From Halorubrum sp. PV6 (GTDB lineage: Archaea; Halobacteriota; Halobacteria; Halobacteriales; Haloferacaceae): a stretch of DNA of 64,000 bases. Below the pieces are notes generated by a model that worked only from the letters and a program-made list of their open reading frames with translations, was not told the DNA's origin and searched no databases. The stretch lies in NCBI RefSeq assembly GCF_003990725.2, contig NZ_CP030065.1, forward strand, positions 62,001 through 126,000, given 5' to 3'. Position numbers and translations under genes: made by a program. Positions 1 to 64,000 of this stretch are shown one piece after another; within the stretch, counting starts at the first letter, position 1, and each line of letters begins with the position of its first letter.

Positions 1-1446
1 TCTCTCAGGCATTATATCGACGGAGAGTTCGTCGACGGTGACGGCCACGAGGTCATCGAGACGCGAGATCCCACGACGGGCGAAGTGCTCGGTGAAGTGC
101 CGGCCGGCAACGCTGCCGACATCGACGCCGCCGTCGATGCGGCACAGCGTGCGTTCGAAGGCGGGTGGAACGACGCCTCGCCGGGGGAGCATCAGCGCGT
201 CCTTTCAGAGATGGCCACCGCCGTCGAAGAGAACCAAGAGACGCTCGCGACGCTCGAAGTGCTCGATACGGGAAAGACGATCACCGAAGCGATGGGCGAT
301 ATGAGACTGATTGTTGATCACCTCACCTACTACGCCGCTGCTGCCCGCAACGTCAATGGAGAGACACGCCAGACCAACGATCTCTTCGATCGAGAGAAGC
401 AGGTCTTCACCGTCAAGGAACCCTACGGCGTCGTGGGCGCGATCGTCCCCTGGAACTTCCCGCTCATGATCGCCATCTGGAAGATTGGTCCCGCTATTGC
501 TGCCGGCAACACGGTAGTTCTCAAACCGTCCGAGGAGACGCCGCTATCTATCCTGAAACTGATGGGACTGGTCGATGACGTGGTTCCGGACGGCGTCGTT
601 AATGTCGTGACGGGCTACGGCGAGGACGCCGGCGAACCCCTCTCGACGCACGAAGACGTGCCCAAGATCTCCTTCACCGGGTCGACAGAAGTCGGGAAAG
701 AGATCATCCGCAACTCCGCCGAGGACATCAAGAAGACGACGCTCGAACTTGGCGGGAAAAGTCCCGTCATCGTCTACCCCGACGCAGACATCGAAGAGGC
801 GGTCGAGGCGGCGATGATGGCTATCTTCTTCAATAAAGGCGAGTGCTGTGCTGCCGGCTCCCGTCTGTTCGTCCACGAGGACGTCGAAGAGCAGTTCCTC
901 GAGGCCTTCACTACTGCCGCATCCGGTATGAACGTCGGCGATCCGCTGCTCGAAGAGACGGACATGGGGCCAAAAGCCTCCGACGAGCAGGTGCGACGAA
1001 CATACGAGTTCGTCGAGGCCGCTCGCGAGAGCGGCGCGACCATCCGGACCGGCGGTAACGTGCCTGACGACGATCCGCTGGAGAGCGGTGCGTTCTACGA
1101 ACCGACCATTATCGACGACATCGACCACGACCATCCGTCAGTCCAAGAGGAAATCTTCGGTCCGGTCATGGAGACGTTCTCTTGGAGTGACGAGGATGAC
1201 GTGGTCGCGCAGGCGAACGACGTTGACTACGGTCTCGCCGCGGGTGTCATCGCAGGCGACATTACCAATGCCCTTCGAACTGCCCATCGACTCGAAGCCG
1301 GTGTCGTCTGGGTGAACCACTACAACGACGTTTCGGCGGGACAGCCTTTCGGGGGCTACAAACAGTCCGGCACCGGCCGGGAGAACGCGACCGAAGCCAT
1401 CGACGAGTTCACCCAGACCAAAGCGATCAACGTCAATCTCGACTGA
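1..1446 (+). CDS. NAD(P)-dependent aldehyde dehydrogenase, 5' end outside window
   Basis: The reading frame is already open at base 1 and continues in phase to the stop at 1446, so the true start lies upstream; the ATG at 85 is internal. About 481 codons are visible, close to the full ALDH length. Family motifs are clear: the FTGSTEVGK nucleotide-binding segment, ELGGKSP with the general-base glutamate near codon 248, and GECCAAGSR with the catalytic cysteine near codon 282. It oxidises an aldehyde to the carboxylate in the cytoplasm. The overall look is of the betaine-aldehyde or phenylacetaldehyde type, but the substrate cannot be read from sequence. Confidence 0.93.
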   Translation, partial: SLRHYIDGEFVDGDGHEVIETRDPTTGEVLGEVPAGNAADIDAAVDAAQRAFEGGWNDASPGEHQRVLSEMATAVEENQETLATLEVLDTGKTITEAMGDMRLIVDHLTYYAAAARNVNGETRQTNDLFDREKQVFTVKEPYGVVGAIVPWNFPLMIAIWKIGPAIAAGNTVVLKPSEETPLSILKLMGLVDDVVPDGVVNVVTGYGEDAGEPLSTHEDVPKISFTGSTEVGKEIIRNSAEDIKKTTLELGGKSPVIVYPDADIEEAVEAAMMAIFFNKGECCAAGSRLFVHEDVEEQFLEAFTTAASGMNVGDPLLEETDMGPKASDEQVRRTYEFVEAARESGATIRTGGNVPDDDPLESGAFYEPTIIDDIDHDHPSVQEEIFGPVMETFSWSDEDDVVAQANDVDYGLAAGVIAGDITNALRTAHRLEAGVVWVNHYNDVSAGQPFGGYKQSGTGRENATEAIDEFTQTKAINVNLD

Positions 1447-1632
1447 GACGATGTCCCCGATCGTCTGTATCCATCTCGGTGTACGATGTTTTGTGCCTCG
1501 TTTTGGGGCGACTGACGGGAGCCTCAGACGCTCTCACAGGATGATTCCGTCAAGCTAACCGGGAAATGGACGCCGTCTGGCGATATGGCATCGCTCAGAC
1601 GGCTTGCCTGGATGTGTCGAAAGTTGAGGGTG

Positions 1633-1717
1633 TCATAGAACGAGTAGCACACCAAAGAGCAGGGTGAATGCTGAGGTGGATGAGCTCAGCGACCCAGCAA
1701 GATGATCCTTCAGTAGA
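1633..1717 (-). pseudogene. Possible C-terminal hydrophobic gene fragment cut by an IS
   Basis: The minus strand just outside the left end of the IS5-type element reads as a hydrophobic C-terminus ending in TSAFTLLFGVLLVL and a stop. The frame is broken by the element. On the far side of the IS, near 2660-2740, the same strand holds short protein-like stretches but no clean continuation. It could be the tail of a membrane protein interrupted by insertion, or chance. The rest of 1447-1717 shows nothing I can name. Confidence 0.22.
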
Positions 1718-2658
1718 GTCTGCTTTGTTGAATCCGATGATGGCGTCGGGGTCACTGTTTGAGAGCTTGTTCGAGGTTGTAGACTGTGGCGGTCACCACG
1801 AGTTGGCAGAATTCTCGGTACCAAGCGCGAGGGTGGACAGCGGGGCCGAACCGACGCTTGATAGCCGAAAAGGCGGTCTCGGCCATCCAGCGCTGGCCGT
1901 ATAATTCGCTGTCCAACCGGGCGTTGTGTGCGTGATCGTACGCAGCAAACAGCCGATGACGCAGCAAGGGCCGGACACCCTTTGAACGGAGGGCGTCCCG
2001 GAGAGATTAGTCGTCATAGCCCTTGTCGCCGGCAAGAATCTTGATTTTCTCGGTGTTACGAAGAGCGACTCGACGGCCAGTTTGGGTGTCGTGAGGCCAG
2101 TGTGCCGAACAACGAATATCGAGGATGGCACACGGGTCTGTATCGACGATCGCCGTCGTTTTGAGCGTGCGTATGTGGCGATCCGAGCGGTGTTGGTAGT
2201 GTTTCGATGCCGTTTCGCGGTCGAAGAATGTGGCATCGATGGCACCGTTCAAACCCGGATCGCAGATAGTCGCGGACTCACGAAGAAAGCCGCGCCACAC
2301 GGACATGGTCACCCTCTCAAACGACCGGTACAGCGTTGAGGGTGCGGGGAATGCCGTTTGAGCGAGCTGTAACAGACCACGAACAGGATCCATTTCACTC
2401 GCCCAATCCACGATCTCTCAGTACGTCGCATCCATGTGAACCCGCAAAAAGTGGAGCTTCACATGCTTCCACCCGGGAAATCCGTGGCCAGTCGGATCAC
2501 TCACCGCCGTTGGACTGGCGGCACAGCGCTTTTGAGCCAGCGACGCGGCTTGCTTAACGAAGGGGAAGAGTAGGTTAGTCACATTCGACTCTTTCGCTTC
2601 GCTACTACCTTCAGAGCGACGCTATCCCGCCGCCTTCTGCGGATTCAACAGAGCAGAC
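1718..2658 (-). mobile_element. IS5-type insertion sequence, inactive
   Basis: The element is bounded by near-perfect 18-bp inverted repeats, GTCTGCTTTGTTGAATCC at 1718-1735 and its complement with one mismatch at 2641-2658. It is about 940 bp long and filled by one minus-strand transposase frame. These ends resemble the GGCTYTGTTGAAATCC ends found elsewhere in the window. I see no target duplication in the flanks (left ..TTCAGTAGA, right CTGACTGA..), so the surroundings have probably been rearranged. Confidence 0.8.
1752..2582 (-). pseudogene. IS5-type transposase with two in-frame stops
   Basis: One continuous frame runs from a GTG near 2582 to the stop at 1752 but is broken twice. A TGA follows HMDATY where the related copy at 8.3-9.1 kb reads TTYRGLLDE. 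A TAA follows GDKGYDD where the copy reads GYDDQ. Both stops are explained by single C-to-T changes (CGA to TGA, CAA to TAA). DDE-type landmarks remain: GAIDATFFDR, KILAGDKGYDD, and LYGQRWMAETAFSAIKRRFG near the C-terminus. The protein cannot be made in full length. Confidence 0.82.
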
Positions 2659-2930
2659 CTGACTGATACTACCATGTAGATCGAGATGCCGACTGGTTCT
2701 ACGTTGACGCCGAACTGACGTCAACGATCTCTCTTGGGCCTGCCACTGACGGGGAGCCGAGTGATGTTTGGTGTGACTGGTTCGTGTGTAACAACCATGT
2801 GGACTATTGTCGAGAGATATTAGTTGGGTTATACAGCGGATTAGTTCTGTGAAATGAAGGGAATGTATAATGTGAAAACAAACGGCGTATCGACTATGAG
2901 CGGACAACGAGAGATAATATCGGTAGCTCT

Positions 2931-3456
2931 CACACCCCATATTCGATATGAAATCGAAAATTGACGTAGTAGTAAGATGACTCTCACACACCGTCTTCGA
3001 TATGAAATTGGTTCTTCCACAGAGAAAATTGCTCTAAATCTAATTTGCACGGTCTAATACGGCAGCATTAGTGTTTTGCTCGAGTATTTCATCTCGAAGA
3101 ACCTGCTGCCATTCCTCACGATGAAATCTCGTGGACGGGTTCGCACACAGTGATTTTGTATTTCATTTCGATGACGGGGTGTGTGGATGGGACCGACTTC
3201 CGGGCTAAATGGTTTCATATCAACTGAAGGGTGCTCACTTCGAAGAAGATCTACCGGGGCTAGGACTCCGAGAAGGGATTTCATTTCGATGACGGGGTGT
3301 CTGTCTTGGTGTCTGAGATTTCATATCGATAGAGGGGCCTTCACTTCGAAGTTTGTGTGTGATGATACGAACGAGGCAGAAAATTCATTTCGACGGCGGG
3401 GTGTTCATATCGACAACGGCCCTTTCATTTCGACTTCACTCCCTTCATTTCGACAA
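2931..3456 (+). other. Predicted replication origin with ORB-like repeat array
   Basis: The block lies directly upstream of orc1. Two copies of a TTTCATATCGA-type repeat with a GGTGTGTG tail lie inverted at 2931-2954 and 2985-3008. At least seven lie in direct orientation: 3161-3182, 3279-3300, 3319-3339, 3384-3404, 3404-3422, 3423-3443 and 3444-3460. Weaker copies are at 3086, 3109 (inverted) and 3211. The copies at 3161 and 3279 share 22 identical bases, TTTCATTTCGATGACGGGG followed by TGT. An AT-rich stretch near 3005-3075, between the inverted and direct copies, could be the unwinding element. Inverted origin-recognition boxes around an AT-rich core beside an Orc1/Cdc6 gene are the usual haloarchaeal oriC layout. 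No long open frame in this block looks real. Confidence 0.82.
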
Positions 3457-3457
3457 A

Positions 3458-3485
3458 GGTTATTAGCGGTTAGTTTATAATAACC
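3458..3485 (+). promoter_or_regulatory. Inverted repeat and TATA-like sequence before orc1
   Basis: A perfect 8-bp inverted repeat, GGTTATTA at 3458-3465 and TAATAACC at 3478-3485, sits immediately before the ATG at 3489 and overlaps the TATA-like TTTATAATAA. Its position between the last origin repeat and the start codon suggests an operator, perhaps for autoregulation. That role is inference. Confidence 0.4.
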
Positions 3486-3488
3486 AGT

Positions 3489-4838
3489 ATGGAAGGCGAC
3501 GAACCCGACTCGGTGCAGCCACATACCGAGTCTGGTGGGTCACAAGAGTCCGGAGCATCTGTCGTGGATAGCATCCTCGATGGCGACGTACAGACGGTTT
3601 TTGAAAACAAAGACCTCGTTGACTCAAGTACGATTGTCGATCAGGATCGGATCTACGGCCGGGACGAGCAACTCGCTGCCGAAGCTCGGGCGTTTCGGGA
3701 CACTCTCGATGGTGAGCGACCGCCGGATCTACTTTTGTACGGTCCTAGTGGCACAGGCAAGACGCTGACAGTGAAAGCCGTCGCGAACAAAGTCAAAGAA
3801 CGAGCCCAGGAAAGCGGTATTGAGTTTGACTTTGTGGCAGTCAATTTCAAAACGATGGAGTCTCACACGCTTGACCGCGCTGTGTGGAAGCTAGGCCACC
3901 AGACGGCGCGAAAAGCGGGCGTGGTTTGGGATGTCCCTCGGTCGGGTGTCTCGACCGATATGAAATACACCCGACTCTACGAAATCGTCGACGATCACTT
4001 CGATTCAATTGTATTCATCCTCGACGAGATCGACGCGCTCACCGGCAGTACGGGCGCAGACGAACCGGCGTACTCTCGACTACTCTATAGTTTGAGCCGA
4101 GTCATGTCTGAACAGCATGTTGATACGCAGCTGTCAACGGTGGTTGTCACTAACTACCCGAAGTTCCGCGAGAACCTGGACAGCCGGACTGACAGCTCCT
4201 ACAATCCGAACGGAATTCACTTCTCGGATTACGACGCCAACGAGCTCATCGAAATTCTCGAACGACGTCGAGATGCGTTTAAAGACGACGCCCTCGAAGA
4301 TGGAGTAATCGAGATCGTGGCTGCGTACGGTGCTCAAAACGAAGGTGACGCGCGTCGCGCGATCGATCTGCTCCGGGATGCTGGAGAGATCGCGAACCGG
4401 GCGGGCGACCCGGTAGTGACGCAGGACCACGTCAGATCGGCAAACGACTCTGTGGTGAAGAACCGGGTGCTTGAGATCGTTGGCGGGATGTCTGTCCAAA
4501 AGAAACTATCTCTGTACGCTGCCGCACTTGTCGCGAAAGAGAATGAAGGAGCGGCTCCGAGCCCTGTGGTGTACGACATCTACAAAATTCTCTGTGAGGG
4601 AAGCGACATGGAGATATACACACAAGAAACAGTCAACAGCCACATCAATAAGGCCGGAACGTACGGTGTTCTGGAAAGCGAACGGGTCAGTGGTGGATTC
4701 AAATCGGGTGTTCACTTGGTTTTCAAGTTCACCGAGCCCGTTGGGGCTGTTTTAGATACATTAAGCGAAGACGAGCGACTCCAAGAAATTCCTGCGAAAG
4801 AACTTGGGGAGGTCGTGAAGAGACGGTTGCGAGATTAG
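3489..4838 (+). CDS. orc1: Orc1/Cdc6-type replication initiator
   Basis: This 449-residue AAA+ protein binds origin DNA and loads the MCM helicase. Walker A is GPSGTGKT (residues 85-92), Walker B is FILDEID (about 176-182), a sensor-1 stretch VVVTN is near 219, and sensor-2 GDARRAIDLL is near 290. A C-terminal winged-helix region ends in TEPVGAVLDTLSEDERLQEI. The length is normal for the family. The gene reads away from an adjacent origin-like repeat array, so it is probably the dedicated initiator of that origin. A copy of its C-terminal segment recurs at 17690, fused to other sequence. Confidence 0.95.
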   Translation: MEGDEPDSVQPHTESGGSQESGASVVDSILDGDVQTVFENKDLVDSSTIVDQDRIYGRDEQLAAEARAFRDTLDGERPPDLLLYGPSGTGKTLTVKAVANKVKERAQESGIEFDFVAVNFKTMESHTLDRAVWKLGHQTARKAGVVWDVPRSGVSTDMKYTRLYEIVDDHFDSIVFILDEIDALTGSTGADEPAYSRLLYSLSRVMSEQHVDTQLSTVVVTNYPKFRENLDSRTDSSYNPNGIHFSDYDANELIEILERRRDAFKDDALEDGVIEIVAAYGAQNEGDARRAIDLLRDAGEIANRAGDPVVTQDHVRSANDSVVKNRVLEIVGGMSVQKKLSLYAAALVAKENEGAAPSPVVYDIYKILCEGSDMEIYTQETVNSHINKAGTYGVLESERVSGGFKSGVHLVFKFTEPVGAVLDTLSEDERLQEIPAKELGEVVKRRLRD

Positions 4839-5198
4839 TAGTACGGTCCCTACAGCCAGTTCGTACACTTTCTCAACCGGCTGTTTCAGATGTCGTCCGA
4901 AATAGTTCGAGGTCCCCCTCATCGAGATAGGACTCAATATATCCGCAATTGGGTGCCCATCTCGGATGAACTGTTTGTAGTCCTCAAACGCGTCGTCGCG
5001 ACCAGCGGGGAGGATCACGACTCCGGTCATGCTTGAGTGGAAATCATTAGTGAGAAGCAAATAATTGGCTACAACTGGCTCTACTGAGATCCTTCAGATC
5101 TGATAGGGTCGGCGTGCGAGATACAGATGCTCCTACTCCTTCGGGCGTTGTTATTGTTAGAAAACCTTCACACCGTAGGTGGAATATGTGTGTCCCGA
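4839..5198. other. Gap between orc1 and glycosyltransferase; possible gene remnant
   Basis: The minus strand holds a frame from 5060 down to 4761, beginning near MTGVVILPAGRDDAFEDY and continuing as KQFIRDGHPIADIL, then overlapping the 3' end of orc1 antisense. The first 60 residues look protein-like; the rest is the antisense of orc1. It may be the N-terminal remnant of a lost gene whose end was replaced. I do not recognise the family. Nothing else is evident in the gap. Confidence 0.25.
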
Positions 5199-6434
5199 CT
5201 AATCGTCGTCAGTAAAAATCCCCTTTTCGAATTCATCATCGGACTCGCGGAGAAGTCGGTCAGTTCCCTCATGCTCGGCGAGTGCCCCCTGGTCAAGGTT
5301 GTTAGCTTGCTCAATAACGTCAGTAGTGACCTTTTCGGTTACTTCGAAGTTCTCGACTGGGCTAACGACACCCCAGAGTGCTCCGACTGAGTGGAGGACA
5401 ACTGCCAACGGTGTGAGAATCAGGAATACTGGCCACAAAATCGGATGCTTCCGATAGGCAACCACGCCAAACAACATATACACGAACAGGATCCCCAAAA
5501 GAGCTGTAGAGAGCAGCGAATACAGACCTATCCCGGGGGCTGTCCCGGGCAACAGGTACGATGCGATAGCTAACAACGGCACAAACGGTGAGAACGCCCA
5601 CGCAATGACCCGAGTGAAATATAGCGGCCGGTATAGTGGAGGAAGTAAGTAATCGTCACCGACTGTGCCGGACATCCACCGCCGCCGTTGTTTGATCATC
5701 GATTTGAGCGACGGCGGAGCTTGGTTCCGAAACCGGGCATCGACTAACTGGTAGGTCAGATCGCGGTTTTTTGCTGCCCGCCAGATCAGATTTGTGTCTT
5801 CGGTGATCGTGGCTACATCCCAGCCGACTTCTTGTTCAATCTCACGGCGGATTGCGAAGCCTCCACCCCACGCGTATAGCGGATACGATAGGCGATGAAA
5901 TCCAAGCTGTTCAAATTGATACCCCGTACGAAACACTTCACAGAGATATGTGAGTCGTGAACCGGTGTAGATTGGCTTCTCTGTGAACTGAATGAAATCA
6001 GCATCCGGAAGGCCAGTGAGCCCCGTAACGAGCGTATCTTCGTCTAGATAGAGGAGATATTCCTTATTACCATCGACGTTTCTTCGTGCCCACTCGACAG
6101 CTCGACCTTTGTTAGTCGCGTTACAATCAAATTCATCGGGAACAATATGGACTTGAGCACCATCGATACTGATGTCTGCTTCGGCGATAACACGCACATC
6201 TGCGATATCATCGGGGAGTGCGTTGACGGTCTGTTGGACGACAGACTCAGCATCAATCGTCAGTATGCGAACTTGGATATCATCAAGTCCCCAAACTTCC
6301 TCACTATTCTGCCCCCATCCACGTGAAAGCACAGTCACTTCAACGACCCACCACAGCGACGAGAGACCGTAGACGAGCAGTGCTGCCCACAAGAACACGG
6401 CTAACAGCCCCTGTAGCGATACTAAATCGGTCAC
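5199..6434 (-). CDS. Membrane-anchored family 2 glycosyltransferase
   Basis: This 411-residue inverting glycosyltransferase resembles cellulose- or hyaluronan-synthase-like enzymes. An N-terminal membrane segment (LAVFLWAALLVYGLSSLWWV) is followed by a GT-A domain with the nucleotide-sugar DED motif (LDEDTLV), the base-region ITEDTNL and the processivity-type motif QRRRW (KQRRRWMSGT). Several C-terminal membrane helices lie between about residues 275 and 370. It probably transfers sugars to a lipid carrier or a surface polysaccharide at the cytoplasmic face. There is no glycan operon around it; the neighbour is the origin region. Confidence 0.85.
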   Translation of the reverse strand: MTDLVSLQGLLAVFLWAALLVYGLSSLWWVVEVTVLSRGWGQNSEEVWGLDDIQVRILTIDAESVVQQTVNALPDDIADVRVIAEADISIDGAQVHIVPDEFDCNATNKGRAVEWARRNVDGNKEYLLYLDEDTLVTGLTGLPDADFIQFTEKPIYTGSRLTYLCEVFRTGYQFEQLGFHRLSYPLYAWGGGFAIRREIEQEVGWDVATITEDTNLIWRAAKNRDLTYQLVDARFRNQAPPSLKSMIKQRRRWMSGTVGDDYLLPPLYRPLYFTRVIAWAFSPFVPLLAIASYLLPGTAPGIGLYSLLSTALLGILFVYMLFGVVAYRKHPILWPVFLILTPLAVVLHSVGALWGVVSPVENFEVTEKVTTDVIEQANNLDQGALAEHEGTDRLLRESDDEFEKGIFTDDD

Positions 6435-6720
6435 ATTACGTGATTACGGCAGAATCTATTAAACGCGTGGTAATTACTCCGTTACTATCCTGTAATGGAC
6501 TGCTACTGCCGTAGGCTAGTTCACCCAGCCAGTTTATGACCGATTCGCGCTGTGTATCCAGCATAGCCGCTCCAAACTATCAGTTTCTGGGAATTATAAC
6601 AGAGCCGCCGTGATAGACGCGGACTGTGCTGAGTACTCTAGAGGTATTGATAAAGAGCAAGGCAGCTGATCACCGGCCGAGATCGGGTGGTTATAGTAAC
6701 TGCTCAATACCGTCGTAACT

Positions 6721-6767
6721 CCTTATGTAACTCTTGCTTTCCGATGTTATACATATGTTACATAAGG
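6721..6767. repeat. Perfect 11-bp inverted repeat
   Basis: CCTTATGTAAC at 6721-6731 pairs exactly with GTTACATAAGG at 6757-6767 around a 25-base loop. It stands alone in the non-coding stretch upstream of the glycosyltransferase, about 290 bp from its start. It could be a regulator site, a terminator-like hairpin or a transposon end; there is no T-run. The rest of 6435-6850 shows nothing I can name. Confidence 0.35.
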
Positions 6768-6851
6768 TCTTGATATCGGATCTCGTGTGAACGAAACCGA
6801 AAAACGCCCGTTGCGGGTTTGTCGTGCTACCGAGTGGGCGTAATTAGCGCA

Positions 6852-7280
6852 TTGACATCCTCCTCCGCGTAAACGCGGAGGAATCCTGAGCGTTGGAGAT
6901 TTCAGGTTTGCAGTTCCACCGAACCCCAGCACGGTGAGAATCCGTACGGGGTTCACGGACTGTGGCGGGTGGGACTGCTGGGAGTGCCAAGCCCCCGGTA
7001 CTCCTATCCTCCATCGTGTTCGGACTCCCAGAGTTGTTTGTGCCTCGGGGAGTCCGGCAGATGTCGACGGACTTGGAGTTACTTTCTGTGGTGCGTACGG
7101 CAGTCGGGCACTGCATCGGTTCATTGTAGGAACCGACCGTTCACCCGACTGGTTCCGATTACTGTCTCATTGCTTGGGGCGGACAGGCCGCCATCGTAGG
7201 ACTGATCGGAATCGCTCTATTTCCGGTCTGATTCCTGTCTGTATGTAGGGCTGCCTGTCACTTTAAGCCACGGATTGTCA
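6852..7280 (-). mobile_element. TnpB-type transposon relic with end hairpin
   Basis: The minus strand ends in the hairpin GGATTCCTCCGCGTTTACGC..GGAGGAGGATGTCAA, the usual right-end form of haloarchaeal IS200/IS605/IS1341 elements. About 430 bp upstream of it on that strand are clearly homologous, in patches, to 16490-16903, which lies in the opposite orientation. Shared islands include GACGGACTTGGAGTTAC and ACTGTCTCATT. No intact TnpB frame remains. The conserved part could include the guide-RNA region, which in this family overlaps the right end. Confidence 0.55.
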
Positions 7281-7328
7281 AATCTCTGATCGGCTATCAC
7301 TACGTGGACAGGCGCAGAATTGTCGGAT

Positions 7329-7602
7329 TCATTCTCCTTGATGCTCTATAACTACTTGTGTTGCTTCATTCGCCGCTAACATTGCGGCAGTCTTTTGAAC
7401 GACTGGCCGTCCGACTTTGTTCTCTGGATTCTGTTGTTTGACCTGAATAGCAATTCGCTCGCTCTCGCTTCGTGCAATGACATCAATACCTCTATCGCTT
7501 CCTGATCTCGTAACTTGGGCAGAGTATCCTTCAGCTCGAAAATAATCGGCGACGAGTTTCTCAAAGTTACGCCAGTCATATTCAAATAAACCGTCCCACT
7601 CC
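7329..7602 (-). pseudogene. Mrr-like restriction endonuclease fragment
   Basis: A minus-strand frame preceded directly by an in-frame TAG and lacking a start codon reads FEKLVADYFRAEGYSAQVTR, then SGSDRGIDVIA and RIAIQVKQQ. This matches the PD-(D/E)XK core of Mrr_cat-type nucleases, with D in GIDVIA and QVK for the E/QxK motif. It ends with a natural stop at 7329. Only about 90 codons survive, so this is the catalytic core of a lost Mrr-type DNase, probably once a modification-dependent restriction enzyme. Confidence 0.6.
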
Positions 7603-7716
7603 TATCGCGAGTTCGCTACTTTTCGATGAGAGCTGCTTATCGACCGTACAGGATGAAGATATGGGCCCAATGAAGCGAGACGCTGACGCCGGCGCATCTC
7701 GCAGTTGCTCCGAACA

Positions 7717-8064
7717 CTAGCTGGACATCACGCTCGTCGTCACAGGCGAAGGTGACCGCAACTCGGCCCGTCCCTCCTCGATCCGCTTGCGAGCGTCGGA
7801 TCCATCGAGGATTACCCCCCAAGTTGTCGCCTGCGATCGAGATGCCAAAATCAAAGCTAGAGATGGGTCAGCGAATCGGTTCCGGTACCCGACGACCTCG
7901 GTAGAGTCACTATCGCGGAGGGCGTCGGTGATCAGCTCGTAGCTGAGGTATGCGATGTCATCGTCCGGCTTGTAGCCGACGATGTCGACGTGGACAGCGC
8001 AAACCTCCCGTCCAGCGGCCCGGTCTACATGGAAGCATTCACCGACCAGAGTCAGACGACGTTC
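7717..8064 (-). pseudogene. Unrecognised gene remnant without start codon
   Basis: A minus-strand frame of 116 codons lies between stops but contains no plausible start. It includes DIVGYKPDDDIAYLSYELIT and DSTEVVGYRNRF. Codon third positions are GC-rich, as in real genes here. The opposite strand is also open over 7870-8100, reading GPVYMEAFTDQSQTTFSQVK and ending GGVDLGIGL with a stop, so the coding strand is uncertain. It is probably a truncated gene stranded between transposon scars. Confidence 0.3.
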
Positions 8065-8130
8065 TCACAGGTTAAGAGCGAATCTCAGGCCAACGGTGGG
8101 GTCGACCTCGGTATTGGCCTCTGAGGTGGA

Positions 8131-8160
8131 CAGCCGTCACCCCCGACATGGGGGTGGCTG
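8131..8160. repeat. Transposon-end-like hairpin
   Basis: CAGCC-GT-CACCCCC pairs with GGGGGTGGCTG around a short loop. Similar strong hairpins mark the ends of TnpB elements elsewhere in this window. It lies between a gene remnant and the left end of an IS5-type element, and is probably an orphan end. Confidence 0.35.
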
Positions 8161-8240
8161 AATCTGCGCGAGGCGCTCTACCTCTCGCAATAAATTTGAC
8201 GTGAATTGTAGTAGACGGCGAAGGCTTCGAGCTAGTCTTG

Positions 8241-9129
8241 GGCTGTATTGACCGCTCAGAGTGATCGGTCGATATTGTGACTGAGACAGGCGATGGTGAG
8301 TTCACGGAACTGCTTCTACCAGCGTCGTGACCGGACGAACGCACCGTATTTCCGCTTGAGCGTTGAGTTGACCGTCTCTGATTGACTCCGCTGGCCGTAG
8401 AGATCAGCGTCTAAGCGCGTGTTCCACGCCTTGTGGAGTGACGTGAATTCACGATGCTTAATCAGTGGACGAACCTCGTGTTGCCGGGCAAGTCGCCTGA
8501 TCTTCTGGTCGTCGTATCCCTTGTCACCGAGCAGAATATCAATATCCTCGGGGTTGCGCTTGATCAACGGTGGAGCGATCTGGCTGTCGTGTTTCCGAGT
8601 CGTCGTCACGTGGAGATTGAGGATTGCGTTCACCTTCGCATCGACCAGCAATGTCACTTTGAGCTGCTGAATCGTAAGTTCAGCGCGTTTTGTGTAGTGT
8701 TTCGAAGCGTGGGTGCGGTCAAACCCTGACGCATCAACTCCGACAACGCCGCTCGTCGGAAGTAGCGTCGTTGAGAGAGTCAATATGATACGCCATACAG
8801 CCATATCAAGACGATTGAACGCCTTACAGAGCGTTGATGCCGTAGGGAGTTCAGCTAATCCAAGAACACGACGGATGCGTGGCATCTCGATCAGTTCGTC
8901 AAGCAGGCCACGGTAGGTCGTGTTCTTCCGAACCTTGAGACACAGCAGAACGACGTGCTGCGGAAGTGTATAGCGGTGTTTGGAGAATTTCGAGGAGTAT
9001 CGAGAAACGGCTTGACGGGCCAGATGGATCGCCTTCTCAGTAAACCGGAGGATCTTCGACTTCGGGAGGGCCTTCATCTCGTGGAATCACAAGACGAACA
9101 TGTAAATCTCTGAGTATTTCAACAGAGCC
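8241..9129 (-). mobile_element. IS5-type insertion sequence, inactive
   Basis: The right end at 9108-9129 reads GGCTCTGTTGAAATACTCAG inward. The left end at 8241-8261, GGCTGTATTGACCGCTCAGA, is a diverged inverted partner. The element is about 890 bp, with one minus-strand transposase starting about 30 bp inside the right end. The right end is close to those of the small passenger cassettes at 44.9, 49.7 and 52.0 kb, so an element of this group could have mobilised them. No target duplication is visible. Confidence 0.75.
8256..9077 (-). pseudogene. IS5-type transposase with one premature stop
   Basis: The frame starts MKALPKSKILRFTEKAIHLA and is open to RSRRW, where an in-frame TAG interrupts it; it then continues KQFRELTIACLSHNIDRSL to a normal stop at 8256. 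About 20 residues are lost. The DDE landmarks are present: VVGVDASGFDR, DILLGDKGYDDQKIRRLA, and LYGQRSQSETVNSTLKRKYG with the glutamate. The protein lacking its last 20 residues might retain some activity, but I treat it as a pseudogene. It is related to the copy at 1.75-2.58 kb. Confidence 0.8.
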
Positions 9130-9270
9130 GTCCACGGGTATCTGCGGTACGTGGTGCTGAAACTGATCAAAAGGGGACCGTCCGATCCGGACAGTACACT
9201 CCCGCGACTCGACGACGCTGTTGTCGCTTCCAGACCGGCAGACGATCCGAGATCGAGTATTCGCAGCCAT
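9130..9270 (-). pseudogene. Possible N-terminal gene fragment cut by the IS
   Basis: From an ATG at 9270 the minus strand reads MAANTRSRIVCRSGSDNSVV and continues with haloarchaeal codon use until it meets the IS terminal repeat at 9129. No continuation is seen beyond the other end of the element. I do not recognise it. The remaining bases to 9392 hold nothing clear. Confidence 0.22.
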
Positions 9271-9392
9271 CGGTCGATGACGAGTTGATCACCACTCGAC
9301 GGTCGAGCACTTCTTCCGTTCAGTCAAACCGCCTGTGCGCTCTCGCCGCACGATCTGAACGCTGTTAACATCCGTTGACGCCAACCTATTGT

Positions 9393-10532
9393 ATGGTACA
9401 AATTGACAGACGAGCCCTCCTCGGCGCCCTCGGGGTCGGAATATCGTCGGTTTCGGGGTGTCTTGGATCCCCTGACGCCGGCGCCGGATCAGGTCCGATT
9501 ACCGACAGTTCTGACGGATCGACCGGTTCGGCTGTCGATGGGCCGCCGACGGTTGAGCGGTCGCTCCCGGCGGCGTACACAGCCGAGAAACTCGAAGCGG
9601 CGAGCCGATCCGGCGGGCCGCCCCCCGACGGTATTCCCGCGATCGAGGACCCGCAGTTCGCCGAGGCGACGGATCCGCCGGCGTTGCTCGACGACGGCGA
9701 TCCGGTGTTCGGCGTCGTCCTCGACGGTGAAGCGAAGGCGTACCCGCAGTCGATTCTCGTCTGGCACGAAATCGTCAACGACATCGTCGGCGGAACGCCA
9801 GTGTCCGTGACGTACTGTCCGCTTACCGGCACTGCACAGGGTTTCCACCGTGGCGAGACAACGTTTGGAGTCTCGGGGCAGCTGATCAACGCGAACCTCG
9901 TCATGTTCGACCGAGCGACCGAGCGCTGGTGGCCGCAGATGCTCGCAACGCGGATCACCGGCGACGACCCCGGAGAGTACCTGAAGGAGTTCCGGGTCGT
10001 CTGGACGACGTGGGAACGGTGGCGCTCGGCTCATCCCGAGACGGTCGTGCTCACCGAGGACACCGGATTCGCCCGGAACTACGGCAGCGATCCGTACGGC
10101 GGGTACAACCCCCGAAACGGGTACTACGCTGGCGACGCCTTTCTGTTTCCACCGCTTACGGAGGACAACCGGCTCGCCCCGAAAACCGTCGTGATCGGGA
10201 TGCGGTCGGCGAACGGCGCCGTCGCCGTCCGCAAGGAGACGCTCCGTGAAGAGCGGATTATCGAGTTCGATCTCGGTGGCGTCCGTCACGCGGCCGTCTA
10301 CGACGAATCGCTCGACACCGGATACGTGTACAAAAGCGGAGATGGCACCGAGATCGACGGGACGGATAGTGCCGACCTCGAAACCGCGACGCTCTCGTGG
10401 GCGGACGGGGACGTCGACGTCGACGGCGCCGTTCACGCTCCCGACTCGCTGCCGTTCGAGCGGGAGATTGTCTTCGATGCCATGTGGTTCGCTTGGTACG
10501 GCTACTACCCGATGACCGATCTTCACCGATGA
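9393..10532 (+). CDS. DUF3179 family lipoprotein
   Basis: The start is taken at ATG 9393 (MVQIDRRALLGALGVGISSV) because it begins a twin-arginine lipoprotein signal with the lipobox SVSGC; the TTG further upstream is less likely. The mature protein carries the DUF3179 region with VLDGEAKAYPQSILVWHEIV, VSVTYCPLTGTAQGF and FGVSGQLINANLVMFDRAT. The function of DUF3179 proteins is not established; the conserved TYCPLTG cysteine could be catalytic or structural. It is exported and anchored outside the cell. Its stop overlaps the next gene's ATG, so the two are probably co-translated. Confidence 0.85.
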   Translation: MVQIDRRALLGALGVGISSVSGCLGSPDAGAGSGPITDSSDGSTGSAVDGPPTVERSLPAAYTAEKLEAASRSGGPPPDGIPAIEDPQFAEATDPPALLDDGDPVFGVVLDGEAKAYPQSILVWHEIVNDIVGGTPVSVTYCPLTGTAQGFHRGETTFGVSGQLINANLVMFDRATERWWPQMLATRITGDDPGEYLKEFRVVWTTWERWRSAHPETVVLTEDTGFARNYGSDPYGGYNPRNGYYAGDAFLFPPLTEDNRLAPKTVVIGMRSANGAVAVRKETLREERIIEFDLGGVRHAAVYDESLDTGYVYKSGDGTEIDGTDSADLETATLSWADGDVDVDGAVHAPDSLPFEREIVFDAMWFAWYGYYPMTDLHR

Positions 10533-11131
10533 GCGCTCGCAGCACACGTGCGACGTTTTACGATGTCCTCGGAAACATCGACGGGGCGGTGCGACTGGCC
10601 ATCGGTCGCCGCGATAGCGCGGCGGTCGTCGCCGCCGTGACAATCGGCTACTTACTAGCGTATCTCTGGGCGACAGGCGATCTGTCCCTTCGCACAGGGG
10701 TCGCCCCCGGCGTCCTCGTGATCGACGACCCGCTTGGTCGCCTGTTCGCCCGGACCGGCCCGGCGTCGTTCGGCGCGATCGCCACGGTCGACACCGGCGT
10801 CGTCCGGCTGCTTTTCTCGCCGATCAACGTCGTGATCGGCGGCGTCGTCGCTGGCCTCGTCGGTATCAACCTCGGGATGACGTATCTGGCGGTTCGACGG
10901 CCCAAAGCATGCGGGATCGGAGCCGGATCAGGCCTGCTTGCGTCCGTTCCTGCCCTCCTCTCCGGGACGGTCTGTTGCGGCCCGGTCGTGCTGCTCGCGC
11001 TCGGCGTCCAAGCGACGGCCGTCGTCCTGACGGCGTTCGTCTGGCTATTACCGATCGGGGTTGCGCTGCTCCTCGCCAGCCTCGCATACGTCGCAATGAA
11101 GATCGATCCGGGACGGCCGATCGAATCTTGA
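10529..11131 (+). CDS. Polytopic membrane protein with CCGP motif
   Basis: The start is ATG 10529, overlapping the DUF3179 stop by ATGA. The 200-residue protein has about five hydrophobic segments (VVAAVTIGYLLAYLW, INVVIGGVVAGLVGINLG, LLASVPALLSG, VVLLALGVQATAVVLTAFVW, LLASLAYVAM). A SGTVCCGPVVLL motif with paired cysteines recalls metal- or thiol-handling membrane proteins, but no family can be named. Coupling to the lipoprotein suggests they work together at the membrane. Confidence 0.75.
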   Translation: MSARSTRATFYDVLGNIDGAVRLAIGRRDSAAVVAAVTIGYLLAYLWATGDLSLRTGVAPGVLVIDDPLGRLFARTGPASFGAIATVDTGVVRLLFSPINVVIGGVVAGLVGINLGMTYLAVRRPKACGIGAGSGLLASVPALLSGTVCCGPVVLLALGVQATAVVLTAFVWLLPIGVALLLASLAYVAMKIDPGRPIES

Positions 11132-11188
11132 TCACCGATCGGAGCCGGGACGAGCGAGCGATTCACTCCGGCTCCGTCGCCACGAGCG

Positions 11189-11335
11189 CTATCCGGTAAC
11201 TGCTCCTGTGGCGGCGAGACCCCACCCGATGGTCGATCCCGCGGCGACGAGCACCATCGTCACCACGGCCGGGAGCGGCTTTTCGCGTCTCGTGAACCGG
11301 TAGTAGCCAGGGATGAACCCAACCATCGGCAGTAC
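11189..11335 (-). pseudogene. C-terminal fragment of a small membrane protein
   Basis: The minus-strand segment reads MVGFIPGYYRFTRREKPLPA then VVTMVLVAAGSTIGWGLA, ending at a stop at 11189. Codon use is GC-rich in the third position, as in real genes. Upstream of about 11335 the strand becomes the antisense of the DUF547 gene, so the N-terminal half is missing and the two genes were joined by a deletion. Confidence 0.4.
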
Positions 11336-11917
11336 GGTCCCGACGAGCGGCTCGCGTTCTGGCTCAACGTCTACAACGCCGCGACGGGGCCCGCCCTGCT
11401 CGCGGCTCCTGAGCGTTTCGAGGACCGTCGTCGGTTCTTCGGCGACTCGATCGTCGCCGTCGCCGGGACTGACCTGAGTCTCGATCAGATAGAACACGGG
11501 ATTCTCCGGGGGTCACAGTGGAAGTACGGGCTCGGCTACGTCGCAAATCCCTTCCCCTCGGCGTTCGTCCGGCGCCACCGCGTCGCCGAGCCCGACGCGC
11601 GCGTTCACTTCGCACTCAACTGCGGTGCCGCCTCCTGTCCCGCGGTCGCGGCCTACGACGCCGCCGACGTGGACGACCAGCTCGACCGGTCCGCTGCCTC
11701 CTACCTACAGAGCGAAACCGTCGTTGACGACGGGACCGCCCGGATCCCTCGCCTCCTCTTGTGGTACCGCGGCGATTTCGGCGGACGGTCGGGCATCCAT
11801 GCGCTCCTCCGCAAGTACGACGCGATCGACCCCGACTCGATCTTGCGGCTCCGCTACCGCGAGTACGACTGGTCGCTCGCGCTCGACGCGTTCCGAACCG
11901 AGGAAGAGAGCCGATGA
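11336..11917 (+). pseudogene. DUF547 domain gene lacking its 5' end
   Basis: The frame reads DERLAFWLNVYNAATGPALL, QIEHGILRGSQWKYG, RVHFALNCGAASCPA and GIHALLRKYDAI, matching the DUF547 core. The first in-frame ATG (11669) lies downstream of the family core, so the start has been lost at a junction near 11335, where the opposite-strand membrane-protein fragment begins. The C-terminus is complete (TEEESR, stop 11917) and overlaps the next ATG by ATGA. DUF547 has no settled function. Confidence 0.65.
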
Positions 11918-12183
11918 ACGACGACGGCCTGTTGGGATCGTTGTCGGTTGTCGGACTGTTGAGCCTCTGTTGTATCGACGGCGGTGGCGCGTCCGTAACC
12001 GTCGTCACCACAGGTGCGTCGAGCGCTCGCGGCGCGGTGACTCTCGATACTGTATTAGTAGGGGCGCTTCGCCGACGCGTCGGCAATCGTCTGAAACTGC
12101 GTCGGGTCTTGAAGAAATTCCTCACCCATGTCGGCGATCGCCGACTGGTCGATGTATTCCACGCCGTCGCCGTACACCGCTAG
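11914..12183 (+). CDS. Small ORF with paired cysteines, probably a gene remnant
   Basis: Starting at ATG 11914, overlapping the DUF547 stop, it reads MNDDGLLGSLSVVGLLSLCC before becoming low in protein character, and the rest runs antisense to the transglutaminase-like gene. The beginning looks like the N-terminus of a small membrane protein with a GLLSLCC motif. It was probably truncated by the same rearrangements that damaged its neighbours; only the first 25 or so residues look authentic. Confidence 0.3.
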   Translation: MNDDGLLGSLSVVGLLSLCCIDGGGASVTVVTTGASSARGAVTLDTVLVGALRRRVGNRLKLRRVLKKFLTHVGDRRLVDVFHAVAVHR

Positions 12184-12927
12184 CACAGGCTCGTCTTTGA
12201 ACTCGCCGATCGGGCGAGACGTGGCGCACTCTATCCCGACGTACGTTCCTCCCGGGAGGGTAGGTGCGTCGGCGTACGCCTCTGGGAGGTCACCTCTGTG
12301 AACGCCCGCCAGCATGTGGCCGGGAAGGATCACCATCGCGGTCCGGTAGCCGAATGCCGGCTGGGAAAGCATTCCGACCAGCAGGTACGTGAGGTCCTCG
12401 CAGTCACCGCAGCCATCGACGAGCGTCTCCTCGACGGTTCGGATGTAGTCCGGCGCTCCCGTCGATTCCGAATCTGTCGCGTATCTGAGCGAGTGTACAA
12501 GTCCAATTGCCCCATCGAGAAGGATCGACTCAGGGAGCGATTGCGGAGTACACTTGCCTCTCGTGCTCGCGCTGATGAGTGCCTCCGTGAGCCGCTCGGC
12601 GTGAGCACTCGTCTTCGCCGCTTCGAAGCCGCTCAAATATCCGTGCGCCTCGTCGGCCGCCTCTCTGTACGCAGACCGCTCAATCGGGAACTCCAGACGC
12701 CACTCACGTCCGGACCGGTCCGTCCACTCGTACGTCATGGCGTAGCCGTCCGCAGTTCGTTCCCGAGTAGTCGAATCTCTCGCGTCGATGGGTGTCGGCT
12801 GCGTCGGCTCGCTTGCAGAAAGAGACAGCGCCGCAGACCACAAATTGGACAGTTTGACGACCGAAGAAACGCCGACCCCGAGCGCGGCTCGGTTCAGCGC
12901 GTTGTCGAGGAGCTCCCGCCGTTTCAT
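12055..12927 (-). CDS. Exported transglutaminase-like cysteine peptidase
   Basis: The start is taken at ATG 12927 (MKRRELLDNALNRAALGVGV), six bases inside a GTG alternative. A twin-arginine-type N-terminus is followed by a transglutaminase-like core: VDGCGDCEDLTYLLVGML with the likely nucleophilic cysteine, and VILPGHMLAGV with the likely histidine. About 290 residues. Such folds act as peptidases or amidases; the substrate is unknown. It is monocistronic. Confidence 0.72.
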   Translation of the reverse strand: MKRRELLDNALNRAALGVGVSSVVKLSNLWSAALSLSASEPTQPTPIDARDSTTRERTADGYAMTYEWTDRSGREWRLEFPIERSAYREAADEAHGYLSGFEAAKTSAHAERLTEALISASTRGKCTPQSLPESILLDGAIGLVHSLRYATDSESTGAPDYIRTVEETLVDGCGDCEDLTYLLVGMLSQPAFGYRTAMVILPGHMLAGVHRGDLPEAYADAPTLPGGTYVGIECATSRPIGEFKDEPVLAVYGDGVEYIDQSAIADMGEEFLQDPTQFQTIADASAKRPY

Positions 12928-12951
12928 ACCCACCGACGGACCACCTCGAAT

Positions 12952-13134
12952 TCATTTGTTATTGGCAGAGGCATCCGAATCGGCGTCGGGCGCAACATCT
13001 GAATCCGAGCTGACGGGGGTATCGGATTCGACACTAGTCGGCACCGTCGGGCCTCTTGACCGTCTCGACCGCCGCGTTCGCGGTCCATCCGGGCGGTTAT
13101 CGGAAGCATTCGGGCTTGACGACGGAGTCGACAT
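12952..13134 (-). CDS. Small acidic Ser/Arg/Asp-rich ORF, doubtful
   Basis: A 60-codon frame, MSTPSSSPNASDNRPDGPRT and onward, rich in Ser, Arg and Asp with no predicted fold, overlaps the end of the preceding small gene by about 38 bp. It may be a disordered small protein or simply an open frame in GC-rich DNA. There are no recognisable motifs. Confidence 0.25.
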   Translation of the reverse strand: MSTPSSSPNASDNRPDGPRTRRSRRSRGPTVPTSVESDTPVSSDSDVAPDADSDASANNK

Positions 13135-13315
13135 CTGCCGTCACCCACGTTGACAGCCGCTCCTCGTCGGTTGCGTCAACTGGGAACACTGTGACCCGAT
13201 CGGGACCCGACGACTGCCTGTCAACCTGATGTACCAGACCGGTGAACGCGGGACTCACCAACCTCTGCCCGGTCGTCTCATCGTTCCTTGACCTCCGGTT
13301 GGTATCTGTTGTCAT
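13097..13315 (-). CDS. Conserved haloarchaeal small protein, DUF7511-like
   Basis: A 72-residue protein begins MTTDTNRRSRNDETTGQRLV and contains GPDRVTVFPVDATDEERLST followed by WVTADVDSVV. The pattern (DR.T.FP..AT..ER..TW..AD.D.) is common in small haloarchaeal proteins of the DUF7511 type, whose function is unknown. It stands alone with a free upstream region of about 200 bp (13316-13521) that holds no other gene. Confidence 0.6.
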   Translation of the reverse strand: MTTDTNRRSRNDETTGQRLVSPAFTGLVHQVDRQSSGPDRVTVFPVDATDEERLSTWVTADVDSVVKPECFR

Positions 13316-13521
13316 CTGTTGCTTGTCCGGGTTATTCGGCAGCCGGTTCTTGAACCCTTATAATAGGTGCACGGACGCGTCAGAGGTCAACCGGTGGGAT
13401 ATATACTCGTTGTGACCGGTCTGTTGTACCCGTTCCCGCTCGACAAAAATGAAATCATCGTGGAAGTCGGCTAAGCGGCCAGCTCTAGCGAACAGTAGCG
13501 TGAAAAATCGAGGTCGGGAGG

Positions 13522-14112
13522 CTACTGGGTGTCGTCCGCGAACACTGCGCCGAGCGAGTCGTCACCCGCCTGCCCAACCGCGATTGCTGAGACTGCGGCG
13601 CCGCCGTCAAGTTCGGTGTCAGGCAGCGAGAGCGCGATGTCGTCGCTTCCATGCGGGACGACCTCAACGTCGTAGGAGCCAGCGTCAACAGGAACGTACT
13701 CGCTGGCGCTTCGGAACTCGATATTTTCACACAGAGTCGGACCACCGTTGGCGACTCGCACGTCGACAGCGGGAGCGTCCGGTGAGGCGTGGACAAACCG
13801 GACGTGAGTTTGGTCGGCTTCGACATCACCGGGGGCGTCGGAAAGTACTGTACACTCGGCTTCAGCGAGCATACCAGTCGCAAGCGCCGAGTACGCGCCG
13901 TTTGCCTCAAGTTCGACTGTCAGATCGAGGACTGCCTCGTCGTCGCCATGCGGCGTGACAGCGATCTCGTGGCTTTCAGCCGGCAGCTCGGCGTACTCGC
14001 TGATGGTTTCGAATGGCACGTCTTCGAAGGCGATTTCGCCGTCGACGTGGACATCGACGTTCGGTGCGTCCGGACAACAGTGACCAACGCGGACGGATGC
14101 GGTTTCTGCCAT
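13522..14112 (-). CDS. Protein with two DUF4397 repeats
   Basis: The start is ATG 14112 (MAETASVRVGHCCPDAPNVD), not the longer frame reaching 14208, because the repeat begins here and a TATA-rich stretch lies at 14150-14175. Two tandem DUF4397 units each start with a VRxxHxxPDAPxVDV pattern (residues about 7 and 95) and continue with .SEY..(L/V)PA..(H/Y)(E/D)(I/V).V.PHG. There is no signal peptide, although many DUF4397 proteins are extracellular. Function unknown; the domains are Ig-like beta folds. Confidence 0.82.
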   Translation of the reverse strand: MAETASVRVGHCCPDAPNVDVHVDGEIAFEDVPFETISEYAELPAESHEIAVTPHGDDEAVLDLTVELEANGAYSALATGMLAEAECTVLSDAPGDVEADQTHVRFVHASPDAPAVDVRVANGGPTLCENIEFRSASEYVPVDAGSYDVEVVPHGSDDIALSLPDTELDGGAAVSAIAVGQAGDDSLGAVFADDTQ

Positions 14113-14462
14113 AGCAGCTCTTACTCCTCGCGCTAGAAGTTTCAACCTATATATGTGAACAAAATATATTATATATGGGTATGAGCCGTACGGGGGAGAC
14201 CGGAGCACGCAGTTCGTGCTCTCCGAGGCGGCGTTGTATCCCGACTTCAGCTACACAGGCGAAAGCGACCGCAACTCCAACTCGGCCAGCGAGCGATGGA
14301 TCGGGTCCGAGCAGGACTTCAGTCAGGGGGCTAGTCGTTTTCGTGCGCGTGAGAGCCGAACCAACCCGGGTTATTATATAAAATACATCGGGCGTACACC
14401 TCGCAGAGAGTCATCTTCCGGCTTGATTGGGTTGAACCGCTCAGCACGGTTCACATATTATC
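14113..14462. promoter_or_regulatory. Promoter region of the DUF4397 gene; otherwise empty
   Basis: An AT-rich segment, TATATGTGAACAAAATATAT at about 14151-14170, is the only AT-rich stretch here and suits a TATA box for the minus-strand gene ending at 13522. The remainder has open frames on the plus strand but no recognisable protein. Confidence 0.35.
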
Positions 14463-14783
14463 TCAATTGGGCTCGCTCTGATTCGAGAGTTCTCTGAGTG
14501 CTTTTGCTACGGCCTCAACTTCTATAGTAGACTCAAACTTCTTAAACTTATCAAGCGCGCTATCCGACCAATCCCCTGTACTCTTTTTCTCTTGAATGAA
14601 CCCTTCAAGAAAGACAGCAGCACGGTATGCCTCTTTGGGGGTGAGGGTAGCAGGCACATCTGACGGCGTGATTAAATTGAGGTCAGCCTGATATTCTTGA
14701 ATTTCAAACGACCATTCACCATCATCGTCATGAAATGACTCATAACGCTTCTCAAAATTGGAAGGCCCTACCTGATTCCTCAT
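14463..14783 (-). CDS. Hypothetical 106-residue protein
   Basis: It begins MRNQVGPSNFEKRYESFHDD and ends KALRELSNQSEPN. It is hydrophilic, probably alpha-helical in its C-terminal half, with no motif I recognise. It is less GC-rich than its neighbours, suggesting recent acquisition. It is preceded by an AT-rich stretch (14785-14810) that could be its promoter. Confidence 0.6.
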   Translation of the reverse strand: MRNQVGPSNFEKRYESFHDDDGEWSFEIQEYQADLNLITPSDVPATLTPKEAYRAAVFLEGFIQEKKSTGDWSDSALDKFKKFESTIEVEAVAKALRELSNQSEPN

Positions 14784-14969
14784 ATAGTCATATATAGTAG
14801 TATGTTCTTATCCAATAAAGAGATTTCCATGCGCTCAAATAGGTGTGCGAGATAGAGGGCGCGTATCTCTGATAGGTCGCTACAAGGCTCTCCGGATTAC
14901 TGCCCGGAGCCGTACCGACCGATTCCCACCGCAATCAGCAACAGTACGAGTACGACAGGTGTGTGAACT

Positions 14970-16392
14970 GCCTCGGGGTCAAGCCCCGAGGCTTCTTCCT
15001 GCGGCTTAGCGTAACACTCCCGCGCCACTCTCGGTCTGGTGACCTCCAACGAGTGACGGGGTCGCAGCCGGGCGGTCCACACGCCCCGATGCCTCTCGTC
15101 GCACCTGCTGGAATCCCGGTAGGATCTTGAGAAGAGGCACATTTCTCTCTTCTTTCGACATCCACCTTTTCGCGATACTGATGCCAGCCCCACGATCTGC
15201 GTGGTCCTGACACCCGCACTCAACACACTTGAATCGCTTCCCACGCCGATTCGCTCGGACTCGGTGTTCGCACTCCGTTCTCGGACACTCTTGGGACGTG
15301 TACTCTGGATCAACCGCATCTGACGGGATGCCCTCCCATGCCGCTTTGTACGTGATGTACGACCGAAGCTTAGCGAACGGAAGCGAGTGTAGCCGCCGGT
15401 TCATTCGAGTCCCATACTCGATGTCTTCACGCATGTCGGTCAAGTCCTCGAAGACCATGATCGGATTTTCGAACTGACTGACCCACTCCACAACGTCGTG
15501 TGATATTTTGTGGAGTTGGTCGTGAACGTACCGCTTTTCACGGTCTTGAAGAACTGTCTCGAACGCGGTTTGCCCGTTCTGTTGCATTCGCTTCCGCATC
15601 GTGAAGAACTCGTGACGGCGTTCCTTGATCAGTGTGTAGTCGATGATCACGGAGGCAATGATATCGTCTTCGTCCAATACGGCGAGCGCAACACAGTCCT
15701 CGTTGATGTCCACGCCAACAACGGTCTGAGCGTCCTCTTTGGGAGCTACGTCAGCAGTTGTCCGCGTGACGTTCACGTGTAGTTCGTGGCCGCCGTCTAC
15801 GGGAACGACTTCTGCGGTACCGACACGCCATTCGTCATCTTCATCTTGAAGTGCGGTTTGGAGTTGTTCCACGTGATCGGGACTGCCCGTGAGAACGCCG
15901 CGAACGTGGTTGTGTTTGAGTGCACTAACTCTGAAGTGGATGTCGTTGGTGTCCCCGTCAAGAGATAGGTCGTATCCCTCTCCGTGATTCATCCGAATGG
16001 GGAATGGTTCGCGAACGTTGTTGTTGGGGCGTCCGTAGTCGTGATCCTCGTCGCCGTAGTATTCTCGGAGTGCGGTGGTCGCTTTGGCGACGAGTCGTTG
16101 AGTGGTGTTTTGGACGTGGTCGCTGCGGTCAACGACGGCGTCTTCGATGTCGTCCCAATCCCAGCCTTCCTTGTCGAGACGGAAGATCTCGTTGACGACT
16201 CGTCGGGATTCGAGTGTGCCGTCTGTTAGGAGGGATGGATCGCCCTCTCGAATGTCGAGCTGGAAATCGAGAGTGTGGGTGAGTCCATCCGCTTCCATAG
16301 TCAATTATCCGAGATGTTGTCTTCTAAAGCTACCGGATTCTGTTGTTTGTGTAGTGTTTGTCGGCATTCACTCTCGGGGTCAAGCCCCGAGG
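14970..16392 (-). mobile_element. TnpB-only (IS1341-type) transposon
   Basis: The tnpB gene is flanked by two nearly identical hairpins, GCCTCGGGGTCAAGCCCCGA at 14970 and CTCGGGGTCAAGCCCCGAGG at 16373. There is no tnpA inside, as in the IS1341 group. The minus-strand right end (14970-15005) directly follows the tnpB stop; in characterised elements the guide (omega) RNA overlaps this end and reads into the flank. The nucleotide borders are approximate. Confidence 0.7.
15006..16298 (-). CDS. tnpB: TnpB, RNA-guided nuclease of IS200/IS605 family
   Basis: About 430 residues; the start is chosen at ATG 16298 (MEADGLTHTLDFQLDIREGD). The RuvC-like catalytic residues are all visible: VGVDINED, VFEDLTDMRED, and DHADRGAGISIAKR. 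A zinc ribbon lies between (CPRTECEHRVRANRRGKRFK, then CVECGC). TnpB proteins cut DNA guided by an RNA from the element's right end and help retain the transposon. The gene appears intact although it has no transposase partner. Confidence 0.88.
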   Translation of the reverse strand: MEADGLTHTLDFQLDIREGDPSLLTDGTLESRRVVNEIFRLDKEGWDWDDIEDAVVDRSDHVQNTTQRLVAKATTALREYYGDEDHDYGRPNNNVREPFPIRMNHGEGYDLSLDGDTNDIHFRVSALKHNHVRGVLTGSPDHVEQLQTALQDEDDEWRVGTAEVVPVDGGHELHVNVTRTTADVAPKEDAQTVVGVDINEDCVALAVLDEDDIIASVIIDYTLIKERRHEFFTMRKRMQQNGQTAFETVLQDREKRYVHDQLHKISHDVVEWVSQFENPIMVFEDLTDMREDIEYGTRMNRRLHSLPFAKLRSYITYKAAWEGIPSDAVDPEYTSQECPRTECEHRVRANRRGKRFKCVECGCQDHADRGAGISIAKRWMSKEERNVPLLKILPGFQQVRREASGRVDRPAATPSLVGGHQTESGAGVLR

Positions 16393-16489
16393 CACTCTGC
16401 CTCGAACTCTGTAGAGTGATTATAGAGATTCAAGGAGAATGAATCCGACACTACTCTCCACGAACCACGTTCGGTGGCGTTCCTGCGTT

Positions 16490-16903
16490 TCTAATCCGTA
16501 GTTTCAAGTATTGTCACTTCATAGTAATGATCAAGGTCTGGTCGGAACGGAGCGATTCCGAACAGCCTTCGGAGGCGGTCTATCCGCCACTAATGAGACA
16601 GTATCCGAAACGCCAACACGGTGAACACGAACGCAAACACGTTCGCCTCGTGCCTGTTGGTTGAGCAAGCCCAAAGGTAACTCCAAGTCCGTCGAAGCGA
16701 CGTTGACTCCCTACTGGCAAAAACAACAGATGGGAGTCAAACGACGCCGAGGATAGGAGTAACGGCGGGTTGGCACCGCCAGTCAGCCGCTGACCACGAT
16801 GGCTGGGTTAAACGGGTTCCCGAAAAGTGGCAGAGTCATGGTTGCGAACCTGAAACTCCCAACGCTCGGGATTCCTCCGCCTTCAGACGGAGGAGGATGT
16901 CAA
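16490..16903 (+). mobile_element. TnpB-type transposon relic, homologous to 6852-7280
   Basis: The plus strand ends with GGGATTCCTCCGCCTTCAGA followed by CGGAGGAGGATGTCAA, the same end hairpin as at 6852 in the other orientation. Matching islands extend over about 410 bp. No intact protein frame remains. It lies back to back with the upstream side of the TnpB element at 14970-16392. The stretch 16904-17015 holds only the upstream region of the next gene. Confidence 0.55.
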
Positions 16904-17015
16904 GTTGATGCTGTGGGCGTTGAGTTTGTTTTCGATGTGAATCTTCGATTCTGCCAGAACTGAATCATCTCGACACAGTGAATTTATTCAGGTCAGAGCC
17001 GATTCACTGCCAAGC

Positions 17016-17585
17016 GTGGGAAAACTTGAGCAGCCGATCGTTCGATGGACAATTGCATGTGTGTTTCTTGCTGTTGAGCTGTTGCTTTTTGTTGTCATTC
17101 CTGACCCAGGGGAAGGGGGCAGATATGTGGTCACTCCCGCCACCCAAGCGATGTGGACAATACTCTCGTTTATATTATTCTTCGTGCTGTTGTCGACGCT
17201 GAAAGATTTCGGCGAAAGAGACAGACCGCTCGCCCATGCTGCCGAGCAGGTTGAGACTACCCAGCAACGACGGGCTAGATATATTCGCAAGACAGCCCGT
17301 TTAATACGGATTGAGACGACTGGACCGCTCGTATCGTGGTTCGCTGCCGGCTTTTTGATTCTCCTGGCGGTTGGGGTGGCAACAGAAAGCGTCTCCGGAC
17401 AGCCAGTTCGACTTATCTGTACGACAATCATATATGTATTGTTAGCAGCCTTTGCAGCCCCTCCTGTCCGTGGCTACTTCATTCGGAAGCTGCGAGTAAC
17501 GATCCCACGGCCGATTGTGGTCATCATTCTCGTTGTGGGGACCATCCTGAACCAGGCGGCGGTAGCCCCACCACTAACGACCTAA
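17016..17585 (+). CDS. Hypothetical membrane protein
   Basis: The GTG start gives MGKLEQPIVRWTIACVFLAV. The 189-residue protein has four to five membrane helices (around residues 10-28, 45-62, 105-125, 133-150, 165-180) and a charged loop, QVETTQQRRARYIRKTARLI, between helices 2 and 3. I do not recognise a family. A cassette-type terminal repeat lies about 85 bp downstream (17672-17689), so this gene may be the passenger of a cassette whose other end is lost. Confidence 0.62.
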   Translation: MGKLEQPIVRWTIACVFLAVELLLFVVIPDPGEGGRYVVTPATQAMWTILSFILFFVLLSTLKDFGERDRPLAHAAEQVETTQQRRARYIRKTARLIRIETTGPLVSWFAAGFLILLAVGVATESVSGQPVRLICTTIIYVLLAAFAAPPVRGYFIRKLRVTIPRPIVVIILVVGTILNQAAVAPPLTT

Positions 17586-17671
17586 ACTAGTTAGAACCGC
17601 TTCGTTCAAGGGTCAAGATTGCTGACTTCATCCTCTGTAGTCAGCACCGCTCCAAGAACATATCACTGGTT

Positions 17672-17689
17672 GAGGATTTCAACAGAGCC
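17672..17689 (+). repeat. Solo cassette end (terminal inverted repeat)
   Basis: GAGGATTTCAACAGAGCC is identical to the right ends at 45983, 50015 and 52345. The preceding ATATCACT..TTGAGG also matches the right end at 50015. No partner left end is visible within about 1 kb upstream. It abuts the orc1/TFB-like fragment exactly. Confidence 0.7.
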
Positions 17690-17902
17690 TTAGTTTTCAA
17701 GTTCACCGAGCCCGTCGGGGCTGTTCTCGATACATTGAGCGACGACGAGCGACTCCAAGAGATTCCTGCGAAAGAACTTGGGTATAAAGCGAGGCACGAA
17801 CAGGGGCAGTGGGTGACCCAACGTGATGTCGCGGAGACAGGGAACGTCACGCCAACGACGGTCCGGAGGCATCACGAAACACTTGATGAACTCGCTGTTT
17901 AA
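17690..17902 (+). pseudogene. Chimeric fragment: Orc1 C-terminus joined to TFB-like tail
   Basis: The first 27 codons read LVFKFTEPVGAVLDTLSDDE then RLQEIPAKELG, matching the Orc1 protein of this window (residues about 415-440) with a single visible substitution. The frame then changes identity to YKARHEQGQWVTQRDVAETG then NVTPTTVRRHHETLDELAV and a stop, which resembles the C-terminal helix-turn-helix of TFB transcription factors. There is no start codon; the fragment begins right at a cassette end. It is a recombination scar, not a functional gene, although the open frame is preserved. Confidence 0.6.
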
Positions 17903-18387
17903 ACGGGCCAAGTAGGGAGCGAGGGCATCCCATTCTCCCAACGAACCGCCTCTACCGCCGTCGGGAACTGTTGGAGTCGGTCATCGAGGACGGCGAGCGG
18001 GTGCGCATCGAGAAACGATGCGCGATGTCGATTGACAGGCGTGTCTTCGTGATTCAGTTGGATGTGACAGGATCCAAGATCCGGATGATCGGCGTCTTTG
18101 TGGAAGCCGAGCATCAGGTTCCGGTCCGGTTCGACCCAGTTGATGTGGTAGTATTCGTGGTCGACGCCATCGGGATACCAGAACCGAATCTCCAGTCGTG
18201 CAGTCGCGACATCGTAGGAGTCACTCAGGAAGGTTGTCGGATCGACATCCGCGATGACGTACCGGGGTCGGCGTCGAGACGGACGATAGCGTACCTCCAC
18301 ACACCCAGCTTGATACGTCAATCGGTCGTGAACGTCGCGGAGAAGAGTCCGCTGTGTATAGCGGTCGCGACCTGCGAGAAAGATCAT
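17899..18387 (-). CDS. TumE-like (DUF6516-type) putative toxin, module copy 1
   Basis: This 162-residue protein contains YDVATARLEIRFWYPDG, YYHINWVEPDRNLMLGFHKD and ADHPDLGSCHIQLN. The shape, a beta-rich stretch followed by a FHKD.DHPDLG.xHxQ motif, matches the other two downstream genes at 32338 and 34436 and resembles TumE/DUF6516 toxins of the TumE-TumA systems. It lies 17 bp after its helix-turn-helix partner on the same strand. This is the only one of the three copies in which both genes look intact. Toxin activity is inferred from arrangement and family resemblance. Confidence 0.6.
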   Translation of the reverse strand: MIFLAGRDRYTQRTLLRDVHDRLTYQAGCVEVRYRPSRRRPRYVIADVDPTTFLSDSYDVATARLEIRFWYPDGVDHEYYHINWVEPDRNLMLGFHKDADHPDLGSCHIQLNHEDTPVNRHRASFLDAHPLAVLDDRLQQFPTAVEAVRWENGMPSLPTWPV

Positions 18388-18404
18388 ACTGTGAGAGAGG
18401 AGGA

Positions 18405-18956
18405 TTAGCTCGTGGCGCGGTCAGCCACGTCGGTCATCTGCTCGCGGGCGGCTTCAACGTCGGAGTAGAGTTCCAGTGCGTGCTTGATGAGGCGGCGATC
18501 CTCCTCGTTCTCACGCCAGAACGCGATGACGTCGCGGCGCTCGCGAAGCTCAGTACTTGCGAGATCACCGTCGGCGAGCGACTGTTCGAGTTCCTCCCAC
18601 GTCTCGACGTCGTAGGTGGCCTGCCACTCCTCTATCTCCTCGGTGATCGCGGCCAATTCGTTGCGTAGCTCCTCGCGCGCGTTTTCCTCGATGAGCGTAC
18701 GGATCTCCTCGAAGAGCAGTCGCGTGTAGTCCGGTTGGTAGCGCGTGGTCTCGCCCGCCTCGACGCGGCGCAGCTGGCCTTGGTCGACGAGATCCTGGAG
18801 TTCCTCGTTGGTCGTACTCCAGGCAGCGTCGGCCTGTTTGCTAATCCAGTTGACCGACCGCGGTTCGCGAAGCGTCTCGGCGACCGCTCGAATACGGTCG
18901 CGGGCGCTCATCGATTCAGCCCACGACTGGACGCCATCTCCCGAAGATTCGGACAT
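18405..18956 (-). CDS. Winged-helix/coiled-coil protein, putative antitoxin, copy 1
   Basis: The start is ATG 18956 (MSESSGDGVQSWAESMSARD). An N-terminal winged helix (DRIRAVAETLREPRSVNWIS then KQADAAWSTTNEELQDLVDQ) is followed by a basic wing and an acidic helical tail rich in Glu and Arg, ending EQMTDVADRATS. It resembles haloarchaeal DUF7342-type regulators that precede TumE-like genes. It probably binds DNA and its partner protein. Upstream AT-rich sequence (18990-19010) could be the promoter. Confidence 0.65.
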   Translation of the reverse strand: MSESSGDGVQSWAESMSARDRIRAVAETLREPRSVNWISKQADAAWSTTNEELQDLVDQGQLRRVEAGETTRYQPDYTRLLFEEIRTLIEENAREELRNELAAITEEIEEWQATYDVETWEELEQSLADGDLASTELRERRDVIAFWRENEEDRRLIKHALELYSDVEAAREQMTDVADRATS

Positions 18957-19132
18957 GCTTGGCACCTCTTGGGACAGTGTTAACGCTGAACTCGCATATA
19001 TGTTTGTACTTTCTCGCATAATCGAGAGTGAGTTACTCCACTATCTGTGATCTGGTCGAGTCGATCAGTTCTGATGAAAATTCTGTTTCCGGAGACATAT
19101 TAACTCGGACCGAATCGAGGAGGGCTGCCGCG

Positions 19133-19879
19133 TCACAACAGTTCGAGTTCGATCGTCTTTGCAGTGCTGGATACGAGCCCAGCTGTGTCTTCTTCGAGTC
19201 GCTTTCCCTGCATCTCGTCGGCCGATCCAGAGACGCTAACCGCGCCCATAGGGTCACCGTCGACGACGATAGGCGAGGCGACACAGCGCCAGTTTCCGTT
19301 GAGTTCGCCGCGGTCGAATGCGATCTTTCGATCTCTGATTGACCGGAGCTCTGATCTGAGCGTCGCGGGGTCTGTCACGGTTCGTTCGGTCTTCTGATCG
19401 AGTCCGTGGCGAGCGACGTACGCGTCAATCTCGTCCGGGGACCTGAACGCGAGGACCGCCTTCCCGGCGGCGGCCGCGTGAAGTCGGACGCTCCCACCGA
19501 TCGGAATCGGATGGTCCTGCTGGCCGGCGCGGTGGAGGTACACTACGTTCGGCCCCTCGGGGACGACGAGGTTCGCCACCGCGTTCGTGTTTCGTGCGAG
19601 CCCCCGAATTTCACCGCTTGCCGCCTGGTAGACGGGGTTCCGTTCTCGTGTCCCGAACCCGATCCGGAGGCATTGGTGCGTGAGTTCGTACGTTCCCTCC
19701 GTGTTCGTCACGTATCCGAGCGTACAGAGCGTCGAGAGGTGGTTGTAGACCGCGCTCTTCGAGACTGCTAATTCGTCGGCTAGTTCGGTGACGCCGCCGC
19801 CGTCACGCTCATATAGCTCTTCGAGGATCTGGAGGGATGTTACGGTCGCCTGAACGGTGACGGAGTCTGCATCTCCCAT
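19133..19879 (-). CDS. IclR family transcriptional regulator
   Basis: The 248-residue protein has an N-terminal winged helix (TVTSLQILEELYERDGGGVT then ELADELAVSKSAVYNHLSTL) and an effector domain with VVYLHRAGQQ, IGGSVRLHAAAAGKAVLA and NGNWRCVASPIV. IclR proteins bind small acids or sugars. It is divergent from the ABC-transporter operon across about 280 bp, so it is the likely regulator of the sugar cluster, and an effector such as a sugar acid is plausible. Whether it represses or activates is not visible. Confidence 0.9.
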   Translation of the reverse strand: MGDADSVTVQATVTSLQILEELYERDGGGVTELADELAVSKSAVYNHLSTLCTLGYVTNTEGTYELTHQCLRIGFGTRERNPVYQAASGEIRGLARNTNAVANLVVPEGPNVVYLHRAGQQDHPIPIGGSVRLHAAAAGKAVLAFRSPDEIDAYVARHGLDQKTERTVTDPATLRSELRSIRDRKIAFDRGELNGNWRCVASPIVVDGDPMGAVSVSGSADEMQGKRLEEDTAGLVSSTAKTIELELL

Positions 19880-20113
19880 CGTTTCGATGGGTTGTACGGA
19901 CGACAGAGGTATAACTTTTGTTTACCATGGGTGAACGCCGTGGAGACTATGACTATATTTTCAGACTCAAATATAATAACATAACATCCGATGAAAGAAA
20001 TTAAACAGATTTGTCGCCATATGGTATAGCAACACATATAATGTAGTACCGTTCTGACCAAGAAAACGCATTACGAGCGTTTGTAGCCTACTTTTAGGAC
20101 AGTTGTCCAGCAT

Positions 20114-20122
20114 CTTTATATA
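20114..20122 (+). promoter_or_regulatory. Probable TATA box of the sugar-transport operon
   Basis: TTTATATAC lies about 36 bp before the ATG at 20158, a spacing that fits a short-leader archaeal transcript. The preceding TTTAGGACAGTTGTCC contains GGACAGTTGTCC, an inverted repeat (GGACA..TGTCC) that could be a regulator site. No other gene is evident between 19880 and 20157. Confidence 0.5.
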
Positions 20123-20157
20123 CCTGTACTACAACAGAGCAATAGTCAGGTACGATC

Positions 20158-21549
20158 ATGACTGATAGACTAAACTACGCACAAGTGGGGCGACGACGGC
20201 TGATGAAAGGCGCAGGACTCGCGGGGATCGCGGGCCTCGCAGGCTGTGTCGGAACCGGTGATCCGGGCAGTGGAGACGGGAGCGACGGCGGTGACGGCAG
20301 TGACGGCGGCGATGGGAGTGACGGCAGCGACGGCAGTGACGACAGCGGAAACACGGCGATGGCGTCCGAAATCAACGTGTGGGGTTGGGACGTTGCCGCG
20401 CGGGCGCTGCAGATCACGGCCGAAGAGTACGAGGCAGAAAACGACGCAACGGTCGCGGTCGAGGAGTTCGGTCGCTCGGCGATGAAAGACCGTCTCCAGA
20501 CCAACCTGCTTTCCGGCTCCGGTGCGCCGGCGGTCTCCATGCTCGAGTCCGTCGACGGTCCCTCGTTCATCGCGACTGACTCCGTCGCCCCACTCACCGA
20601 CGAGATCGAGGAGGCGAGCGTTCAGGAGGACTTCGTCTCCGGCAAGTGGGAAGCGCTCACTGTCGACGGCGACATCTACGCGCTCCCGTGGGACACCGGC
20701 CCAACAGCGGTCTACTACCGCCGGTCGGTGTACGACGAACACGACATCGACCCCTCATCGATCGAGACGTGGGCAGACCTCATCGAAGAGGGCCAGAAGC
20801 TCCCGGACGACCAGTACATGCTCAACCTCCCCGAGGGCGACCTCTCTGGAGTCTGGCGCTACCAGTTCCGTCAGCTGTCCGGCGAGCCGTTCCTGGACAG
20901 CGGCGAGGTGAACATCCACAACGAGAAGTCGCTCAAAGTGGCCCAAAACATCAAAGAGATCTACGACGCCGACATCGCGGCCAACATCGAGGGCTGGACC
21001 TCGGCGTGGTTCAGCGCGTACGGCGACGCGACCATCGCGTCGCTCCCCTCGGCGGCGTGGATGGAGGGGACGCTGCGCGCAGAGCTTCCCGATACCGCGG
21101 GCGACTGGGGTGTGTACAAGATTCCCGCCCTTGAGTCCGGCGGTCCGCGGGCGTCGAACTGGGGCGGTTCCAACCTCATGATCGCCAACCAGGTCTCCGA
21201 AGAAAAGAAACAGCGCGGCTGGGACTACATGGAGTGGTCGCTGGCGACCGAGGAGATGCAACTCGCCATGTACGACGAATACGGACTGTTCCCGGCTCTG
21301 GAGACCGTCTACGACGAGCCAGTGTTCGACGAGGAACTGGACTTCTACGACGGACAGGCGGCTCGTGCGCTGTTCGCCGAGGTCGCACAGAACGCGCCGG
21401 GCTACCGGTTCACCGCCGACACGCCCGAAGTGTCGCAGGCGATGGAAACCGAACTCCAGCGCATGATAAACGGCGAGCAGTCTCCTGAAGAGGCTGTACA
21501 GGCTGCTGCGGAGACGGTCGGCGAAAACACCGATCGAGACCTCGCGTAA
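20158..21549 (+). CDS. Sugar ABC transporter substrate-binding lipoprotein
   Basis: The 463-residue precursor starts MTDRLNYAQVGRRRLMKGAG, a twin-arginine lipoprotein signal with lipobox GLAGC. A flexible Gly/Asp/Ser linker built on DGG and DGS repeats follows at about residues 38-65. The mature part has the family 1 solute-binding fold (EINVWGWDVAARALQITAEE, YALPWDTGPTAVYYRRSVYD, ATEEMQLAMYDEYGLFPA). It captures a sugar outside the cell for the permeases encoded just downstream. The context suggests a galactoside or other hexose-containing ligand. Confidence 0.92.
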   Translation: MTDRLNYAQVGRRRLMKGAGLAGIAGLAGCVGTGDPGSGDGSDGGDGSDGGDGSDGSDGSDDSGNTAMASEINVWGWDVAARALQITAEEYEAENDATVAVEEFGRSAMKDRLQTNLLSGSGAPAVSMLESVDGPSFIATDSVAPLTDEIEEASVQEDFVSGKWEALTVDGDIYALPWDTGPTAVYYRRSVYDEHDIDPSSIETWADLIEEGQKLPDDQYMLNLPEGDLSGVWRYQFRQLSGEPFLDSGEVNIHNEKSLKVAQNIKEIYDADIAANIEGWTSAWFSAYGDATIASLPSAAWMEGTLRAELPDTAGDWGVYKIPALESGGPRASNWGGSNLMIANQVSEEKKQRGWDYMEWSLATEEMQLAMYDEYGLFPALETVYDEPVFDEELDFYDGQAARALFAEVAQNAPGYRFTADTPEVSQAMETELQRMINGEQSPEEAVQAAAETVGENTDRDLA

Positions 21550-21566
21550 TCGAGGTAATCGATCGC

Positions 21567-22637
21567 ATGGCAACTTCTGACGAGACAACTGATCGAACCG
21601 GCCAAGCGTACCGCCGCCGTGCCAGTGAGAAAGTCCGGGAAGCGACGCGAGAGTTCAGACGAGCGTTCCGTCCGGTGTGGGACCGATTCCGGTTCGCGAG
21701 ACAGGATCTGACAGCGGCGACGCCGACGCTGCCGCGGGTCGCGTACCTGTTCATCTCTCCGTTCTTCCTGCTTTTCAGCGTGTTCCTCGCCTTCCCGGTG
21801 TTTTACACTCTGTACCTGTCGTTCTTTGAGTACCAGGGCGTCGGACAGGGCTCGCTGTTCTGGATCGATCTCGGCCCGCTGTACATCGAAATACCGCGGA
21901 TAGCACAGCTTGATTTCGTCGCGCTCGGAAATTACGCTCGGCTGCTCGGCAACGACCTGTTCTGGCAGTCGATGTTCAACACCTCGTACATCTTGGTCAT
22001 CCAGGTCCCGCTGATGATCGGGCTTGCGCTCGCGCTCGCGCTCGCACTGAACGCCTCCTTTATGCGACTGAAAGGGGTGTTCCGGACCGCCATCGCGCTG
22101 CCAGTGTCGGCCAACCTCGTAGCGTACTCGACGGTGTTCCTGTTGCTCTTTAACGAGCAACTGGGCTTCCTCAACTACGTCCTCGCGGGCGTCGGACTGG
22201 GTCCGGTCCCGTGGCTGACCGACGGGTTCTGGGCGCGGAACACGATCATCGCGGCCGTGACGTGGCGATGGACGGGATACAACATGATCATCCTCCTCGC
22301 CGGTCTCCAGACGATTCCACAGCAACTGTACGAGGCCGCGGAGATTGACGGGGCGAACCGCTGGGAGAAATTCCGGTACGTCACGCTCCCGCAGCTCAAA
22401 CCGGTGTTGCTGTTCGTCGTCGTGCTGTCGACAATTGGCACCTTCAAACTGTTCGCCGAGCCGTACGTCATCACCGGCGGCGGTCCGACGAACTCCACTA
22501 TCACTATCGTGCAGTACATCTACCGACAGGCATTCATCAACTTCAACCTCGGCTACGCGAGCGCGCTCACGGTCGTCTTCGTGGCGATCGTCAGCGTGTT
22601 CTCGGTCGTCCAGATCAAGATCGGAGGTGAGGACTGA
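21567..22637 (+). CDS. ABC transporter permease, MalF/UgpA type
   Basis: A 356-residue inner permease with about six membrane helices and a long cytoplasmic N-terminus (MATSDETTDRTGQAYRRRAS and onward). The EAA-loop, which contacts the ATPase, is at IPQQLYEAAEIDGANRWEKF. It starts 17 bp after the binding-protein stop and overlaps the next ATG by one base. Confidence 0.92.
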   Translation: MATSDETTDRTGQAYRRRASEKVREATREFRRAFRPVWDRFRFARQDLTAATPTLPRVAYLFISPFFLLFSVFLAFPVFYTLYLSFFEYQGVGQGSLFWIDLGPLYIEIPRIAQLDFVALGNYARLLGNDLFWQSMFNTSYILVIQVPLMIGLALALALALNASFMRLKGVFRTAIALPVSANLVAYSTVFLLLFNEQLGFLNYVLAGVGLGPVPWLTDGFWARNTIIAAVTWRWTGYNMIILLAGLQTIPQQLYEAAEIDGANRWEKFRYVTLPQLKPVLLFVVVLSTIGTFKLFAEPYVITGGGPTNSTITIVQYIYRQAFINFNLGYASALTVVFVAIVSVFSVVQIKIGGED

Positions 22638-23473
22638 TGCGCGACCAGCGTCGTAAGGACGCGGTCTGGCAGTTCCTCACCTACGCGTTCGTCATCACGA
22701 TGGTTATCGTGATGATGGTCCCGCTGTACTGGATGTTGGTGGCCGCAACGCTCCCGCAAGAGCAGTTTCTGCAGTTCCCGCCGCGGTTGATCCCCGGCAC
22801 CGCGTTTATGGACAACTTCGCGGCCCTGCAGGAGCGACTCGACTTCGTCCGGACGATCCGGAACAGCGTCCTCATCGCCGTCATCTACACGCTGCTGTCG
22901 CTTGTGCTGTGTTCGATGGCCGGCTTTGCGTTCGCGAAGTACGAGTTCAAGTACAAAGAGCCGATCTTCTACACAATTTTGGCGACGCTCGTGTTGCCCA
23001 TCCAGCTGCTCGTCATTCCGCTGTTCCTGCTGATGGCACAGCTGGACTGGACGAACACGTTCCGAGCGATAATTCTCCCGTGGGCAGCGAACCCTATCGG
23101 AATCTTCCTCATGCGACAGAACATGAAATCGATTCCAGACGCCCTGCTTGAGTCCGCGCGGATGGACGGGGCGACGGAGTTCCAGATATTCTACCGGATC
23201 GCGCTCCCAACGATGCGGTCGTCGCTGGCCGCGCTCGCGATCATTCTGTTCCTCTTCCAGTGGGACCTGTTCCTTTACCCGCTCGTGATCTTAGAATCCT
23301 CGGACATGTACACGATCCCAATCGGGCTGGCACAGCTAACCGGGTTCCAGCGGATCTATTACGATCAGATCATGGTGGCGGCGACACTCGCCATCGTGCC
23401 GATGGTCGTGCTGTTCTTAGTGTTACAAAAGCAGTTCGTCAGTGGCATCCTCGCGGGTTCCCTTAAGGAGTAA
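22637..23473 (+). CDS. ABC transporter permease, MalG/UgpE type
   Basis: A 278-residue second permease with six helices and the EAA-loop at IPDALLESARMDGATEFQIF. The start overlaps the preceding stop (TGATG) and the stop is 2 bp before the ATPase gene, so translation is coupled. Together the two permeases form the import channel. Confidence 0.92.
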   Translation: MRDQRRKDAVWQFLTYAFVITMVIVMMVPLYWMLVAATLPQEQFLQFPPRLIPGTAFMDNFAALQERLDFVRTIRNSVLIAVIYTLLSLVLCSMAGFAFAKYEFKYKEPIFYTILATLVLPIQLLVIPLFLLMAQLDWTNTFRAIILPWAANPIGIFLMRQNMKSIPDALLESARMDGATEFQIFYRIALPTMRSSLAALAIILFLFQWDLFLYPLVILESSDMYTIPIGLAQLTGFQRIYYDQIMVAATLAIVPMVVLFLVLQKQFVSGILAGSLKE

Positions 23474-23475
23474 CT

Positions 23476-24597
<1,122 letters not shown>

Positions 24598-24603
24598 CGT
24601 ATC

Positions 24604-25751
24604 ATGTATATTACTGACTACGAGCTGTTCGAAGTACCGCCCCGCTGGCTGTTCCTGAAGCTCACGACGAGCAATGGCACCGTCGGCTGGGGAGAACCGA
24701 TCGTCGAGGGGCGCTCGCACACGGTCGTCGCGGCCGTTGAGGAGCTCCTCGACAACTACCTGCTCGGCGAGGACCCGACGCGGATCGAAGATCACTGGCA
24801 GGCGATGTATCGGGGCGGCTTCTACCGCGGCGGTCCCGTCCTGATGAGCGCCATCGCCGGCGTCGACCAGGCGCTCTGGGATCTCAAAGGCAAGCAGTTC
24901 GGCGCGCCCGTCCACGAACTGCTCGGCGGTCGCGCTCGCGACCGGATCCGGGTGTATCAGTGGATTGGGGGCGACCGCCCGGCGGACGTGGGCGAGGCCG
25001 CCCGAAAGAAAGCCGATGCGGGCTTTTCGGCGTTAAAAATGAACGCCACCGCCGAGCTGCGACCGATCGATACCCCGGCCACCGTCGCCGACGCGGTCGA
25101 CCGGATCGCGGCGGTCCGCGAGGCGGTCGGCGACGAGGTCGACATCGGGTCGACTTCCACGGCCGCGTGTCGAAGCCGATGGTGCGCCGGCTCGCCGCCG
25201 CGCTGGAGCCGTACGACCCGATGTTCATCGAGGAGCCGGTGTTGCCCGAGAACAACGACGCGCTCCCGGCGATCCGGCAGTCGACGACCATCCCCATCGC
25301 CACCGGCGAGCGTATGTACTCGCGGTGGGATTTCAAGGAGGTGCTGGAGACGGACGCCGTCGACCTGATCCAGCCGGACGTGTCACACGCCGGCGGGATC
25401 ACCGAACTGAAGAAGATCGCGTCGATGGCCGAGGCGTACGACGTGTCGGTTGCCCCGCACTGCCCGCTGGGGCCGATCGCGCTCGCGTCCTGTATCCAGG
25501 TCGACGCCTGCACCCCGAACGCGCTAATCCAAGAACAGTCACTCGACATCCACTACAACGAGACGAGTGACGTGCTGGACTACCTCGCCGATCCCTCGGT
25601 CTTCGAGTACCACGACGGCTTCGTCGACATCCCCGACGGCGACGGGCTGGGGATCGAAATCGACGAGGAACACGTTCGCGATCAGCGTGGCGACGTCGAC
25701 TGGCACAACCCCGTGTGGCGCCACGACGACGGCTCCGTCGCGGAGTGGTGA
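24604..25751 (+). pseudogene. Galactonate-type sugar-acid dehydratase, frameshifted
   Basis: A member of the mandelate racemase/enolase superfamily, about 382 residues if restored. The first part (MYITDYELFEVPPRWLFLKL to VGDEVDIG) is in one frame to 25149; the rest (VDFHGRVSKPMVRRLAAALE, MFIEEPVLPENND, IPIATGERMYSRWDF, VSHAGGITELKKI, APHCPLGPIALA) is in the next frame. Adding one G in the GGG run at 25147-25149 restores the protein, including the metal-ligand DFHGR. This is a real single-base deletion or a sequencing error. The closest functional match is galactonate dehydratase, giving 2-keto-3-deoxygalactonate. Confidence 0.82.
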
Positions 25752-25827
25752 TCGCCGTGTTGACCCAAGCAAGACGGGACGGACACGCGCGACGAGCCGC
25801 ACCGACGCTTCGGTCCCGGAGGGCGCG

Positions 25828-26694
25828 ATGACCCGCCGACACGAGTCGCCGACCGAACACGCCGTCCCCGGTCGCTTCGCCGGGCAAACCGTGATCGTCA
25901 CCGGCTCGACGCGGGGGATTGGCGCCGGCGTGGCCGAGCGGTTCGCGGCCGAGGGGGCGAACGTCGTCGTCAGCGGCCGGACCGCGGCCGCCGGCGAGGC
26001 CGTCGCCGACCGCATCTCGGAGTCGAACCGGGGAGCTGACGAGCAACGCGCAGACGACGCCCCACTGACGGGCGACGCGACGTTCGTGCGCGCCGACATG
26101 CGCAACCCGGACGACGTGGCCGCGCTGGTGGAGGCCGCCGCCGAGCGCTACGGCTCAGTCGATGTCCTCGTCAACAACGCCGGCGTACAGACGGAGACGA
26201 CCGCCGCGGAGGCGACGCTTGACGACTGGTCGTTCGTCCTGCAGACGGACTTTCGGGCATACTGGCTCGCGGCGCGGGCCGCGCTCGAACACATGGACCG
26301 CGGCGCCATCGTCAACGTCTCGTCGAACCACGCCTACGCCACGATGCCCGCGCACTTCCCGTACAACGCGGTGAAGGCGGGAATAAACGGCATGACGCGC
26401 TCGCTCGCGGTGGACTTCGGCCCACAGGTCCGGGTGAACACCGTCGTCCCCGGCTGGGTGGAAGTCGAACGGACGCGCGACGAACTGCCCGAGGGTCGAC
26501 TCGAGGAGGTCGAATCGATCCACCCGACCGGACGGATCGGTACGGTGGCCGACGTGGCTGGAGCGGTCTCGTTCCTCGCGAGCGAGGACGCCGCGTTCGT
26601 CACCGGGAGCGCGCTGCTCCTCGACGGCGGTCGCGGCGCGGTGATGCAGGACGACACGCTCCCGAACTACCGGGCGCGCGAGAACGCAGAATAG
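25828..26694 (+). CDS. SDR family dehydrogenase, likely sugar dehydrogenase
   Basis: The start is ATG 25828 (MTRRHESPTEHAVPGRFAGQ). The 288-residue Rossmann enzyme has the cofactor motif TGSTRGIGAGVAE, VNNAGVQ, the serine region IVNVSSNHAYA and the YxxxK pair in FPYNAVKAGINGM. It lies between a sugar-acid dehydratase and galactosidases, so galactose (or glucose) 1-dehydrogenase activity, forming the lactone, is the best guess. SDR substrates cannot be read directly. The operon ends here; the next gene is convergent. Confidence 0.85.
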   Translation: MTRRHESPTEHAVPGRFAGQTVIVTGSTRGIGAGVAERFAAEGANVVVSGRTAAAGEAVADRISESNRGADEQRADDAPLTGDATFVRADMRNPDDVAALVEAAAERYGSVDVLVNNAGVQTETTAAEATLDDWSFVLQTDFRAYWLAARAALEHMDRGAIVNVSSNHAYATMPAHFPYNAVKAGINGMTRSLAVDFGPQVRVNTVVPGWVEVERTRDELPEGRLEEVESIHPTGRIGTVADVAGAVSFLASEDAAFVTGSALLLDGGRGAVMQDDTLPNYRARENAE

Positions 26695-26737
26695 CCGCCG
26701 GCCGCTCGCGGACGCTTTTTTAAATATCTGATCTGTC

Positions 26738-28846
26738 TTAAAACCTGATCGATTGCTGCTCGGCGACCCGCAACCCGTCAACGTGGTCGCCTTCGACGAC
26801 GGCGACCCCGTACGGTCCTACGGCGACGCCTTTTGCCGATGCGTCTCTCTCGCCGCCGACCGCTCCCGTATCGATGGCGTCTCTGTCAGTGTCGTCGACG
26901 ACGAGCGCGTCGGCGTCGATGTCGGGGAGTCGGAGCTGGTCGCTCGTGAAGTTCGTTACCCACGTGTGGCCGCCGCGGTAGCCGATACGGACGCCGTCCG
27001 GGAGTCGCTCGGCGTGTCGGACGCCTGCGCGGTCGAGCAGGTTAGCCGCGAGCGTCTTGGCCAGCGCTGACTCGGGCCAGACCCCGCAGTAGGTGACGCG
27101 ACCGTCGCCGACCGCGTTGGTGACGACTGCCGGGCGACCGTCGGCCGGGCCGTCCATGTCGTACTCGTACTGCGTCTCGGCCGCCTCGGGCTCGAGCCAC
27201 TCGGCCCACGTTCGGAACGGGGTGGTCGTGTCGTTGTCGCCGTCGGGCGCGTCGACAGGCCGGACTGCCGCTTCGAGGCGTCGCGGGAGCGACTCGTGTT
27301 GGTCGACGGTCGCACCCACAAGATCGCTCAGGGGACCGGGCTGTGACGCCGGTCGGAGCTTGTTTTCCGCGTCTTTCACTCCCGTCCGGGGTCCGAAGAG
27401 TAGCTCGCCGCCGGCTGTGGCGTAGTTGGTCAGACGTTCGGAGAGGCTGTCGGTGACGAGGTGGAGCGCAGGCGCGACGACGGCCTCGTACCCCGAGAGG
27501 TCGGCGGTCGGCGGGACCACGTCGACCTGAACACCGTGGCCGCGCACAGCGCCGTAAAAGGCCTCTTGGAGCGCCCAGTAGTCGAAGTCGGGCGCATGTG
27601 GTTGGGCGTCGAGCGCCCACAGCGAGTCGTAGTCGAACACGACCGCAACTGGCGCGTCGACGTGGTCGGTCTCGCCGAGTGTATCGAACTCCCCGGATGT
27701 CTGTGTGGCGTCTGTGTACCCGCGGTCTGGGGAGCCGTCGGCCTTGCGGAGTCCGGCGTGATACTGTTCTTGGCCTTCGAGACAGCGCCGCCATCTAAAG
27801 TAAAGGACGGCGTCGGCACCGTGAGCCGCGGCGTGGTGTGCCCAGAGCCGCATCGCGCCCTCACCCGGTTGCGGGCAGTGTGGCGGCCAGTTGACATCTC
27901 CCGGCTGCTGTTCCATCACCCAGAACGGGCGGTCGAGCGCGCTTCGGTACAGGTCGTGGTCCATCCCTACCTGATCGGGGTCGCCGGCGCGCAGTTGGTC
28001 CGGAGACGCCTCGTCGGCGAAGCGGTCTTGGACGAATCCCGTCGGGTACGAGTCCCACGAAACGAGGTCGAGGTCGTCGCTCACGTCGTAGGCGTTCAGG
28101 GTTGGGAACCGCCCCATGAAATTGTGCGTGACGAACCAGTCGGGGTTAGCGTCGCGAATGAGGTCGGCGTGGAGGCGATTGTAGTCGACGACCGAGTCGC
28201 TGGAGAACCGGGCGTACGCGAGCAGTCGCGAGGGGTGATGCTCGGCCGGGGTCGGTCCCGGCGGATCGACCTCCTCGAAGGAGCTGTACTGTTGGCTCCA
28301 GAACCGATTCCCCCACGCCTCGTTGAGCTGGTCGACGTCGCCGTAGCGGTCGGCGAGCCACATCCGAAACGCGTCGGCACAGTCGTCACAGTAACACCTG
28401 ATGGTGCGATGACAGCCGAACTCGTTATCCGTCTGCCAGCCGGCGACGTGCGGCGAGTTGGCGTATCGCTCCGTCACGCGCTCGACGATTCGAGTCGTCT
28501 CCTCGCGGTAAGCCTCAGAATTAAAACAGTAGTGGCGGCGGCTGCCGTGTTCCTGGACCGTCCCATCTGGATCCTCTTGGCGGATCGACGGCCGCTCATC
28601 GACCAGCCACTTTGGCGGCGTCGCTGTCGGGGTACACAACACGACCTGCATTCCGTGGTCGCCGATGAGTTCGATGGCTTCGTCGAGCCACTCGAAATTG
28701 AACTCTCCGCGCTCGGGTTCAAGTACACCCCACGAGAACTCCGCCATTCGTACGTATTCGAGACCGGCGTCGGCCATCGCTTCCACGTCGCGTTCCCACT
28801 CTTCGCTCGGCCAGTGTTCCGGGAAATAACAGACACCAAGACGCAT
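26738..28846 (-). CDS. Beta-galactosidase, glycoside hydrolase family 42
   Basis: A 702-residue enzyme starting MRLGVCYFPEHWPSEEWERD. The acid/base glutamate lies in AGWQTDNEFGCH and the nucleophile glutamate in PFWVMEQQPGDVNWPPHC. Zinc-site cysteines of the family lie near CYCDDC. The trimerisation (flavodoxin-like) domain follows around residues 390-590 and a C-terminal beta domain comes last. The highly acidic surface is typical of haloarchaeal enzymes such as the cold-active H. lacusprofundi beta-galactosidase. There is no signal peptide, so it acts on imported beta-galactosides. It is divergent from the GH36 gene. Confidence 0.93.
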   Translation of the reverse strand: MRLGVCYFPEHWPSEEWERDVEAMADAGLEYVRMAEFSWGVLEPERGEFNFEWLDEAIELIGDHGMQVVLCTPTATPPKWLVDERPSIRQEDPDGTVQEHGSRRHYCFNSEAYREETTRIVERVTERYANSPHVAGWQTDNEFGCHRTIRCYCDDCADAFRMWLADRYGDVDQLNEAWGNRFWSQQYSSFEEVDPPGPTPAEHHPSRLLAYARFSSDSVVDYNRLHADLIRDANPDWFVTHNFMGRFPTLNAYDVSDDLDLVSWDSYPTGFVQDRFADEASPDQLRAGDPDQVGMDHDLYRSALDRPFWVMEQQPGDVNWPPHCPQPGEGAMRLWAHHAAAHGADAVLYFRWRRCLEGQEQYHAGLRKADGSPDRGYTDATQTSGEFDTLGETDHVDAPVAVVFDYDSLWALDAQPHAPDFDYWALQEAFYGAVRGHGVQVDVVPPTADLSGYEAVVAPALHLVTDSLSERLTNYATAGGELLFGPRTGVKDAENKLRPASQPGPLSDLVGATVDQHESLPRRLEAAVRPVDAPDGDNDTTTPFRTWAEWLEPEAAETQYEYDMDGPADGRPAVVTNAVGDGRVTYCGVWPESALAKTLAANLLDRAGVRHAERLPDGVRIGYRGGHTWVTNFTSDQLRLPDIDADALVVDDTDRDAIDTGAVGGERDASAKGVAVGPYGVAVVEGDHVDGLRVAEQQSIRF

Positions 28847-28974
28847 GGCCGACCCACTCTATCACGCCACGTAAGCGTTCGGATGGCCGACGGCTGCTTC
28901 GCTGTCTGCCGGTGATCAGCCGATTATGGCGCTGACGTGAGTGGCTATTTGTAGCGGGGTGCTGTGATTTGTGT

Positions 28975-30978
28975 ATGCGCGAACACTCTGTAGGTGCCAC
29001 CACGGTCACGTATGAGCCGGACAGACAGGAACTCGCGGTCGCAGACGACACCAGCGACCTACTCACCGGGGTCCTCCAAACGTCCGGTACTGCGGACGAC
29101 CATCCACAGGTTGTAGGCGTGTCACTGTCGGACGAAGCAGGCGGCGTCACCGTGACCTGCACGGTGGCGAACACGGGTAACGAGTCGATTCGCGGCGACG
29201 AGGTGGCGCTCTCGTTCAAGACCGCATTCGGGTCGGACGCGCGCGTGTACCGACACGGCTACCAGTCGTGGTCGTCGACGGGGACAGTCCCAGTCGGCGA
29301 GCGCTTTCCGGAAGAGGATCCGGACAACGCCCCGATGATGAACGACCTCGTGGCGCCGGAAGACGACCGCGTTAGTAGCTACCTAGCCGGATTCGTTGAG
29401 GACGACCGCGTTGTCACGGCCGGATTCCTCGAACACGACCGCTACTGCACCCGGTTCGATATCGACGACGACAACGGCGGTGTCGAGACGGTCCGCGCGG
29501 TGTGTCCGCTCGAGGGGACGCGCCTGGCGCCCGGCGAGCGCCTGACGCTGCCGCCGTTGTGGGTCGACGCCGACCGAGAACTCCGAGCAGGGCTCGCCGC
29601 GCTGGCTGACGAGATCGGGGACCGGATGGACGCACAAGTACCCGAGAATGCGCCGACCGGCTGGTGCTCGTGGTATCACTATTTCACCGACCTTACCGAG
29701 GCAGACGTCCGGGAAAATCTCGCAGAGCTTCGCGACTGGGAAATCCCGGTTGATGTCGTCCAGATCGACGACGGGTATATGGAGGCGTTCGGCGACTGGC
29801 GGTCCATCGCCGACGGGTTCGAGGATATGAGCGCTGTCGCGGACGACATCGTGACCGCGGGGTACCGACCGGGGCTGTGGCTTGCGCCTTTTTACGTGGA
29901 GGAAGGAGCCGACCTGTACGCTGACCACCCCGAGTGGTTCGTGACGGAGCCGACGGAGACGCCTTCAGACGGCCCCGAAACGCCGGTCGACGGCGGCTTT
30001 CGCGCCGGGTCGGAACTGTACGGGCTCGACACGACGCACCCGGAGGTCCTCGAGTGGCTGCGGGAAACCGTGTCGACGGTCGTCGACGAGTGGGGGTTCA
30101 CTTATTTAAAACTCGATTTCCTGTTTGCGGCGGCGCTGCCCGGCGAGCGCTACGACGCAGAGGCGACGCGGATCGAGGCGTACCGGCGCGGAGTCGAAGC
30201 GATTACCGAGGCGGCCGGCGACGACGTGTTCCTTCTGGGCTGTGGCGCGCCGATGGCCCCGAGCGTCGGCCTCTTCGACGCGATGCGTATCGGCCCGGAC
30301 ACCGATCCGACGTGGGAGACACCGGGTGAATCCGGCAGCCAGCCGGGACTGAAAAACGCGGTCAGAAACACCCTGAATCGGGACTTCCTACACCGCCGGT
30401 GGTGGCTCAATGACCCCGACTGTCAGCTGGTTCGAGACACGAGCGATCTCACCGCATCCGAGCGTGAGGCGTTCGCGGTGCTCGTTGCCGTGTCCGGCGG
30501 CGTAAACATGTTCTCGGACCGGCTTGCGGAAATCGACACAGCTGGTCGGCGGCTCCTCCAACGGTCCATCCCGCCAGCATCCGGCGGCGAGGTCATTGGA
30601 CTCGACGGAGAGAGGTTCCCGTCGCGGATTGTCTGCGATAGGCCAGGCGACGGCGCCACGACTGTTGCGTTGTTTAATTGGCAAAACAAGCGGTCGACTG
30701 TCCGATTCGACGCACACGAGTACGGCCAGGAGGGTGACCGAGTCATCTGGGACGGCCTCTCCGGTGAAGTCGTCGACGGTCAAGTCGTCGAGCGGGAGCT
30801 GGCGCCGCACGGCGCGGCTGTGTTTGCCGTTGTCTCTACGGATACTGGCGACCTACTCGGCGACGCCGCAACACTCACAGGGGGGTCCGACCGTGCATCG
30901 GAGGCAACTCTTCGGGATGGAACCATCGACGCGACCGTCGGCGGTGAAGCCCTGACATTCGCGCTCAACAGCGAGTGA
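28975..30978 (+). CDS. Alpha-galactosidase, glycoside hydrolase family 36
   Basis: The start is ATG 28975 (MREHSVGATTVTYEPDRQEL); a TTG two codons upstream is unlikely. The 667-residue protein has an N-terminal beta domain and a catalytic barrel with TGWCSWYHYFTDLTEADVRE, VVQIDDGYMEAFGDW, YLKLDFLFAAALPGERYDAE (the nucleophile aspartate in KLDF) and AMRIGPDTDPTWE (the acid/base aspartate region). It hydrolyses alpha-galactosides such as melibiose or raffinose in the cytoplasm. The 128-bp gap to GH42 holds both promoters. Confidence 0.9.
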   Translation: MREHSVGATTVTYEPDRQELAVADDTSDLLTGVLQTSGTADDHPQVVGVSLSDEAGGVTVTCTVANTGNESIRGDEVALSFKTAFGSDARVYRHGYQSWSSTGTVPVGERFPEEDPDNAPMMNDLVAPEDDRVSSYLAGFVEDDRVVTAGFLEHDRYCTRFDIDDDNGGVETVRAVCPLEGTRLAPGERLTLPPLWVDADRELRAGLAALADEIGDRMDAQVPENAPTGWCSWYHYFTDLTEADVRENLAELRDWEIPVDVVQIDDGYMEAFGDWRSIADGFEDMSAVADDIVTAGYRPGLWLAPFYVEEGADLYADHPEWFVTEPTETPSDGPETPVDGGFRAGSELYGLDTTHPEVLEWLRETVSTVVDEWGFTYLKLDFLFAAALPGERYDAEATRIEAYRRGVEAITEAAGDDVFLLGCGAPMAPSVGLFDAMRIGPDTDPTWETPGESGSQPGLKNAVRNTLNRDFLHRRWWLNDPDCQLVRDTSDLTASEREAFAVLVAVSGGVNMFSDRLAEIDTAGRRLLQRSIPPASGGEVIGLDGERFPSRIVCDRPGDGATTVALFNWQNKRSTVRFDAHEYGQEGDRVIWDGLSGEVVDGQVVERELAPHGAAVFAVVSTDTGDLLGDAATLTGGSDRASEATLRDGTIDATVGGEALTFALNSE

Positions 30979-31206
30979 CGCACGGCGCCGATCAGCTCTA
31001 ATCTGTCAATTTCAGACTAATGAGGTATGGTCCTGCTGCTGTCGATTCCATCGAATGGTATTAAAGCGGCTCGTTACCGATCCGGTAGCGAGCCGTTGTC
31101 CGGTCTGACTTCGATGGCGGACGCCGACTGCCGCGGGTGTCCGCGGCGGCCGCCCGATCCCATCACCGAAGTTATGTACGGCTACACAGTGTTGACCTGT
31201 ATAGGA

Positions 31207-31845
31207 ATGAGCGAGGTTGCCGCGCGCGAGCGCATCTTAGAGACGGGTATTGTCGCGATTATTCGTGGGATCGAACCGGATGTGTGCAGCGAGGTCGTCG
31301 ATGCCATCGCAGCGGGCGGTGTCGATGCGATCGAAATAACAGCTAACACACCCGGCGCAGTCGAAATGATCCGGCGGCTGTCAGCCGAGCACGACGACGT
31401 CGCTATCGGCGCTGGCACGGTTATCGATGCCGAAACCGCCCGGGCCGTCCAACTGGCAGGCGCGGAGTTTGTCGTCACGCCGACAGTCAATGCGGACGTC
31501 ATCGAAACGTGTAACCGGTACGAAACGCCCATCGCGACCGGTGTGATGACGCCGACAGAAGCGCTCACAGCCACGGAGGCTGGCGCTGACTTCTGTAAGC
31601 TGTTCCCCGCTTCGACCGTGGGTCCCAAACAGGTAAGCGCTATCAACGGACCGTTACCGGAGGTCTCGTTGATCCCGACAGGCGGCGTCTCGCTGGACAA
31701 CGCCGCGGCGTTCTTCGACGCCGGCGCCGTCGCCCTCGGCGTCGGCAGTGCGATCGTCGACGGCGACGCAATCGACAACGGGGAGTTCGGCGAGCTGACC
31801 GAGGCCGCAAGCGAGTTCACAGCACTGGCGGAGACGCACCGATGA
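31207..31845 (+). CDS. kdgA: 2-keto-3-deoxy-(6-phospho)sugar-acid aldolase
   Basis: The start is ATG 31207 ([20 protein letters not shown]). The frame is open 180 bp further upstream, but that part does not resemble the family. The 212-residue class I aldolase has E in [17 protein letters not shown], and the Schiff-base lysine in [12 protein letters not shown], with [20 protein letters not shown] for the phosphate-binding loop. It cleaves KDPG or KDPGal to pyruvate and glyceraldehyde 3-phosphate. Its stop overlaps the ATG of the kinase pseudogene. The 228 bp upstream hold only a probable promoter. Confidence 0.88.
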
Positions 31846-32378
31846 CGGGCAGTCTCGTCACGTTCGACGAGACGATGCTCCGCTTGAACCCGCCGTCTGG
31901 AGAGCGCTTGGAAACCGCCACGTCGTTGGAGTTCCGAACGGCCGGCGCCGAAAGCAACGTCGCGATTGCGGCCGCCCGGCTCGGCGCGCCGGCAGTGTGG
32001 CTCTCGAAGCTCCTCGACTCGCCGTTCGGGCATCGAGTCACGAATGAGGTCAGGCACCACGGCGTCGAGCCGGGTGTCGCGTAGGTCGACGAAGCGCGGC
32101 AAAGTGTCTACTACATCGAGGAGGGCTCCACTCCGAGGGGGGCGACTGTCATTTAGGACCGCGCCGACGCGGCGATCACAACGGCCACACCGAGCGAAAT
32201 TGATGGGGGTAAAATCGCTGATGCTAACGTGTTTTACATGAGCGGGTTCACGCCAGCGCTCTCGCCGACGCTCGCGGAGATGACGGCCGACCTGTTAGCG
32301 GCTGCGAGGCAGGCTGGCACGACGACAGCGTTCGATCTCAACTACCGGTCGAAGCTCTGGTCGCCAGAGGAGGCCTAA
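31842..32378 (+). pseudogene. kdgK: kdgK-like sugar kinase, two stops and 3' truncation
   Basis: A PfkB-family 2-keto-3-deoxygluconate/galactonate kinase starts at ATG 31842 ([20 protein letters not shown]). The single frame is broken by TAG after HGVEPGVA and by TAG after TPRGATVI, and continues with [20 protein letters not shown] and [15 protein letters not shown]. It then stops at 32378, where an unrelated toxin-like gene begins on the other strand. The ATP-binding C-terminal half is absent. The pathway step that phosphorylates the keto-deoxy acid is therefore not supplied here. Confidence 0.82.
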
Positions 32379-32838
32379 CAGCAGTGTGAGTCGCTCTTTC
32401 CTGATAGGTGGGACGGACATCTTCGAGAAGTTCCTCGACGATTTCCCAGAGGATCAGAGAGGGAGTTTCGTGTTCGAATGTGATCCCCCATCGGTCCTCA
32501 GTAGTGGCGGTTGAGTACTGGACATGCGCCTGTCCGAGATCGGGATGATCCTCGTCTTGGTGCCAGCCGGCGTGAAAGCCTGTGTTTGGGTCCGTGTAGT
32601 TGACACGGAACCAATCGTCTGGGTCCTGTCGATACCACTTGACGGTTAGTGCTGGTGACTCAGGGGCTGTCGGGGGATCAAGACGAGCCGGATCGAAAAT
32701 TGCTCGCAGCTGCGTGGCCTCGATATCATCCGGAACGAACTCAACCGTCGAAATCTGCGGTACGCGATCAAGGATGTCTCGCTTCAGTTGCCCATAGAGG
32801 TTCGCGTTCGGATCACCACCGGGATGCGGGACAGACAT
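32338..32838 (-). CDS. TumE-like putative toxin, module copy 2
   Basis: The 166-residue frame begins [20 protein letters not shown] and contains [40 protein letters not shown] and VQYSTA, aligning with copy 1 (FHKDADHPDLGSCHIQLN). The last 15 or so residues run antisense to the kdgK remnant, so the natural C-terminus was lost and replaced at the junction near 32380. It follows its truncated partner gene by 3 bp. Activity is doubtful without an intact partner. Confidence 0.55.
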
Positions 32839-32841
32839 CCG

Positions 32842-33234
32842 TTAGCTGTTGGCCTTCGCAGACTCTGTCGTCGGAGCGAGGAAGTCCCATTCGCGGATGG
32901 CGAAGCCGACGATCTGAATACGCCGCTGAAGCTGCCCCCACTCACGGGCGATCTCGCGGCGACGGTCTTCCTCGTCAGCATCAAGGGACTCGTCAGCGAG
33001 CGTTCCGCGAAGCTGGTTCGGTGACTCAACGCCGAATTCGCCCTCCCAGTCACGGACCTGCGTCTTCATCTCGGCGAGACGGTCGGTGAGTTCTTCGACA
33101 GTGTGCCCGCTGTCTCGAAGCCGCATCGCCTCCTGCATCGCTTGGCGGCGATGAATGGAGTTACGGGACGGATCAACGGCAAAGATGAGTTTACGGGTGA
33201 CGTCACCGACGAAGCTTAGCCCCAGCAGGCTGAG
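32842..33234 (-). pseudogene. Putative antitoxin, N-terminally truncated, copy 2
   Basis: The minus-strand frame runs from a TAA at 33235 to its stop at 32842. It carries RKLIFAVDPSRNSIHRRQAM, HTVEELTDRLAEMKTQVRDW and IQIVGFAIREWDFL, the coiled-coil half of the DUF7342-like partner. No winged-helix domain and no good start codon are present; the first ATG is at 33138. The 5' part was therefore lost, and an orphan HicB gene lies immediately upstream. Confidence 0.55.
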
Positions 33235-33263
33235 TTAGTTTTCCTACGCCGTTTGAATAGGCG

Positions 33264-33497
33264 TTACGAGAACTCGGTCTCTTCGAGACCCCACTCTTCG
33301 AGATCCTCATCGGTGACGGGTTCTCCACCGCCTTCGTGAAGTTCGATCGCCTCCGCAAGCATCCGGAGCGCTTCCGCTTTCGTCTCGCCGAAGGAGGCGA
33401 CACCGGTCTCGATATCTCTCGCAGTGATCGAGCCGTCATCCTCGTGAGTGAACTCGACGCCTTCCCCGTTGGCTGCGTCGCGTGTCGCACTTGCCAT
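33264..33497 (-). CDS. HicB family antitoxin-like protein, no HicA partner
   Basis: The start is ATG 33497 (MASATRDAANGEGVEFTHED). The 77-residue protein reads DGSITARDIETGVASFGETK then AEALRMLAEAIELHEGG, the partial RNase-H-like HicB fold, and ends DEDLEEWGLEETEFS. HicB normally neutralises a HicA RNase encoded beside it. Neither flank holds a HicA frame, so it is an orphan antitoxin or a regulator. Confidence 0.72.
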   Translation of the reverse strand: MASATRDAANGEGVEFTHEDDGSITARDIETGVASFGETKAEALRMLAEAIELHEGGGEPVTDEDLEEWGLEETEFS

Positions 33498-33600
33498 ACT
33501 CTTTTTTCGTGGACCGTTCGAATAAGCGTTCTGTCGGATGCGACTGAGAGGATGGACAGACAGCACCGCTACAAAAGCAGAACGCGGACTGACCGATGAA

Positions 33601-33770
33601 TTACGAAAACACCGACGGCTCAGCATACGCGATCGGATCGTGTGGCCCGGCGTTCCGAAACGCCTCGAGCCGGAACGCACAGACGTCACACGTCCCGCAC
33701 GCTGGCTTCCTCATCACGGTAACACGACCACGTCATCTCGTACGGCACACCGAGCTCTAACCCACGCTCG
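33601..33770 (-). pseudogene. 3' fragment of a second queC-like gene, frameshifted
   Basis: This segment aligns along its whole length with the 3' end of queC (36764-36930). It encodes ERGLELGVPYEMTWSCYRDE, then after a one-base shift PACGTCDVCAFRLEAFRNAG and IAYAEPSVFS with the same stop position. It is clearly diverged from queC at the nucleotide level, so it is not a simple target duplication of the present gene. It may be the scar of an older queC allele or of an integration at the queC 3' end. The stretch 33771-33906 holds only the upstream region of the next gene. Confidence 0.72.
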
Positions 33771-33906
33771 CAGGTCGCCCCGCGTTCGGGCACGAGATGT
33801 GTCATCGGCCTGCCTGTCCGAGCACCAAATGAAACGCACCGTACACCAGCTCGCAGATATATGATTGATACAAAAATATATCGAGACTCGTTCCGTAGAA
33901 GCGTCC

Positions 33907-34434
33907 ATGAGCGAGTTCGACCCGGCTCCTGACTCAGCGGTAGAGACGCCACGCTGGCAGGACAGAACGGATACATTCAGCCGTGTCTACGATGTCGTTC
34001 TCGGTCTCACGTCACCGACGACGTACACAAATGTCGCAGAGCTCGCAGACTGCTCTCCAAACGCAGCAAAAAAGCACCTCGATCGCCTTACAGAGATGGG
34101 TATTGCCCGCGCCGATACTGACAGCCGCCCGGCCAGGTATCAGCGACACGACGGATATCTCGAGTGGCAAGAGGCGAGTCGGATCGCTACGGACCTCTCT
34201 GTCGATGCGATTCTCGACCGCGTCGAAGCGCTCGAACAACGACGGACAGAGTACGAAGACGAATTCGGCACCACCGACCCAGCAACCGTTGCAGTGTTCG
34301 ACGCTGAGGACCATGAGACGATCCACGACCGCATGACCGCAGTAAGCGACTGGCAAGGTGTCATTCGAGATATTCGACTCTACGAACTCGCTCGCCAACT
34401 CTCACAGAACGACGGGCATCTGATCCCCGCCTGA
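33907..34434 (+). CDS. Winged-helix putative antitoxin, module copy 3
   Basis: The start is ATG 33907 (MSEFDPAPDSAVETPRWQDR). The 175-residue protein has a winged helix (RVYDVVLGLTSPTTYTNVAE then LADCSPNAAKKHLDRLTEMG, YQRHDGYLEW) and a helical tail (ILDRVEALEQRRTEYEDEFG; RDIRLYELARQLSQ). It is the same two-part plan as copies 1 and 2. It appears intact, while its partner gene, one base downstream, is split by a transposon. An AT-rich promoter lies at 33855-33885. Confidence 0.68.
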   Translation: MSEFDPAPDSAVETPRWQDRTDTFSRVYDVVLGLTSPTTYTNVAELADCSPNAAKKHLDRLTEMGIARADTDSRPARYQRHDGYLEWQEASRIATDLSVDAILDRVEALEQRRTEYEDEFGTTDPATVAVFDAEDHETIHDRMTAVSDWQGVIRDIRLYELARQLSQNDGHLIPA

Positions 34435-34886
34435 GATGAGTCCGCCTCCGGAGGATTCAGCGGCTGGCTCTACGGGTCCACCCGATCGACAAACGTTACG
34501 CCTGCTCGAACAACAGTTGATGACGGACCCACTTGTTGCTGACACCCAGTTCGACCCTGATGCGTACGAACCGCGATTGCTCACTGCAACCCTAGACACT
34601 GAACAGTATCCCGACGCGGTGGCTACCGCCAGAGTCGATATCCGGTGGTTCACCACTGGTGATTTTTCCATTCACTACGTCGAGACTCGGGGAGATAACA
34701 CCCACTGGGAGTGCCGCTGGGATCGGCATCCAAATACACACAACACTCGACTCCATTTCCACGAACCGCCAGCCGGAACGGACATCTCAGATCTCGACCT
34801 TCCTTCGATTGACCTCCTCCCGCGCCTAAAGACGCGGGAATCCCACCACGGGATTTCAGGCCGAGCGTCTGCTCGACCCTACGGTT

Positions 34887-36125
34887 TCAAGACGCATACG
34901 TCCCAAGCGTCGCCTGCTGGGTGTCAGCATCGGCTTGGCTGTCTTGTGGGGCGGTCAAACGCCCCCCATCCTCAGCCGAGTCATCGTCGTTCTCGTGTCC
35001 TCTGAAACGACTCTCTCCGCTGAGGTAGCGGTCTACGATGTTCACCGCTCCGTTCACATCCGCTTGATACTCGCCCATCCAGCAAGCGTCGTTCGTACAC
35101 TTGAACGTCGCCTGTCGCGGGCGGTATCCCACCTCACCGCAAGCGTGGCACTCCTTCGAGGTGTTGCGCGGGTTCACCGTCTCCACCGGGATACCCTTCT
35201 CGACGGCTTTGTATCGAATCTGTGCGTGGAGTTTGGCGAATCCCCATCCGTGGAGACGCCGGTTCATGTACTCGCCGTAGTCCATCGACTCCCGTATATA
35301 CGTTAGGTCTTCCAGAACGAGAACGGGGTTCTCGACGGACTCGGCGTATTCCACGACTTCACAGGTGACGCGGTGGAACACGTCGTCTATCTGTCTCCAC
35401 ACGTCATCCCCGAAGGACTCCGCGATACGCTCGCTACCGCGCTTCTGAAGCCGCCTTGTGGCGGTGAAGTAGGTCTTGCGGAGCCGACGAACGGTCTTCC
35501 CCTCGTCGGCCCACAGTTCGGGAGCGGTCGGAGAACCGTGGTCGTCGCGGTGACACACCGTGACGAGCGACGCTTCCCCAATATCGACACCGATGGGCGT
35601 CGGTTCCTCAACGGACGCCTCGAAACCATCCTCCACGTCGCGGGTGGCGGTGACGTGGAGGAACCACGTCCCATCCCGCTCGAACAGCCGACTCTCCCCC
35701 ATCTCCGCGTCACCAGCGTTCAACGCTTCCAGCCAGTCTCGCTGTTCGGGATTCGGCTGTGCTGGCATCCAGAGGTGGTAGTCCTCGTGGTGCGGGATTT
35801 TGACGTACCACTCGATTGCGTTCTCGGGCTTGTGGTCGAGCCGTAGCCCCTCGTTCGTGAAGCGGACAGGGTGGTCGTCGTGAAGTTCGCCCGCGTTGTA
35901 CGTCGTCGTCAACTGCGGGACGTACTTCTTGAGCGCGTTCTTCGCGTACCCGCTCAGGTGGTAGTTGACCACCACGTCGTTCGCTTCGGTCTGCGTGGTA
36001 CATCGGGCGTCGAAGGCATCTTGGAGGGCGTGCTGGTACGTCTCTCGCGTCTCACGGAGTTTCCGCCGCTTGTGGGCGTTCGGCTCTACCAGTTTGAGTT
36101 CGAGCGTCTTCGTGAGTTCGATCAC
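34887..36125 (-). CDS. tnpB: TnpB, RNA-guided nuclease of IS200/IS605 element
   Basis: The 412-residue protein starts at GTG 36125, overlapping the tnpA stop (GTGA). The RuvC acids are present in PIGVDIGEASLVT, VLVLEDLTYIRE and YQADVNGAVNIVDR; the zinc ribbon is CHACGEVGYRPRQATFKC with a final C in TNDAC. The N-terminal helix-turn-helix region (LELKLVEPNAHKRRKLRETR) is intact. It would be guided by RNA transcribed from the right end, at present reading into the disrupted toxin-like gene. It is diverged from the TnpB at 15006. Confidence 0.9.
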   Translation of the reverse strand: MIELTKTLELKLVEPNAHKRRKLRETRETYQHALQDAFDARCTTQTEANDVVVNYHLSGYAKNALKKYVPQLTTTYNAGELHDDHPVRFTNEGLRLDHKPENAIEWYVKIPHHEDYHLWMPAQPNPEQRDWLEALNAGDAEMGESRLFERDGTWFLHVTATRDVEDGFEASVEEPTPIGVDIGEASLVTVCHRDDHGSPTAPELWADEGKTVRRLRKTYFTATRRLQKRGSERIAESFGDDVWRQIDDVFHRVTCEVVEYAESVENPVLVLEDLTYIRESMDYGEYMNRRLHGWGFAKLHAQIRYKAVEKGIPVETVNPRNTSKECHACGEVGYRPRQATFKCTNDACWMGEYQADVNGAVNIVDRYLSGESRFRGHENDDDSAEDGGRLTAPQDSQADADTQQATLGTYAS

Positions 36126-36511
36126 GAATCGCCCTCCTTGTGTTGCTGGACGTAGTTCTTGACTGTCTCACTTGAAACGTGCCCGGCGGTCCCTGCGTAG
36201 TAGCCTCGCGCCCATCCGATTTTCTCGCCGTCGTGGTCGGCGTATCGGTGGTTGTACTTGCGCGAGGAGATACCCTTGAACCAGTTGGCGAGTAGCGCCG
36301 GTTCGTTCTTGGGCGGACTACTGACGAACAGGTGAACGTGGTCGGGCTGTACGGTAAGGTCGAGAATTTCGACGCCTTTGTCGTCGGCTATTTCGTGGAG
36401 GATGGTTCGCACACGGTCTGCGACCTCGTTGACGAGTACCGAGTTGCGGTACTTCGGCAACCACACTATGTGGTAGTTGAGGTTGTAAGTCGCGTGCCGT
36501 GTGGTCTTCAT
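36122..36511 (-). CDS. tnpA: TnpA, Y1 HUH transposase of IS200/IS605 element
   Basis: The start is ATG 36511 (MKTTRHATYNLNYHIVWLPK), four codons inside a GTG alternative. The HUH motif is in LTVQPDHVHLFVSSPP and the catalytic tyrosine in VKNYVQQHKEG; the conserved KGISSRKYNHRY stretch is present. It cuts and joins single-stranded transposon ends at the subterminal hairpins. The length of 129 residues is normal. Confidence 0.93.
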   Translation of the reverse strand: MKTTRHATYNLNYHIVWLPKYRNSVLVNEVADRVRTILHEIADDKGVEILDLTVQPDHVHLFVSSPPKNEPALLANWFKGISSRKYNHRYADHDGEKIGWARGYYAGTAGHVSSETVKNYVQQHKEGDS

Positions 36512-36763
36512 CCGGTTGTACACTATCAGGCCACAGGATCTTAATACTGGCGGTGACTCAGTGGGAAATCCAGCGGTGGCGTCGTCGTTGGAAGTGTACG
36601 CTATTGTCCGCTTGACCCCCGCCTAAAGACGGGGGTATGCGCTCGTATCTCTATCATCCACTCGATGTGTACTCAACGGTGTTCGAAGCAATCGAGCAAC
36701 GTATTGAGTCGCTCTGGTGAGTGGTCTTTCCAACCGAACTGACCACCACCAACTGGCAATGAA

Positions 36764-37453
36764 TTACGAGAACTCCGGCCGCTCTACATACGCAATCGGG
36801 TCGCGTGACCCAGCGTTCCGGAACGCCTCTAACCGGAACGCACACGCGTCGCACGTCCCACACGCCGGCTCTTCATCGCGGTAACACGACCACGTCATCT
36901 CGTACGGCACCCCGAGCTCCAACCCGCGCTCCGCGATCTCCGTTTTCGACCACTTGACGAACGGCGCTTTCAACTCGATCTCCGTCTCCGGCTTTGTGCC
37001 GACGTCGATCACGTTCTGAAAGGCGTCGAAAAAGGCCGGACGACAGTCGGGATATCCTGAGAAATCCTCGGAATGTGCGCCGATAAACAGCGCCTCCGAA
37101 TCAGTCGCCTCCGCGTACGACGTCGCCATCGACAACAAATTCGCGTTCCGGAAGGGGACGTACGACGTCGGAATCTCGTCACTCTCCATGTCGGCGTCGG
37201 CCACGTCCATCTCCTCGTCCGTCAAACTCGACGCGCCGATCTGCGAGAGATGTCCCGTCTCGATATGGAGAAAGTCAGCCGCATCAACTTCCTCAGCGAG
37301 CGCTTTCGCACACTCGTACTCCTTGTCTTCGGTGCGCTGCCCGTACGAGGTGTGGAGAAAGTACGGCTCGTACCCCTGCTCGATCGCCTCGTAGACGGCC
37401 GTCGCACTATCCATCCCGCCGGACACCAGAATGACCGCGCTCTCGTTACTCAT
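36764..37453 (-). CDS. queC: 7-cyano-7-deazaguanine (preQ0) synthase
   Basis: The 229-residue enzyme has the PP-loop ATPase motif SGGMDSATAV near its N-terminus and the zinc-binding cysteines in TWSCYRDEEPACGTCDACAF near its C-terminus. It converts 7-carboxy-7-deazaguanine to preQ0, the precursor of archaeosine in archaeal tRNA. It is the last gene of the queD-queE-small ORF-queC operon. A diverged, frameshifted duplicate of its 3' end lies 3 kb away at 33601. Confidence 0.95.
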   Translation of the reverse strand: MSNESAVILVSGGMDSATAVYEAIEQGYEPYFLHTSYGQRTEDKEYECAKALAEEVDAADFLHIETGHLSQIGASSLTDEEMDVADADMESDEIPTSYVPFRNANLLSMATSYAEATDSEALFIGAHSEDFSGYPDCRPAFFDAFQNVIDVGTKPETEIELKAPFVKWSKTEIAERGLELGVPYEMTWSCYRDEEPACGTCDACAFRLEAFRNAGSRDPIAYVERPEFS

Positions 37454-37568
37454 GAATTGTCAGTCTCGTCGAGTCGATTGCTATTCTGTCTACTCCATCA
37501 CGAGCGACATCCGTGTCGCACTCGTGGCACCACACTGCTCCGACCCGGGTGTTGGCTGTCGTACTCAT
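37446..37568 (-). CDS. 40-residue CxxC small protein between queE and queC
   Basis: The ATG at 37568 overlaps the queE stop (ATGA) and the stop at 37446 lies inside the queC start region, so the frame exactly bridges the two genes with coupled ends. It reads MSTTANTRVGAVWCHECDTD then VARDGVDRIAIDSTRLTIHE. The single WCHEC pair could bind metal as a dimer. The tight overlaps argue for real translation; the function is unknown, and a leader role is also possible. Confidence 0.5.
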   Translation of the reverse strand: MSTTANTRVGAVWCHECDTDVARDGVDRIAIDSTRLTIHE

Positions 37569-38341
37569 GTCCCCGGCGCGTCGTTCCATAGGTCCACGTG
37601 CAGTCGCGGCGTGTACCGGTAGCCGTACTCCATCGCCAGTTCGGCGACCTCGCTTCGCGTCCCGTCAAGTTGCTCTCGCGTCATGCCCTCCGGCATCAAC
37701 AACACGTCATCATCGGCGACAGTCGTCGCCGTCGCTTCTCGCACCCGATCAACCAGGTCCGTGATTTCCGAGAGGTCCGTCTCGTCGGTCACGACGAACT
37801 TGAGTTGGGCCTCGTAGTCGTCGACCATCTGGGACAACGCATCCATGTCGATCCGATTCTGTTCGTGTTTCTGTTCCCACTCGCCCTCTCCTTTCGGGTC
37901 ACGCTCCGGTGTCGGCGTGCTGCTCGCCAACTTTGGGCTGATACTTGCCAGATCGATTGGCGCATCCCGATTGATCGTCCCGTTCGTCTCCACCGTCGTG
38001 TGATACCCCTCTGCGGCGAGTCGCTCAAGGAGTTCGACTGACTCCTCGTGGATGAGTGGCTCCCCACCTGTGAGCACGACGTGGCCAGCCTGTTCGTGGG
38101 ACTGCACCTCCTCGACGATCGAATCGACGTCGCGCCACGCCCCGGTCGGCTCCCACGACGTATGGTACGAATCACAGAACCAACACCGCAGGTTACACCC
38201 AGAGGTCCGTACGAAGACGGAGGGGACGCCTGCAAGCGTTCCCTCTCCCTGTAACGAGTAGAACACCTCGTTGATAGGAAGCCCCTCACCAGTCGCGTCA
38301 GCGTCCGTTGCGGGTTCCTCGATATCGTGTGCGACCGGCAT
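37565..38341 (-). CDS. queE: 7-carboxy-7-deazaguanine synthase (radical SAM)
   Basis: The start is ATG 38341 (MPVAHDIEEPATDADATGEG), overlapping the queD stop by one base. The 258-residue enzyme carries the radical SAM cluster motif CNLRCWFC in SVFVRTSGCNLRCWFCDSYH and a glycine-rich SAM site (HVVLTGGEPLIH). It rearranges 6-carboxytetrahydropterin to 7-carboxy-7-deazaguanine. EVFYSLQGEGTLAGVPSVFV is the family N-terminal hallmark. Confidence 0.95.
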   Translation of the reverse strand: MPVAHDIEEPATDADATGEGLPINEVFYSLQGEGTLAGVPSVFVRTSGCNLRCWFCDSYHTSWEPTGAWRDVDSIVEEVQSHEQAGHVVLTGGEPLIHEESVELLERLAAEGYHTTVETNGTINRDAPIDLASISPKLASSTPTPERDPKGEGEWEQKHEQNRIDMDALSQMVDDYEAQLKFVVTDETDLSEITDLVDRVREATATTVADDDVLLMPEGMTREQLDGTRSEVAELAMEYGYRYTPRLHVDLWNDAPGT

Positions 38342-38802
38342 CAGTAACTCGCACAGAGTTCGCCGGTTTCGCTCACCGACACCGACACGTCCGAGACGGT
38401 GTCTGGGAACGCATCGAGCATGCGTTGTTCGAGGAGGACGCTCATCACCTCTGCCGTTGGTGGGTGATCGAGGACGACGAGGGCGTCGCCGTCGCCCGAC
38501 GCTTCGAACGCGTCGACGAGCGGGTCGCCCTCTTCGACGAGGAACCGGTGGTCCCACGCGTCGATGACGTCCGTGACGTCGCCTTTATCGACGACCCAGC
38601 CTTCTTCGGTGAGTTCCCCGGTCACTTCGACGGTGATCTCGTAGTTGTGGCCGTGTGGCCGCGAGCACTTCCCATCGTGATGGAGGATTCGATGGCCCGA
38701 GCTAATTCGGATAGGGTTGTCGGCTCCGATTTGGAGTGTTCGTTGGCCTGCCTCAGCGAGATCGATCGGCTTAGAGTCATCTTTCGATATGCTCTGAGAC
38801 AT
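38341..38802 (-). CDS. queD: 6-carboxy-5,6,7,8-tetrahydropterin synthase
   Basis: The start is ATG 38802 (MSQSISKDDSKPIDLAEAGQ). The 153-residue enzyme has zinc histidines in ISSGHRILHHDGKCSRPHGH, with the catalytic cysteine between them, and a DHRFLVEEGDPL segment. It makes the carboxy-tetrahydropterin substrate of QueE. It is first in the operon; upstream 38803-39001 is shared with the divergent nuclease-like gene and holds no other gene. Confidence 0.93.
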   Translation of the reverse strand: MSQSISKDDSKPIDLAEAGQRTLQIGADNPIRISSGHRILHHDGKCSRPHGHNYEITVEVTGELTEEGWVVDKGDVTDVIDAWDHRFLVEEGDPLVDAFEASGDGDALVVLDHPPTAEVMSVLLEQRMLDAFPDTVSDVSVSVSETGELCASY

Positions 38803-39001
38803 ACCTGAAGAATACTTGTGTGAGGGATAAGCATTGAGGTTTGGTCGTCCTGCCGATGCCTCAGGCCGCACGATCGATGGAAGCCATCAGAGAGTGTCGA
38901 CGGTGAATCTAGGACTGATGGCAAATAGATACACTACGCCTCTGACTCTGGTTCTCTGAACCCCCCTCCCATTATGTTCCCCACGAGTGATAGGCAGTGT
39001 A

Positions 39002-40249
39002 ATGGCAGCCTCGCTCGCTGAACCTACGGTGCTTGCTGCGGCGAAAGATACGCTGTACCCGGATATTGAGACGAGCCCCGACCAGTACGCGGTCACGGAA
39101 ACGCAGTTCACGCAATCCACGTGGGGCGGCTGGACCGTCCCCGACACGATTCGTGACCGCCTCGCACCGTACAACACGATCCGACTCCACGCCGGCGAAC
39201 CCGATTTACTCGGTGTCGGCATGCCAGCCACCAACGTGTTGAACGGTGACGCAGCCACGACACCAGTCGCGGTGATCGAGGCGAAAGGCCACAACTCGGA
39301 CCCGGCCGCTGCCGACGTCGCTCGCGGCATCACGCAAGCGCACGCGCACCTCCCTGAAGTCAACCTCGGGTACGTCGCTGCGCCGGAACCCAGCATCACA
39401 GACGCGGCACGCGCACAAGCGAGGAACCTCAACGTCGGCATCATCGCCGTAGAGGACACTAACTCCGCGCGTGTCGTCGAGCCCGCCCGGGTTACGGGGG
39501 CCGGTGAGTTCTCCACGACGATCGACGCGGTGCGACTCCAAGCCACCGCGCACCGACTCACCGACGGGAGCTTCCCAGTGAATCACCCGAAAAACTACCT
39601 CGGATACGCGCTTGCGCTTGCTGCCGACGGTGACACCGAGACCGTGTACGCCGACAACGTCATCAACGCTATTTCTGGAGGGCGGCGCGGCGCTATTCTG
39701 TTGAGCCTCGTCGACGAGCAACCCACCGGCGACTCACTGACGCACCTCGGCGCAGAGGTCGTCCGCTTCGCCCGCGATCGGCATGGGAGCGTCACGGCTG
39801 CGCTCACAAAATTCGATAAGTGGACCGGCCGATCAAAGCGGTTCACGAAACTCGCCCCGAGGTGGGCGCAGCTCGCACGGTCCGTCGCCATCCAATACCA
39901 GCCGACTCGACTCATCATCAGCGCACTCGAACGGCTTCATCAGAACGGGACACGGGACGCGACGCTCGCCGACGTCGCACTCGAAGCCACACGCATCAAC
40001 CAGCCACTCGCTGTTGAGGTGTTTTTCACCCAACATCGACGAGAGGACGTTCTCACCGCAGACGGCGATCTTAACCAGTCCGCCCTCAGTGATCCGACGA
40101 TCTATAAATCCGGGATTCACTTCCAATTCAAATATCAGCTCTACCACGTCGGAATCCTCACCACCGGCGGCACCGACGACAAGAAGACCGTGTTGAGCAA
40201 CACATGGCGGTTAGAGCAAGCGGTTGGTAGCGCATCCGGACCATGGTGA
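39002..40249 (+). CDS. Predicted PD-(D/E)XK-type protein of unknown role
   Basis: The start is ATG 39002 (MAASLAEPTVLAAAKDTLYP). The 415-residue protein contains HAGEPDLLGVG followed about 20 residues later by TPVAVIEAKGHN, spacing and residues (D..ExK) that match PD-(D/E)XK nuclease cores; a further helix (AADVARGITQAHAHLP) and strand (VNLGYVAAPE) follow, as in that fold. The C-terminal half is probably helical and DNA-interacting. It is convergent with the helicase/exonuclease operon. Nuclease activity is inferred from motifs. Confidence 0.6.
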   Translation: MAASLAEPTVLAAAKDTLYPDIETSPDQYAVTETQFTQSTWGGWTVPDTIRDRLAPYNTIRLHAGEPDLLGVGMPATNVLNGDAATTPVAVIEAKGHNSDPAAADVARGITQAHAHLPEVNLGYVAAPEPSITDAARAQARNLNVGIIAVEDTNSARVVEPARVTGAGEFSTTIDAVRLQATAHRLTDGSFPVNHPKNYLGYALALAADGDTETVYADNVINAISGGRRGAILLSLVDEQPTGDSLTHLGAEVVRFARDRHGSVTAALTKFDKWTGRSKRFTKLAPRWAQLARSVAIQYQPTRLIISALERLHQNGTRDATLADVALEATRINQPLAVEVFFTQHRREDVLTADGDLNQSALSDPTIYKSGIHFQFKYQLYHVGILTTGGTDDKKTVLSNTWRLEQAVGSASGPW

Positions 40250-40335
40250 CCCAGGAGAGAGTTTCAACGGAGAACTGTACGCACTCACCGGCTTAGGTCC
40301 GTCTGTGAATGGATTGTTCCGCGTCGAATACCTCG

Positions 40336-42879
40336 CTACCTCTCTGACTGTGTATCGAACGCTGCCAACAAGTCATCAAGAATCATCGTCCCAGTCGCAG
40401 TATCGAGTGGGTCGTTGTTGTTCCCACAGTCTTCGCTCATGACACAGAGCGGGCAGCCCCGGCGACGGCCACACTCACAGTCAGCAATGTGTTCGCGTGT
40501 CCGATCAGCTAGTGTCTCGATGTGCTCGTATATCGCTTTTGAGAAGCCGATCCCACCGTCGATTCCGTCATGAACAAACCATGTTGGTCCTGGGATCGTC
40601 TCGTGTGGGTGCGACGGCGTTGAGAGTCCGCCAATATCGTGGTTATCGATCATCAGCTCCAGCGGCGCGAGTTGGATGATCCCGTGTTCAGCGGCGTGGA
40701 GCCCGCCGGCGTACGTGTACCGCGCTTGCTCCATCGGGACTCGCGGATCATCGCCCGCCCGTTCTGTTGGCTCTAAGAGCGGCTCGTCAAGCGAGTTGAT
40801 CGTCGCCTGTAGATGGTCTTCGGGCAGCGAGACCCACAGGAGTTCGGTCTGTAAATCAAGCGGCGGTGTCTCGGTCGGAAGCGGCCCCTCAATTAGCTCA
40901 CCCGTCTGATAGTCACGGACCATGTAGTTCCCGTAGGTGATCCGCACCGTCCCTGTCCCGAAGTAGACATTATAGTCACCTGCCAGCGACGTGTGGTCTT
41001 TGACTTCGAGATCCTGAACCTGCTTGGTTGACAGCGTCTGCGTGTAGTGCGTGGTAGCTACCTCTTCGACGTGAATTCGCGGGTGGGGCTGGCTGTGGTC
41101 CACCTCGATCACTTCGTACTGTTGACCTGCATGGAGGAACAACGCTCCCTCGTGGTAGTCGCGGTAGGCTCGTTCGGTAGCGACCGGGTCGTGCTCAATT
41201 TCGCCGTTGGTACAGACCACCTCGTAATCGATGCCTGTCGTCCCGTACAATGAGATCCGGCTCTGCGGGCGTCGGTCGCCGGCGTAGGTGACACCGCCAG
41301 CGTCGAGATCCCCCGCTTGTTCAAGTAGCCCGGCGTCTTGCCACATGGCAGTCATTTCCCGGAACCGGTCCTCGCCACCGAGATACGGCGCATCTTCAGC
41401 CGTCAACGGACGTTCAGCGGCTGCCGCTAGCAGGTGGTCCGCGAAGACGCGGTCGTTATCGATGGAGACCACCGCGTCCTCCACGGTGTCGTCATCGAAC
41501 AAGTACCGCGGATTATCGAGAATATAGGCATCCATCGCGTCCTTCCCCCCGACAAGCACTGAGAGTGCGTCGCTCGTCCCGCGGCCCGCACGGCCGATCT
41601 GCTGCCAGAAGGACTGTTTGGTCCCCGGATATGAGTCCGTCACCGTTGCGTCCACCGACCCGATATCAATCCCCAACTCCAACGCATTCGTCGAAATAAC
41701 CGCATCGAGGTCAGCGCTTTTCAACTGGTTTTCGACGGATCGACGCTTCCGCTTCCCAAGGCCCGCGTGGTAAGGTTCGACGTCGATGTACCTATCACGC
41801 GGGTGGTCACGGACGGCCTGAACCGTTTGTTTTGCACCGATTTCGGTCCCTTGACGGGCTGTCGTGAACTGTAGCGTCTGGATCCCGTTGACCGCTAAGT
41901 GCGCCGTCACGGAGGATGCTTCACGCGCACTGGACCGACGTGCCTGTTCGAACCCCTCCATCAGGTCGCCGCTGCCATCATCATACCCTTCGAGCGCCTC
42001 GTCATCAAGCGGCGGCTCCCACAACACGATATCACGATTCCCACGCGGCGACCCATCCTCGCTGACGACGCTGAACTCGGCTCCAGTCAATGTGGAGGCG
42101 TGAGCAGCCGGATTACCGATCGTCGCAGTCGTGATCACGAACTGCGGATCCGCACCGTAGTGGGCGAGTACGCGCCGAAGCCGGCGCAAGATCCACGCAA
42201 CGTGAGTCCCCATGACACCGCCGTACTCGTGGCCCTCGTCAATCACCACGAGCTCAAGATTACTGTAGAAGCGATGCCAGCCGCGATCCTTGTTGTGGCG
42301 CGGTAAGTAGACGTTCAACCCGGCCGGGTTCGTGAGGATGACGTTCGCATTCTCACGAACAGTCCGCTTCCGCTCATCTTTGGTGTCACCATCATACGTC
42401 CCGATGTGAGTATCAAGATCCAACTCACCGCGCAACCGATCGTTCAGCGCTTGTTCTTGGTCGTTTGTGAGCGCTTTCGTCGGGAACAGACAGAGTGCGG
42501 TCGCATCATCGTTAGCGAGGTGATTCCGTGCGATCTGAAGCTGGTAGATCAGCGTCTTTCCCGATGAGGTCGACGTCGTAACAACCACGTTCTCATCGGC
42601 CGCAAGCAGATCCAGTGCCTCGGCCTGATGTGAGTACAGATCATGGCCGAGCGGTGACGCAAGCCGATCCTGAAGTACGTCCTCGGGAGCGACAGTCTCA
42701 GCAGACTGCGCGTCGAGCCGCTCACTATGCCGGATCTGTTCACGCCAGTCCGGGAACGACTCTTTCAGCTCCGACTCAGAGAGAATCTCGCGGTGACTAG
42801 CAGTCCCTCCATCGGGCCGCAGCATCCGCGTGTCGGTTGAGGTCACGTGTTCGGATCGAGGTGAATGGTTATCAGTCAT
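40336..42879 (-). CDS. DUF1998 DEAH-box helicase, MrfA/YprA-like
   Basis: The 847-residue superfamily 2 helicase has TTSTSSGKTLIYQLQ (motif I), VVIDEGHEYGGVMGTH (motif II, DEGH), VITTATIGNPA (motif III) and FWQQIGRAGRGT (motif VI). The C-terminal DUF1998 cysteine cluster ends in CECGRRRGCPLCVMSEDCGN. Bacterial MrfA/YprA has this layout and works with a YprB exonuclease in an excision pathway for mitomycin adducts. Here the helicase ATG lies 2 bp after the exonuclease stop, supporting a joint function. Confidence 0.82.
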   Translation of the reverse strand: MTDNHSPRSEHVTSTDTRMLRPDGGTASHREILSESELKESFPDWREQIRHSERLDAQSAETVAPEDVLQDRLASPLGHDLYSHQAEALDLLAADENVVVTTSTSSGKTLIYQLQIARNHLANDDATALCLFPTKALTNDQEQALNDRLRGELDLDTHIGTYDGDTKDERKRTVRENANVILTNPAGLNVYLPRHNKDRGWHRFYSNLELVVIDEGHEYGGVMGTHVAWILRRLRRVLAHYGADPQFVITTATIGNPAAHASTLTGAEFSVVSEDGSPRGNRDIVLWEPPLDDEALEGYDDGSGDLMEGFEQARRSSAREASSVTAHLAVNGIQTLQFTTARQGTEIGAKQTVQAVRDHPRDRYIDVEPYHAGLGKRKRRSVENQLKSADLDAVISTNALELGIDIGSVDATVTDSYPGTKQSFWQQIGRAGRGTSDALSVLVGGKDAMDAYILDNPRYLFDDDTVEDAVVSIDNDRVFADHLLAAAAERPLTAEDAPYLGGEDRFREMTAMWQDAGLLEQAGDLDAGGVTYAGDRRPQSRISLYGTTGIDYEVVCTNGEIEHDPVATERAYRDYHEGALFLHAGQQYEVIEVDHSQPHPRIHVEEVATTHYTQTLSTKQVQDLEVKDHTSLAGDYNVYFGTGTVRITYGNYMVRDYQTGELIEGPLPTETPPLDLQTELLWVSLPEDHLQATINSLDEPLLEPTERAGDDPRVPMEQARYTYAGGLHAAEHGIIQLAPLELMIDNHDIGGLSTPSHPHETIPGPTWFVHDGIDGGIGFSKAIYEHIETLADRTREHIADCECGRRRGCPLCVMSEDCGNNNDPLDTATGTMILDDLLAAFDTQSER

Positions 42880-42881
42880 GG

Positions 42882-44510
42882 TCAGGAGAAATCGGCGAGC
42901 GAGCCTTGTGAGCTGTTTTCACCGGTCGGCGTCTTCGTTTCCGAGTCCCGTCGCGCAGCTGCTTCGAGATGCTCGTAGATCGTAGCGAGCGCTCGCACGT
43001 CGTCTTCGCAGTACCGTTCCAACCGGTCCCAGTCCGGTTCAACAGCGGTTCCGGCGTTCGCCTCCCCGGCAACCTGGCTTCGATACACCGTGTACAGCTT
43101 GGCAACGGTCTCACCGTCGATCCCGTTCGTCGACGGCTCCCAGCCGAGCGCGTCAGCGACGTGTTCCAGCTTGTTCGTTCGCCCAGGAAGCGCTGCGTTG
43201 CCGCCGTTCTTCTTCGTAGCCCACCACAACGCATCGAACTGATAACGATCGGTCCAAGCCTCCACGAGATCTGGGTGGTGCTGCTGGAGTTGTTCGGTGA
43301 TGACCGGAAAGTCGAATCGGTACCCGTTCCATGCGACAACCGGCCGGCCCGACGCAGCACCGGTGAGCCACGTCATAAACGCCTCTAAGTGTGACCCGTC
43401 ACCGACCGCCTGTTCCCGGAAACTCATGTAGTGCCCATCCTCAGGGCCGCCGTCGAGAACTCCGATCAGCCACGCCGTCGATGGATTCAACCCGTCCGTC
43501 TCAATGTCGATGAACACCGGATCCTGATTCGGTAACGAATCATCACCCGTCGGGAGGACGGTATTCGTGGACTGTGCCTCAGCAGCGGTCTGGATCGTGC
43601 TCGCAGACGTTCGCCCCAACCCAGATAATTCGGTGAGTTGCCGGAGCGGAGTGTCAGCGAGCGCCTCAACGGTAGTGGTGCCAGCATCACGCAGCGTCTC
43701 AAACCGTGTCGGACCGATCTCCGGAACACCGCGCAAGCCGAATTTCTGCGGATCAATCTCGGACACGTCGATCGCTCCGTTCGAGTAGAGCGCAACGAGC
43801 GTTGCCTGTGTCGTATCCGCCGTCGTACCAACACCGAGATCGGCGTTCGACATCCCGACACCAACAAACTGCGCGTCACCATCGTCTCCGTGACTCCGTG
43901 TCGTCGTGAACCCAGCCCGTAGCGCCGTCGAAAGATGAACTGTACGCGCCGTCCACCACTGATCCGGAACCCGGCCGCGATAGCTACTGATCCCGTCAAG
44001 CGTTGCTGACCGGGCATACGGATCCACAGATAACGAAACAGACTGGTCAATCAGACAGATCTGAGAAGTCGTCGCTACATCAGCCGGATCTTCTCCCACT
44101 GAAGACATCCCGACTCTGCTCGCAATCCGCTCTGGGTCGAGCGGCTCCTCACCCATCGGCAACGCTATGACAACACACCGATCCTCGTCTGTAACCGCCA
44201 CGTCCGGCCGCATCCCGGTGCCAACTTCAAGAATATCGAGATCAAACTCCCGACTGAGTGCCGGACCAACGATGCTCGCCTGCGGCTCCGTCGCAACAAG
44301 CACATCAGGATCCAAGCTATCGACTACCGCGGTGATAGTATCGCGGTGAGAGGCGCTCACAGCGGCCCCAGAAAGCGCAAGGACTCGAGTCGGCGATTCA
44401 TCTGGAGGCGGCAACGCCGGCAGTTGTGGACCCGCTCCACCACCGTCAGTATTGAAGCGTGGTGGAGGGGTGGAGTCGGAGTGCCGAGCGGAATCCGGCT
44501 CGTTAGTCAT
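42882..44510 (-). CDS. YprB/MrfB-like RNase H-fold exonuclease with HhH domain
   Basis: The start is taken at ATG 44510 (MTNEPDSARHSDSTPPPRFN). The C-terminal exonuclease begins DPVFIDIETDGLNPSTAWLI, with VVAWNGYRFDFPVITEQLQQ and LERYCEDDVRALATIYEHLE, matching the DEDD-type YprB family. A helix-hairpin-helix pair precedes it (FGLRGVPEIGPTRFETLRDA, LTELSGLGRTSASTIQTAAE), which would bind DNA. The N-terminal 250 residues are unassigned. Bacterial MrfB instead has TPR repeats, so the fusion differs. It probably trims DNA opened by the helicase downstream. Confidence 0.78.
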   Translation of the reverse strand: MTNEPDSARHSDSTPPPRFNTDGGGAGPQLPALPPPDESPTRVLALSGAAVSASHRDTITAVVDSLDPDVLVATEPQASIVGPALSREFDLDILEVGTGMRPDVAVTDEDRCVVIALPMGEEPLDPERIASRVGMSSVGEDPADVATTSQICLIDQSVSLSVDPYARSATLDGISSYRGRVPDQWWTARTVHLSTALRAGFTTTRSHGDDGDAQFVGVGMSNADLGVGTTADTTQATLVALYSNGAIDVSEIDPQKFGLRGVPEIGPTRFETLRDAGTTTVEALADTPLRQLTELSGLGRTSASTIQTAAEAQSTNTVLPTGDDSLPNQDPVFIDIETDGLNPSTAWLIGVLDGGPEDGHYMSFREQAVGDGSHLEAFMTWLTGAASGRPVVAWNGYRFDFPVITEQLQQHHPDLVEAWTDRYQFDALWWATKKNGGNAALPGRTNKLEHVADALGWEPSTNGIDGETVAKLYTVYRSQVAGEANAGTAVEPDWDRLERYCEDDVRALATIYEHLEAAARRDSETKTPTGENSSQGSLADFS

Positions 44511-44581
44511 CTCAACTGATACGTTGACCCGGGAGCATATTAAGCTTCGAAGAGCGACGTGAAAGTGATCAGAAGAAGTCG

Positions 44582-44859
44582 TCACTCAGTGAACTCTGCG
44601 AGCGTCTTCCGCCGCCGATCCTCAGGTTGGACGTTTGTTATCAGGACTTCAGCAACCTCGCCACGATTACTCGCGTCGCTGTTAATCGCTCGCGTCGCAT
44701 CGGCGTACGTCACTGAGAACGCGTCATGCTCCTCATACAACTCTGTGACCGGTGGTGAATTTGAAATGAGAACTGAGACGTTCTGTTCTGTGAGCTCAAC
44801 AGCCGCGTCTCGCAACCGACGCTGATCGTCTCGATCAAATCCATCGGGGTGATACGAAT
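44582..44859 (-). pseudogene. 3' remnant of a D12-type adenine DNA methyltransferase
   Basis: The frame reads SYHPDGFDRDDQRRLRDAAV then ELTEQNVSVLISNSPPVTEL and RAINSDASNRGEVAEVLITN, the C-terminal third of Dam/D12-class methylases, with a normal stop at 44582. It is open up to the end of the cassette at 44860, and the first two thirds of the gene, with the catalytic DPPY, are absent beyond it. So the cassette lies inside or at the edge of a destroyed methylase gene. Confidence 0.68.
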
Positions 44860-45011
44860 GGCTCTTTTGAGATCCTCTTCTTCAGACACACTCACCTTCG
44901 AAACGGCTGTTCGCTGAAAACTGCGTAGTGAGTATATGTTCCTTCCATCATACGAGCGAGATCTGGAATGTATGTAAGAATTAAGTACTATCATACAAAA
45001 GTAATAACAAA

Positions 45012-45539
45012 ATGGCGAAAGGTAAGGTTGACTTTTTCAATGATGAAGGTGGATACGGATTTATTGAAGTCGAGGATACAGATGAGGATATATTCTTTCA
45101 TATGGAGGATGTTGGCGGTCCGGATCTTGAGGAGGGTCAAGAGGTAGAGTTCGAGATCGAAGAGGGTAATGGAGGAATAAAAGCAAAAAGTGTTGTAGCG
45201 TCGGGGTCTCTTCCGGAACCAGAGTCCGGGGACGCTGGCATAGAAGAGATAACCTCAGAAATAATTGAATTCCTTGAAACTCATGCTCCGGATGATAACG
45301 AGACTGTACAAATTAATATAACAGATTCTGAGCTAGAAGGTGAATTCGAAAGGATGGGTGATGTATTGGATATACCTGAAGCAGAGGTCAGAATGCTAAA
45401 AAACCTCATTTTAGAACTAATTGAATCTCGACTTGAGAGCGAACATATTACTATGGATATCGAAATGAAGGAAGCCACTGCAAACGTTATAGCATCTACA
45501 CTCATTCAAGAATACACTCAAACTGGTGATGAAAAATGA
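45012..45539 (+). CDS. Cold-shock-domain protein with unique C-terminal domain
   Basis: MAKGKVDFFNDEGGYGFIEV begins a CspA-like OB fold of about 65 residues with both RNA-binding patterns (GGYGFIEV and DIFFHMED). It is followed by an acidic 110-residue extension, EITSEIIEFLETHAPDDNET then VQINITDSELEGEFERMGD and a helical LKNLILELIESRLESEHI, that I cannot assign. Archaeal cold-shock proteins are normally single-domain, so the fusion is unusual. Codon use is AT-rich, unlike the neighbours. It overlaps the next ATG by 4 bp. Confidence 0.78.
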   Translation: MAKGKVDFFNDEGGYGFIEVEDTDEDIFFHMEDVGGPDLEEGQEVEFEIEEGNGGIKAKSVVASGSLPEPESGDAGIEEITSEIIEFLETHAPDDNETVQINITDSELEGEFERMGDVLDIPEAEVRMLKNLILELIESRLESEHITMDIEMKEATANVIASTLIQEYTQTGDEK

Positions 45540-45799
45540 TCGATATGATCTATTCTATAGTATCGGGAGCAACTAGCAGTGTGACCTCAAAGCTGTTAGG
45601 TCTGTTTCTGGACGTGGAGAACAAACCGGAGAACCCTGATTCAAAAGTCACCTCTCAAGCTGATGAATTGATAAAGCAAATTGGTGAAAATGCTAGCGCT
45701 CCAGATGACATCCCATCTGCTTTGAATGGATTTAATTTCACTTACCAAACTGCTGATGGTGAAGTGAACAAACAGTATGAGTTCTCTGACTCTGAATAA
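45536..45799 (+). CDS. Hypothetical 87-residue partner of the cold-shock-domain protein
   Basis: The start overlaps the previous stop (ATGA), so the two are translationally coupled. It reads MIDMIYSIVSGATSSVTSKL then LGLFLDVENKPENPDSKVT and ends in an acidic tail (YEFSDSE). The N-terminal 25 residues could be an amphipathic or membrane-associated helix. I know no family. The pair could be a two-gene stress or defence system, but nothing in the sequence proves that. Confidence 0.6.
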   Translation: MIDMIYSIVSGATSSVTSKLLGLFLDVENKPENPDSKVTSQADELIKQIGENASAPDDIPSALNGFNFTYQTADGEVNKQYEFSDSE

Positions 45800-46004
45800 A
45801 TGTAATAATTAGATGGTTTATCTAAAGGGGACAAACAATATTCTGTAGAATTTAAATATTTGGTACCGATCGCTCAATCTCTCTCGCAGATTAGCTTCGG
45901 TTCGCACCACATTCGTGCTCTTTACTGAGCGATTCGTGAGTTACCTGTATTGAGCGATTGGGGTAAAAAACTATCAGATACTGAGGATTTCAACAGAGCC
46001 GGTG

Positions 46005-47684
46005 TCACTCTGCTGGTATGGATTCGACTCGTTCGCCGTCGTCCGTTGCCGCGTACTCGTAGCGGTAGTAGCCGCCGGTCAGGCTGCGAGCCGTTATCCC
46101 GTACTCTGCCAGTACCCGCGTTGCCATGTAGGAACTCTTCCCGATCTTACAGTACGTGAGTACCTCCCCGTCCGGATTGGCGTCGGCGGCCCAGTCTCGG
46201 AGCTCGCCGAGCGGGACGTTCTCGTCGCCGTCGATCCGTCCTTGGGCCTCCCGCATCTCCGGAGGGCGGGTGTCAATGACCGTTGCCTCGTCTTTCCGTT
46301 CGAGAAACTCATCGAGATGGACGACGTCGGCGATGCCTTCGACGACGTTCGCACCGATCATTCCTAACATGTTTACCGGGTCTTTCGCGGCCGAGTATGG
46401 CGGCGCGTATGCGAGATCGTAATCGCGGATATCGAACACGGTGTCCCGGTGTGCGATGGCCGTCGCGAGGACATCGGTTCGCTTGTCGACGCCGCTCTCG
46501 CCGATAACTTGGGCACCGAAGAGCGTTCCGTCGTCGGGATCGAACAGGAGTTTGAAGTCGATCTCTGACGCCCCGGGGTAGTACTCCGCGTGGTTCGGCT
46601 GACTCGTGTAGACCGCTTCGTAGGCCTGTCCCGCCTCGTCGAGCGCCGTTGCCGTGTCACCGACGGTACCGATGTCGAGATCGAACACCTTCGCGATCGA
46701 GGTGTCCAAGACCGGATCGAGGCGGTCGTCACGTCCGGCGATGTCGTTCGCGGCGACCCGGCCCATCCGGTTGGCCGGCCCACCAAGCGGTACCCACGCG
46801 TTCCCGTCGGTCCGAGCGGCCGGCGGAGCGGCGACATCGCCGACGGCGTGGATCGACGGCGTCGACGTTCGCATTCTATCATCGACCGCGACCGCACCGC
46901 TGTCGTGTAGCTCTACGCCTGCCGACTCCGCCAGCTCCGTTCGCGGCGTGACGCCGGTTGCGACGACGACGAGATCGAATGTCTCCCGCGAGCCGTCCGT
47001 CGTGGCGACGACCGTCCCGTCCCCGGGTTCCGCCAGCGAGTCGACGCCGGTTCCCAGCTGGAGATCAACGCCCCGGTCACGGAGCCGTGACTCGACTCTC
47101 GCTGCCATTTCCGGACCGAGTGTGTTTGGCATTACCTGTTCAAGTAACTCGGCGACGACGACGTCGTTCCCGGCTTCAGAGAGGTTTTCGGCGACTTCAA
47201 GGCCGATGTAGCCGCCGCCGATAACGAGCGCTCGCCCGTCACCGGTTATCCCCTCGCGGATAGCCGTCGCGTCTGGGACGCTCCGGAGTGTGTGACAGTG
47301 TTCCAGTTCGGACAGGTCGAACATGGGCGGGACGAGCGGCTTCGCTCCCGTCGCGAGAACGAGGCCATCGTAGGCAATCGCCGCTGGCTCGCCGTCGGCC
47401 GCAGTGACCGAGACCGTCTGCGTATCCGGATCGACATTCGTCGCAGCGACGCCCGTTCGGATATTGAGGTCGAAGGCGGCTGCGAGCTGCTCGCTCCCCA
47501 TCACTGTGAGATCGTCTTCAGCGACAGTGCCGCTGAGGTGATACGGCAGTCCGCAACTCGCGTACGAGATGTTCTCCCCCCGCTCGAGGACGACGATCTC
47601 GGCGGTCTCGTCAAGTCGTCGGAGTCGCGTCGCGGTGCTCATCCCGGCAGCGTTTCCCCCGATAACGACGTACTGCTGTGACAC
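46005..47684 (-). CDS. CoA-disulfide reductase-like FAD enzyme with rhodanese domain
   Basis: The 559-residue protein starts MSQQYVVIGGNAAGMSTATR with the FAD GxGxxG-type motif, the redox cysteine in SYASCGLPYHLSG (about residue 43), an NAD(P)-binding ALVIGGGYIGLEVAENL and a second FAD motif SIHAVGDVAAP. The C-terminal rhodanese domain ends with VLTYCKIGKSSYMATRVLAE, whose cysteine is the sulfur carrier. Such fusions reduce CoA disulfides, persulfides or polysulfides. Its 3' end lies only 4 bp from cassette A. An AT-rich promoter lies at about 47705-47720. Confidence 0.88.
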   Translation of the reverse strand: MSQQYVVIGGNAAGMSTATRLRRLDETAEIVVLERGENISYASCGLPYHLSGTVAEDDLTVMGSEQLAAAFDLNIRTGVAATNVDPDTQTVSVTAADGEPAAIAYDGLVLATGAKPLVPPMFDLSELEHCHTLRSVPDATAIREGITGDGRALVIGGGYIGLEVAENLSEAGNDVVVAELLEQVMPNTLGPEMAARVESRLRDRGVDLQLGTGVDSLAEPGDGTVVATTDGSRETFDLVVVATGVTPRTELAESAGVELHDSGAVAVDDRMRTSTPSIHAVGDVAAPPAARTDGNAWVPLGGPANRMGRVAANDIAGRDDRLDPVLDTSIAKVFDLDIGTVGDTATALDEAGQAYEAVYTSQPNHAEYYPGASEIDFKLLFDPDDGTLFGAQVIGESGVDKRTDVLATAIAHRDTVFDIRDYDLAYAPPYSAAKDPVNMLGMIGANVVEGIADVVHLDEFLERKDEATVIDTRPPEMREAQGRIDGDENVPLGELRDWAADANPDGEVLTYCKIGKSSYMATRVLAEYGITARSLTGGYYRYEYAATDDGERVESIPAE

Positions 47685-47929
47685 GCGTGGACGTTGCGTT
47701 CATACCAGATATATATTGAGCCGAATTCCCAATACCGGGGACTATCGACGGCAGTCCACGTTGTGTCCGGGTGGTATCGATGTACTGTCGCTCACATCGG
47801 ACGTACAAGGAAGGCTACGTCAGTCAGTGACCCACGACTGAAGTCGCGCGCGTCCTCCGTACTCCGCTGTGAACACGGCGTAGGGGATGCGTCACATCCC
47901 GGCCGCGCCGGCCAACTTTTTGCGGCGGC
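47685..47929. other. Upstream region of the reductase; possible transposon-end scars
   Basis: Past the probable promoter, no gene is evident. CCCACGACTGAAGTCGCG near 47830 contains a short hairpin of the kind found at haloarchaeal transposon ends, and the following GC-rich stretch is without long protein-like frames. Confidence 0.3.
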
Positions 47930-48069
47930 GGTCTTGTTTAGACGCGGTGCAGTTGTGTTCTACAGTCGCGATCCCACGGACGAGATCGGGTAGAGAGCTA
48001 CTTTGGGGGTGATTCAGTTCATCCAACAGAGCAACTAACCGCAGCCGTCGGGAGCGTCTAAACAAGGCT
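47930..48069. mobile_element. 140-bp MITE with 9-bp target duplication
   Basis: The inverted repeats GGTCTTGTTTAGACGC (47930-47945) and GCGTCTAAACAAGGCT (48054-48069) match perfectly over 13 bp. The element is flanked by direct repeats TGCGGCGGC at 47921-47929 and 48070-48078. It has no coding capacity. The ends differ from those of the passenger cassettes, so a different transposase mobilised it. Confidence 0.78.
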
Positions 48070-48125
48070 TGCGGCGGCCAAATAGGGAGCTCCTTAGGGA
48101 GGGTTAACTGAGTTCGATTGTTCGA

Positions 48126-48614
48126 TCAGTCTAGCCTGAGTTTCACCGGGACCGGGCTACGGTTACCGACCTGGATAACTGCCTCACCTACATCAAGCTG
48201 AGAAGCAAACTCCGCCTGCCTCTCAGACAGGTTCATCGAATCCGTGACCGCTTCAAACTGCTTCCGGTCGCCGGTAGGAAGCAAGGCCTTGGTGTAGGTA
48301 TTCGCCTTGATCGAATCAGTCAGTTTGGAAGCCTCCTGATCACCCACCACCAGGCCTTCACCAAACTCCCTCATCTTCGCGGTCAATTCATCGATCTCTG
48401 GGATTCCCGAAGCATCCTGCCGCTCCTTGTAAACACTGAAAACTTGCTTCCCTTCATCCAAGAAAAACAGGTGCCTCAAATCCTGGCCACGGTGGTTCTG
48501 CGCTAAACGGTACTCGTAGACATACGCGAACAAAGATTCCATGAGAAAATTCTGTAGATCCCGGCTCAGCCCGTCAAACTCGAAAACCACATCCACTTGA
48601 AGAAGATCCTCCAC
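48126..48614 (-). pseudogene. C-terminal fragment of a HerA/TraG-like ATPase
   Basis: The frame reads NHRGQDLRHLFFLDEGKQVF, a Walker B-like strand ending in DEG, then MREFGEGLVVGDQEASKLTD and SIKANTYTKALLPTGDRKQF, typical of the C-terminal half of HerA/VirB4-type ATPases. It ends normally at 48126, but the N-terminal half with Walker A is missing beyond 48614, where the IS6-type transposase unit begins. It was probably part of a conjugation or DNA-translocation gene destroyed by insertion. Confidence 0.55.
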
Positions 48615-48665
48615 CGAGTGGCGATGTTAAGTTACGAACGAGGCGGTTGGTGTTTCGAATGCTCT

Positions 48666-49304
48666 ATGTCCGAATCCAACCGCCTCGACGGCTGTACTGA
48701 TTGGATTGACTTGGAGTTTGTGGAGCGAGAGCGGACACCCCACGGGATCATTGAAACCGGTATTCAGCTCCACCTTGCTGGCCCATCACTGTCGAATACC
48801 AAACAGTATCTTGAGAGGTTGGGTGTCGAGAGAAGTCGAACAGCAATTCACAACTGGGTTCAAAAGGCCGATCTACAGCCAGCTGACGGTGCGAGCCCGA
48901 ATCGCGTTGCGGTCGATGAGACTGCGATTCAGATCGACTCAGACCGATTCTGGCTGTACGCCGCCGTCGATCCTCATACAAACGAATTTCTCCACGTTGA
49001 CGTATTTCCCGTTCAAAACCAACAATTTACTTTGGTATTTCTCCGCGATCTCAGAGAGAAACACCAGATTGACGACGCGCTCTTTCTGGTTGATGCTGGC
49101 GGACATCTCACAGCTGCGCCCTCACGTACCTCGCTCCGATTTCAAATTACTCGTCATGGAAATCGGAATGCTGTTGAACGTGTCTTTAGAGAAGTAAAAC
49201 GTAGAACCTCTTCGTTTTTAAATACATTTAGAAACGCGGAGCCGACGGCAGCAGAATCATGGCTCCGAGCCTTCGCCGTCTGCTGGAACCGATGCTTAAG
49301 TTAG
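48666..49304 (+). CDS. IS6 family transposase
   Basis: The start is ATG 48666 (MSESNRLDGCTDWIDLEFVE). The 212-residue DDE enzyme has RVAVDETAIQI, LFLVDAGGHL and VERVFREVKRRTSSFLNTFR, giving the D, D, E triad with the usual spacing, and ends normally in AVCWNRCLS. It appears intact. The terminal repeats could not be placed with confidence; related short motifs (GATGTTAAGTTACGAAC and GATGCTTAAGTTAGCACG) flank the gene. Confidence 0.85.
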   Translation: MSESNRLDGCTDWIDLEFVERERTPHGIIETGIQLHLAGPSLSNTKQYLERLGVERSRTAIHNWVQKADLQPADGASPNRVAVDETAIQIDSDRFWLYAAVDPHTNEFLHVDVFPVQNQQFTLVFLRDLREKHQIDDALFLVDAGGHLTAAPSRTSLRFQITRHGNRNAVERVFREVKRRTSSFLNTFRNAEPTAAESWLRAFAVCWNRCLS

Positions 49305-49364
49305 CACGACCGTCCACTCGTGGGGAGCTAAATATTCGGAAGTTGGATAGCGATCGAGCGTACT

Positions 49365-49405
49365 CTTAACCAACAAAGTTGAGGACCAAAAGCATGTGTT
49401 GGTTA
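49365..49405. repeat. 41-bp palindromic repeat, copy 1
   Basis: TTAACCAACA at 49365-49374 and TGTTGGTTAA at 49396-49405 form a perfect 10-bp inverted repeat around CAAAGTTGAG..AAGCATG-like sequence. A second copy with the same size and internal pattern lies at 51496. The surrounding 49305-49532 contains no gene I can support. Confidence 0.5.
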
Positions 49406-49532
49406 ATCGTGCTGGTGGTCTACCCCACCGGAAACCTGGTGCGTTTGGCCCGCAAAGCCGCCAAAAGCTTAGGTTCAAGCCGGGTGATATTCATTTGGAA
49501 GGAACTGTCACACGCTCCTTCCACCCCTTCGC

Positions 49533-49685
49533 ATGAATGCTGACGAATCGCCCCTCGGTCGGTGCCCGAAATGTGGTGAGGACATATCCGAAGCATGGAT
49601 CCTCGTTGAGTACGAGAAACAAGACGGTACTGAGGGGGTGTGGGCAGAATGTCCGGTATGTGAAGACGTTGTCGCGCCGGAATAG
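49533..49685 (+). CDS. Small zinc-finger protein (two CPxC motifs)
   Basis: The 50-residue frame reads MNADESPLGRCPKCGEDISE, then AWILVEYEKQDGTEGVWAEC and PVCEDVVAPE. The CPKCG and CPVCE pairs form a typical haloarchaeal zinc-ribbon microprotein. The spacing between pairs, about 30 residues, fits one zinc site. Such proteins are often regulatory or adaptor-like. It ends 18 bp before cassette B. Confidence 0.68.
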   Translation: MNADESPLGRCPKCGEDISEAWILVEYEKQDGTEGVWAECPVCEDVVAPE

Positions 49686-49703
49686 AGGGACAGCAGAATG
49701 AGT

Positions 49704-50032
49704 GGCTTTGTTGAAATCCTCTTCTTCAGACAGGTTCTTGTCTGAAACAGCTGGTCGCTGAACGTACCTATTGGCCATAAGATATTCATGAACTCGTCGG
49801 GTTTGAATCGACTATGGCCCTCTCTCTGTCAGCAACTATCGCCTACAGCTTTGTCGCGTCTGCTATCGTCGGCCTCTCCTTTAGTTTTCTCACCGATCGT
49901 GTCTCCGTGAAAATGGGGCTCCTCTTAGCGGTTTCTACTACAGCTGGTCAAGTAGTCGTGAGAATGCTGTGATCAGTATATCGAGCGCAACCGGGTCAGA
50001 ATATATCACTTCTTGAGGATTTCAACAGAGCC
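49704..50032 (+). mobile_element. Passenger cassette B, 329 bp, with 8-bp target duplication
   Basis: GGCTTTGTTGAAATCCTC (49704-49721) and GAGGATTTCAACAGAGCC (50015-50032) are inverted repeats with one mismatch. The cassette is flanked by perfect direct repeats GAATGAGT at 49696-49703 and 50033-50040, proof of insertion by a transposase making 8-bp duplications. It contains no transposase, only a small membrane-protein frame. The 8-bp size suits IS5-family ISH1-type elements, whose ends here are similar. Confidence 0.85.
49814..49972 (+). CDS. 52-residue membrane protein carried by cassette B
   Basis: The frame reads MALSLSATIAYSFVASAIVG, LSFSFLTDRVSVKMGLLLAV and STTAGQVVVRML, with two hydrophobic segments separated by a charged turn (TDRVSVK). 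It fills most of the cassette interior and ends 42 bp before the right repeat. It could be a real passenger; its small size leaves doubt. Confidence 0.45.
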   Translation: MALSLSATIAYSFVASAIVGLSFSFLTDRVSVKMGLLLAVSTTAGQVVVRML

Positions 50033-50133
50033 GAATGAGTACAACTACTGAGTTGTACTGCGCTTCTGTCTCATCGAGATACACCAATGACGGAGATACT
50101 GTGATCGCCATCAATGCTAACGGTGAAAGAATC

Positions 50134-51021
50134 TTAGTTGGTGCTAGACGTCGGCCAGTCGGGTGTAATGTCAACCAGTTCGGCACTCATTCGCCAGAGC
50201 TGCCGTCGCACCGCCTGGCTCGTCGCCTCGGGCGCGGGGTCTGTGGGCCCATCACCGCCGATATATTGCCCACTCACGGAGCCGTACGTCGGCTCCACGA
50301 GAAGCGTTTGGAGGCGTTCAGCAGCTGCCTGTTTTGAGGTAGCGACACCCGGAACCAGCCCGGCGATCCGAACCAGCAGCCGCGTTCGGAGCGACGCCTC
50401 ACGGAACAGGTCCGTCGACGGAACGAATCCCGGATGAACGCAGTTGACCGTGACCGCAGAGTCATCTGGAAGTCGGTCATCCAGTTCGACCGTGAACGCG
50501 ATGTTCGCCAGCTTTGAGCGGGCGTACGCGTCGAGTGAGTCGTACTCGTCCGTCAGCTGGAGGTCGTCCAGATCGAGTGTCGCTCGTCGATGGATGTCCG
50601 AGGCAGTGACGACAACACGCGGATCGGGTGCGTCACGGAGATGGTCGAGTAATTCGTATGTCAGAAGGTAGGGGGCCAAGTGGTTCACCGCGAGCGTGAT
50701 CTCGATTCCGTCTGGACTCTCACGACGTGACCCAGCCGAGAGTCCGGCGTTGTGAGCGAGGACGTCGATCTGGCCGTACTCGTGTTTCACGGTTGCTGCG
50801 AGAGACCGGATGGTGGATTGGGAGGCGAGGTCGGCCTGATGGAACGCGATCGTTCCGGCAGGGTCGTTGGATTGTTCTGTGAGGGTGGCTCCCTTCGACT
50901 CGTCGCGGCCGACGACTGCGACGGTCGCACCCCGTTGTGCGAGGTTGACCGCCGCCACCCGCCCGAATCCCCTCGTTCCGCCGGTGAGGAGGATCGTCCG
51001 GTCGGAGAGGTCGTCGGTCAT
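50134..51021 (-). CDS. SDR family oxidoreductase
   Basis: The start is ATG 51021 (MTDDLSDRTILLTGGTRGFG). The 295-residue enzyme has the TGGTRGFG cofactor motif, LAHNAGLSAG in the NNAG position and the YxxxK pair in YDSLDAYARSKLANIAF; CVHPGF follows. It resembles retinol-dehydrogenase-like SDRs. Its ATG overlaps the stop of the upstream membrane-protein gene (ATGA), so the two form an operon. Substrate unknown. Confidence 0.85.
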   Translation of the reverse strand: MTDDLSDRTILLTGGTRGFGRVAAVNLAQRGATVAVVGRDESKGATLTEQSNDPAGTIAFHQADLASQSTIRSLAATVKHEYGQIDVLAHNAGLSAGSRRESPDGIEITLAVNHLAPYLLTYELLDHLRDAPDPRVVVTASDIHRRATLDLDDLQLTDEYDSLDAYARSKLANIAFTVELDDRLPDDSAVTVNCVHPGFVPSTDLFREASLRTRLLVRIAGLVPGVATSKQAAAERLQTLLVEPTYGSVSGQYIGGDGPTDPAPEATSQAVRRQLWRMSAELVDITPDWPTSSTN

Positions 51022-51410
51022 GCCCCCATTCGACGCCGGCGGTCCAAAAGCGCGAGGAGCACATACACCGCACCGATCACGCGGACGCCGTCGGTGAGGT
51101 GTTCGTTCCATTCCACCGACTCGGGGTCTTCGTACACGAGCGGCCCCGCCATTTGCTCGTACAGTCGTGGGACGAAAAGCAAGACGGCACCAACGATTCC
51201 GGTGACATTCAGCAGCCACGCGTAGAGGCGACCGTCACGAAGCGCCGCAAGCGTAATGACAACACCTTCCGCCCGAATTAGGGGACCAAACCACGAATGG
51301 ACGGTGTTTTGTTCAGGGTTCTCAATCGCAATCGCCTCGAATACGTCCACGATCTGGTCTGGGATGAGCGCCGTGAGAACGCCGAGCGCGCAGAGGAACT
51401 GCCGTAGCAT
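51018..51410 (-). CDS. Small membrane protein, operon partner of the SDR
   Basis: A 130-residue protein, MLRQFLCALGVLTALIPDQI and onward, with about four hydrophobic segments and a basic C-terminus (LLALLDRRRRMGA). Family not recognised. It is translated just before the SDR with a 4-bp overlap. The upstream region 51411-51658 holds the second palindromic repeat and the promoter of the divergent regulator. Confidence 0.65.
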   Translation of the reverse strand: MLRQFLCALGVLTALIPDQIVDVFEAIAIENPEQNTVHSWFGPLIRAEGVVITLAALRDGRLYAWLLNVTGIVGAVLLFVPRLYEQMAGPLVYEDPESVEWNEHLTDGVRVIGAVYVLLALLDRRRRMGA

Positions 51411-51495
51411 ACGCCTTGCTTCGCTCTAACGGTGCTTAAGAGTCGGTGCCAGTGGGACAGATATCTCACAGTGTCGTAGCGGCTGATAAATAATT

Positions 51496-51536
51496 TTAAT
51501 CAACAGAGTTGGAGAGAGAGAGTGCATGTTGGTTAA
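51496..51536. repeat. 41-bp palindromic repeat, copy 2
   Basis: TTAATCAACA at 51496-51505 and TGTTGGTTAA at 51527-51536 pair with one G-T-type mismatch. The length and internal CAGAGTTGGAG..GTGCATG match copy 1 at 49365. It lies between divergent genes, so a regulatory role or a transposon-end origin is possible. Confidence 0.5.
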
Positions 51537-51658
51537 TTCAGATTTACAATCTCCTGAGCTACTACTCCACTGTGCTCGATGGTAACAGAAAAGCCATTAT
51601 TGAAACATCATTTCGAAGATCAGTAGTTATTTCAAAAGCTGGATACTCTAGGTGAAGT

Positions 51659-51940
51659 ATGTTTGATCTCACGGGATTTCAGCGGGATTTGTTGTACGTA
51701 ATTGCTGGCCTTGATGATCCACACGGACTCGCAATCAAAGACGAACTTGAGGACTACTACGAAAAAGAGGTCCACCACGGTCGGCTCTATCCGAATCTCG
51801 ATACGCTCGTTGAGAAAGGGCTTGTCGAGAAAAGTCAGCGAGACAAACGAACTAACGAGTACACAACCACTGGTCGAGGCACCAGAGAGGTCGAGGCCCG
51901 AGCTGAATGGGAAGCCGGGTATATCAACCACGACCGGTGA
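51659..51940 (+). CDS. PadR family transcriptional regulator
   Basis: The 93-residue winged helix reads MFDLTGFQRDLLYVIAGLDD, PHGLAIKDELEDYYEKEVHH then GRLYPNLDTLVEKGLVEKSQ, with GRLYPNLD as the family signature. It lies divergently from the SDR operon and may control it. It is immediately followed by cassette C. Confidence 0.85.
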   Translation: MFDLTGFQRDLLYVIAGLDDPHGLAIKDELEDYYEKEVHHGRLYPNLDTLVEKGLVEKSQRDKRTNEYTTTGRGTREVEARAEWEAGYINHDR

Positions 51941-51987
51941 TCGAACCGCTACGTTCGAGGACAGTTTGACTCTCGGATTTCACGTCC

Positions 51988-52362
51988 GGCTTTGTTGAAA
52001 TCCTATTCTTCAAACATTTTTTCGCATGAAACAGCCGGTTGATGCGAGCCCCAAATCGACCGTATCTCGGCTTGTGACAAGAACTATGCTCGCAGGAACG
52101 GTCCGTCAAATATGGTCTTCGTACCTGATGAACTCCCGGATCAACTCTTAGTTGATTACGAAAACGCGACCGTATATGGGGATTTGGAACAAGAGAAGGT
52201 GCTTCACCAAGGCAAGGTTCGTGTTCTCCCGAACGGGTGGGTTGCGTTGCCCACTGACCGACTCCTGTCTCCTGAAGCGGTACACCACATCGATCCATAG
52301 AGATCCGATACTGAGCGATCAGGGTCGTGAAACTATCAACTGTTGAGGATTTCAACAGAGCC
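51988..52362 (+). mobile_element. Passenger cassette C, 375 bp
   Basis: GGCTTTGTTGAAATCCTA (51988) and GAGGATTTCAACAGAGCC (ending 52362) form the terminal inverted repeat. The right interior ACTGAGCGATCAGGGTCGTG..ACTATCA is shared with cassette A. Flanks (TCACGTCC left, GCGAGCTT right) show no duplication, so an end has been exchanged or the duplication has decayed. It interrupts the 5' end of an HNH-type gene and carries one 62-residue frame. Confidence 0.72.
52112..52300 (+). CDS. 62-residue protein carried by cassette C
   Basis: The frame reads MVFVPDELPDQLLVDYENAT, VYGDLEQEKVLHQGKVRVLP and NGWVALPTDRLLSPEAVHHI. It is hydrophilic with a beta-rich middle and GC-rich codons. It is unrelated to the passengers of cassettes A and B. 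Function unknown. Confidence 0.5.
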   Translation: MVFVPDELPDQLLVDYENATVYGDLEQEKVLHQGKVRVLPNGWVALPTDRLLSPEAVHHIDP

Positions 52363-53300
52363 GCGAGCTTCAAAATACACTAACTGCCACAGAACTTGCT
52401 TGCGTCCCGCCAGGTGTCCAATCCACAAGCGAGGACATCTACCCAGCAATACAGACCACGTATCCCGATCTGTGTGACGAGGACCTACGGTGCGACGACA
52501 TCTGTGCTAACGGAGCCGATCAACCCGAGTGGAAACACGCCGTGCGCCGCGTCCAACAACAACTCGGGCGACAAAATAACACGCGCATCACTCCTCACGA
52601 CGCACACGGAAAATGGCAGATTGAACGACCAAACCAGTATCTCGTCCCCGTTAACGACGACTGGACCGAACACTTCAGAAACACCGTCCATACGCCCGTC
52701 GAACCCTCGGATACGGACGCTACGCCAGAAACGATCGCGTCACTCCTTCCAACCCGGCTCTGGGGCGCGACAGCTGGATCACAAACAAAAGGATACTTCG
52801 ACGAAATGCGCCCCCACGACTGCGTGTTATTCTACCGTGACGGCGACTTCTTCGCCGGCGGCATCGTTGGGCGAACCCTTGAGGACCCCGGCATTGGCTC
52901 ATGGCTGTGGAACAATCCGGACAGCCGCTTCATTTTCACCATTGAGGAGTACCGTGACTGTGCGCCAGCAATCACGCGCATCTGGGACACACTCAGCTAC
53001 AACGGAACCCCACGCGTCCAAGGCTTCCGCCGCGTTAAACCAGAGCGCCTTGAAAATCTTCGCAGCGATGAGAGAACGCTTGAACGGGCACTGTTCGGCA
53101 CAACACCAACACAGGTAGACGAGGATACGAGTACCTCAGTCTCAGACACATACAGTATCGTTGAGCCGGAACGAACAACGACAGTCCGAGACCGAATCCT
53201 CCGTGACCAATCCCTTGTGACTGAGCTGAAGTCACAGTACGACCACACGTGCCAAGTCTGCGGGCACCGGTTACAGAGCGCTACCGACACCGGGTACTCC
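52363..53300 (+). pseudogene. HNH endonuclease gene truncated at both ends
   Basis: The frame is open from the edge of cassette C: RELQNTLTATELACVPPGVQ, YPDLCDEDLRCDDICANGAD, QPEWKHAVRRVQQQLG. A middle domain follows, LWGATAGSQTKGYFDEMRPH then DCVLFYRDGDFFAGGIVGRT, resembling PUA/EVE-like readers of modified bases. The tail TVRDRILRDQSLVTELKSQY then DHTCQVCGHRLQSA is the start of an HNH nuclease, cut at 53300 by repeat sequences before the catalytic histidines. It was probably a modification-dependent restriction enzyme; the truncated frame runs on to a stop at 53348. Confidence 0.6.
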
Positions 53301-53316
53301 GGCTTTGTTGATATCC
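53301..53316 (+). repeat. Solo left-end-like cassette repeat
   Basis: GGCTTTGTTGATATCC differs at one base from the cassette left end GGCTTTGTTGAAATCC. No matching right end follows nearby. It marks the point where the HNH gene breaks off and touches the start of the short inverted-repeat element at 53311. Confidence 0.45.
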
Positions 53317-53465
53317 GAATTTTCTGCTCTGTTGAATACCGGTATTGACCGAGGTGGTCAAAATTTGAGTTGGCTTGTTAGCGGTTGACGCTAGTGGTCT
53401 CAAGATCGGTATCGTCTCACCATGGCTCAAAGATCGCTATTCAACACAGCAGAATTTTCGGATAT
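53311..53465. mobile_element. 155-bp MITE-like element
   Basis: The inverted repeats ATATCCGAATTTTCTGCTCT..GAATA (53311-53338) and its complement (53438-53465) match at 25 of 28 positions. The interior has no gene. Part of the repeat (CTGCTCTGTTGAATA) resembles the ends of the IS5-type element at 1718-2658, which could have mobilised it. The 53466-53599 gap shows nothing further. Confidence 0.6.
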
Positions 53466-53599
53466 ACTACCCGACTGAACCAGAGGGCGACGTAGGTGAA
53501 GGCCAGACTGATCGGCGCACACTGGCTCCCAACGGAGGCGGCGCGCGACCAATTCTGACTGGCGTCAGAAGGAACGGCACAAAACGCAGGTGGCTGTTC

Positions 53600-55786
53600 T
53601 CAGAAACTCGCTAGCGTCTCGTCTTTCGTCTCACTGAGGTACTGTCTGATCTCTTTTTCCCGCCAGCCGACCGGCGCCAGCACGCTCTCAACGGCGCGTA
53701 CAGCGATGTCCTCGTACCACCCGGTGTCGTACCGTGGTACGGCTTCGAACTCCAACCTGACCCGCGATGCACCTCGTGCGTCCGCATCAACAACGACATA
53801 CCGGACAGTTTGTCCAGGAGCCAATCCCGACCCTTCGATTTGTGCCCGCTTGAGGGCAGCGACGGTAAGCGTCTCCATTGAGTACTGATCCACATCCTTC
53901 GACACGTGATTGTCGACGACGAGCGTACTGGGATCTACCCGACCCTCCCGTAGCTCTCGGAGGTGCCGCCGGAGGACATCACACACCGCCTCTGGCGAGC
54001 GCGTCTCGTCGAACACGCGCAACGCCTCGCTTTGGACCTCTTCGACCCACGCTGGCGTGGATCGCTGCCGCCCCTCAATGCCTCGCGTCTTGATTGCATC
54101 GCCGAGTCCCGCCTCAGGATACGCCTCACCACGGCGCTTCCCGAAGTACCGAGTGAGCGCTCCCGACTCACCGTTTCGCGTCGGGCAGAATGCGACCCAC
54201 TCGAACGCGCATTCGTACTCCAACTCGATGCCCGCTTCTTCGCTGATCTCGGCGGCGACCACCTTTAAGGGGCGCTGCTCGCGATCGTCGGCGGGTGTTA
54301 CCCAGATGGAGTCGACGATGCCATGCACCACCCGCCAGCCCGCTTCCTCCAACGTGCTTTTGGCGTCAAGGAGGAGCTCACGAGCGTAGGCGTTGATCGC
54401 CTCATGGCACTCGATCCGCCCAAACTTGGCGTTTGAGAACCCCTGATACCCGAAGCAAGACACGAGGATCCACTTGATCGCCGAGGAGGCCGCTTCCAGT
54501 CGCTCGCGTTCGTCGCCGGCGACATCGGGGATCTCTCCTTTGATCTCGCTCCGGGCGTCAATGAGTGGGCCGAGCACCTCCGGTAGGTAGCCGTCCCGAT
54601 CGCAGACGGAGTAGCCGAGCCCCGGCACGTCGTCGGTGTCACAACACCCGCAGCGGACGGTTTCGGGCGAGATGTTCCGGGTCCGGATGATGTTGGGATA
54701 CAGCGAGGCGAAGTCGAGTTCGTGAACGTCCTCGTGGAGACCGACATCGGGGGCGAACGTTGTGCCGCCTCGGTCGGCATCGTCGAGCGTCGACGCCCGC
54801 TTGAACAGCTCCGGGCGCCACGCGCGCCACGGCACGAGTACATCGCGATCCCTGGCTTCTCGGATCTGCATTGCCGTTAGCACTCGCCCGATTGAGGCCC
54901 ACCCGAGTTCCTGTAGGGGGAGCCCAGAGCGTTCAACGAGATCAAGACAGCCCTCCAGCCCGGACTCGTGGTAGAAGAACGAGTTGGCCTCGTCGACGAT
55001 GACCCGGCCGGGGACCGTGTATCGGGCCGGCGAGTGTCCGACGTTGCCGTACGACGTGTACGTCGACTCGCCGGCAAGCTTGGTGTAGCCGTCACGTCGA
55101 CCGAGTTTGAGGTCGACGCCGTAAACGTCGGCTGCTTCGAACAGGAGTGGCACGAGCGCTGCCGTCGAGACGACTAGGACATCGGGATCGTGGTCGTCGA
55201 GCGCCGCTTGAACGCCACTGATCGTTTCGCCGGGCGATGACCCGACGCGATCACCCTCGACGGCGAGTTGCGGTAGCGACTCGATGTCCGATTCGTGGCG
55301 TGGGAAGTTGAGATGGAGCGTCCGCAGGTCGCGTATCGAGCGGTCCGGCGCGGCTCGGGTGTCTGTTTCGAGGCAAAACCGTAGTTGCCGAGTAAAATCG
55401 ACGTTGTAACACGTGTAGGTGTCGGGCTGTCCAAACTGTCGGACGCGGTTTGCGACCGTCCGGACCGCCTCGATCGAGGCGGCGTCGACGCGGAGCAAGG
55501 GGCGGGCGGCAGTCCGGAACGTCTGTCGGTGTGCTTCGACGCTGAGCCGCTCGATAGCCTCCTGTCCATCGAGGAACGACCAGAGTTCGCGGAGCGCGTC
55601 CGAGAGTCCGTCCCGAGACGGCGGCGCCGGATCCGGACCACCCGATCGCCCGTAGAGATCGCCCACCGAGTCACCGACGAAGAGCGTCGGGTGATGGGCC
55701 TCGTGAACCTCGCGAGCGGCGCCGTCCGGGGTGAGCGTCCATCGGGCGACGCGGCCGTCACCGAGGTACTCCAGCGTGAGCGTCAC
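53600..55786 (-). CDS. Family B DNA polymerase with degraded catalytic motifs (PolB2-like)
   Basis: The 728-residue protein retains motif A, VHELDFASLYPNIIRTRNIS (about 356-370). Motif B is altered to KWILVSCFGYQGF (no NSxYG). The YGDTDS of motif C is replaced by VHGIVDSIWV (about 488-493), losing the first catalytic aspartate. The 3'-5' exonuclease region is not clearly conserved. Such polymerases are the inactivated PolB2 group proposed to have a structural or translesion role. It ends a tight operon with the two genes below (gap of 1 bp, then overlap of 1 bp). Confidence 0.82.
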   Translation of the reverse strand: MTLTLEYLGDGRVARWTLTPDGAAREVHEAHHPTLFVGDSVGDLYGRSGGPDPAPPSRDGLSDALRELWSFLDGQEAIERLSVEAHRQTFRTAARPLLRVDAASIEAVRTVANRVRQFGQPDTYTCYNVDFTRQLRFCLETDTRAAPDRSIRDLRTLHLNFPRHESDIESLPQLAVEGDRVGSSPGETISGVQAALDDHDPDVLVVSTAALVPLLFEAADVYGVDLKLGRRDGYTKLAGESTYTSYGNVGHSPARYTVPGRVIVDEANSFFYHESGLEGCLDLVERSGLPLQELGWASIGRVLTAMQIREARDRDVLVPWRAWRPELFKRASTLDDADRGGTTFAPDVGLHEDVHELDFASLYPNIIRTRNISPETVRCGCCDTDDVPGLGYSVCDRDGYLPEVLGPLIDARSEIKGEIPDVAGDERERLEAASSAIKWILVSCFGYQGFSNAKFGRIECHEAINAYARELLLDAKSTLEEAGWRVVHGIVDSIWVTPADDREQRPLKVVAAEISEEAGIELEYECAFEWVAFCPTRNGESGALTRYFGKRRGEAYPEAGLGDAIKTRGIEGRQRSTPAWVEEVQSEALRVFDETRSPEAVCDVLRRHLRELREGRVDPSTLVVDNHVSKDVDQYSMETLTVAALKRAQIEGSGLAPGQTVRYVVVDADARGASRVRLEFEAVPRYDTGWYEDIAVRAVESVLAPVGWREKEIRQYLSETKDETLASF

Positions 55787-55787
55787 G

Positions 55788-56045
55788 TTATGTGTCGGTG
55801 AGCGACTCGACTTCGTCTTCCAGTTCGGCGATCCGGCGTTCCTGTTCGAGCGCGATCGCCATCCACACCGGCGCCAGTGGGTCGGCGGGGTTGAGGTTCC
55901 CCGCGGCGTCGGCGTGGTCGCGAGCGTACACGAACAGCCGGTCGAATCGGGGCTTGTCTTGCCGGCGGAGGACGCGTCGAAACGCGCGCCAGTCGTCTTC
56001 GATCGCGCTCAACTGGTCCCGGTACGTCGGGTTCGTCCGGCCCAT
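55788..56045 (-). CDS. Small conserved partner protein in the PolB operon
   Basis: The 85-residue protein reads MGRTNPTYRDQLSAIEDDWR, AFRRVLRRQDKPRFDRLFVY and ends IALEQERRIAELEDEVESLT, a probable helical bundle with a short C-terminal coiled coil. Its ATG overlaps the stop of the upstream ATPase-like gene (one base) and its stop is 1 bp before the polymerase ATG. It probably bridges the two larger proteins. Confidence 0.7.
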   Translation of the reverse strand: MGRTNPTYRDQLSAIEDDWRAFRRVLRRQDKPRFDRLFVYARDHADAAGNLNPADPLAPVWMAIALEQERRIAELEDEVESLTDT

Positions 56046-56743
56046 TACTGGATGCTTGGTGCGGCTGCGGCGCGGTTGACGGTCGCTCCGTCGTACAGCC
56101 GGGCGCGGTGTTCGAGCACCTCCTGCCAGTACGCGAGCGTCGTTTGGAACCAGCCGTCGTCGGTGTGGTAGACGAGCGTCTCCGTGTCGCCGGTGGCGTC
56201 CTCGAAGCGCGGCCCGAAGGGGGTCTTTTCACACTGGAGGTGCGTCGTCGCGGCCCGGCGGAGCGGCGTCGAGAACTCATCGTCGCGGTGCCGCGTCACG
56301 ACGACCGGCGTGTCGTGGACGCGAGCGATGCGTGCGACCGATGCGATCGCGCGGACGAACAGCTGCTCGGCGAGTTCGCTGTCAACGTCGGTGGCGCGGT
56401 ACATGCTGTCGAGTCCGGTTGCGACGACGACTGAGGGCGACTCGCAGGCGGCGAGCCGGCCAGCCAATCGGTCGAGCAGCGCGGTGTGTTGGTGGGCCGT
56501 GAACCCGCGAGCCACCTCGATCCGGTCGAGGACGCGGTCCGCCGGGGCGAGTTCGCGGAGGCGAGTGGTGTTGGCCCTGTTCGCGCCGTCGACCCAGAAC
56601 GCGGGAGCGTCCCTACTGAGTACTCGGTCGAGCAGGAGTGCTTGGACGGGCGTGACTCCGAGTTCGTCGTCGACGTCGACGAGCGTGACGCCCGGCGTGA
56701 GCTCCGGGAGGTCGGCGGTCGGTCGTTGGGAATGGGTTTGCAT
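56045..56743 (-). CDS. RecA/RadA-like protein lacking Walker A
   Basis: The 232-residue protein begins MQTHSQRPTADLPELTPGVT. Where a P-loop is expected it reads APAFWVDGANRANTTRLREL, with no GxxxxGKT. A strand in the Walker B position (SPSVVVATGLDSMYR) and a later segment VARIARVHDTPVVVTRHRDD keep the RecA-like pattern. Inactive recombinase paralogues of this sort are encoded beside PolB2 in haloarchaea, an arrangement proposed as an archaeal counterpart of the bacterial mutasome. First gene of the operon. Confidence 0.68.
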   Translation of the reverse strand: MQTHSQRPTADLPELTPGVTLVDVDDELGVTPVQALLLDRVLSRDAPAFWVDGANRANTTRLRELAPADRVLDRIEVARGFTAHQHTALLDRLAGRLAACESPSVVVATGLDSMYRATDVDSELAEQLFVRAIASVARIARVHDTPVVVTRHRDDEFSTPLRRAATTHLQCEKTPFGPRFEDATGDTETLVYHTDDGWFQTTLAYWQEVLEHRARLYDGATVNRAAAAPSIQ

Positions 56744-56941
56744 GGTAGCGTGGATGGGGAGATCCGTAAAAGGGGTGAGCCATGGATGGGCGGTGAAAGT
56801 GGAAGTGACGACGGCGCAGAAGTCGTCACGGTGCGATCACGGGATCTGCGGGATCGCCGCGGTCGAAATCGCGGAATCAAGTCAGCATTCGGTCGGCCGA
56901 TCGCCGACAATCGCGGCGCGAAACAAAAGCTGGAGAGGGAC

Positions 56942-56957
56942 GGATTTCAACAGAACC
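56942..56957 (+). repeat. Degenerate solo cassette end
   Basis: GGATTTCAACAGAACC differs at one base from the cassette right end GGATTTCAACAGAGCC. It lies 53 bp before the helicase start at 57011. The rest of 56744-57010 holds promoters for the divergent genes and no other gene. Confidence 0.4.
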
Positions 56958-57010
56958 ACTCGCCCACCACTAACCACTAAGTCATCCTGACTATTACTCC
57001 AGATATCACG

Positions 57011-60000
57011 ATGCTTTCTCTCCCTCCGTTGGTCGATAACACCGAGAGGACCGTTGAGGATGTGTATAAGAAGATAATTCCACAGATCGAAGAAGCACGC
57101 ATCGCCACTGGGTACTTCTATCTCTCCGGTTTCGACCTCTATCGGGAAGACCTCGAACAATTGGCGGACCCTGAGGAGATTGGCCACGCTCCCATTCGGA
57201 TCCTGATGGGTCGACAAACGAACCGTAGTACAGCAGATGAGATCGGCGAAGGTCAAAACCTGCGTAGTGAACTCAAGGAGGAAGTTGAAGAGAGTATTGA
57301 GGAGCTGAATAACGCACAATTAGATCGGCTGGACCGGTTACGAGATTTCATAGCGGAAGGCAAGGTCAGCGTCCGCGTGCGAAACCCAGAGAACGGATAC
57401 TTCCACGCCAAGGGCGCCTCGTTCCGGGCACCACACGACGATGATGATTGGCTGGTCGACGATGATGACACAGATACCCGGCCATGTGCGACCGTTGTCG
57501 GTTCCTCGAATTTTACCGCTAGCGGGCATCGGAACAATATCGAACTGAATCTGACAAGTCAAGATCGACCCGATGCGGAGGCGTTCGAGAGCTGGTACGA
57601 CAACCAGTGGGCGAATGCTGAGGACTTCAGTGAGGAGATCATCCGGATCATCGAAAACAGCACGAAATACCAAGACTGGCAAAAGCAGCAAGAAGAGGAG
57701 TCTGATGATGACAAGACACTCGATGACTTAGGCACGTACATCGAACCGTTCGAGATGTACAAGCTCCTCGCGTACGACGAACTAAGAGGGAACGTCAACC
57801 TTCGCGACAGTCCGCTGTACTACTTCCAGACGCTCGGGTACGAGAGCGCGAAAGAGAAACTCTCCCAGTTCAACGGCTGTCTCATCTCCGACTCAGTTGG
57901 TCTCGGGAAGTCGTTCATCGGCGGTGAACTCCTCCACGATTACCGCCAGCGCGGGGATCGCTGTCTCCTAATCGTGCCCGCAAACCTCACCGAGCAGTGG
58001 GAAGATCTCCTCCAAGACGACACTGATGAAGACGGTAATCCGTACTTCGGGCTTGAGGTCGATGGAACACATCTCGATGTAATGAGTATCAGTAAGTTCC
58101 AGAATCTCGCGTACGACGAGGTTCAAGACCTCAAAGACGCGTTCGACGTGGTACTTGTCGACGAGGCTCACCGATTCCGGAATCACGGTAAGTGGCGGCC
58201 GACCCCGGACCACGATGACGACTACAAGGGGACTCGCCGCCACGCCAATCTCCGTCAGCTCCGTGGCAAGACGATGATAATGCTGACGGCGACGCCGATC
58301 AATAACTCCGCGACCGACTTGGAGAATCTCATCAGTATGTTCACCAGCCCCGAGGAACTGCGGAACAAGGCGTCATTGGACTTCAGCGCCTTCGAAGAGT
58401 ACATCGAACTCTCAGAGACACGGAAACAGATTGCTGCGGGAAAAAAGGAGGCCAGCGATGAAAAACGAAAGAGTATCACCGAGCAACTCCAGCGCCATTC
58501 AGAGGAGATCTCGAAGATTCTGAACGAGGTGATGGTGCTTCGAACGCGGAAGCACGTCAAAGACCAGATCCAAGAGGACGAAGACTTTGAGATGAGTTTC
58601 AAGCCGCCGACGCTCAACAAAGAACAATATACGCTTCCGGCGGCGTACCAGCCGGTGTATCGCATGCTGCCGGACGTGATGGACGCGCTCCACCTCCCGC
58701 ACATCACGGTGAAGAACCCGAAGGCAGGCGGGACGCTGAAGGCGCTGTACAAGCTGAATTTGCTCAAGCGGCTGGAGTCGTCGACCTACGCGTTCGTTCA
58801 GTCGATCCAGACGCTACACCAGAGCGAGCGGCGGCTTCTCGGGCTTCTTGATGGACTCCCCGAAGAGAAAGAGATCGACCTATTGCGCGCAGCGCAGGAC
58901 GAAGAGCAGGAGGAAACGCTTGATGACTTCGTGGAAGGAGGCGACGCTGCCGAAGATCTCGAACAGACGCTCGAAGAGTTCGGCTTCGACACCACTGCAG
59001 TTCGTGCGGACGAAGACACGGAGACCGATGCACCGGACGAATTGGCGGACGCGACAATCGGTGAGGTGAAGACGTACATCCGAGAGGACCTGACGCTTAT
59101 CGCCTACTTCCTCTCGCAGTTCATCGGCGATATCGCACAGGACTCTGGGGACGTGAACGACCAAGCCGTCTCGACGAGGCAGTGGCTTCACGAGCACAAC
59201 GCTGGAGTCCTCCCAGACGTTCCAGAGGAGGAACTGAATCCGATCCTCTACCCGCGGAGCGATCTGAGCAACGTCGACGGAGAGACTCGCGAGTTCTACG
59301 AGGCGGTGTTCTCGCTTCGGGAGTTCCGCGATCCGAAAGTCGAGCGGCTCACGGACGTTCTCAACGGGTACGACGACGAGAAAGTCCTTGTTTTCACACA
59401 GTACCGTGCCACCGCAGACTACGTCCACAGGGCGCTACTCAACGACCCCGACTCGCCACTCACGGAGGCGAACAGCGCGGTCGTCAAAGGCGGCGATGAC
59501 AACAAGCAAGACGTTATCCAGCGGTTTGCCCCGGAGGCATCGGGGTACCAGCAGACGCTAGCCGAGTCCGGTGAAGACGAACTCCAGTACGTCATCGCGA
59601 CCGACACCCTCTCAGAGGGGGTTAACCTTCAGGACGTATCGGTCCAGATCTCCTTCGACCTGCCGTGGAACCCGATGCGGATCGTTCAGCGTGTGGGGCG
59701 TATCGACCGGATCGGGAGTACCGACGAGAAGTACGTCCACAACTTCTACCCCGACGGCGACATCGAGGCGGCAATCAAGCTGCTGAAACGGCTTCAAGCG
59801 AAGATCAACGACATCGCGCTGATCGTCGGCAAGGAGAATAACATCCTCGATCCGAACGAGGACCAGATCCTCGAACAGACCGGCGTGGAGACGGAGAAGA
59901 CGATCGGCGAGCTGCAGGTCGACGAGATCGAGGACTCGCTCCAGAAGTCGCGGGAGGTCGAGGACGTAAACGAGCTCGATGACACGAGCAAGAATCCACT

Positions 60001-60823
60001 TCTCCGTAACGCGGGGAGTAACGAACACGCCGCCTATGAGCGGTTCCTGCTAAAGAAGGAGCTGAACGAGGAGTTCGGGCTCTCCGAAGACGACTTCGAG
60101 TACGCCGCGGACTACTTTGAAGAGTCGCCCGAGGAGCGTAAGCGCCTGTACACGAACGTCACCGACCACGACTCCGGGCCGCGTCCGGGCGTGTTCGGGC
60201 TCGCACACCTCTGGTTCGACGACGACGATCACGAGTCCCCCTTGGGTCGCGTTCGGCGTGCCTTCTACTACAAGCCGTTCGCGGACGAAGTCAAGGAGCG
60301 CCCCGTCGGGACGCTCAAAATCGATCCCGAGGTGAGGGGAGAACCTCTCACCAGTGACGCTGAGAACGTCCTATCCAACAGAGGATCGATTCAGGAAGTT
60401 ATCGACAATCGGCTAGAGGCGATTCGGGGTAGCCAGACCGAGCATATATTCAAGAGCGGAGAAAAGTTTTCAAAAGAGCAGGAGACGATTCTAGATTTCA
60501 TCGCGCACTACCTGCGACCCAACCACGGGAAGGAGCAGGTACCGAATCGCGAGTACGAATCACTTGATAAGTGGGCCGAGATTCTTAGCGAACGCCTCCA
60601 AGACGTGAAGTTAGCCAATACTGACGAAGACCGCATTCTCCGGGATACGTTTCGGGACACCACAGAGTACGACTCATTCCCGGACTGGCCACCCGGAGAG
60701 TTCTTATCTGAGTTGGAAGCGTTCTTAGAAGAGAATGTGAAAACCTCTACAGAATACCAAACAAAACTGATGGGAGAAAGCGATGTACAAGCAAAGCTCG
60801 TATGCTGGGGAATCATCGGGTAA
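57011..60823 (+). CDS. PLD-SNF2 helicase, probable defence protein
   Basis: The 1270-residue protein has an N-terminal phospholipase-D-like nuclease domain (YFHAKGASF at 130-138 with HxK, and TVVGSSNFTASG at about 161-172). It is followed by a SNF2-type motor with DSVGLGKSFIGGE (294-306), VVLVDEAHRFRN (about 380-391), TMIMLTATPINNSATDLEN, VFTQYRATADYVHRALL, and IVQRVGRIDRIGS as motif VI. It would move along and cut DNA. Convergent with the methyltransferase across an 11-bp gap, it fits restriction, BREX- or DISARM-like defence. Confidence 0.85.
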   Translation: MLSLPPLVDNTERTVEDVYKKIIPQIEEARIATGYFYLSGFDLYREDLEQLADPEEIGHAPIRILMGRQTNRSTADEIGEGQNLRSELKEEVEESIEELNNAQLDRLDRLRDFIAEGKVSVRVRNPENGYFHAKGASFRAPHDDDDWLVDDDDTDTRPCATVVGSSNFTASGHRNNIELNLTSQDRPDAEAFESWYDNQWANAEDFSEEIIRIIENSTKYQDWQKQQEEESDDDKTLDDLGTYIEPFEMYKLLAYDELRGNVNLRDSPLYYFQTLGYESAKEKLSQFNGCLISDSVGLGKSFIGGELLHDYRQRGDRCLLIVPANLTEQWEDLLQDDTDEDGNPYFGLEVDGTHLDVMSISKFQNLAYDEVQDLKDAFDVVLVDEAHRFRNHGKWRPTPDHDDDYKGTRRHANLRQLRGKTMIMLTATPINNSATDLENLISMFTSPEELRNKASLDFSAFEEYIELSETRKQIAAGKKEASDEKRKSITEQLQRHSEEISKILNEVMVLRTRKHVKDQIQEDEDFEMSFKPPTLNKEQYTLPAAYQPVYRMLPDVMDALHLPHITVKNPKAGGTLKALYKLNLLKRLESSTYAFVQSIQTLHQSERRLLGLLDGLPEEKEIDLLRAAQDEEQEETLDDFVEGGDAAEDLEQTLEEFGFDTTAVRADEDTETDAPDELADATIGEVKTYIREDLTLIAYFLSQFIGDIAQDSGDVNDQAVSTRQWLHEHNAGVLPDVPEEELNPILYPRSDLSNVDGETREFYEAVFSLREFRDPKVERLTDVLNGYDDEKVLVFTQYRATADYVHRALLNDPDSPLTEANSAVVKGGDDNKQDVIQRFAPEASGYQQTLAESGEDELQYVIATDTLSEGVNLQDVSVQISFDLPWNPMRIVQRVGRIDRIGSTDEKYVHNFYPDGDIEAAIKLLKRLQAKINDIALIVGKENNILDPNEDQILEQTGVETEKTIGELQVDEIEDSLQKSREVEDVNELDDTSKNPLLRNAGSNEHAAYERFLLKKELNEEFGLSEDDFEYAADYFEESPEERKRLYTNVTDHDSGPRPGVFGLAHLWFDDDDHESPLGRVRRAFYYKPFADEVKERPVGTLKIDPEVRGEPLTSDAENVLSNRGSIQEVIDNRLEAIRGSQTEHIFKSGEKFSKEQETILDFIAHYLRPNHGKEQVPNREYESLDKWAEILSERLQDVKLANTDEDRILRDTFRDTTEYDSFPDWPPGEFLSELEAFLEENVKTSTEYQTKLMGESDVQAKLVCWGIIG

Positions 60824-60834
60824 TGTCAGTGGAT

Positions 60835-63800
60835 CTACGGTAGGGGCCCTTTCCCGTCTACTAGATCATACTTTTCCAAGACCAGATCGAAGTACATCTC
60901 GTCCATCAGCTTCGAGTTCCCAACCCGATGGAAGTCGTCAAGGACAAACTTCACATCACGACGTTCGAGCCCATATGCGTGGAATGCGGCTGCATCGATC
61001 TCAGCTTGTAACTCTCTACGTTCTTGTTCTTCTACTGCTGGCTTGATTCCGCCGAGTCGCTCGCGCATTTCTTTGAACTTCTCCCCGTAACAGTTCAATC
61101 GGGCAGCTCGTTCAGCGATATAGTGGAACCAGTCATCTCCGTCGGTGAGGCGGGGTAGCTGGGATTCCAGTAACTCGCGCTTGACGATGTGCGTCTCTAC
61201 TTTGGTCCGCATTAGGAAATCGAATACAATGCTGTTCAGAAGTCCCGTTGCCACGAAGAGCTCTTGATCGGTAAATCGCCGGACGTAGGGTGACCGGAGT
61301 GGGGACTCTGTGAGATGTTCCTCTTCCGGCTCAATAGCGAACGGCTTGAACGTATTAATGGTGTGGAGACAGATGACTTCTTTCGGAAGTACCGTCGCTA
61401 TTATTGTTCGCTCGTCACGGGCACGAGAAACATCCCGAATTCCGATTCGGTACTCAGTACAATCGAGTAGAACGTCCTCTTCCTCAAGTCCGTGACCACG
61501 GTGTTCTTCGAGTAGTTCATCTACGAATTGAACTTGAGACTTGCTCGTCTTTGACCCTCCAAAGGCGTCGTAGATTGCCCGTTTGAGATTACCCTTGTTG
61601 AATTTCTTCTCTCGAACACGGTACTGAGCACTATTCACTGGATCGTACATCCCCCGACTCCAGTACTTTGGTCCATCTAACGCATCTGTGTGGGTATTAT
61701 CGTACTGGAACTGATGGATATTTTTGCCGCCGTAGACGGGATAGTCGGCCTCCTCAGCCGATGTCTGGAGCCTATCCTTATCAGTCGATTCAACGAACTC
61801 CTTAGTGAGCATATCAACTGTCCAAGTCTCGTCTAAATCTTCACCCAAAGAAGGCTGCTCAACTACCTTCTCCAAGACGCTTACTTCGATCTGCGAAGTG
61901 ATGGATGGGAAAATTCCACCTTCTGGAGAATAACTGACGAGTACGTCGCGCGGGATGTTGACTGCCTCATTTTCGATCCGATAGACTATATCCATGTCAC
62001 GTTGGTTGAATATCCCTCGAAGAGCTGATGTCTTTCCCCCATATTCGAATGTCAGAATCGCGAACCGGTATCTATCATCGATAGCCTCGAAGATGCCCTT
62101 GTTCTCGAACCCGATGAGATTCTCCACATCCGTGTGATCCAGCAGATGCATTCGGAGATCTTTCCCCATTACTCCCCCAAAAATAGTACCGGGAAGGAGC
62201 AGACTCACCTTCACGCCGTCTCTGGAGAGTCTGAAGACCCGCTCAAGAAAAAGAGCCGAAAGTTCGTTCTTTGTCGGCATCGTTCGACCGCCCACCACGG
62301 GAGATTGGAGCTTGTAGACATCTCCCTGCGTGAAGAAGTCTGCCTGAGTTTCCATCGATTCCTTGTAGTCCTCCCATGCCCACGCAACTTCAGGGCTTGA
62401 GAGGAGGTTCTCCATCACACCGTCTTTCTCCTCCGACGGATAGGTACGGAACTGCTCATCGTAGCGGATGAAGAAGTCGTCGCGGTTCGCGTAGAGCATG
62501 TCCCATGGTGGGTTCCCAATGAACACGTCGAATCCTCCTCTCTCAAAAACATCAGCGAACTCCAATGGCCAGTGGAAGGGGGACCACTCTCGGATCTCCT
62601 TGATCGTAATGTCGTCAAAGCCAGCATCTTGGAATTCTCTCTGGAGGATTTCATCAAATTTGTCTCGGTGTTCCTCTATCCTGCCTTCTGCCTCTTTCCG
62701 CCATTTTTGTGCCCCAACGCTGGTCTCTGCTTCCTTGTGTTTCTTGATAGCCTCTTTCACGTCCTCGAAGCGAGTTTTAATCTCCCAAGAGTCGAGGTCG
62801 CTATCTCCGTCTTCGTTGCTCTCAATGCCTGTATCAAGTTGACCAATTAGGCTGTTGCCCTGCCGCACGTTGAAGTCGATGTTAGGGAGTGGCTCCACCT
62901 CGTTGGGCTCGTCTTCGATGTCGGCGACCATCGAGAGCCAGAGACGAAGTTTACAGATTTCGACCGCACCCTCGTCGATATCGACCCCGTATAGATTGTT
63001 TAGGATGACCGTTCGCTTCGCGTACAGCGATGCGCCGCCTTGCCCTTCGTTGATTGAGTCCAATTCGTCGCGAGTGCGAGACTCCAACTCCCAGCCTTTC
63101 TCCTCCGCTTCGAGCTGCTGGAAGTACTCAATACACTGGAGATAGATGTCCACCAGCACGTCCTGCGCGGCGAGCAGGAACGCGCCACTCCCGACCGCGG
63201 GGTCGAGGACGTGCGCCTCCTTCAAGATGTCGTGGTATAGCGTTTCTACGTGCTTCGTCTCCACGCTCTCGGTGGCCGCCTGCTGGGTCATCGTCCCGCC
63301 ATCCGCAACCGCTGTCCCGCTTTCGGCAACCTTGACTTCGGAGAAGCCAAACACGTTATCGATCTCGTCGTACTCGGTGTCGATGGTGTCGTTTAGCTGG
63401 TCGAGAAGGTATGGATGAATCGTCCGGCGGGACATGAAACCGGTGATCTCCTCAGGCGTATAGTACGCACCCATCTCCTTCTGATTAACCGTCTGCTCGA
63501 AGATGTGACCGAGTATGGCCGGCGAGAGGTTCTTTGGGTCGACTATGTCGAGTCGCTCGTCCACGTTCCAGTTCCACCCCGATAGGAATTCTAAAATATC
63601 GTTGAGGAGTTCATTCGTCTCCTCAGCGGACGCTCCGACCTTTGCGTCTGGGAACTCCTCCTCGACAGGGTCTTTTGCGAACAACCCGCCGTTCAGGTAC
63701 GGGAGGCTCCCGAATTCGGGATTTTGCTTGTCCTCTGCTAGGTAATCGAAGAACAGTGGCCGGTAGAATTTCTCGTACCGGTCCTCACCGTCGTTGACGA

Positions 63801-64000
63801 CGTTGCCGGGCTGCTCGTGGAGGTAGTTCGGATTCCGGTCTAGCAGCCGCTTTTCCTGAATGAAATACAGGAAGATCATCCGGTCGAGGATAACCTGAAT
63901 GTATCGCCGTTTCGCGTCGCCGCGATCGTCGGGGATCCCAGACACTTCTTGAACGAGGTTCGTCCGGAGTTCTTCGAACTCCTCGTAGAACTCCTCAACG
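60835..64000 (-). CDS. Eco57I/PglX-like adenine DNA methyltransferase, 5' end outside window
   Basis: The frame is open through the window edge, so the GTG near 63945 is probably internal. Over 1050 residues are visible. SAM-binding motif I is VLDPAVGSGAFLLAAQDVLV and the catalytic motif IV is VFIGNPPWDMLYANRDDFF; the family segment GAYYTPEEITGFMSRRTIHP precedes them. A C-terminal target-recognition region follows (RYRFAILTFEYGG, PVYGGKNIHQFQYDN, RLNCYGEKFKEMRERLGG). It methylates adenine, marking self-DNA for the partner helicase/nuclease at 57011. Confidence 0.88.
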   Translation of the reverse strand, partial: VEEFYEEFEELRTNLVQEVSGIPDDRGDAKRRYIQVILDRMIFLYFIQEKRLLDRNPNYLHEQPGNVVNDGEDRYEKFYRPLFFDYLAEDKQNPEFGSLPYLNGGLFAKDPVEEEFPDAKVGASAEETNELLNDILEFLSGWNWNVDERLDIVDPKNLSPAILGHIFEQTVNQKEMGAYYTPEEITGFMSRRTIHPYLLDQLNDTIDTEYDEIDNVFGFSEVKVAESGTAVADGGTMTQQAATESVETKHVETLYHDILKEAHVLDPAVGSGAFLLAAQDVLVDIYLQCIEYFQQLEAEEKGWELESRTRDELDSINEGQGGASLYAKRTVILNNLYGVDIDEGAVEICKLRLWLSMVADIEDEPNEVEPLPNIDFNVRQGNSLIGQLDTGIESNEDGDSDLDSWEIKTRFEDVKEAIKKHKEAETSVGAQKWRKEAEGRIEEHRDKFDEILQREFQDAGFDDITIKEIREWSPFHWPLEFADVFERGGFDVFIGNPPWDMLYANRDDFFIRYDEQFRTYPSEEKDGVMENLLSSPEVAWAWEDYKESMETQADFFTQGDVYKLQSPVVGGRTMPTKNELSALFLERVFRLSRDGVKVSLLLPGTIFGGVMGKDLRMHLLDHTDVENLIGFENKGIFEAIDDRYRFAILTFEYGGKTSALRGIFNQRDMDIVYRIENEAVNIPRDVLVSYSPEGGIFPSITSQIEVSVLEKVVEQPSLGEDLDETWTVDMLTKEFVESTDKDRLQTSAEEADYPVYGGKNIHQFQYDNTHTDALDGPKYWSRGMYDPVNSAQYRVREKKFNKGNLKRAIYDAFGGSKTSKSQVQFVDELLEEHRGHGLEEEDVLLDCTEYRIGIRDVSRARDERTIIATVLPKEVICLHTINTFKPFAIEPEEEHLTESPLRSPYVRRFTDQELFVATGLLNSIVFDFLMRTKVETHIVKRELLESQLPRLTDGDDWFHYIAERAARLNCYGEKFKEMRERLGGIKPAVEEQERRELQAEIDAAAFHAYGLERRDVKFVLDDFHRVGNSKLMDEMYFDLVLEKYDLVDGKGPLP

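What the first reader, a model, noticed from the sequence alone, without database searches (positions are those of the whole stretch)
39002..44510. MrfAB-like repair pair with a helix-hairpin-helix exonuclease and a predicted nuclease neighbour
A DUF1998 helicase and a YprB-type exonuclease are adjacent in one operon, as in the bacterial mitomycin-repair pathway. The exonuclease carries tandem HhH motifs and a long unassigned N-terminus instead of TPR repeats. A protein with a D..EAK nuclease-like core is convergent with them. This could be an archaeal crosslink-repair or defence unit.
Basis: partly seen in the sequence, partly recalled or inferred. Interest (0 to 1): 0.63.

Follow-up and report, generated by a model that had tools for sequence, protein, structure and literature searches.

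The report
Clamp-tethered haloarchaeal helicase-exonuclease pair
Salt-loving archaea carry a two-gene DNA helicase and exonuclease unit that resembles a bacterial system for repairing mitomycin damage, but its exonuclease has a different active-site type, a dead phosphoesterase-like domain and a tail that looks built to grip the sliding clamp of DNA replication, so it is probably a clamp-linked DNA repair machine.

Summary
The three genes are real. The helicase (H) and exonuclease (E) form a strict two-gene unit: 118 of 118 strong H places lie beside 118 of 118 strong E places, in 110 of 292 genomes of the class. The convergent nuclease (N) is an intact-looking PD-(D/E)XK protein but not part of the unit: no positive co-occurrence (7 of 23 pair genomes against 45 of 96 others), and none found in 80 named pair loci. 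Only Halorubrum ezzemoulense repeats the layout.

H is a YprA/MrfA-type helicase. E is not a plain MrfB: its active site is DEDDy, not DEDDh; it has no TPR domain; its "unassigned N-terminus" is predicted to be a calcineurin-like phosphoesterase fold (as in Mre11 and Pol delta p50) without conserved metal ligands; and it ends in QxxLx[DES][FW] in 80 of 80 loci. In this genome the same motif sits at the ends of NreA, RfcL, Hel308, photolyase and PolB.

Best reading: a PCNA-tethered, MrfAB-like lesion-repair helicase-exonuclease of haloarchaea, often plasmid-borne. Defence gets little support. Function is untested.

The parts
42882..44510 (-). E: exonuclease gene, 542 aa from the ATG at 44510 (longer frame to 44585)
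   Evidence: homologues in 116 of 292 genomes of the class at 1e-12, 110 of them strong
43755..44393 (-). E residues 40-252: predicted calcineurin-like phosphoesterase fold, metal ligands not conserved, probably inactive
   Evidence: AlphaFold2 model of residues 30-256, pLDDT 86.5; Foldseek and VIA; no D, N or H column at 90% in 69 sequences
43566..43739 (-). E residues 258-315: helix-hairpin-helix region
   Evidence: HHH_5 in 69 of 69 members; helices in the model
42930..43529 (-). E residues 328-527: DEDDy 3'-5' exonuclease domain like that of family B DNA polymerases
   Evidence: RNase_H_2 in 69 of 69; D335, E337, D400, Y500, D504 in 81 of 81; 5mdn_A Z 16.0, rmsd 3.2, 172 aligned
42888..42908 (-). 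E residues 535-541, QGSLADF: C-terminal PIP-like (PCNA-binding) motif
   Evidence: Q and L in 81 of 81; motif at the C-terminus in 80 of 80 loci; background 11 of 467 flanking ORFs
40336..42879 (-). H: YprA/MrfA-type SF2 helicase, 847 aa, 2 nt downstream of E
   Evidence: beside E in 118 of 118 places
40441..40692 (-). H zinc-binding MZB (DUF1998) domain
   Evidence: Cys801, 803, 809, 812 and 818 invariant in 14 aligned rows
39002..40249 (+). N: predicted PD-(D/E)XK nuclease, convergent neighbour, judged NOT part of the unit
   Evidence: active-site residues invariant in 22 of 22; distribution independent of the pair

Best explanation
E and H are a co-inherited two-gene DNA-repair unit of haloarchaea that works like bacterial MrfAB but is adapted to the archaeal replication machinery. 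Inferred mechanism: H, a YprA/MrfA-type helicase (3'-5' in the studied relatives), opens the damaged or gapped strand. E binds DNA through its HhH and degrades the exposed strand from its 3' end with a PolB-proofreading-like DEDDy exonuclease. The C-terminal PIP-like tail ties E, and through it H, to PCNA, so that removal of the damaged strand is coupled to gap filling by a PCNA-bound polymerase. The inactivated phosphoesterase-like N-terminal domain is a structural or docking module, comparable with the dead phosphoesterase B-subunits of eukaryotic replicative polymerases. Likely substrates: bulky or mitomycin-type adducts. Shown by computation: the pairing, the domain make-up, the catalytic and PIP-like residues, the predicted folds. 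Inferred: PCNA binding, an E-H complex, the kind of lesion. N acts separately.
For: Pairing: 118 of 118 H and 118 of 118 E places adjacent, 110 of 292 genomes; 79 of 80 named loci with H within 700 bp downstream, the last at 850 bp; E/H distance correlation r 0.94 over 76 loci. H: MZB and 6znp. Exonuclease: catalytic residues 81 of 81, PolB exonuclease fold. PIP-like tail: 80 of 80 against 11 of 467 flanking ORFs; in this genome the other long conserved proteins with the motif at an end are NreA, RfcL, photolyase, Hel308 and PolB, of which RfcL, PolB and NreA are PCNA clients in the review PMC4929162. N-domain: phosphoesterase fold without conserved ligands. Precedent: MrfAB repairs mitomycin damage in B. 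subtilis (PMC11194089); NreA needs its PIP for mitomycin repair in Hfx. volcanii.
Against: No experiment on any member was found. The tail has one aromatic residue where the canonical PIP has two, and it is disordered in the model. The raw DNA pattern is not enriched genome-wide (15 places against 13 for the backward control); only its position at protein ends is telling. E fails two MrfB features (DEDDh, TPR). The N-domain fold rests on a predicted model with weak Foldseek E-values (best 1.2e-3), and its sequence profile does not match a related phosphoesterase-exonuclease. The patchy, often plasmid-borne distribution would also suit defence.
Confidence: 0.6

Rival explanations
1. The pair is an antiviral or anti-plasmid defence unit: H finds and unwinds foreign DNA and E degrades it, with clamp binding used to catch replicating invaders.
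For: Patchy and often plasmid-borne; [quoted passage not shown] in H. ezzemoulense a Dam-type methylase follows E, and in G115 the corresponding island holds methylases and a PbeA-like protein.
Against: No conserved third gene: no neighbour family in more than 4 of 23 loci. H is closest to MrfA, and the MrfB-associated helicases form the repair branch in PMC12458937. Conserved clamp-binding-like tail shared with repair and replication proteins.
Confidence: 0.14
2. The pair is a replication-fork or proofreading-type accessory (processing of 3' ends, flaps or stalled forks on plasmids and chromosomes) rather than adduct repair.
For: PolB-like exonuclease fold, clamp-like tail, B-subunit-like N-domain, frequent presence on plasmids.
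Against: Dispensable: absent from most genomes of the family (23 of 119 have it). The nearest studied pair, MrfAB, is specific for mitomycin damage.
Confidence: 0.2
3. N, H and E form one three-gene crosslink-repair or defence unit.
For: Same layout in this genome and on the H. ezzemoulense megaplasmid; N active-site residues invariant in 22 of 22.
Against: 7 of 23 pair genomes have N against 45 of 96 others (Fisher OR 0.50, p 0.17); adjacent in 1 of 23 and in none of 80 named loci. G115 has N in the same que island without the pair.
Confidence: 0.04

Closest known systems
MrfAB (YprAB) of Bacillus subtilis
   Same: Adjacent YprA/MrfA helicase with MZB domain and an RNase_H_2 / DnaQ-fold DEDD exonuclease.
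   Different: E is DEDDy not DEDDh, has no TPR, has HhH and a phosphoesterase-like N-domain, and ends in a PIP-like motif.
NreA of Haloferax volcanii (PCNA-dependent mitomycin repair)
   Same: C-terminal PIP-like motif of the same haloarchaeal one-aromatic form; possible role in the same kind of damage (PMC4929162).
   Different: Unrelated protein of unknown activity; not linked to a helicase here.
Family B DNA polymerase 3'-5' exonuclease domain
   Same: Best structural matches of the E exonuclease domain and the Y-x3-D motif (motif name recalled).
   Different: E has no polymerase domain.
Inactive phosphoesterase B-subunits (Pol delta p50) and Mre11
   Same: Predicted fold match of the E N-domain; loss of metal ligands as in p50 (the p50 fact is recalled).
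   Different: E fuses the domain to HhH and an exonuclease; homology beyond the fold is not shown.
Haloarchaeal plasmid phosphoesterase-HhH-exonuclease (for example P1Y19_RS21085)
   Same: Same domain order, phosphoesterase then HhH then RNase_H_2 exonuclease.
   Different: Keeps most phosphoesterase motifs, lacks the PIP-like tail and sits with Cdc6, SRAP and PolB rather than with H.

Membership tests
MrfA / YprA helicase | SF2 helicase core plus C-terminal MZB (DUF1998) zinc domain | tested here: met
   Pfam DEAD, Helicase_C and MZB over cut-off; invariant Cys residues
MrfA / YprA helicase | Gene next to an RNase_H_2 exonuclease | tested here: met
   118 of 118 places
MrfA / YprA helicase | Placement in the MrfA branch of the YprA tree | not tested
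   only phmmer ranking, 6znp first
MrfB exonuclease | DnaQ/RNase_H_2 exonuclease core with four acidic residues | tested here: met
[quoted passage not shown]
   Tyr500 four before Asp504 in 81 of 81; MrfB His258
MrfB exonuclease | C-terminal TPR domain | tested here: not met
   no TPR family among those listed; only a disordered linker and short tail after residue 525
MrfB exonuclease | Needed for mitomycin resistance | not testable with these tools
   needs deletion strains
PCNA clients (PIP motif) | Conserved Q-x-x-h-x-x-a(a) at an exposed end | tested here: met
   80 of 80; one aromatic instead of two, as in NreA, RfcL, Hel308, photolyase and PolB of this genome
PCNA clients (PIP motif) | Physical binding to PCNA | not testable with these tools
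   needs a binding assay
Calcineurin-like phosphoesterase | Fold | tested here: met
   predicted model only: 2yvt Z 10.6, rmsd 3.7, 170 of 227 aligned; Foldseek best E 1.2e-3
Calcineurin-like phosphoesterase | Conserved Asp/Asn/His metal ligands | tested here: not met
   no D, N or H column at 90% in 69 sequences
DISARM / ARMADA / Druantia-type defence systems | Conserved extra genes (methylase, further helicase, nuclease) in the operon | tested here: not met
   no neighbour family in more than 4 of 23 loci
PD-(D/E)XK nucleases (N) | Conserved E, PD, ExK and Q in order | tested here: met
   22 of 22; motif assignment recalled; fold not predicted

The most novel reading that the evidence does not exclude
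Haloarchaea have a PCNA-tethered helicase-exonuclease excision machine in which an inactivated Mre11/polymerase-B-subunit-like domain is fused to a PolB-like DEDDy exonuclease. It removes a damaged strand and hands the gap to the clamp-bound polymerase: an archaeal counterpart of MrfAB that could be an enzymatic arm of PCNA-dependent mitomycin repair.
Probability: 0.45. Interest if true: 0.74.

Novelty: new variant of a known kind. Interest (0 to 1): 0.6.

Why it matters
How archaea repair mitomycin-type adducts is open: NreA needs PCNA for it but its activity is unknown (PMC4929162), and Hfx. volcanii cells without UvrD lack the expected phenotype, so a redundant helicase was proposed (PMC7776575 passage). 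A clamp-tethered helicase-exonuclease is a concrete enzymatic candidate in the lineages that have it. Because Halobacterium salinarum R1 carries the pair (OE_RS12870 and OE_RS12865 on pHS3), the question becomes directly testable there.

Tried and rejected
N as a partner: rejected by distribution and neighbourhoods. N in phages: no match. N in viral contigs: 254 pattern stretches, none confirmed. N has no named family: Pfam gave only scattered single-member weak hits over 22 members, and no PDB sequence below E 0.5.

E outside Halobacteria: in 294 genomes of the phylum the rows shown contain no full-length match outside the class; the best was E 4.6e-24 over part of the HhH and the exonuclease, most others were HhH only (where further weak rows were not listed).

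E N-terminus as a RecB/Cas4-like domain (suggested by TIGR03491, E 1.3e-9, below its cut-off): dropped, because that match covers only HhH plus exonuclease and the predicted fold is phosphoesterase-like. Sequence profile of the N-domain against the phosphoesterase sister: no match (probability 0.3); the full-length profiles align only from the end of that domain onwards.

The PDB profile search with E showed only HhH-type matches among the top rows printed (60 of 117). Whole-model Foldseek and VIA lists were filled by the exonuclease domain, so the N-domain was folded alone. MrfB itself did not appear in those printed rows; this excludes nothing.

Full report
Observation. The window is bases 62001-126000 of contig C2 (300,774 bp) of a 3.04-Mb, two-contig genome; its nearest named match points to Halorubrum. 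H has DEAD, Helicase_C and MZB/DUF1998 domains, and its best solved relative is B. subtilis YprA/MrfA (6znp, E 1.7e-93). E has HHH_5 and RNase_H_2. N has no family hit, but its E, PD, EAK and Q residues are invariant in 22 of 22 aligned relatives.

The unit is E plus H. In 119 genomes of the same family, 23 have a strong E, each beside an H (coordinates). A more distant YprA-type helicase is near-universal (117 of 119 genomes have some match at 1e-60); in this genome that second copy lies on the other contig. At class level, 118 E and 118 H places in 110 of 292 genomes all pair within 4 kb (coordinates typed from the outputs, weak E rows left out). In 80 named loci, all haloarchaeal by their titles, 79 have H within 700 bp downstream on the same strand and the eightieth at 850 bp. 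Most E-H gaps lie between -11 and +45 nt. E and H pairwise distances correlate at r = 0.94 over 76 of 80 loci, which partly reflects shared species history. Among 23 neighbourhoods no third gene family occurs in more than 4. In two of them (L048, L050) a second YprA-type helicase stands upstream of E.

N is separate. N is found in 52 of 119 family genomes, several of these as fragments or with in-frame stops. Pair genomes do not carry it more often than others (7 of 23 against 45 of 96, Fisher p 0.17). Only this genome and the Halorubrum ezzemoulense megaplasmid have N next to the pair; none of the 80 named pair loci has it in the DNA held. In G115, N sits near queC and queE without E or H, and DNA methylases and a PbeA-like protein lie there instead. 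N neighbours vary elsewhere.

Anatomy of E. The exonuclease residues D335, E337, D400, Y500 and D504 are present in 81 of 81 sequences, a DEDDy arrangement. B. subtilis MrfB is DEDDh with a C-terminal TPR (PMC11194089, whole introduction and passages). The AlphaFold2 model (pLDDT 86.6) matches family B polymerase exonuclease domains (5mdn_A, Z 16.0, rmsd 3.2, 172 aligned). The N-terminal domain folded alone (pLDDT 86.5) matches Mre11, aq_1956, TT1561, purple acid phosphatase and human Pol delta p50 in Foldseek, weakly (best E 1.2e-3). In VIA the 50 rows shown are calcineurin-like phosphoesterases by title and recall, led by 2yvt at Z 10.6, rmsd 3.7, with 170 of 227 residues aligned. No Asp, Asn or His column reaches 90% in 69 sequences, so the domain is probably inactive. 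A haloarchaeal plasmid protein with a Pfam Metallophos domain, HhH and a related exonuclease is an independent hint that the two domains are fused in this clade; the sequence profile of the E N-domain does not match that protein.

The tail. E ends in QxxLx[DES][FW] in 80 of 80 named loci. Q and L are 81 of 81 while the linker before them varies. The background among flanking gene-like ORFs, with a slightly looser motif, is 11 of 467. In this genome the DNA pattern for QxxLxDF occurs 15 times, against 13 for the backward control, so the raw pattern is not enriched. Of the 15, those within four residues of the end, or near the start, of a long conserved protein are E, NreA, RfcL, photolyase and Hel308 (C-terminal) and PolB (N-terminal); one more stands at the end of a 17-residue frame that is unlikely to be a gene. 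RfcL and PolB are core PCNA clients, and NreA needs its PIP in vivo (PMC4929162, parts 1 and 2 of 3). The canonical motif has two aromatics; this haloarchaeal form has one.

Function. The simplest reading is a clamp-linked, lesion-processing helicase-exonuclease. It works like MrfAB, but E fails two MrfB features (DEDDh, TPR), so I do not file it as MrfB. In B. subtilis MrfAB is UvrABC-independent; whether this unit is so is unknown. The YprA preprint PMC12458937 (abstract and 12 passages) places MrfB-associated helicases on a repair branch; the passages seen do not describe the haloarchaeal exonuclease. In Hfx. volcanii, UvrABC and NreA act together on mitomycin damage and a helicase redundant with UvrD has been proposed (PMC7776575, 12 passages). 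Searches listed no paper on this pair; subscription journals are mostly outside that library.

Distribution. The rows shown of the phylum search hold no full-length E outside Halobacteria (294 genomes sampled), and the 80 best genome-collection loci are all haloarchaeal. The unit lies on plasmids and on chromosomes. Halobacterium salinarum R1 has it on pHS3 with a 4-nt overlap.

Noticed in passing
L243, L244, L245 (plasmids of Haloterrigena salifodinae, Halorientalis marina, Halobacterium hubeiense): A conserved plasmid cassette: Cdc6-like gene, SRAP (SOS-response-associated peptidase), a phosphoesterase-HhH-exonuclease and two unknown genes, followed by a type B DNA polymerase in two of the three. 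It looks like a mobile damage-tolerance or replication module.
   Followed up: partly
L054:7989-10934: In Halomontanus rarus an N homologue is convergent with the phosphoesterase-exonuclease, so N lies beside a related exonuclease there too; this may be chance.
   Followed up: partly
L059 (G115): The que-N island of a same-genus genome holds a 972-aa HATPase-methylase, a 514-aa methylase, a Dam-type methylase and a PbeA-like protein where E and H stand in Halorubrum ezzemoulense: a variable hotspot.
   Followed up: partly
L048, L050: A second, 37%-identical YprA-type helicase directly upstream of E, giving helicase-exonuclease-helicase.
   Followed up: no
G000:C1:897265-897714 (L246): A chromosomal RNase_H_2 protein in a 284-residue frame, without the long N-domain and without a PIP-like tail; E may be an elaborated accessory relative of it.
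   Followed up: partly
L130, L132, L122 (G000 contig C1): Photolyase, Hel308 and PolB of this genome carry QxxLxDF at a protein end, suggesting clamp contacts for photolyase and Hel308 that I did not see discussed in the passages read.
   Followed up: partly
window 36764-38871: QueC, QueE and a 6-pyruvoyl-tetrahydropterin-synthase (QueD-type) gene beside the nuclease on this 300-kb contig; whether the main contig also has a set was not checked.
   Followed up: no
window 34887-36523: Two ORFs that read like a TnpB and a TnpA of an IS200/IS605-type element (recalled from sequence, no family search made).
   Followed up: no
window 45012-45799: Cold-shock-domain protein with an unassigned C-terminal extension, overlapping a small unassigned ORF.
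   Followed up: no

Follow-up and report, generated by a model that had tools for sequence, protein, structure and literature searches.

A two-gene unit with a cold-shock front end in an IS5-type passenger cassette of Halorubrum sp. PV6: a possible provirus-derived conflict module of haloarchaea

A pair of overlapping genes carried by a passenger cassette in Halorubrum sp. PV6 belongs to a small haloarchaeal family in which the C-terminal domain of the first gene product (gene A) and the small product of the second (gene B) form the conserved unit, the cold-shock domain of this copy being an exchanged front end. The pair is tentatively read as a provirus-derived two-component conflict module, similar to type II toxin-antitoxin or abortive-infection systems and composed of a regulator or antitoxin and an effector, a possibility in which our confidence stays below even.

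The window (the whole stretch of DNA that was analysed, 64,000 nucleotides) is part of a second replicon of 300,774 bp, the main replicon being 2.74 Mb long. Gene A (45012..45539, + strand) codes for a 175-aa protein formed by a cold-shock domain and a predicted helical C-terminal domain, and gene B (45536..45799, + strand) codes for its 87-aa partner. The two open reading frames and the small overlapping partner gene described in an earlier, sequence-only reading of this DNA are present, the stop and start overlapping by 4 bp (ATGA) and both frames being intact. The AT-rich codon use that it had pointed out is confirmed as well, with a GC3 of 0.33 for gene A and 0.40 for gene B vs 0.64-0.76 in the flanking chromosomal-type genes, as is the claim that the pair is the sole coding content of a transposon-ended cassette, whose inverted ends lie at 44860-44877 and 45983-46000.

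The cold-shock (OB-fold) domain corresponds to positions 45012..45197 (+ strand; residues 1-62 of gene A). PF00313 matches residues 3-62 (E 3.3e-18), the RNP1-like GYGFIEV and RNP2-like DIFFHM stretches are intact, and the domain is 62-77% identical to Csp, of which the main chromosome has four copies, so that an OB-fold nucleic-acid-binding domain, as first proposed, is indicated both by the profile and by the 77% identity to the cell's own Csp. No model of Pfam, NCBIfam, PADLOC or PHROGs matched residues 66-175 above threshold. This part includes a conserved, probably helical C-terminal domain (45327..45536, + strand; approximately residues 106-175) that is related to the C-terminus of gene A in Haloarchaeobius iranensis, with helices predicted at residues 111-118, 123-143 and 150-170 in a low-confidence AlphaFold model (pLDDT 52). 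A homologue search with this domain in 170 genomes of the family and 391 of the class recovered only itself below E 0.001, and a GTDB pattern scan with it gave no match. The second domain had been described as acidic and without recognised homology; the latter is correct for the profile libraries and has to be amended for haloarchaeal genomes, where relatives were found, while acidity is no distinguishing trait for a haloarchaeal protein.

Gene A contains the PF00313 domain that characterises the CspA family, and its residues 1-62 form a Csp domain typical of haloarchaea, but with 175 aa and a second conserved domain it departs from the single-domain proteins of about 65-70 aa, and the module has an extra 110-aa domain, a coupled partner and relatives lacking the cold-shock domain. 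It is quite improbable that the protein is an RNA-chaperone-like regulator, in which the cold-shock domain would act on mRNA in the manner of Csp proteins, with the C-terminal domain and gene B serving as a localising or tuning scaffold, making the pair a stress gene and not part of a conflict. The intact domain and its 62-77% identity to the genome's Csp copies agree with such a role, but the distribution of the pair is sporadic and mobile and, since the relatives do without the cold-shock domain, such a role would not belong to the module as a whole.

Relatives of the pair were sought in 391 haloarchaeal genomes. Gene B as query identified one relative among the 391, in H. iranensis (genome G299, NZ_FNIA01000035; E 3e-9, calculated per genome, as are all E-values of this search; z 20, the z-scores being derived from shuffles that are simple composition controls), and a two-sequence profile made of the window and G299 copies led to a third member in genome G075 (E 1.3e-8; z 12), so that the family has three members and its alignments three sequences. 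A GTDB pattern scan with the partner alignment returned H. iranensis again and nothing further. Weak gene B matches inside long ORFs (positions 39-84 of frames of about 600-720 aa) and matches in genomes G083, G066 and G069 were judged to be due to chance.

In H. iranensis, a 247-aa gene A overlaps gene B by 8 bp, and its C-terminal 70-100 residues resemble those of the window copy (z 4.9-6.9, with 0 of 2000 shuffles as good), whereas the N-termini of the two proteins are unrelated (z 0.5). In G075, gene A is interrupted by an ISH3-family transposon (NF033541) and overlaps gene B also by 8 bp; its 3' part resembles the C-terminus of the H. iranensis protein (z 8.5) and its 5' part the N-terminus (z 4.1, with seven shuffles out of 2000 as good). 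The C-termini of the window and G075 proteins give a z of 1.8, which is not significant alone, and their relation is drawn from the chain through H. iranensis and from the partner match (z 12). Gene A is thus found upstream of, and overlapping, gene B at the three loci (4, 8 and 8 bp), and the two genes co-occur at both other places where gene B was found, contrary to the outcome named beforehand as refuting. The cold-shock domain is not constant: both relatives have a beta-rich N-terminal domain in its position. Because the C-terminal domain and gene B are both kept while the N-terminus is unrelated in H. iranensis and G075, these two elements are the conserved unit.

The H. iranensis locus contains a tyrosine integrase (+ strand), a winged-helix regulator (-), gene A (-) and gene B (-), in this order, followed on the same strand by virion genes with matches to phage families, among them a membrane protein and a spike related to pleolipovirus spikes; about 30 bp separate the regulator from gene A. 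This locus is a pleolipovirus-like provirus. In G075 the integrase, the winged-helix regulator (phrog_2440, 3.6e-34), A and B are arranged in the same order, and McrC-like (PF10117, 3.3e-12) and McrB-like genes are found about 4.4 kb past gene B. The neighbours of the relatives are of mobile and defence-like kinds, with integrase and regulator beside both and the McrBC-like pair at one locus only; the nucleic-acid-sensing, defence or stress role proposed at the outset is a conjecture. The McrB-like and McrC-like genes of this G075 island (L174:2310-5314) overlap, and a 205-aa tyrosine recombinase fragment lies further on.

Lambda rexAB is a two-gene pair that mediates superinfection exclusion. 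The A/B unit could likewise be a lysogeny or superinfection-exclusion pair of pleolipovirus-like proviruses with a rexAB-like layout, the window copy being an escaped version, which is considered unlikely; in this case the pair would be expressed with the regulator when integrated so as to keep out related viruses, gene A recognising the incoming virus and gene B hitting the envelope or replication. The integrase/regulator/A/B order in H. iranensis, the same-strand virion genes after it, the short distance between regulator and gene A, the repetition of the order in G075 and the Gly/Ala-rich N-terminus common to the gene B members are in favour of this reading, and in both genomes the unit, like rexAB, adjoins an integrase and a regulator within an integrated virus. 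The window copy, however, has neither these neighbours nor any other viral context, no sequence relation to rexAB was recognised, and gene B does not look like a multi-span membrane protein: its highest Kyte-Doolittle mean over 19 residues is 1.19, a hydropathy estimate only, and no convincing transmembrane segment is predicted. The pair was also not found in isolated pleolipoviruses or other phage records, and searches of phage and plasmid records and of IMG/VR (the latter by pattern scans) gave no record with the pair, just ordinary Csp domains.

The viral context could also suggest counter-defence, that is, a viral module that shields its element from host defence and whose variable N-terminal domain would match host targets. 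Two of the three members are proviral and the members diverge fast (approximately 30% identity in gene B), but no anti-defence family was matched and G075 has its own McrBC-like genes beside the pair. This explanation is considered very unlikely.

Gene B is predicted to be composed of Gly/Ala/Ser-rich N-terminal helices, a middle helix and a C-terminal beta hairpin (model with pLDDT 62), the Gly/Ala/Ser-rich N-terminus being common to all three members. It gave no match to known toxins or effectors in Pfam, PADLOC, PHROGs, NCBIfam or PDB sequences, and Foldseek with the gene B model found nothing below E 2; Foldseek/VIA-align rows (best Z 5.9, helical bundles) were not interpretable, and the models are too poor to name a fold. 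A housekeeping fold in the second domain, named beforehand as the outcome that would speak against a new system, was not recognised, the models being too poor to exclude one.

As a conflict module, the pair may work as follows. Gene A would be the regulator, with an exchangeable N-terminal recognition domain and a conserved C-terminal helical domain that would hold gene B, the small effector or active component. The N-terminal domain may recognise either a ligand or the transcript of the module itself, and in the window copy the cold-shock domain should bind single-stranded RNA or DNA, while the coupling of translation through the overlapping stop and start would keep the proportion of A to B. 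Gene B would be released once the N-terminal domain encounters its ligand or the gene A protein disappears, and would then arrest either the cell or the invader. The pair would have moved from virus-like elements into the IS5-type passenger cassette. What we infer here is that the two proteins bind each other, that gene B does harm, that the cold-shock domain triggers or autoregulates the module and that transfer went in this direction.

This conflict-module reading is suggested by the position of gene A, directly upstream of and overlapping gene B at both other loci, by the retention of the C-terminal domain and partner with a swapped N-terminus, as in antitoxins, in which an exchangeable nucleic-acid-binding domain is followed by a toxin-binding tail, by the integrase and winged-helix regulator that adjoin the relatives, one of them with McrBC-like genes, and by a HicA-type pair that this cassette family carries in the same genome, bounded by a perfect 8-bp duplication. 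In addition, it has been suggested that the toxin-like genes of the pleolipovirus SNJ2 act as addiction modules (PMC13107129). Several observations argue against it: gene B has neither a toxin match nor a convincing membrane segment, the models are poor (pLDDT 52 and 62), plainly non-toxic passengers occur in the same cassette family, the direct match between window and G075 is weak (z 1.8) and the family has three members.

Type II toxin-antitoxin systems (e.g., HicAB) are similar in having two short overlapping genes, the nucleic-acid-binding regulator first, and mobile company, the HicA-type pair being carried by the very same cassette family; short adjacent co-translated genes with the putative regulator first are found at three loci of the A/B family. 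They differ in that a cold-shock front end is unusual for an antitoxin and in that gene B resembles no known toxin in sequence. Cold-shock/OB domains are used in conflict systems such as TOTE/TALON (PMC12458937) and CoCoNuTs (PMC11090510), and these, together with the retron Se72 effector, share with the module such a domain in a defence setting, although the window cassette contains no reverse transcriptase, helicase, TBP or McrB, and the score of gene A against NCBIfam retron_eff_Se72 (33.9 bits, cut-off 82) is below the family threshold.

It is more doubtful whether the pair represents a new provirus-borne haloarchaeal two-gene conflict family with a constant core and a replaceable recognition domain, which in one version would be a cold-shock domain that detects single-stranded nucleic acid, the family being spread by viruses and by class-wide IS5-type cassettes. 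If this were true, it would be a two-gene conflict family missing from Pfam, PHROGs and PADLOC, an addition in archaea, where few such modules have been characterised, and a case in which the recognition domain can be exchanged with the core retained.

The cassette belongs to an extended element family. Its left end (44860..44920, + strand; terminal inverted repeat 44860-44877, GGCTCTTTTGAGATCCTC) is shared with other cassette ends in its own genome and in genome G127, and its right end (45873..46000, - strand; terminal inverted repeat 45983-46000) has 78-88% identity with those of two cassettes of G127 that have other passengers; GGCTCTTTTGAGATCCTC is found at 44860(+) with two mismatches and GGCTCTGTTGAAATCCTC at 46000(-) with none. 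Nine end sites were counted in the window vs 0.10 expected from shuffling, and 62 in the whole genome (allowing up to two mismatches within the first 15 bases) vs 0 for the reversed pattern, and the exact 18-mer end is present in 218 of 391 haloarchaeal genomes (control, 0). Flanking 8-mers are identical at 7 or 8 positions in 13 of 34 end pairs, nine of them exactly, with about 0.01 expected, a few of these pairs overlapping or being nested; the family makes 8-bp target duplications. Three elements (L158, L159 and L160) contain a 273-aa IS5 transposase (NF033579, 209.8 bits vs a cut-off of 140; PF01609), two of them with another recognisable gene alongside. Because the same ends flank an IS5 transposase, the window cassette is considered a transposase-less passenger element of this family, whose mobility would come from the IS5-type transposase, in agreement with the mobile nature attributed to it at the outset; a truncated transposase start was seen at C2:152050-152428 of the same genome. 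Two other mobilisers were discarded: the IS6 copy at 48620-49314 is bounded by different ends of its own, a second copy being nested inside a cassette, and ISL3 transposase was not found in 52 genomes of the genus. The IS6-family element (NF033587) is 695 bp long and 93% identical to the copy in the cassette C2:286789-287714.

Passengers found between end pairs include a HicA-type toxin with a DUF7387 protein, a glycine-rich 57-aa protein (two copies), a BrkB-like protein, an LLM oxidoreductase, RDD, DUF7344 and periplasmic/substrate-binding-like proteins and others. Since the family carries such ordinary passengers (RDD, BrkB-like, LLM, substrate-binding), riding in a cassette says little about function. 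The HicA-type toxin gene (PF07927, 4.1e-10) lies beside the DUF7387 gene, which probably codes for its antitoxin, in a 759-bp cassette at C2:156985-157743 (L107) that has these ends too and is flanked by a perfect 8-bp duplication (CTACGGCA). Two further elements with these ends are present in the window, one at 49704-50032, flanked by a perfect 8-bp duplication (GAATGAGT) and possibly containing a hydrophobic ORF of 58 aa, and another at 51988-52362 with a 62-aa ORF; L156, L157, L091 and L092 are other examples of this class-wide family, most of which lack a transposase.

Passenger-carrying insertion sequences are termed tIS in a review of the IS6 family (PMC7986276), and Haloquadratum has an ISH2-type MITE that contains an ORF (PMC3119063). 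The window cassette family is similar to these elements in its terminal inverted repeats, 8-bp target duplications, passengers and a transposase supplied elsewhere, but it is IS5-type, carries many different passengers and has its end in 218 of 391 haloarchaeal genomes. The literature search turned up no report on this group of IS5-type passenger cassettes, which is weak evidence of its novelty. Common-ended passenger cassettes would explain the movement of single genes or gene pairs between haloarchaeal replicons, and the 18-bp end offers a simple search handle for more candidate accessory and conflict genes.

To the left of the cassette, the 3' fragment of a Dam/D12-type adenine methyltransferase (44582..44859, - strand; PADLOC oMTase, E 4.8e-11) is cut at the cassette end, its homology ending exactly at 44859; intact relatives of 289 aa are found in genomes G122, G118 and G155. 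On the right, the sequence from 46003 belongs to a conserved reductase/rhodanese locus, which is shared from this position by G115, G155 and G112; these agree with each other across the junction (46001..46014), having GGATGTCACTCTG or a close variant, and thus represent the unoccupied site. The sequences that border the window copy, ATACGAAT and GGTGTCAC, do not form a matching target duplication. With two flanks from different places and no target duplication, the locus has been rearranged and is not a clean methylase insertion; its simplest reading would be two insertions joined by deletion or recombination. The cassette had been placed within a destroyed methylase gene, and this applies to the left flank, which is a broken methylase; the right flank is an unrelated locus, and the methylase is not simply the insertion target. 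The missing duplication, the diverged left end and the rearranged flanks, together with the fact that the pair is single-copy and absent from 51 other genomes of the genus, are consistent with a passenger that has no current function, an AT-rich viral remnant between transposon ends that has not yet decayed, but this is improbable given that both frames are intact, the coupled overlap is preserved and the nucleic-acid-binding motifs are retained. No Rfam families were found in 44400-46400, and a sigma-70 promoter scan is uninformative for an archaeon.

Other genes were observed to the left of the cassette. A MrfAB-like repair pair, a helicase with an MZB domain followed by an RNase_H_2 exonuclease, adjoins it (40336-44510, - strand), and beside this pair lies a gene (38987-40249) for a 420-aa protein that matched neither Pfam nor PADLOC. 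A 412-aa TnpB-like protein (34887-36125, - strand) has a zinc-finger-like CHACG...C motif, as judged by eye.
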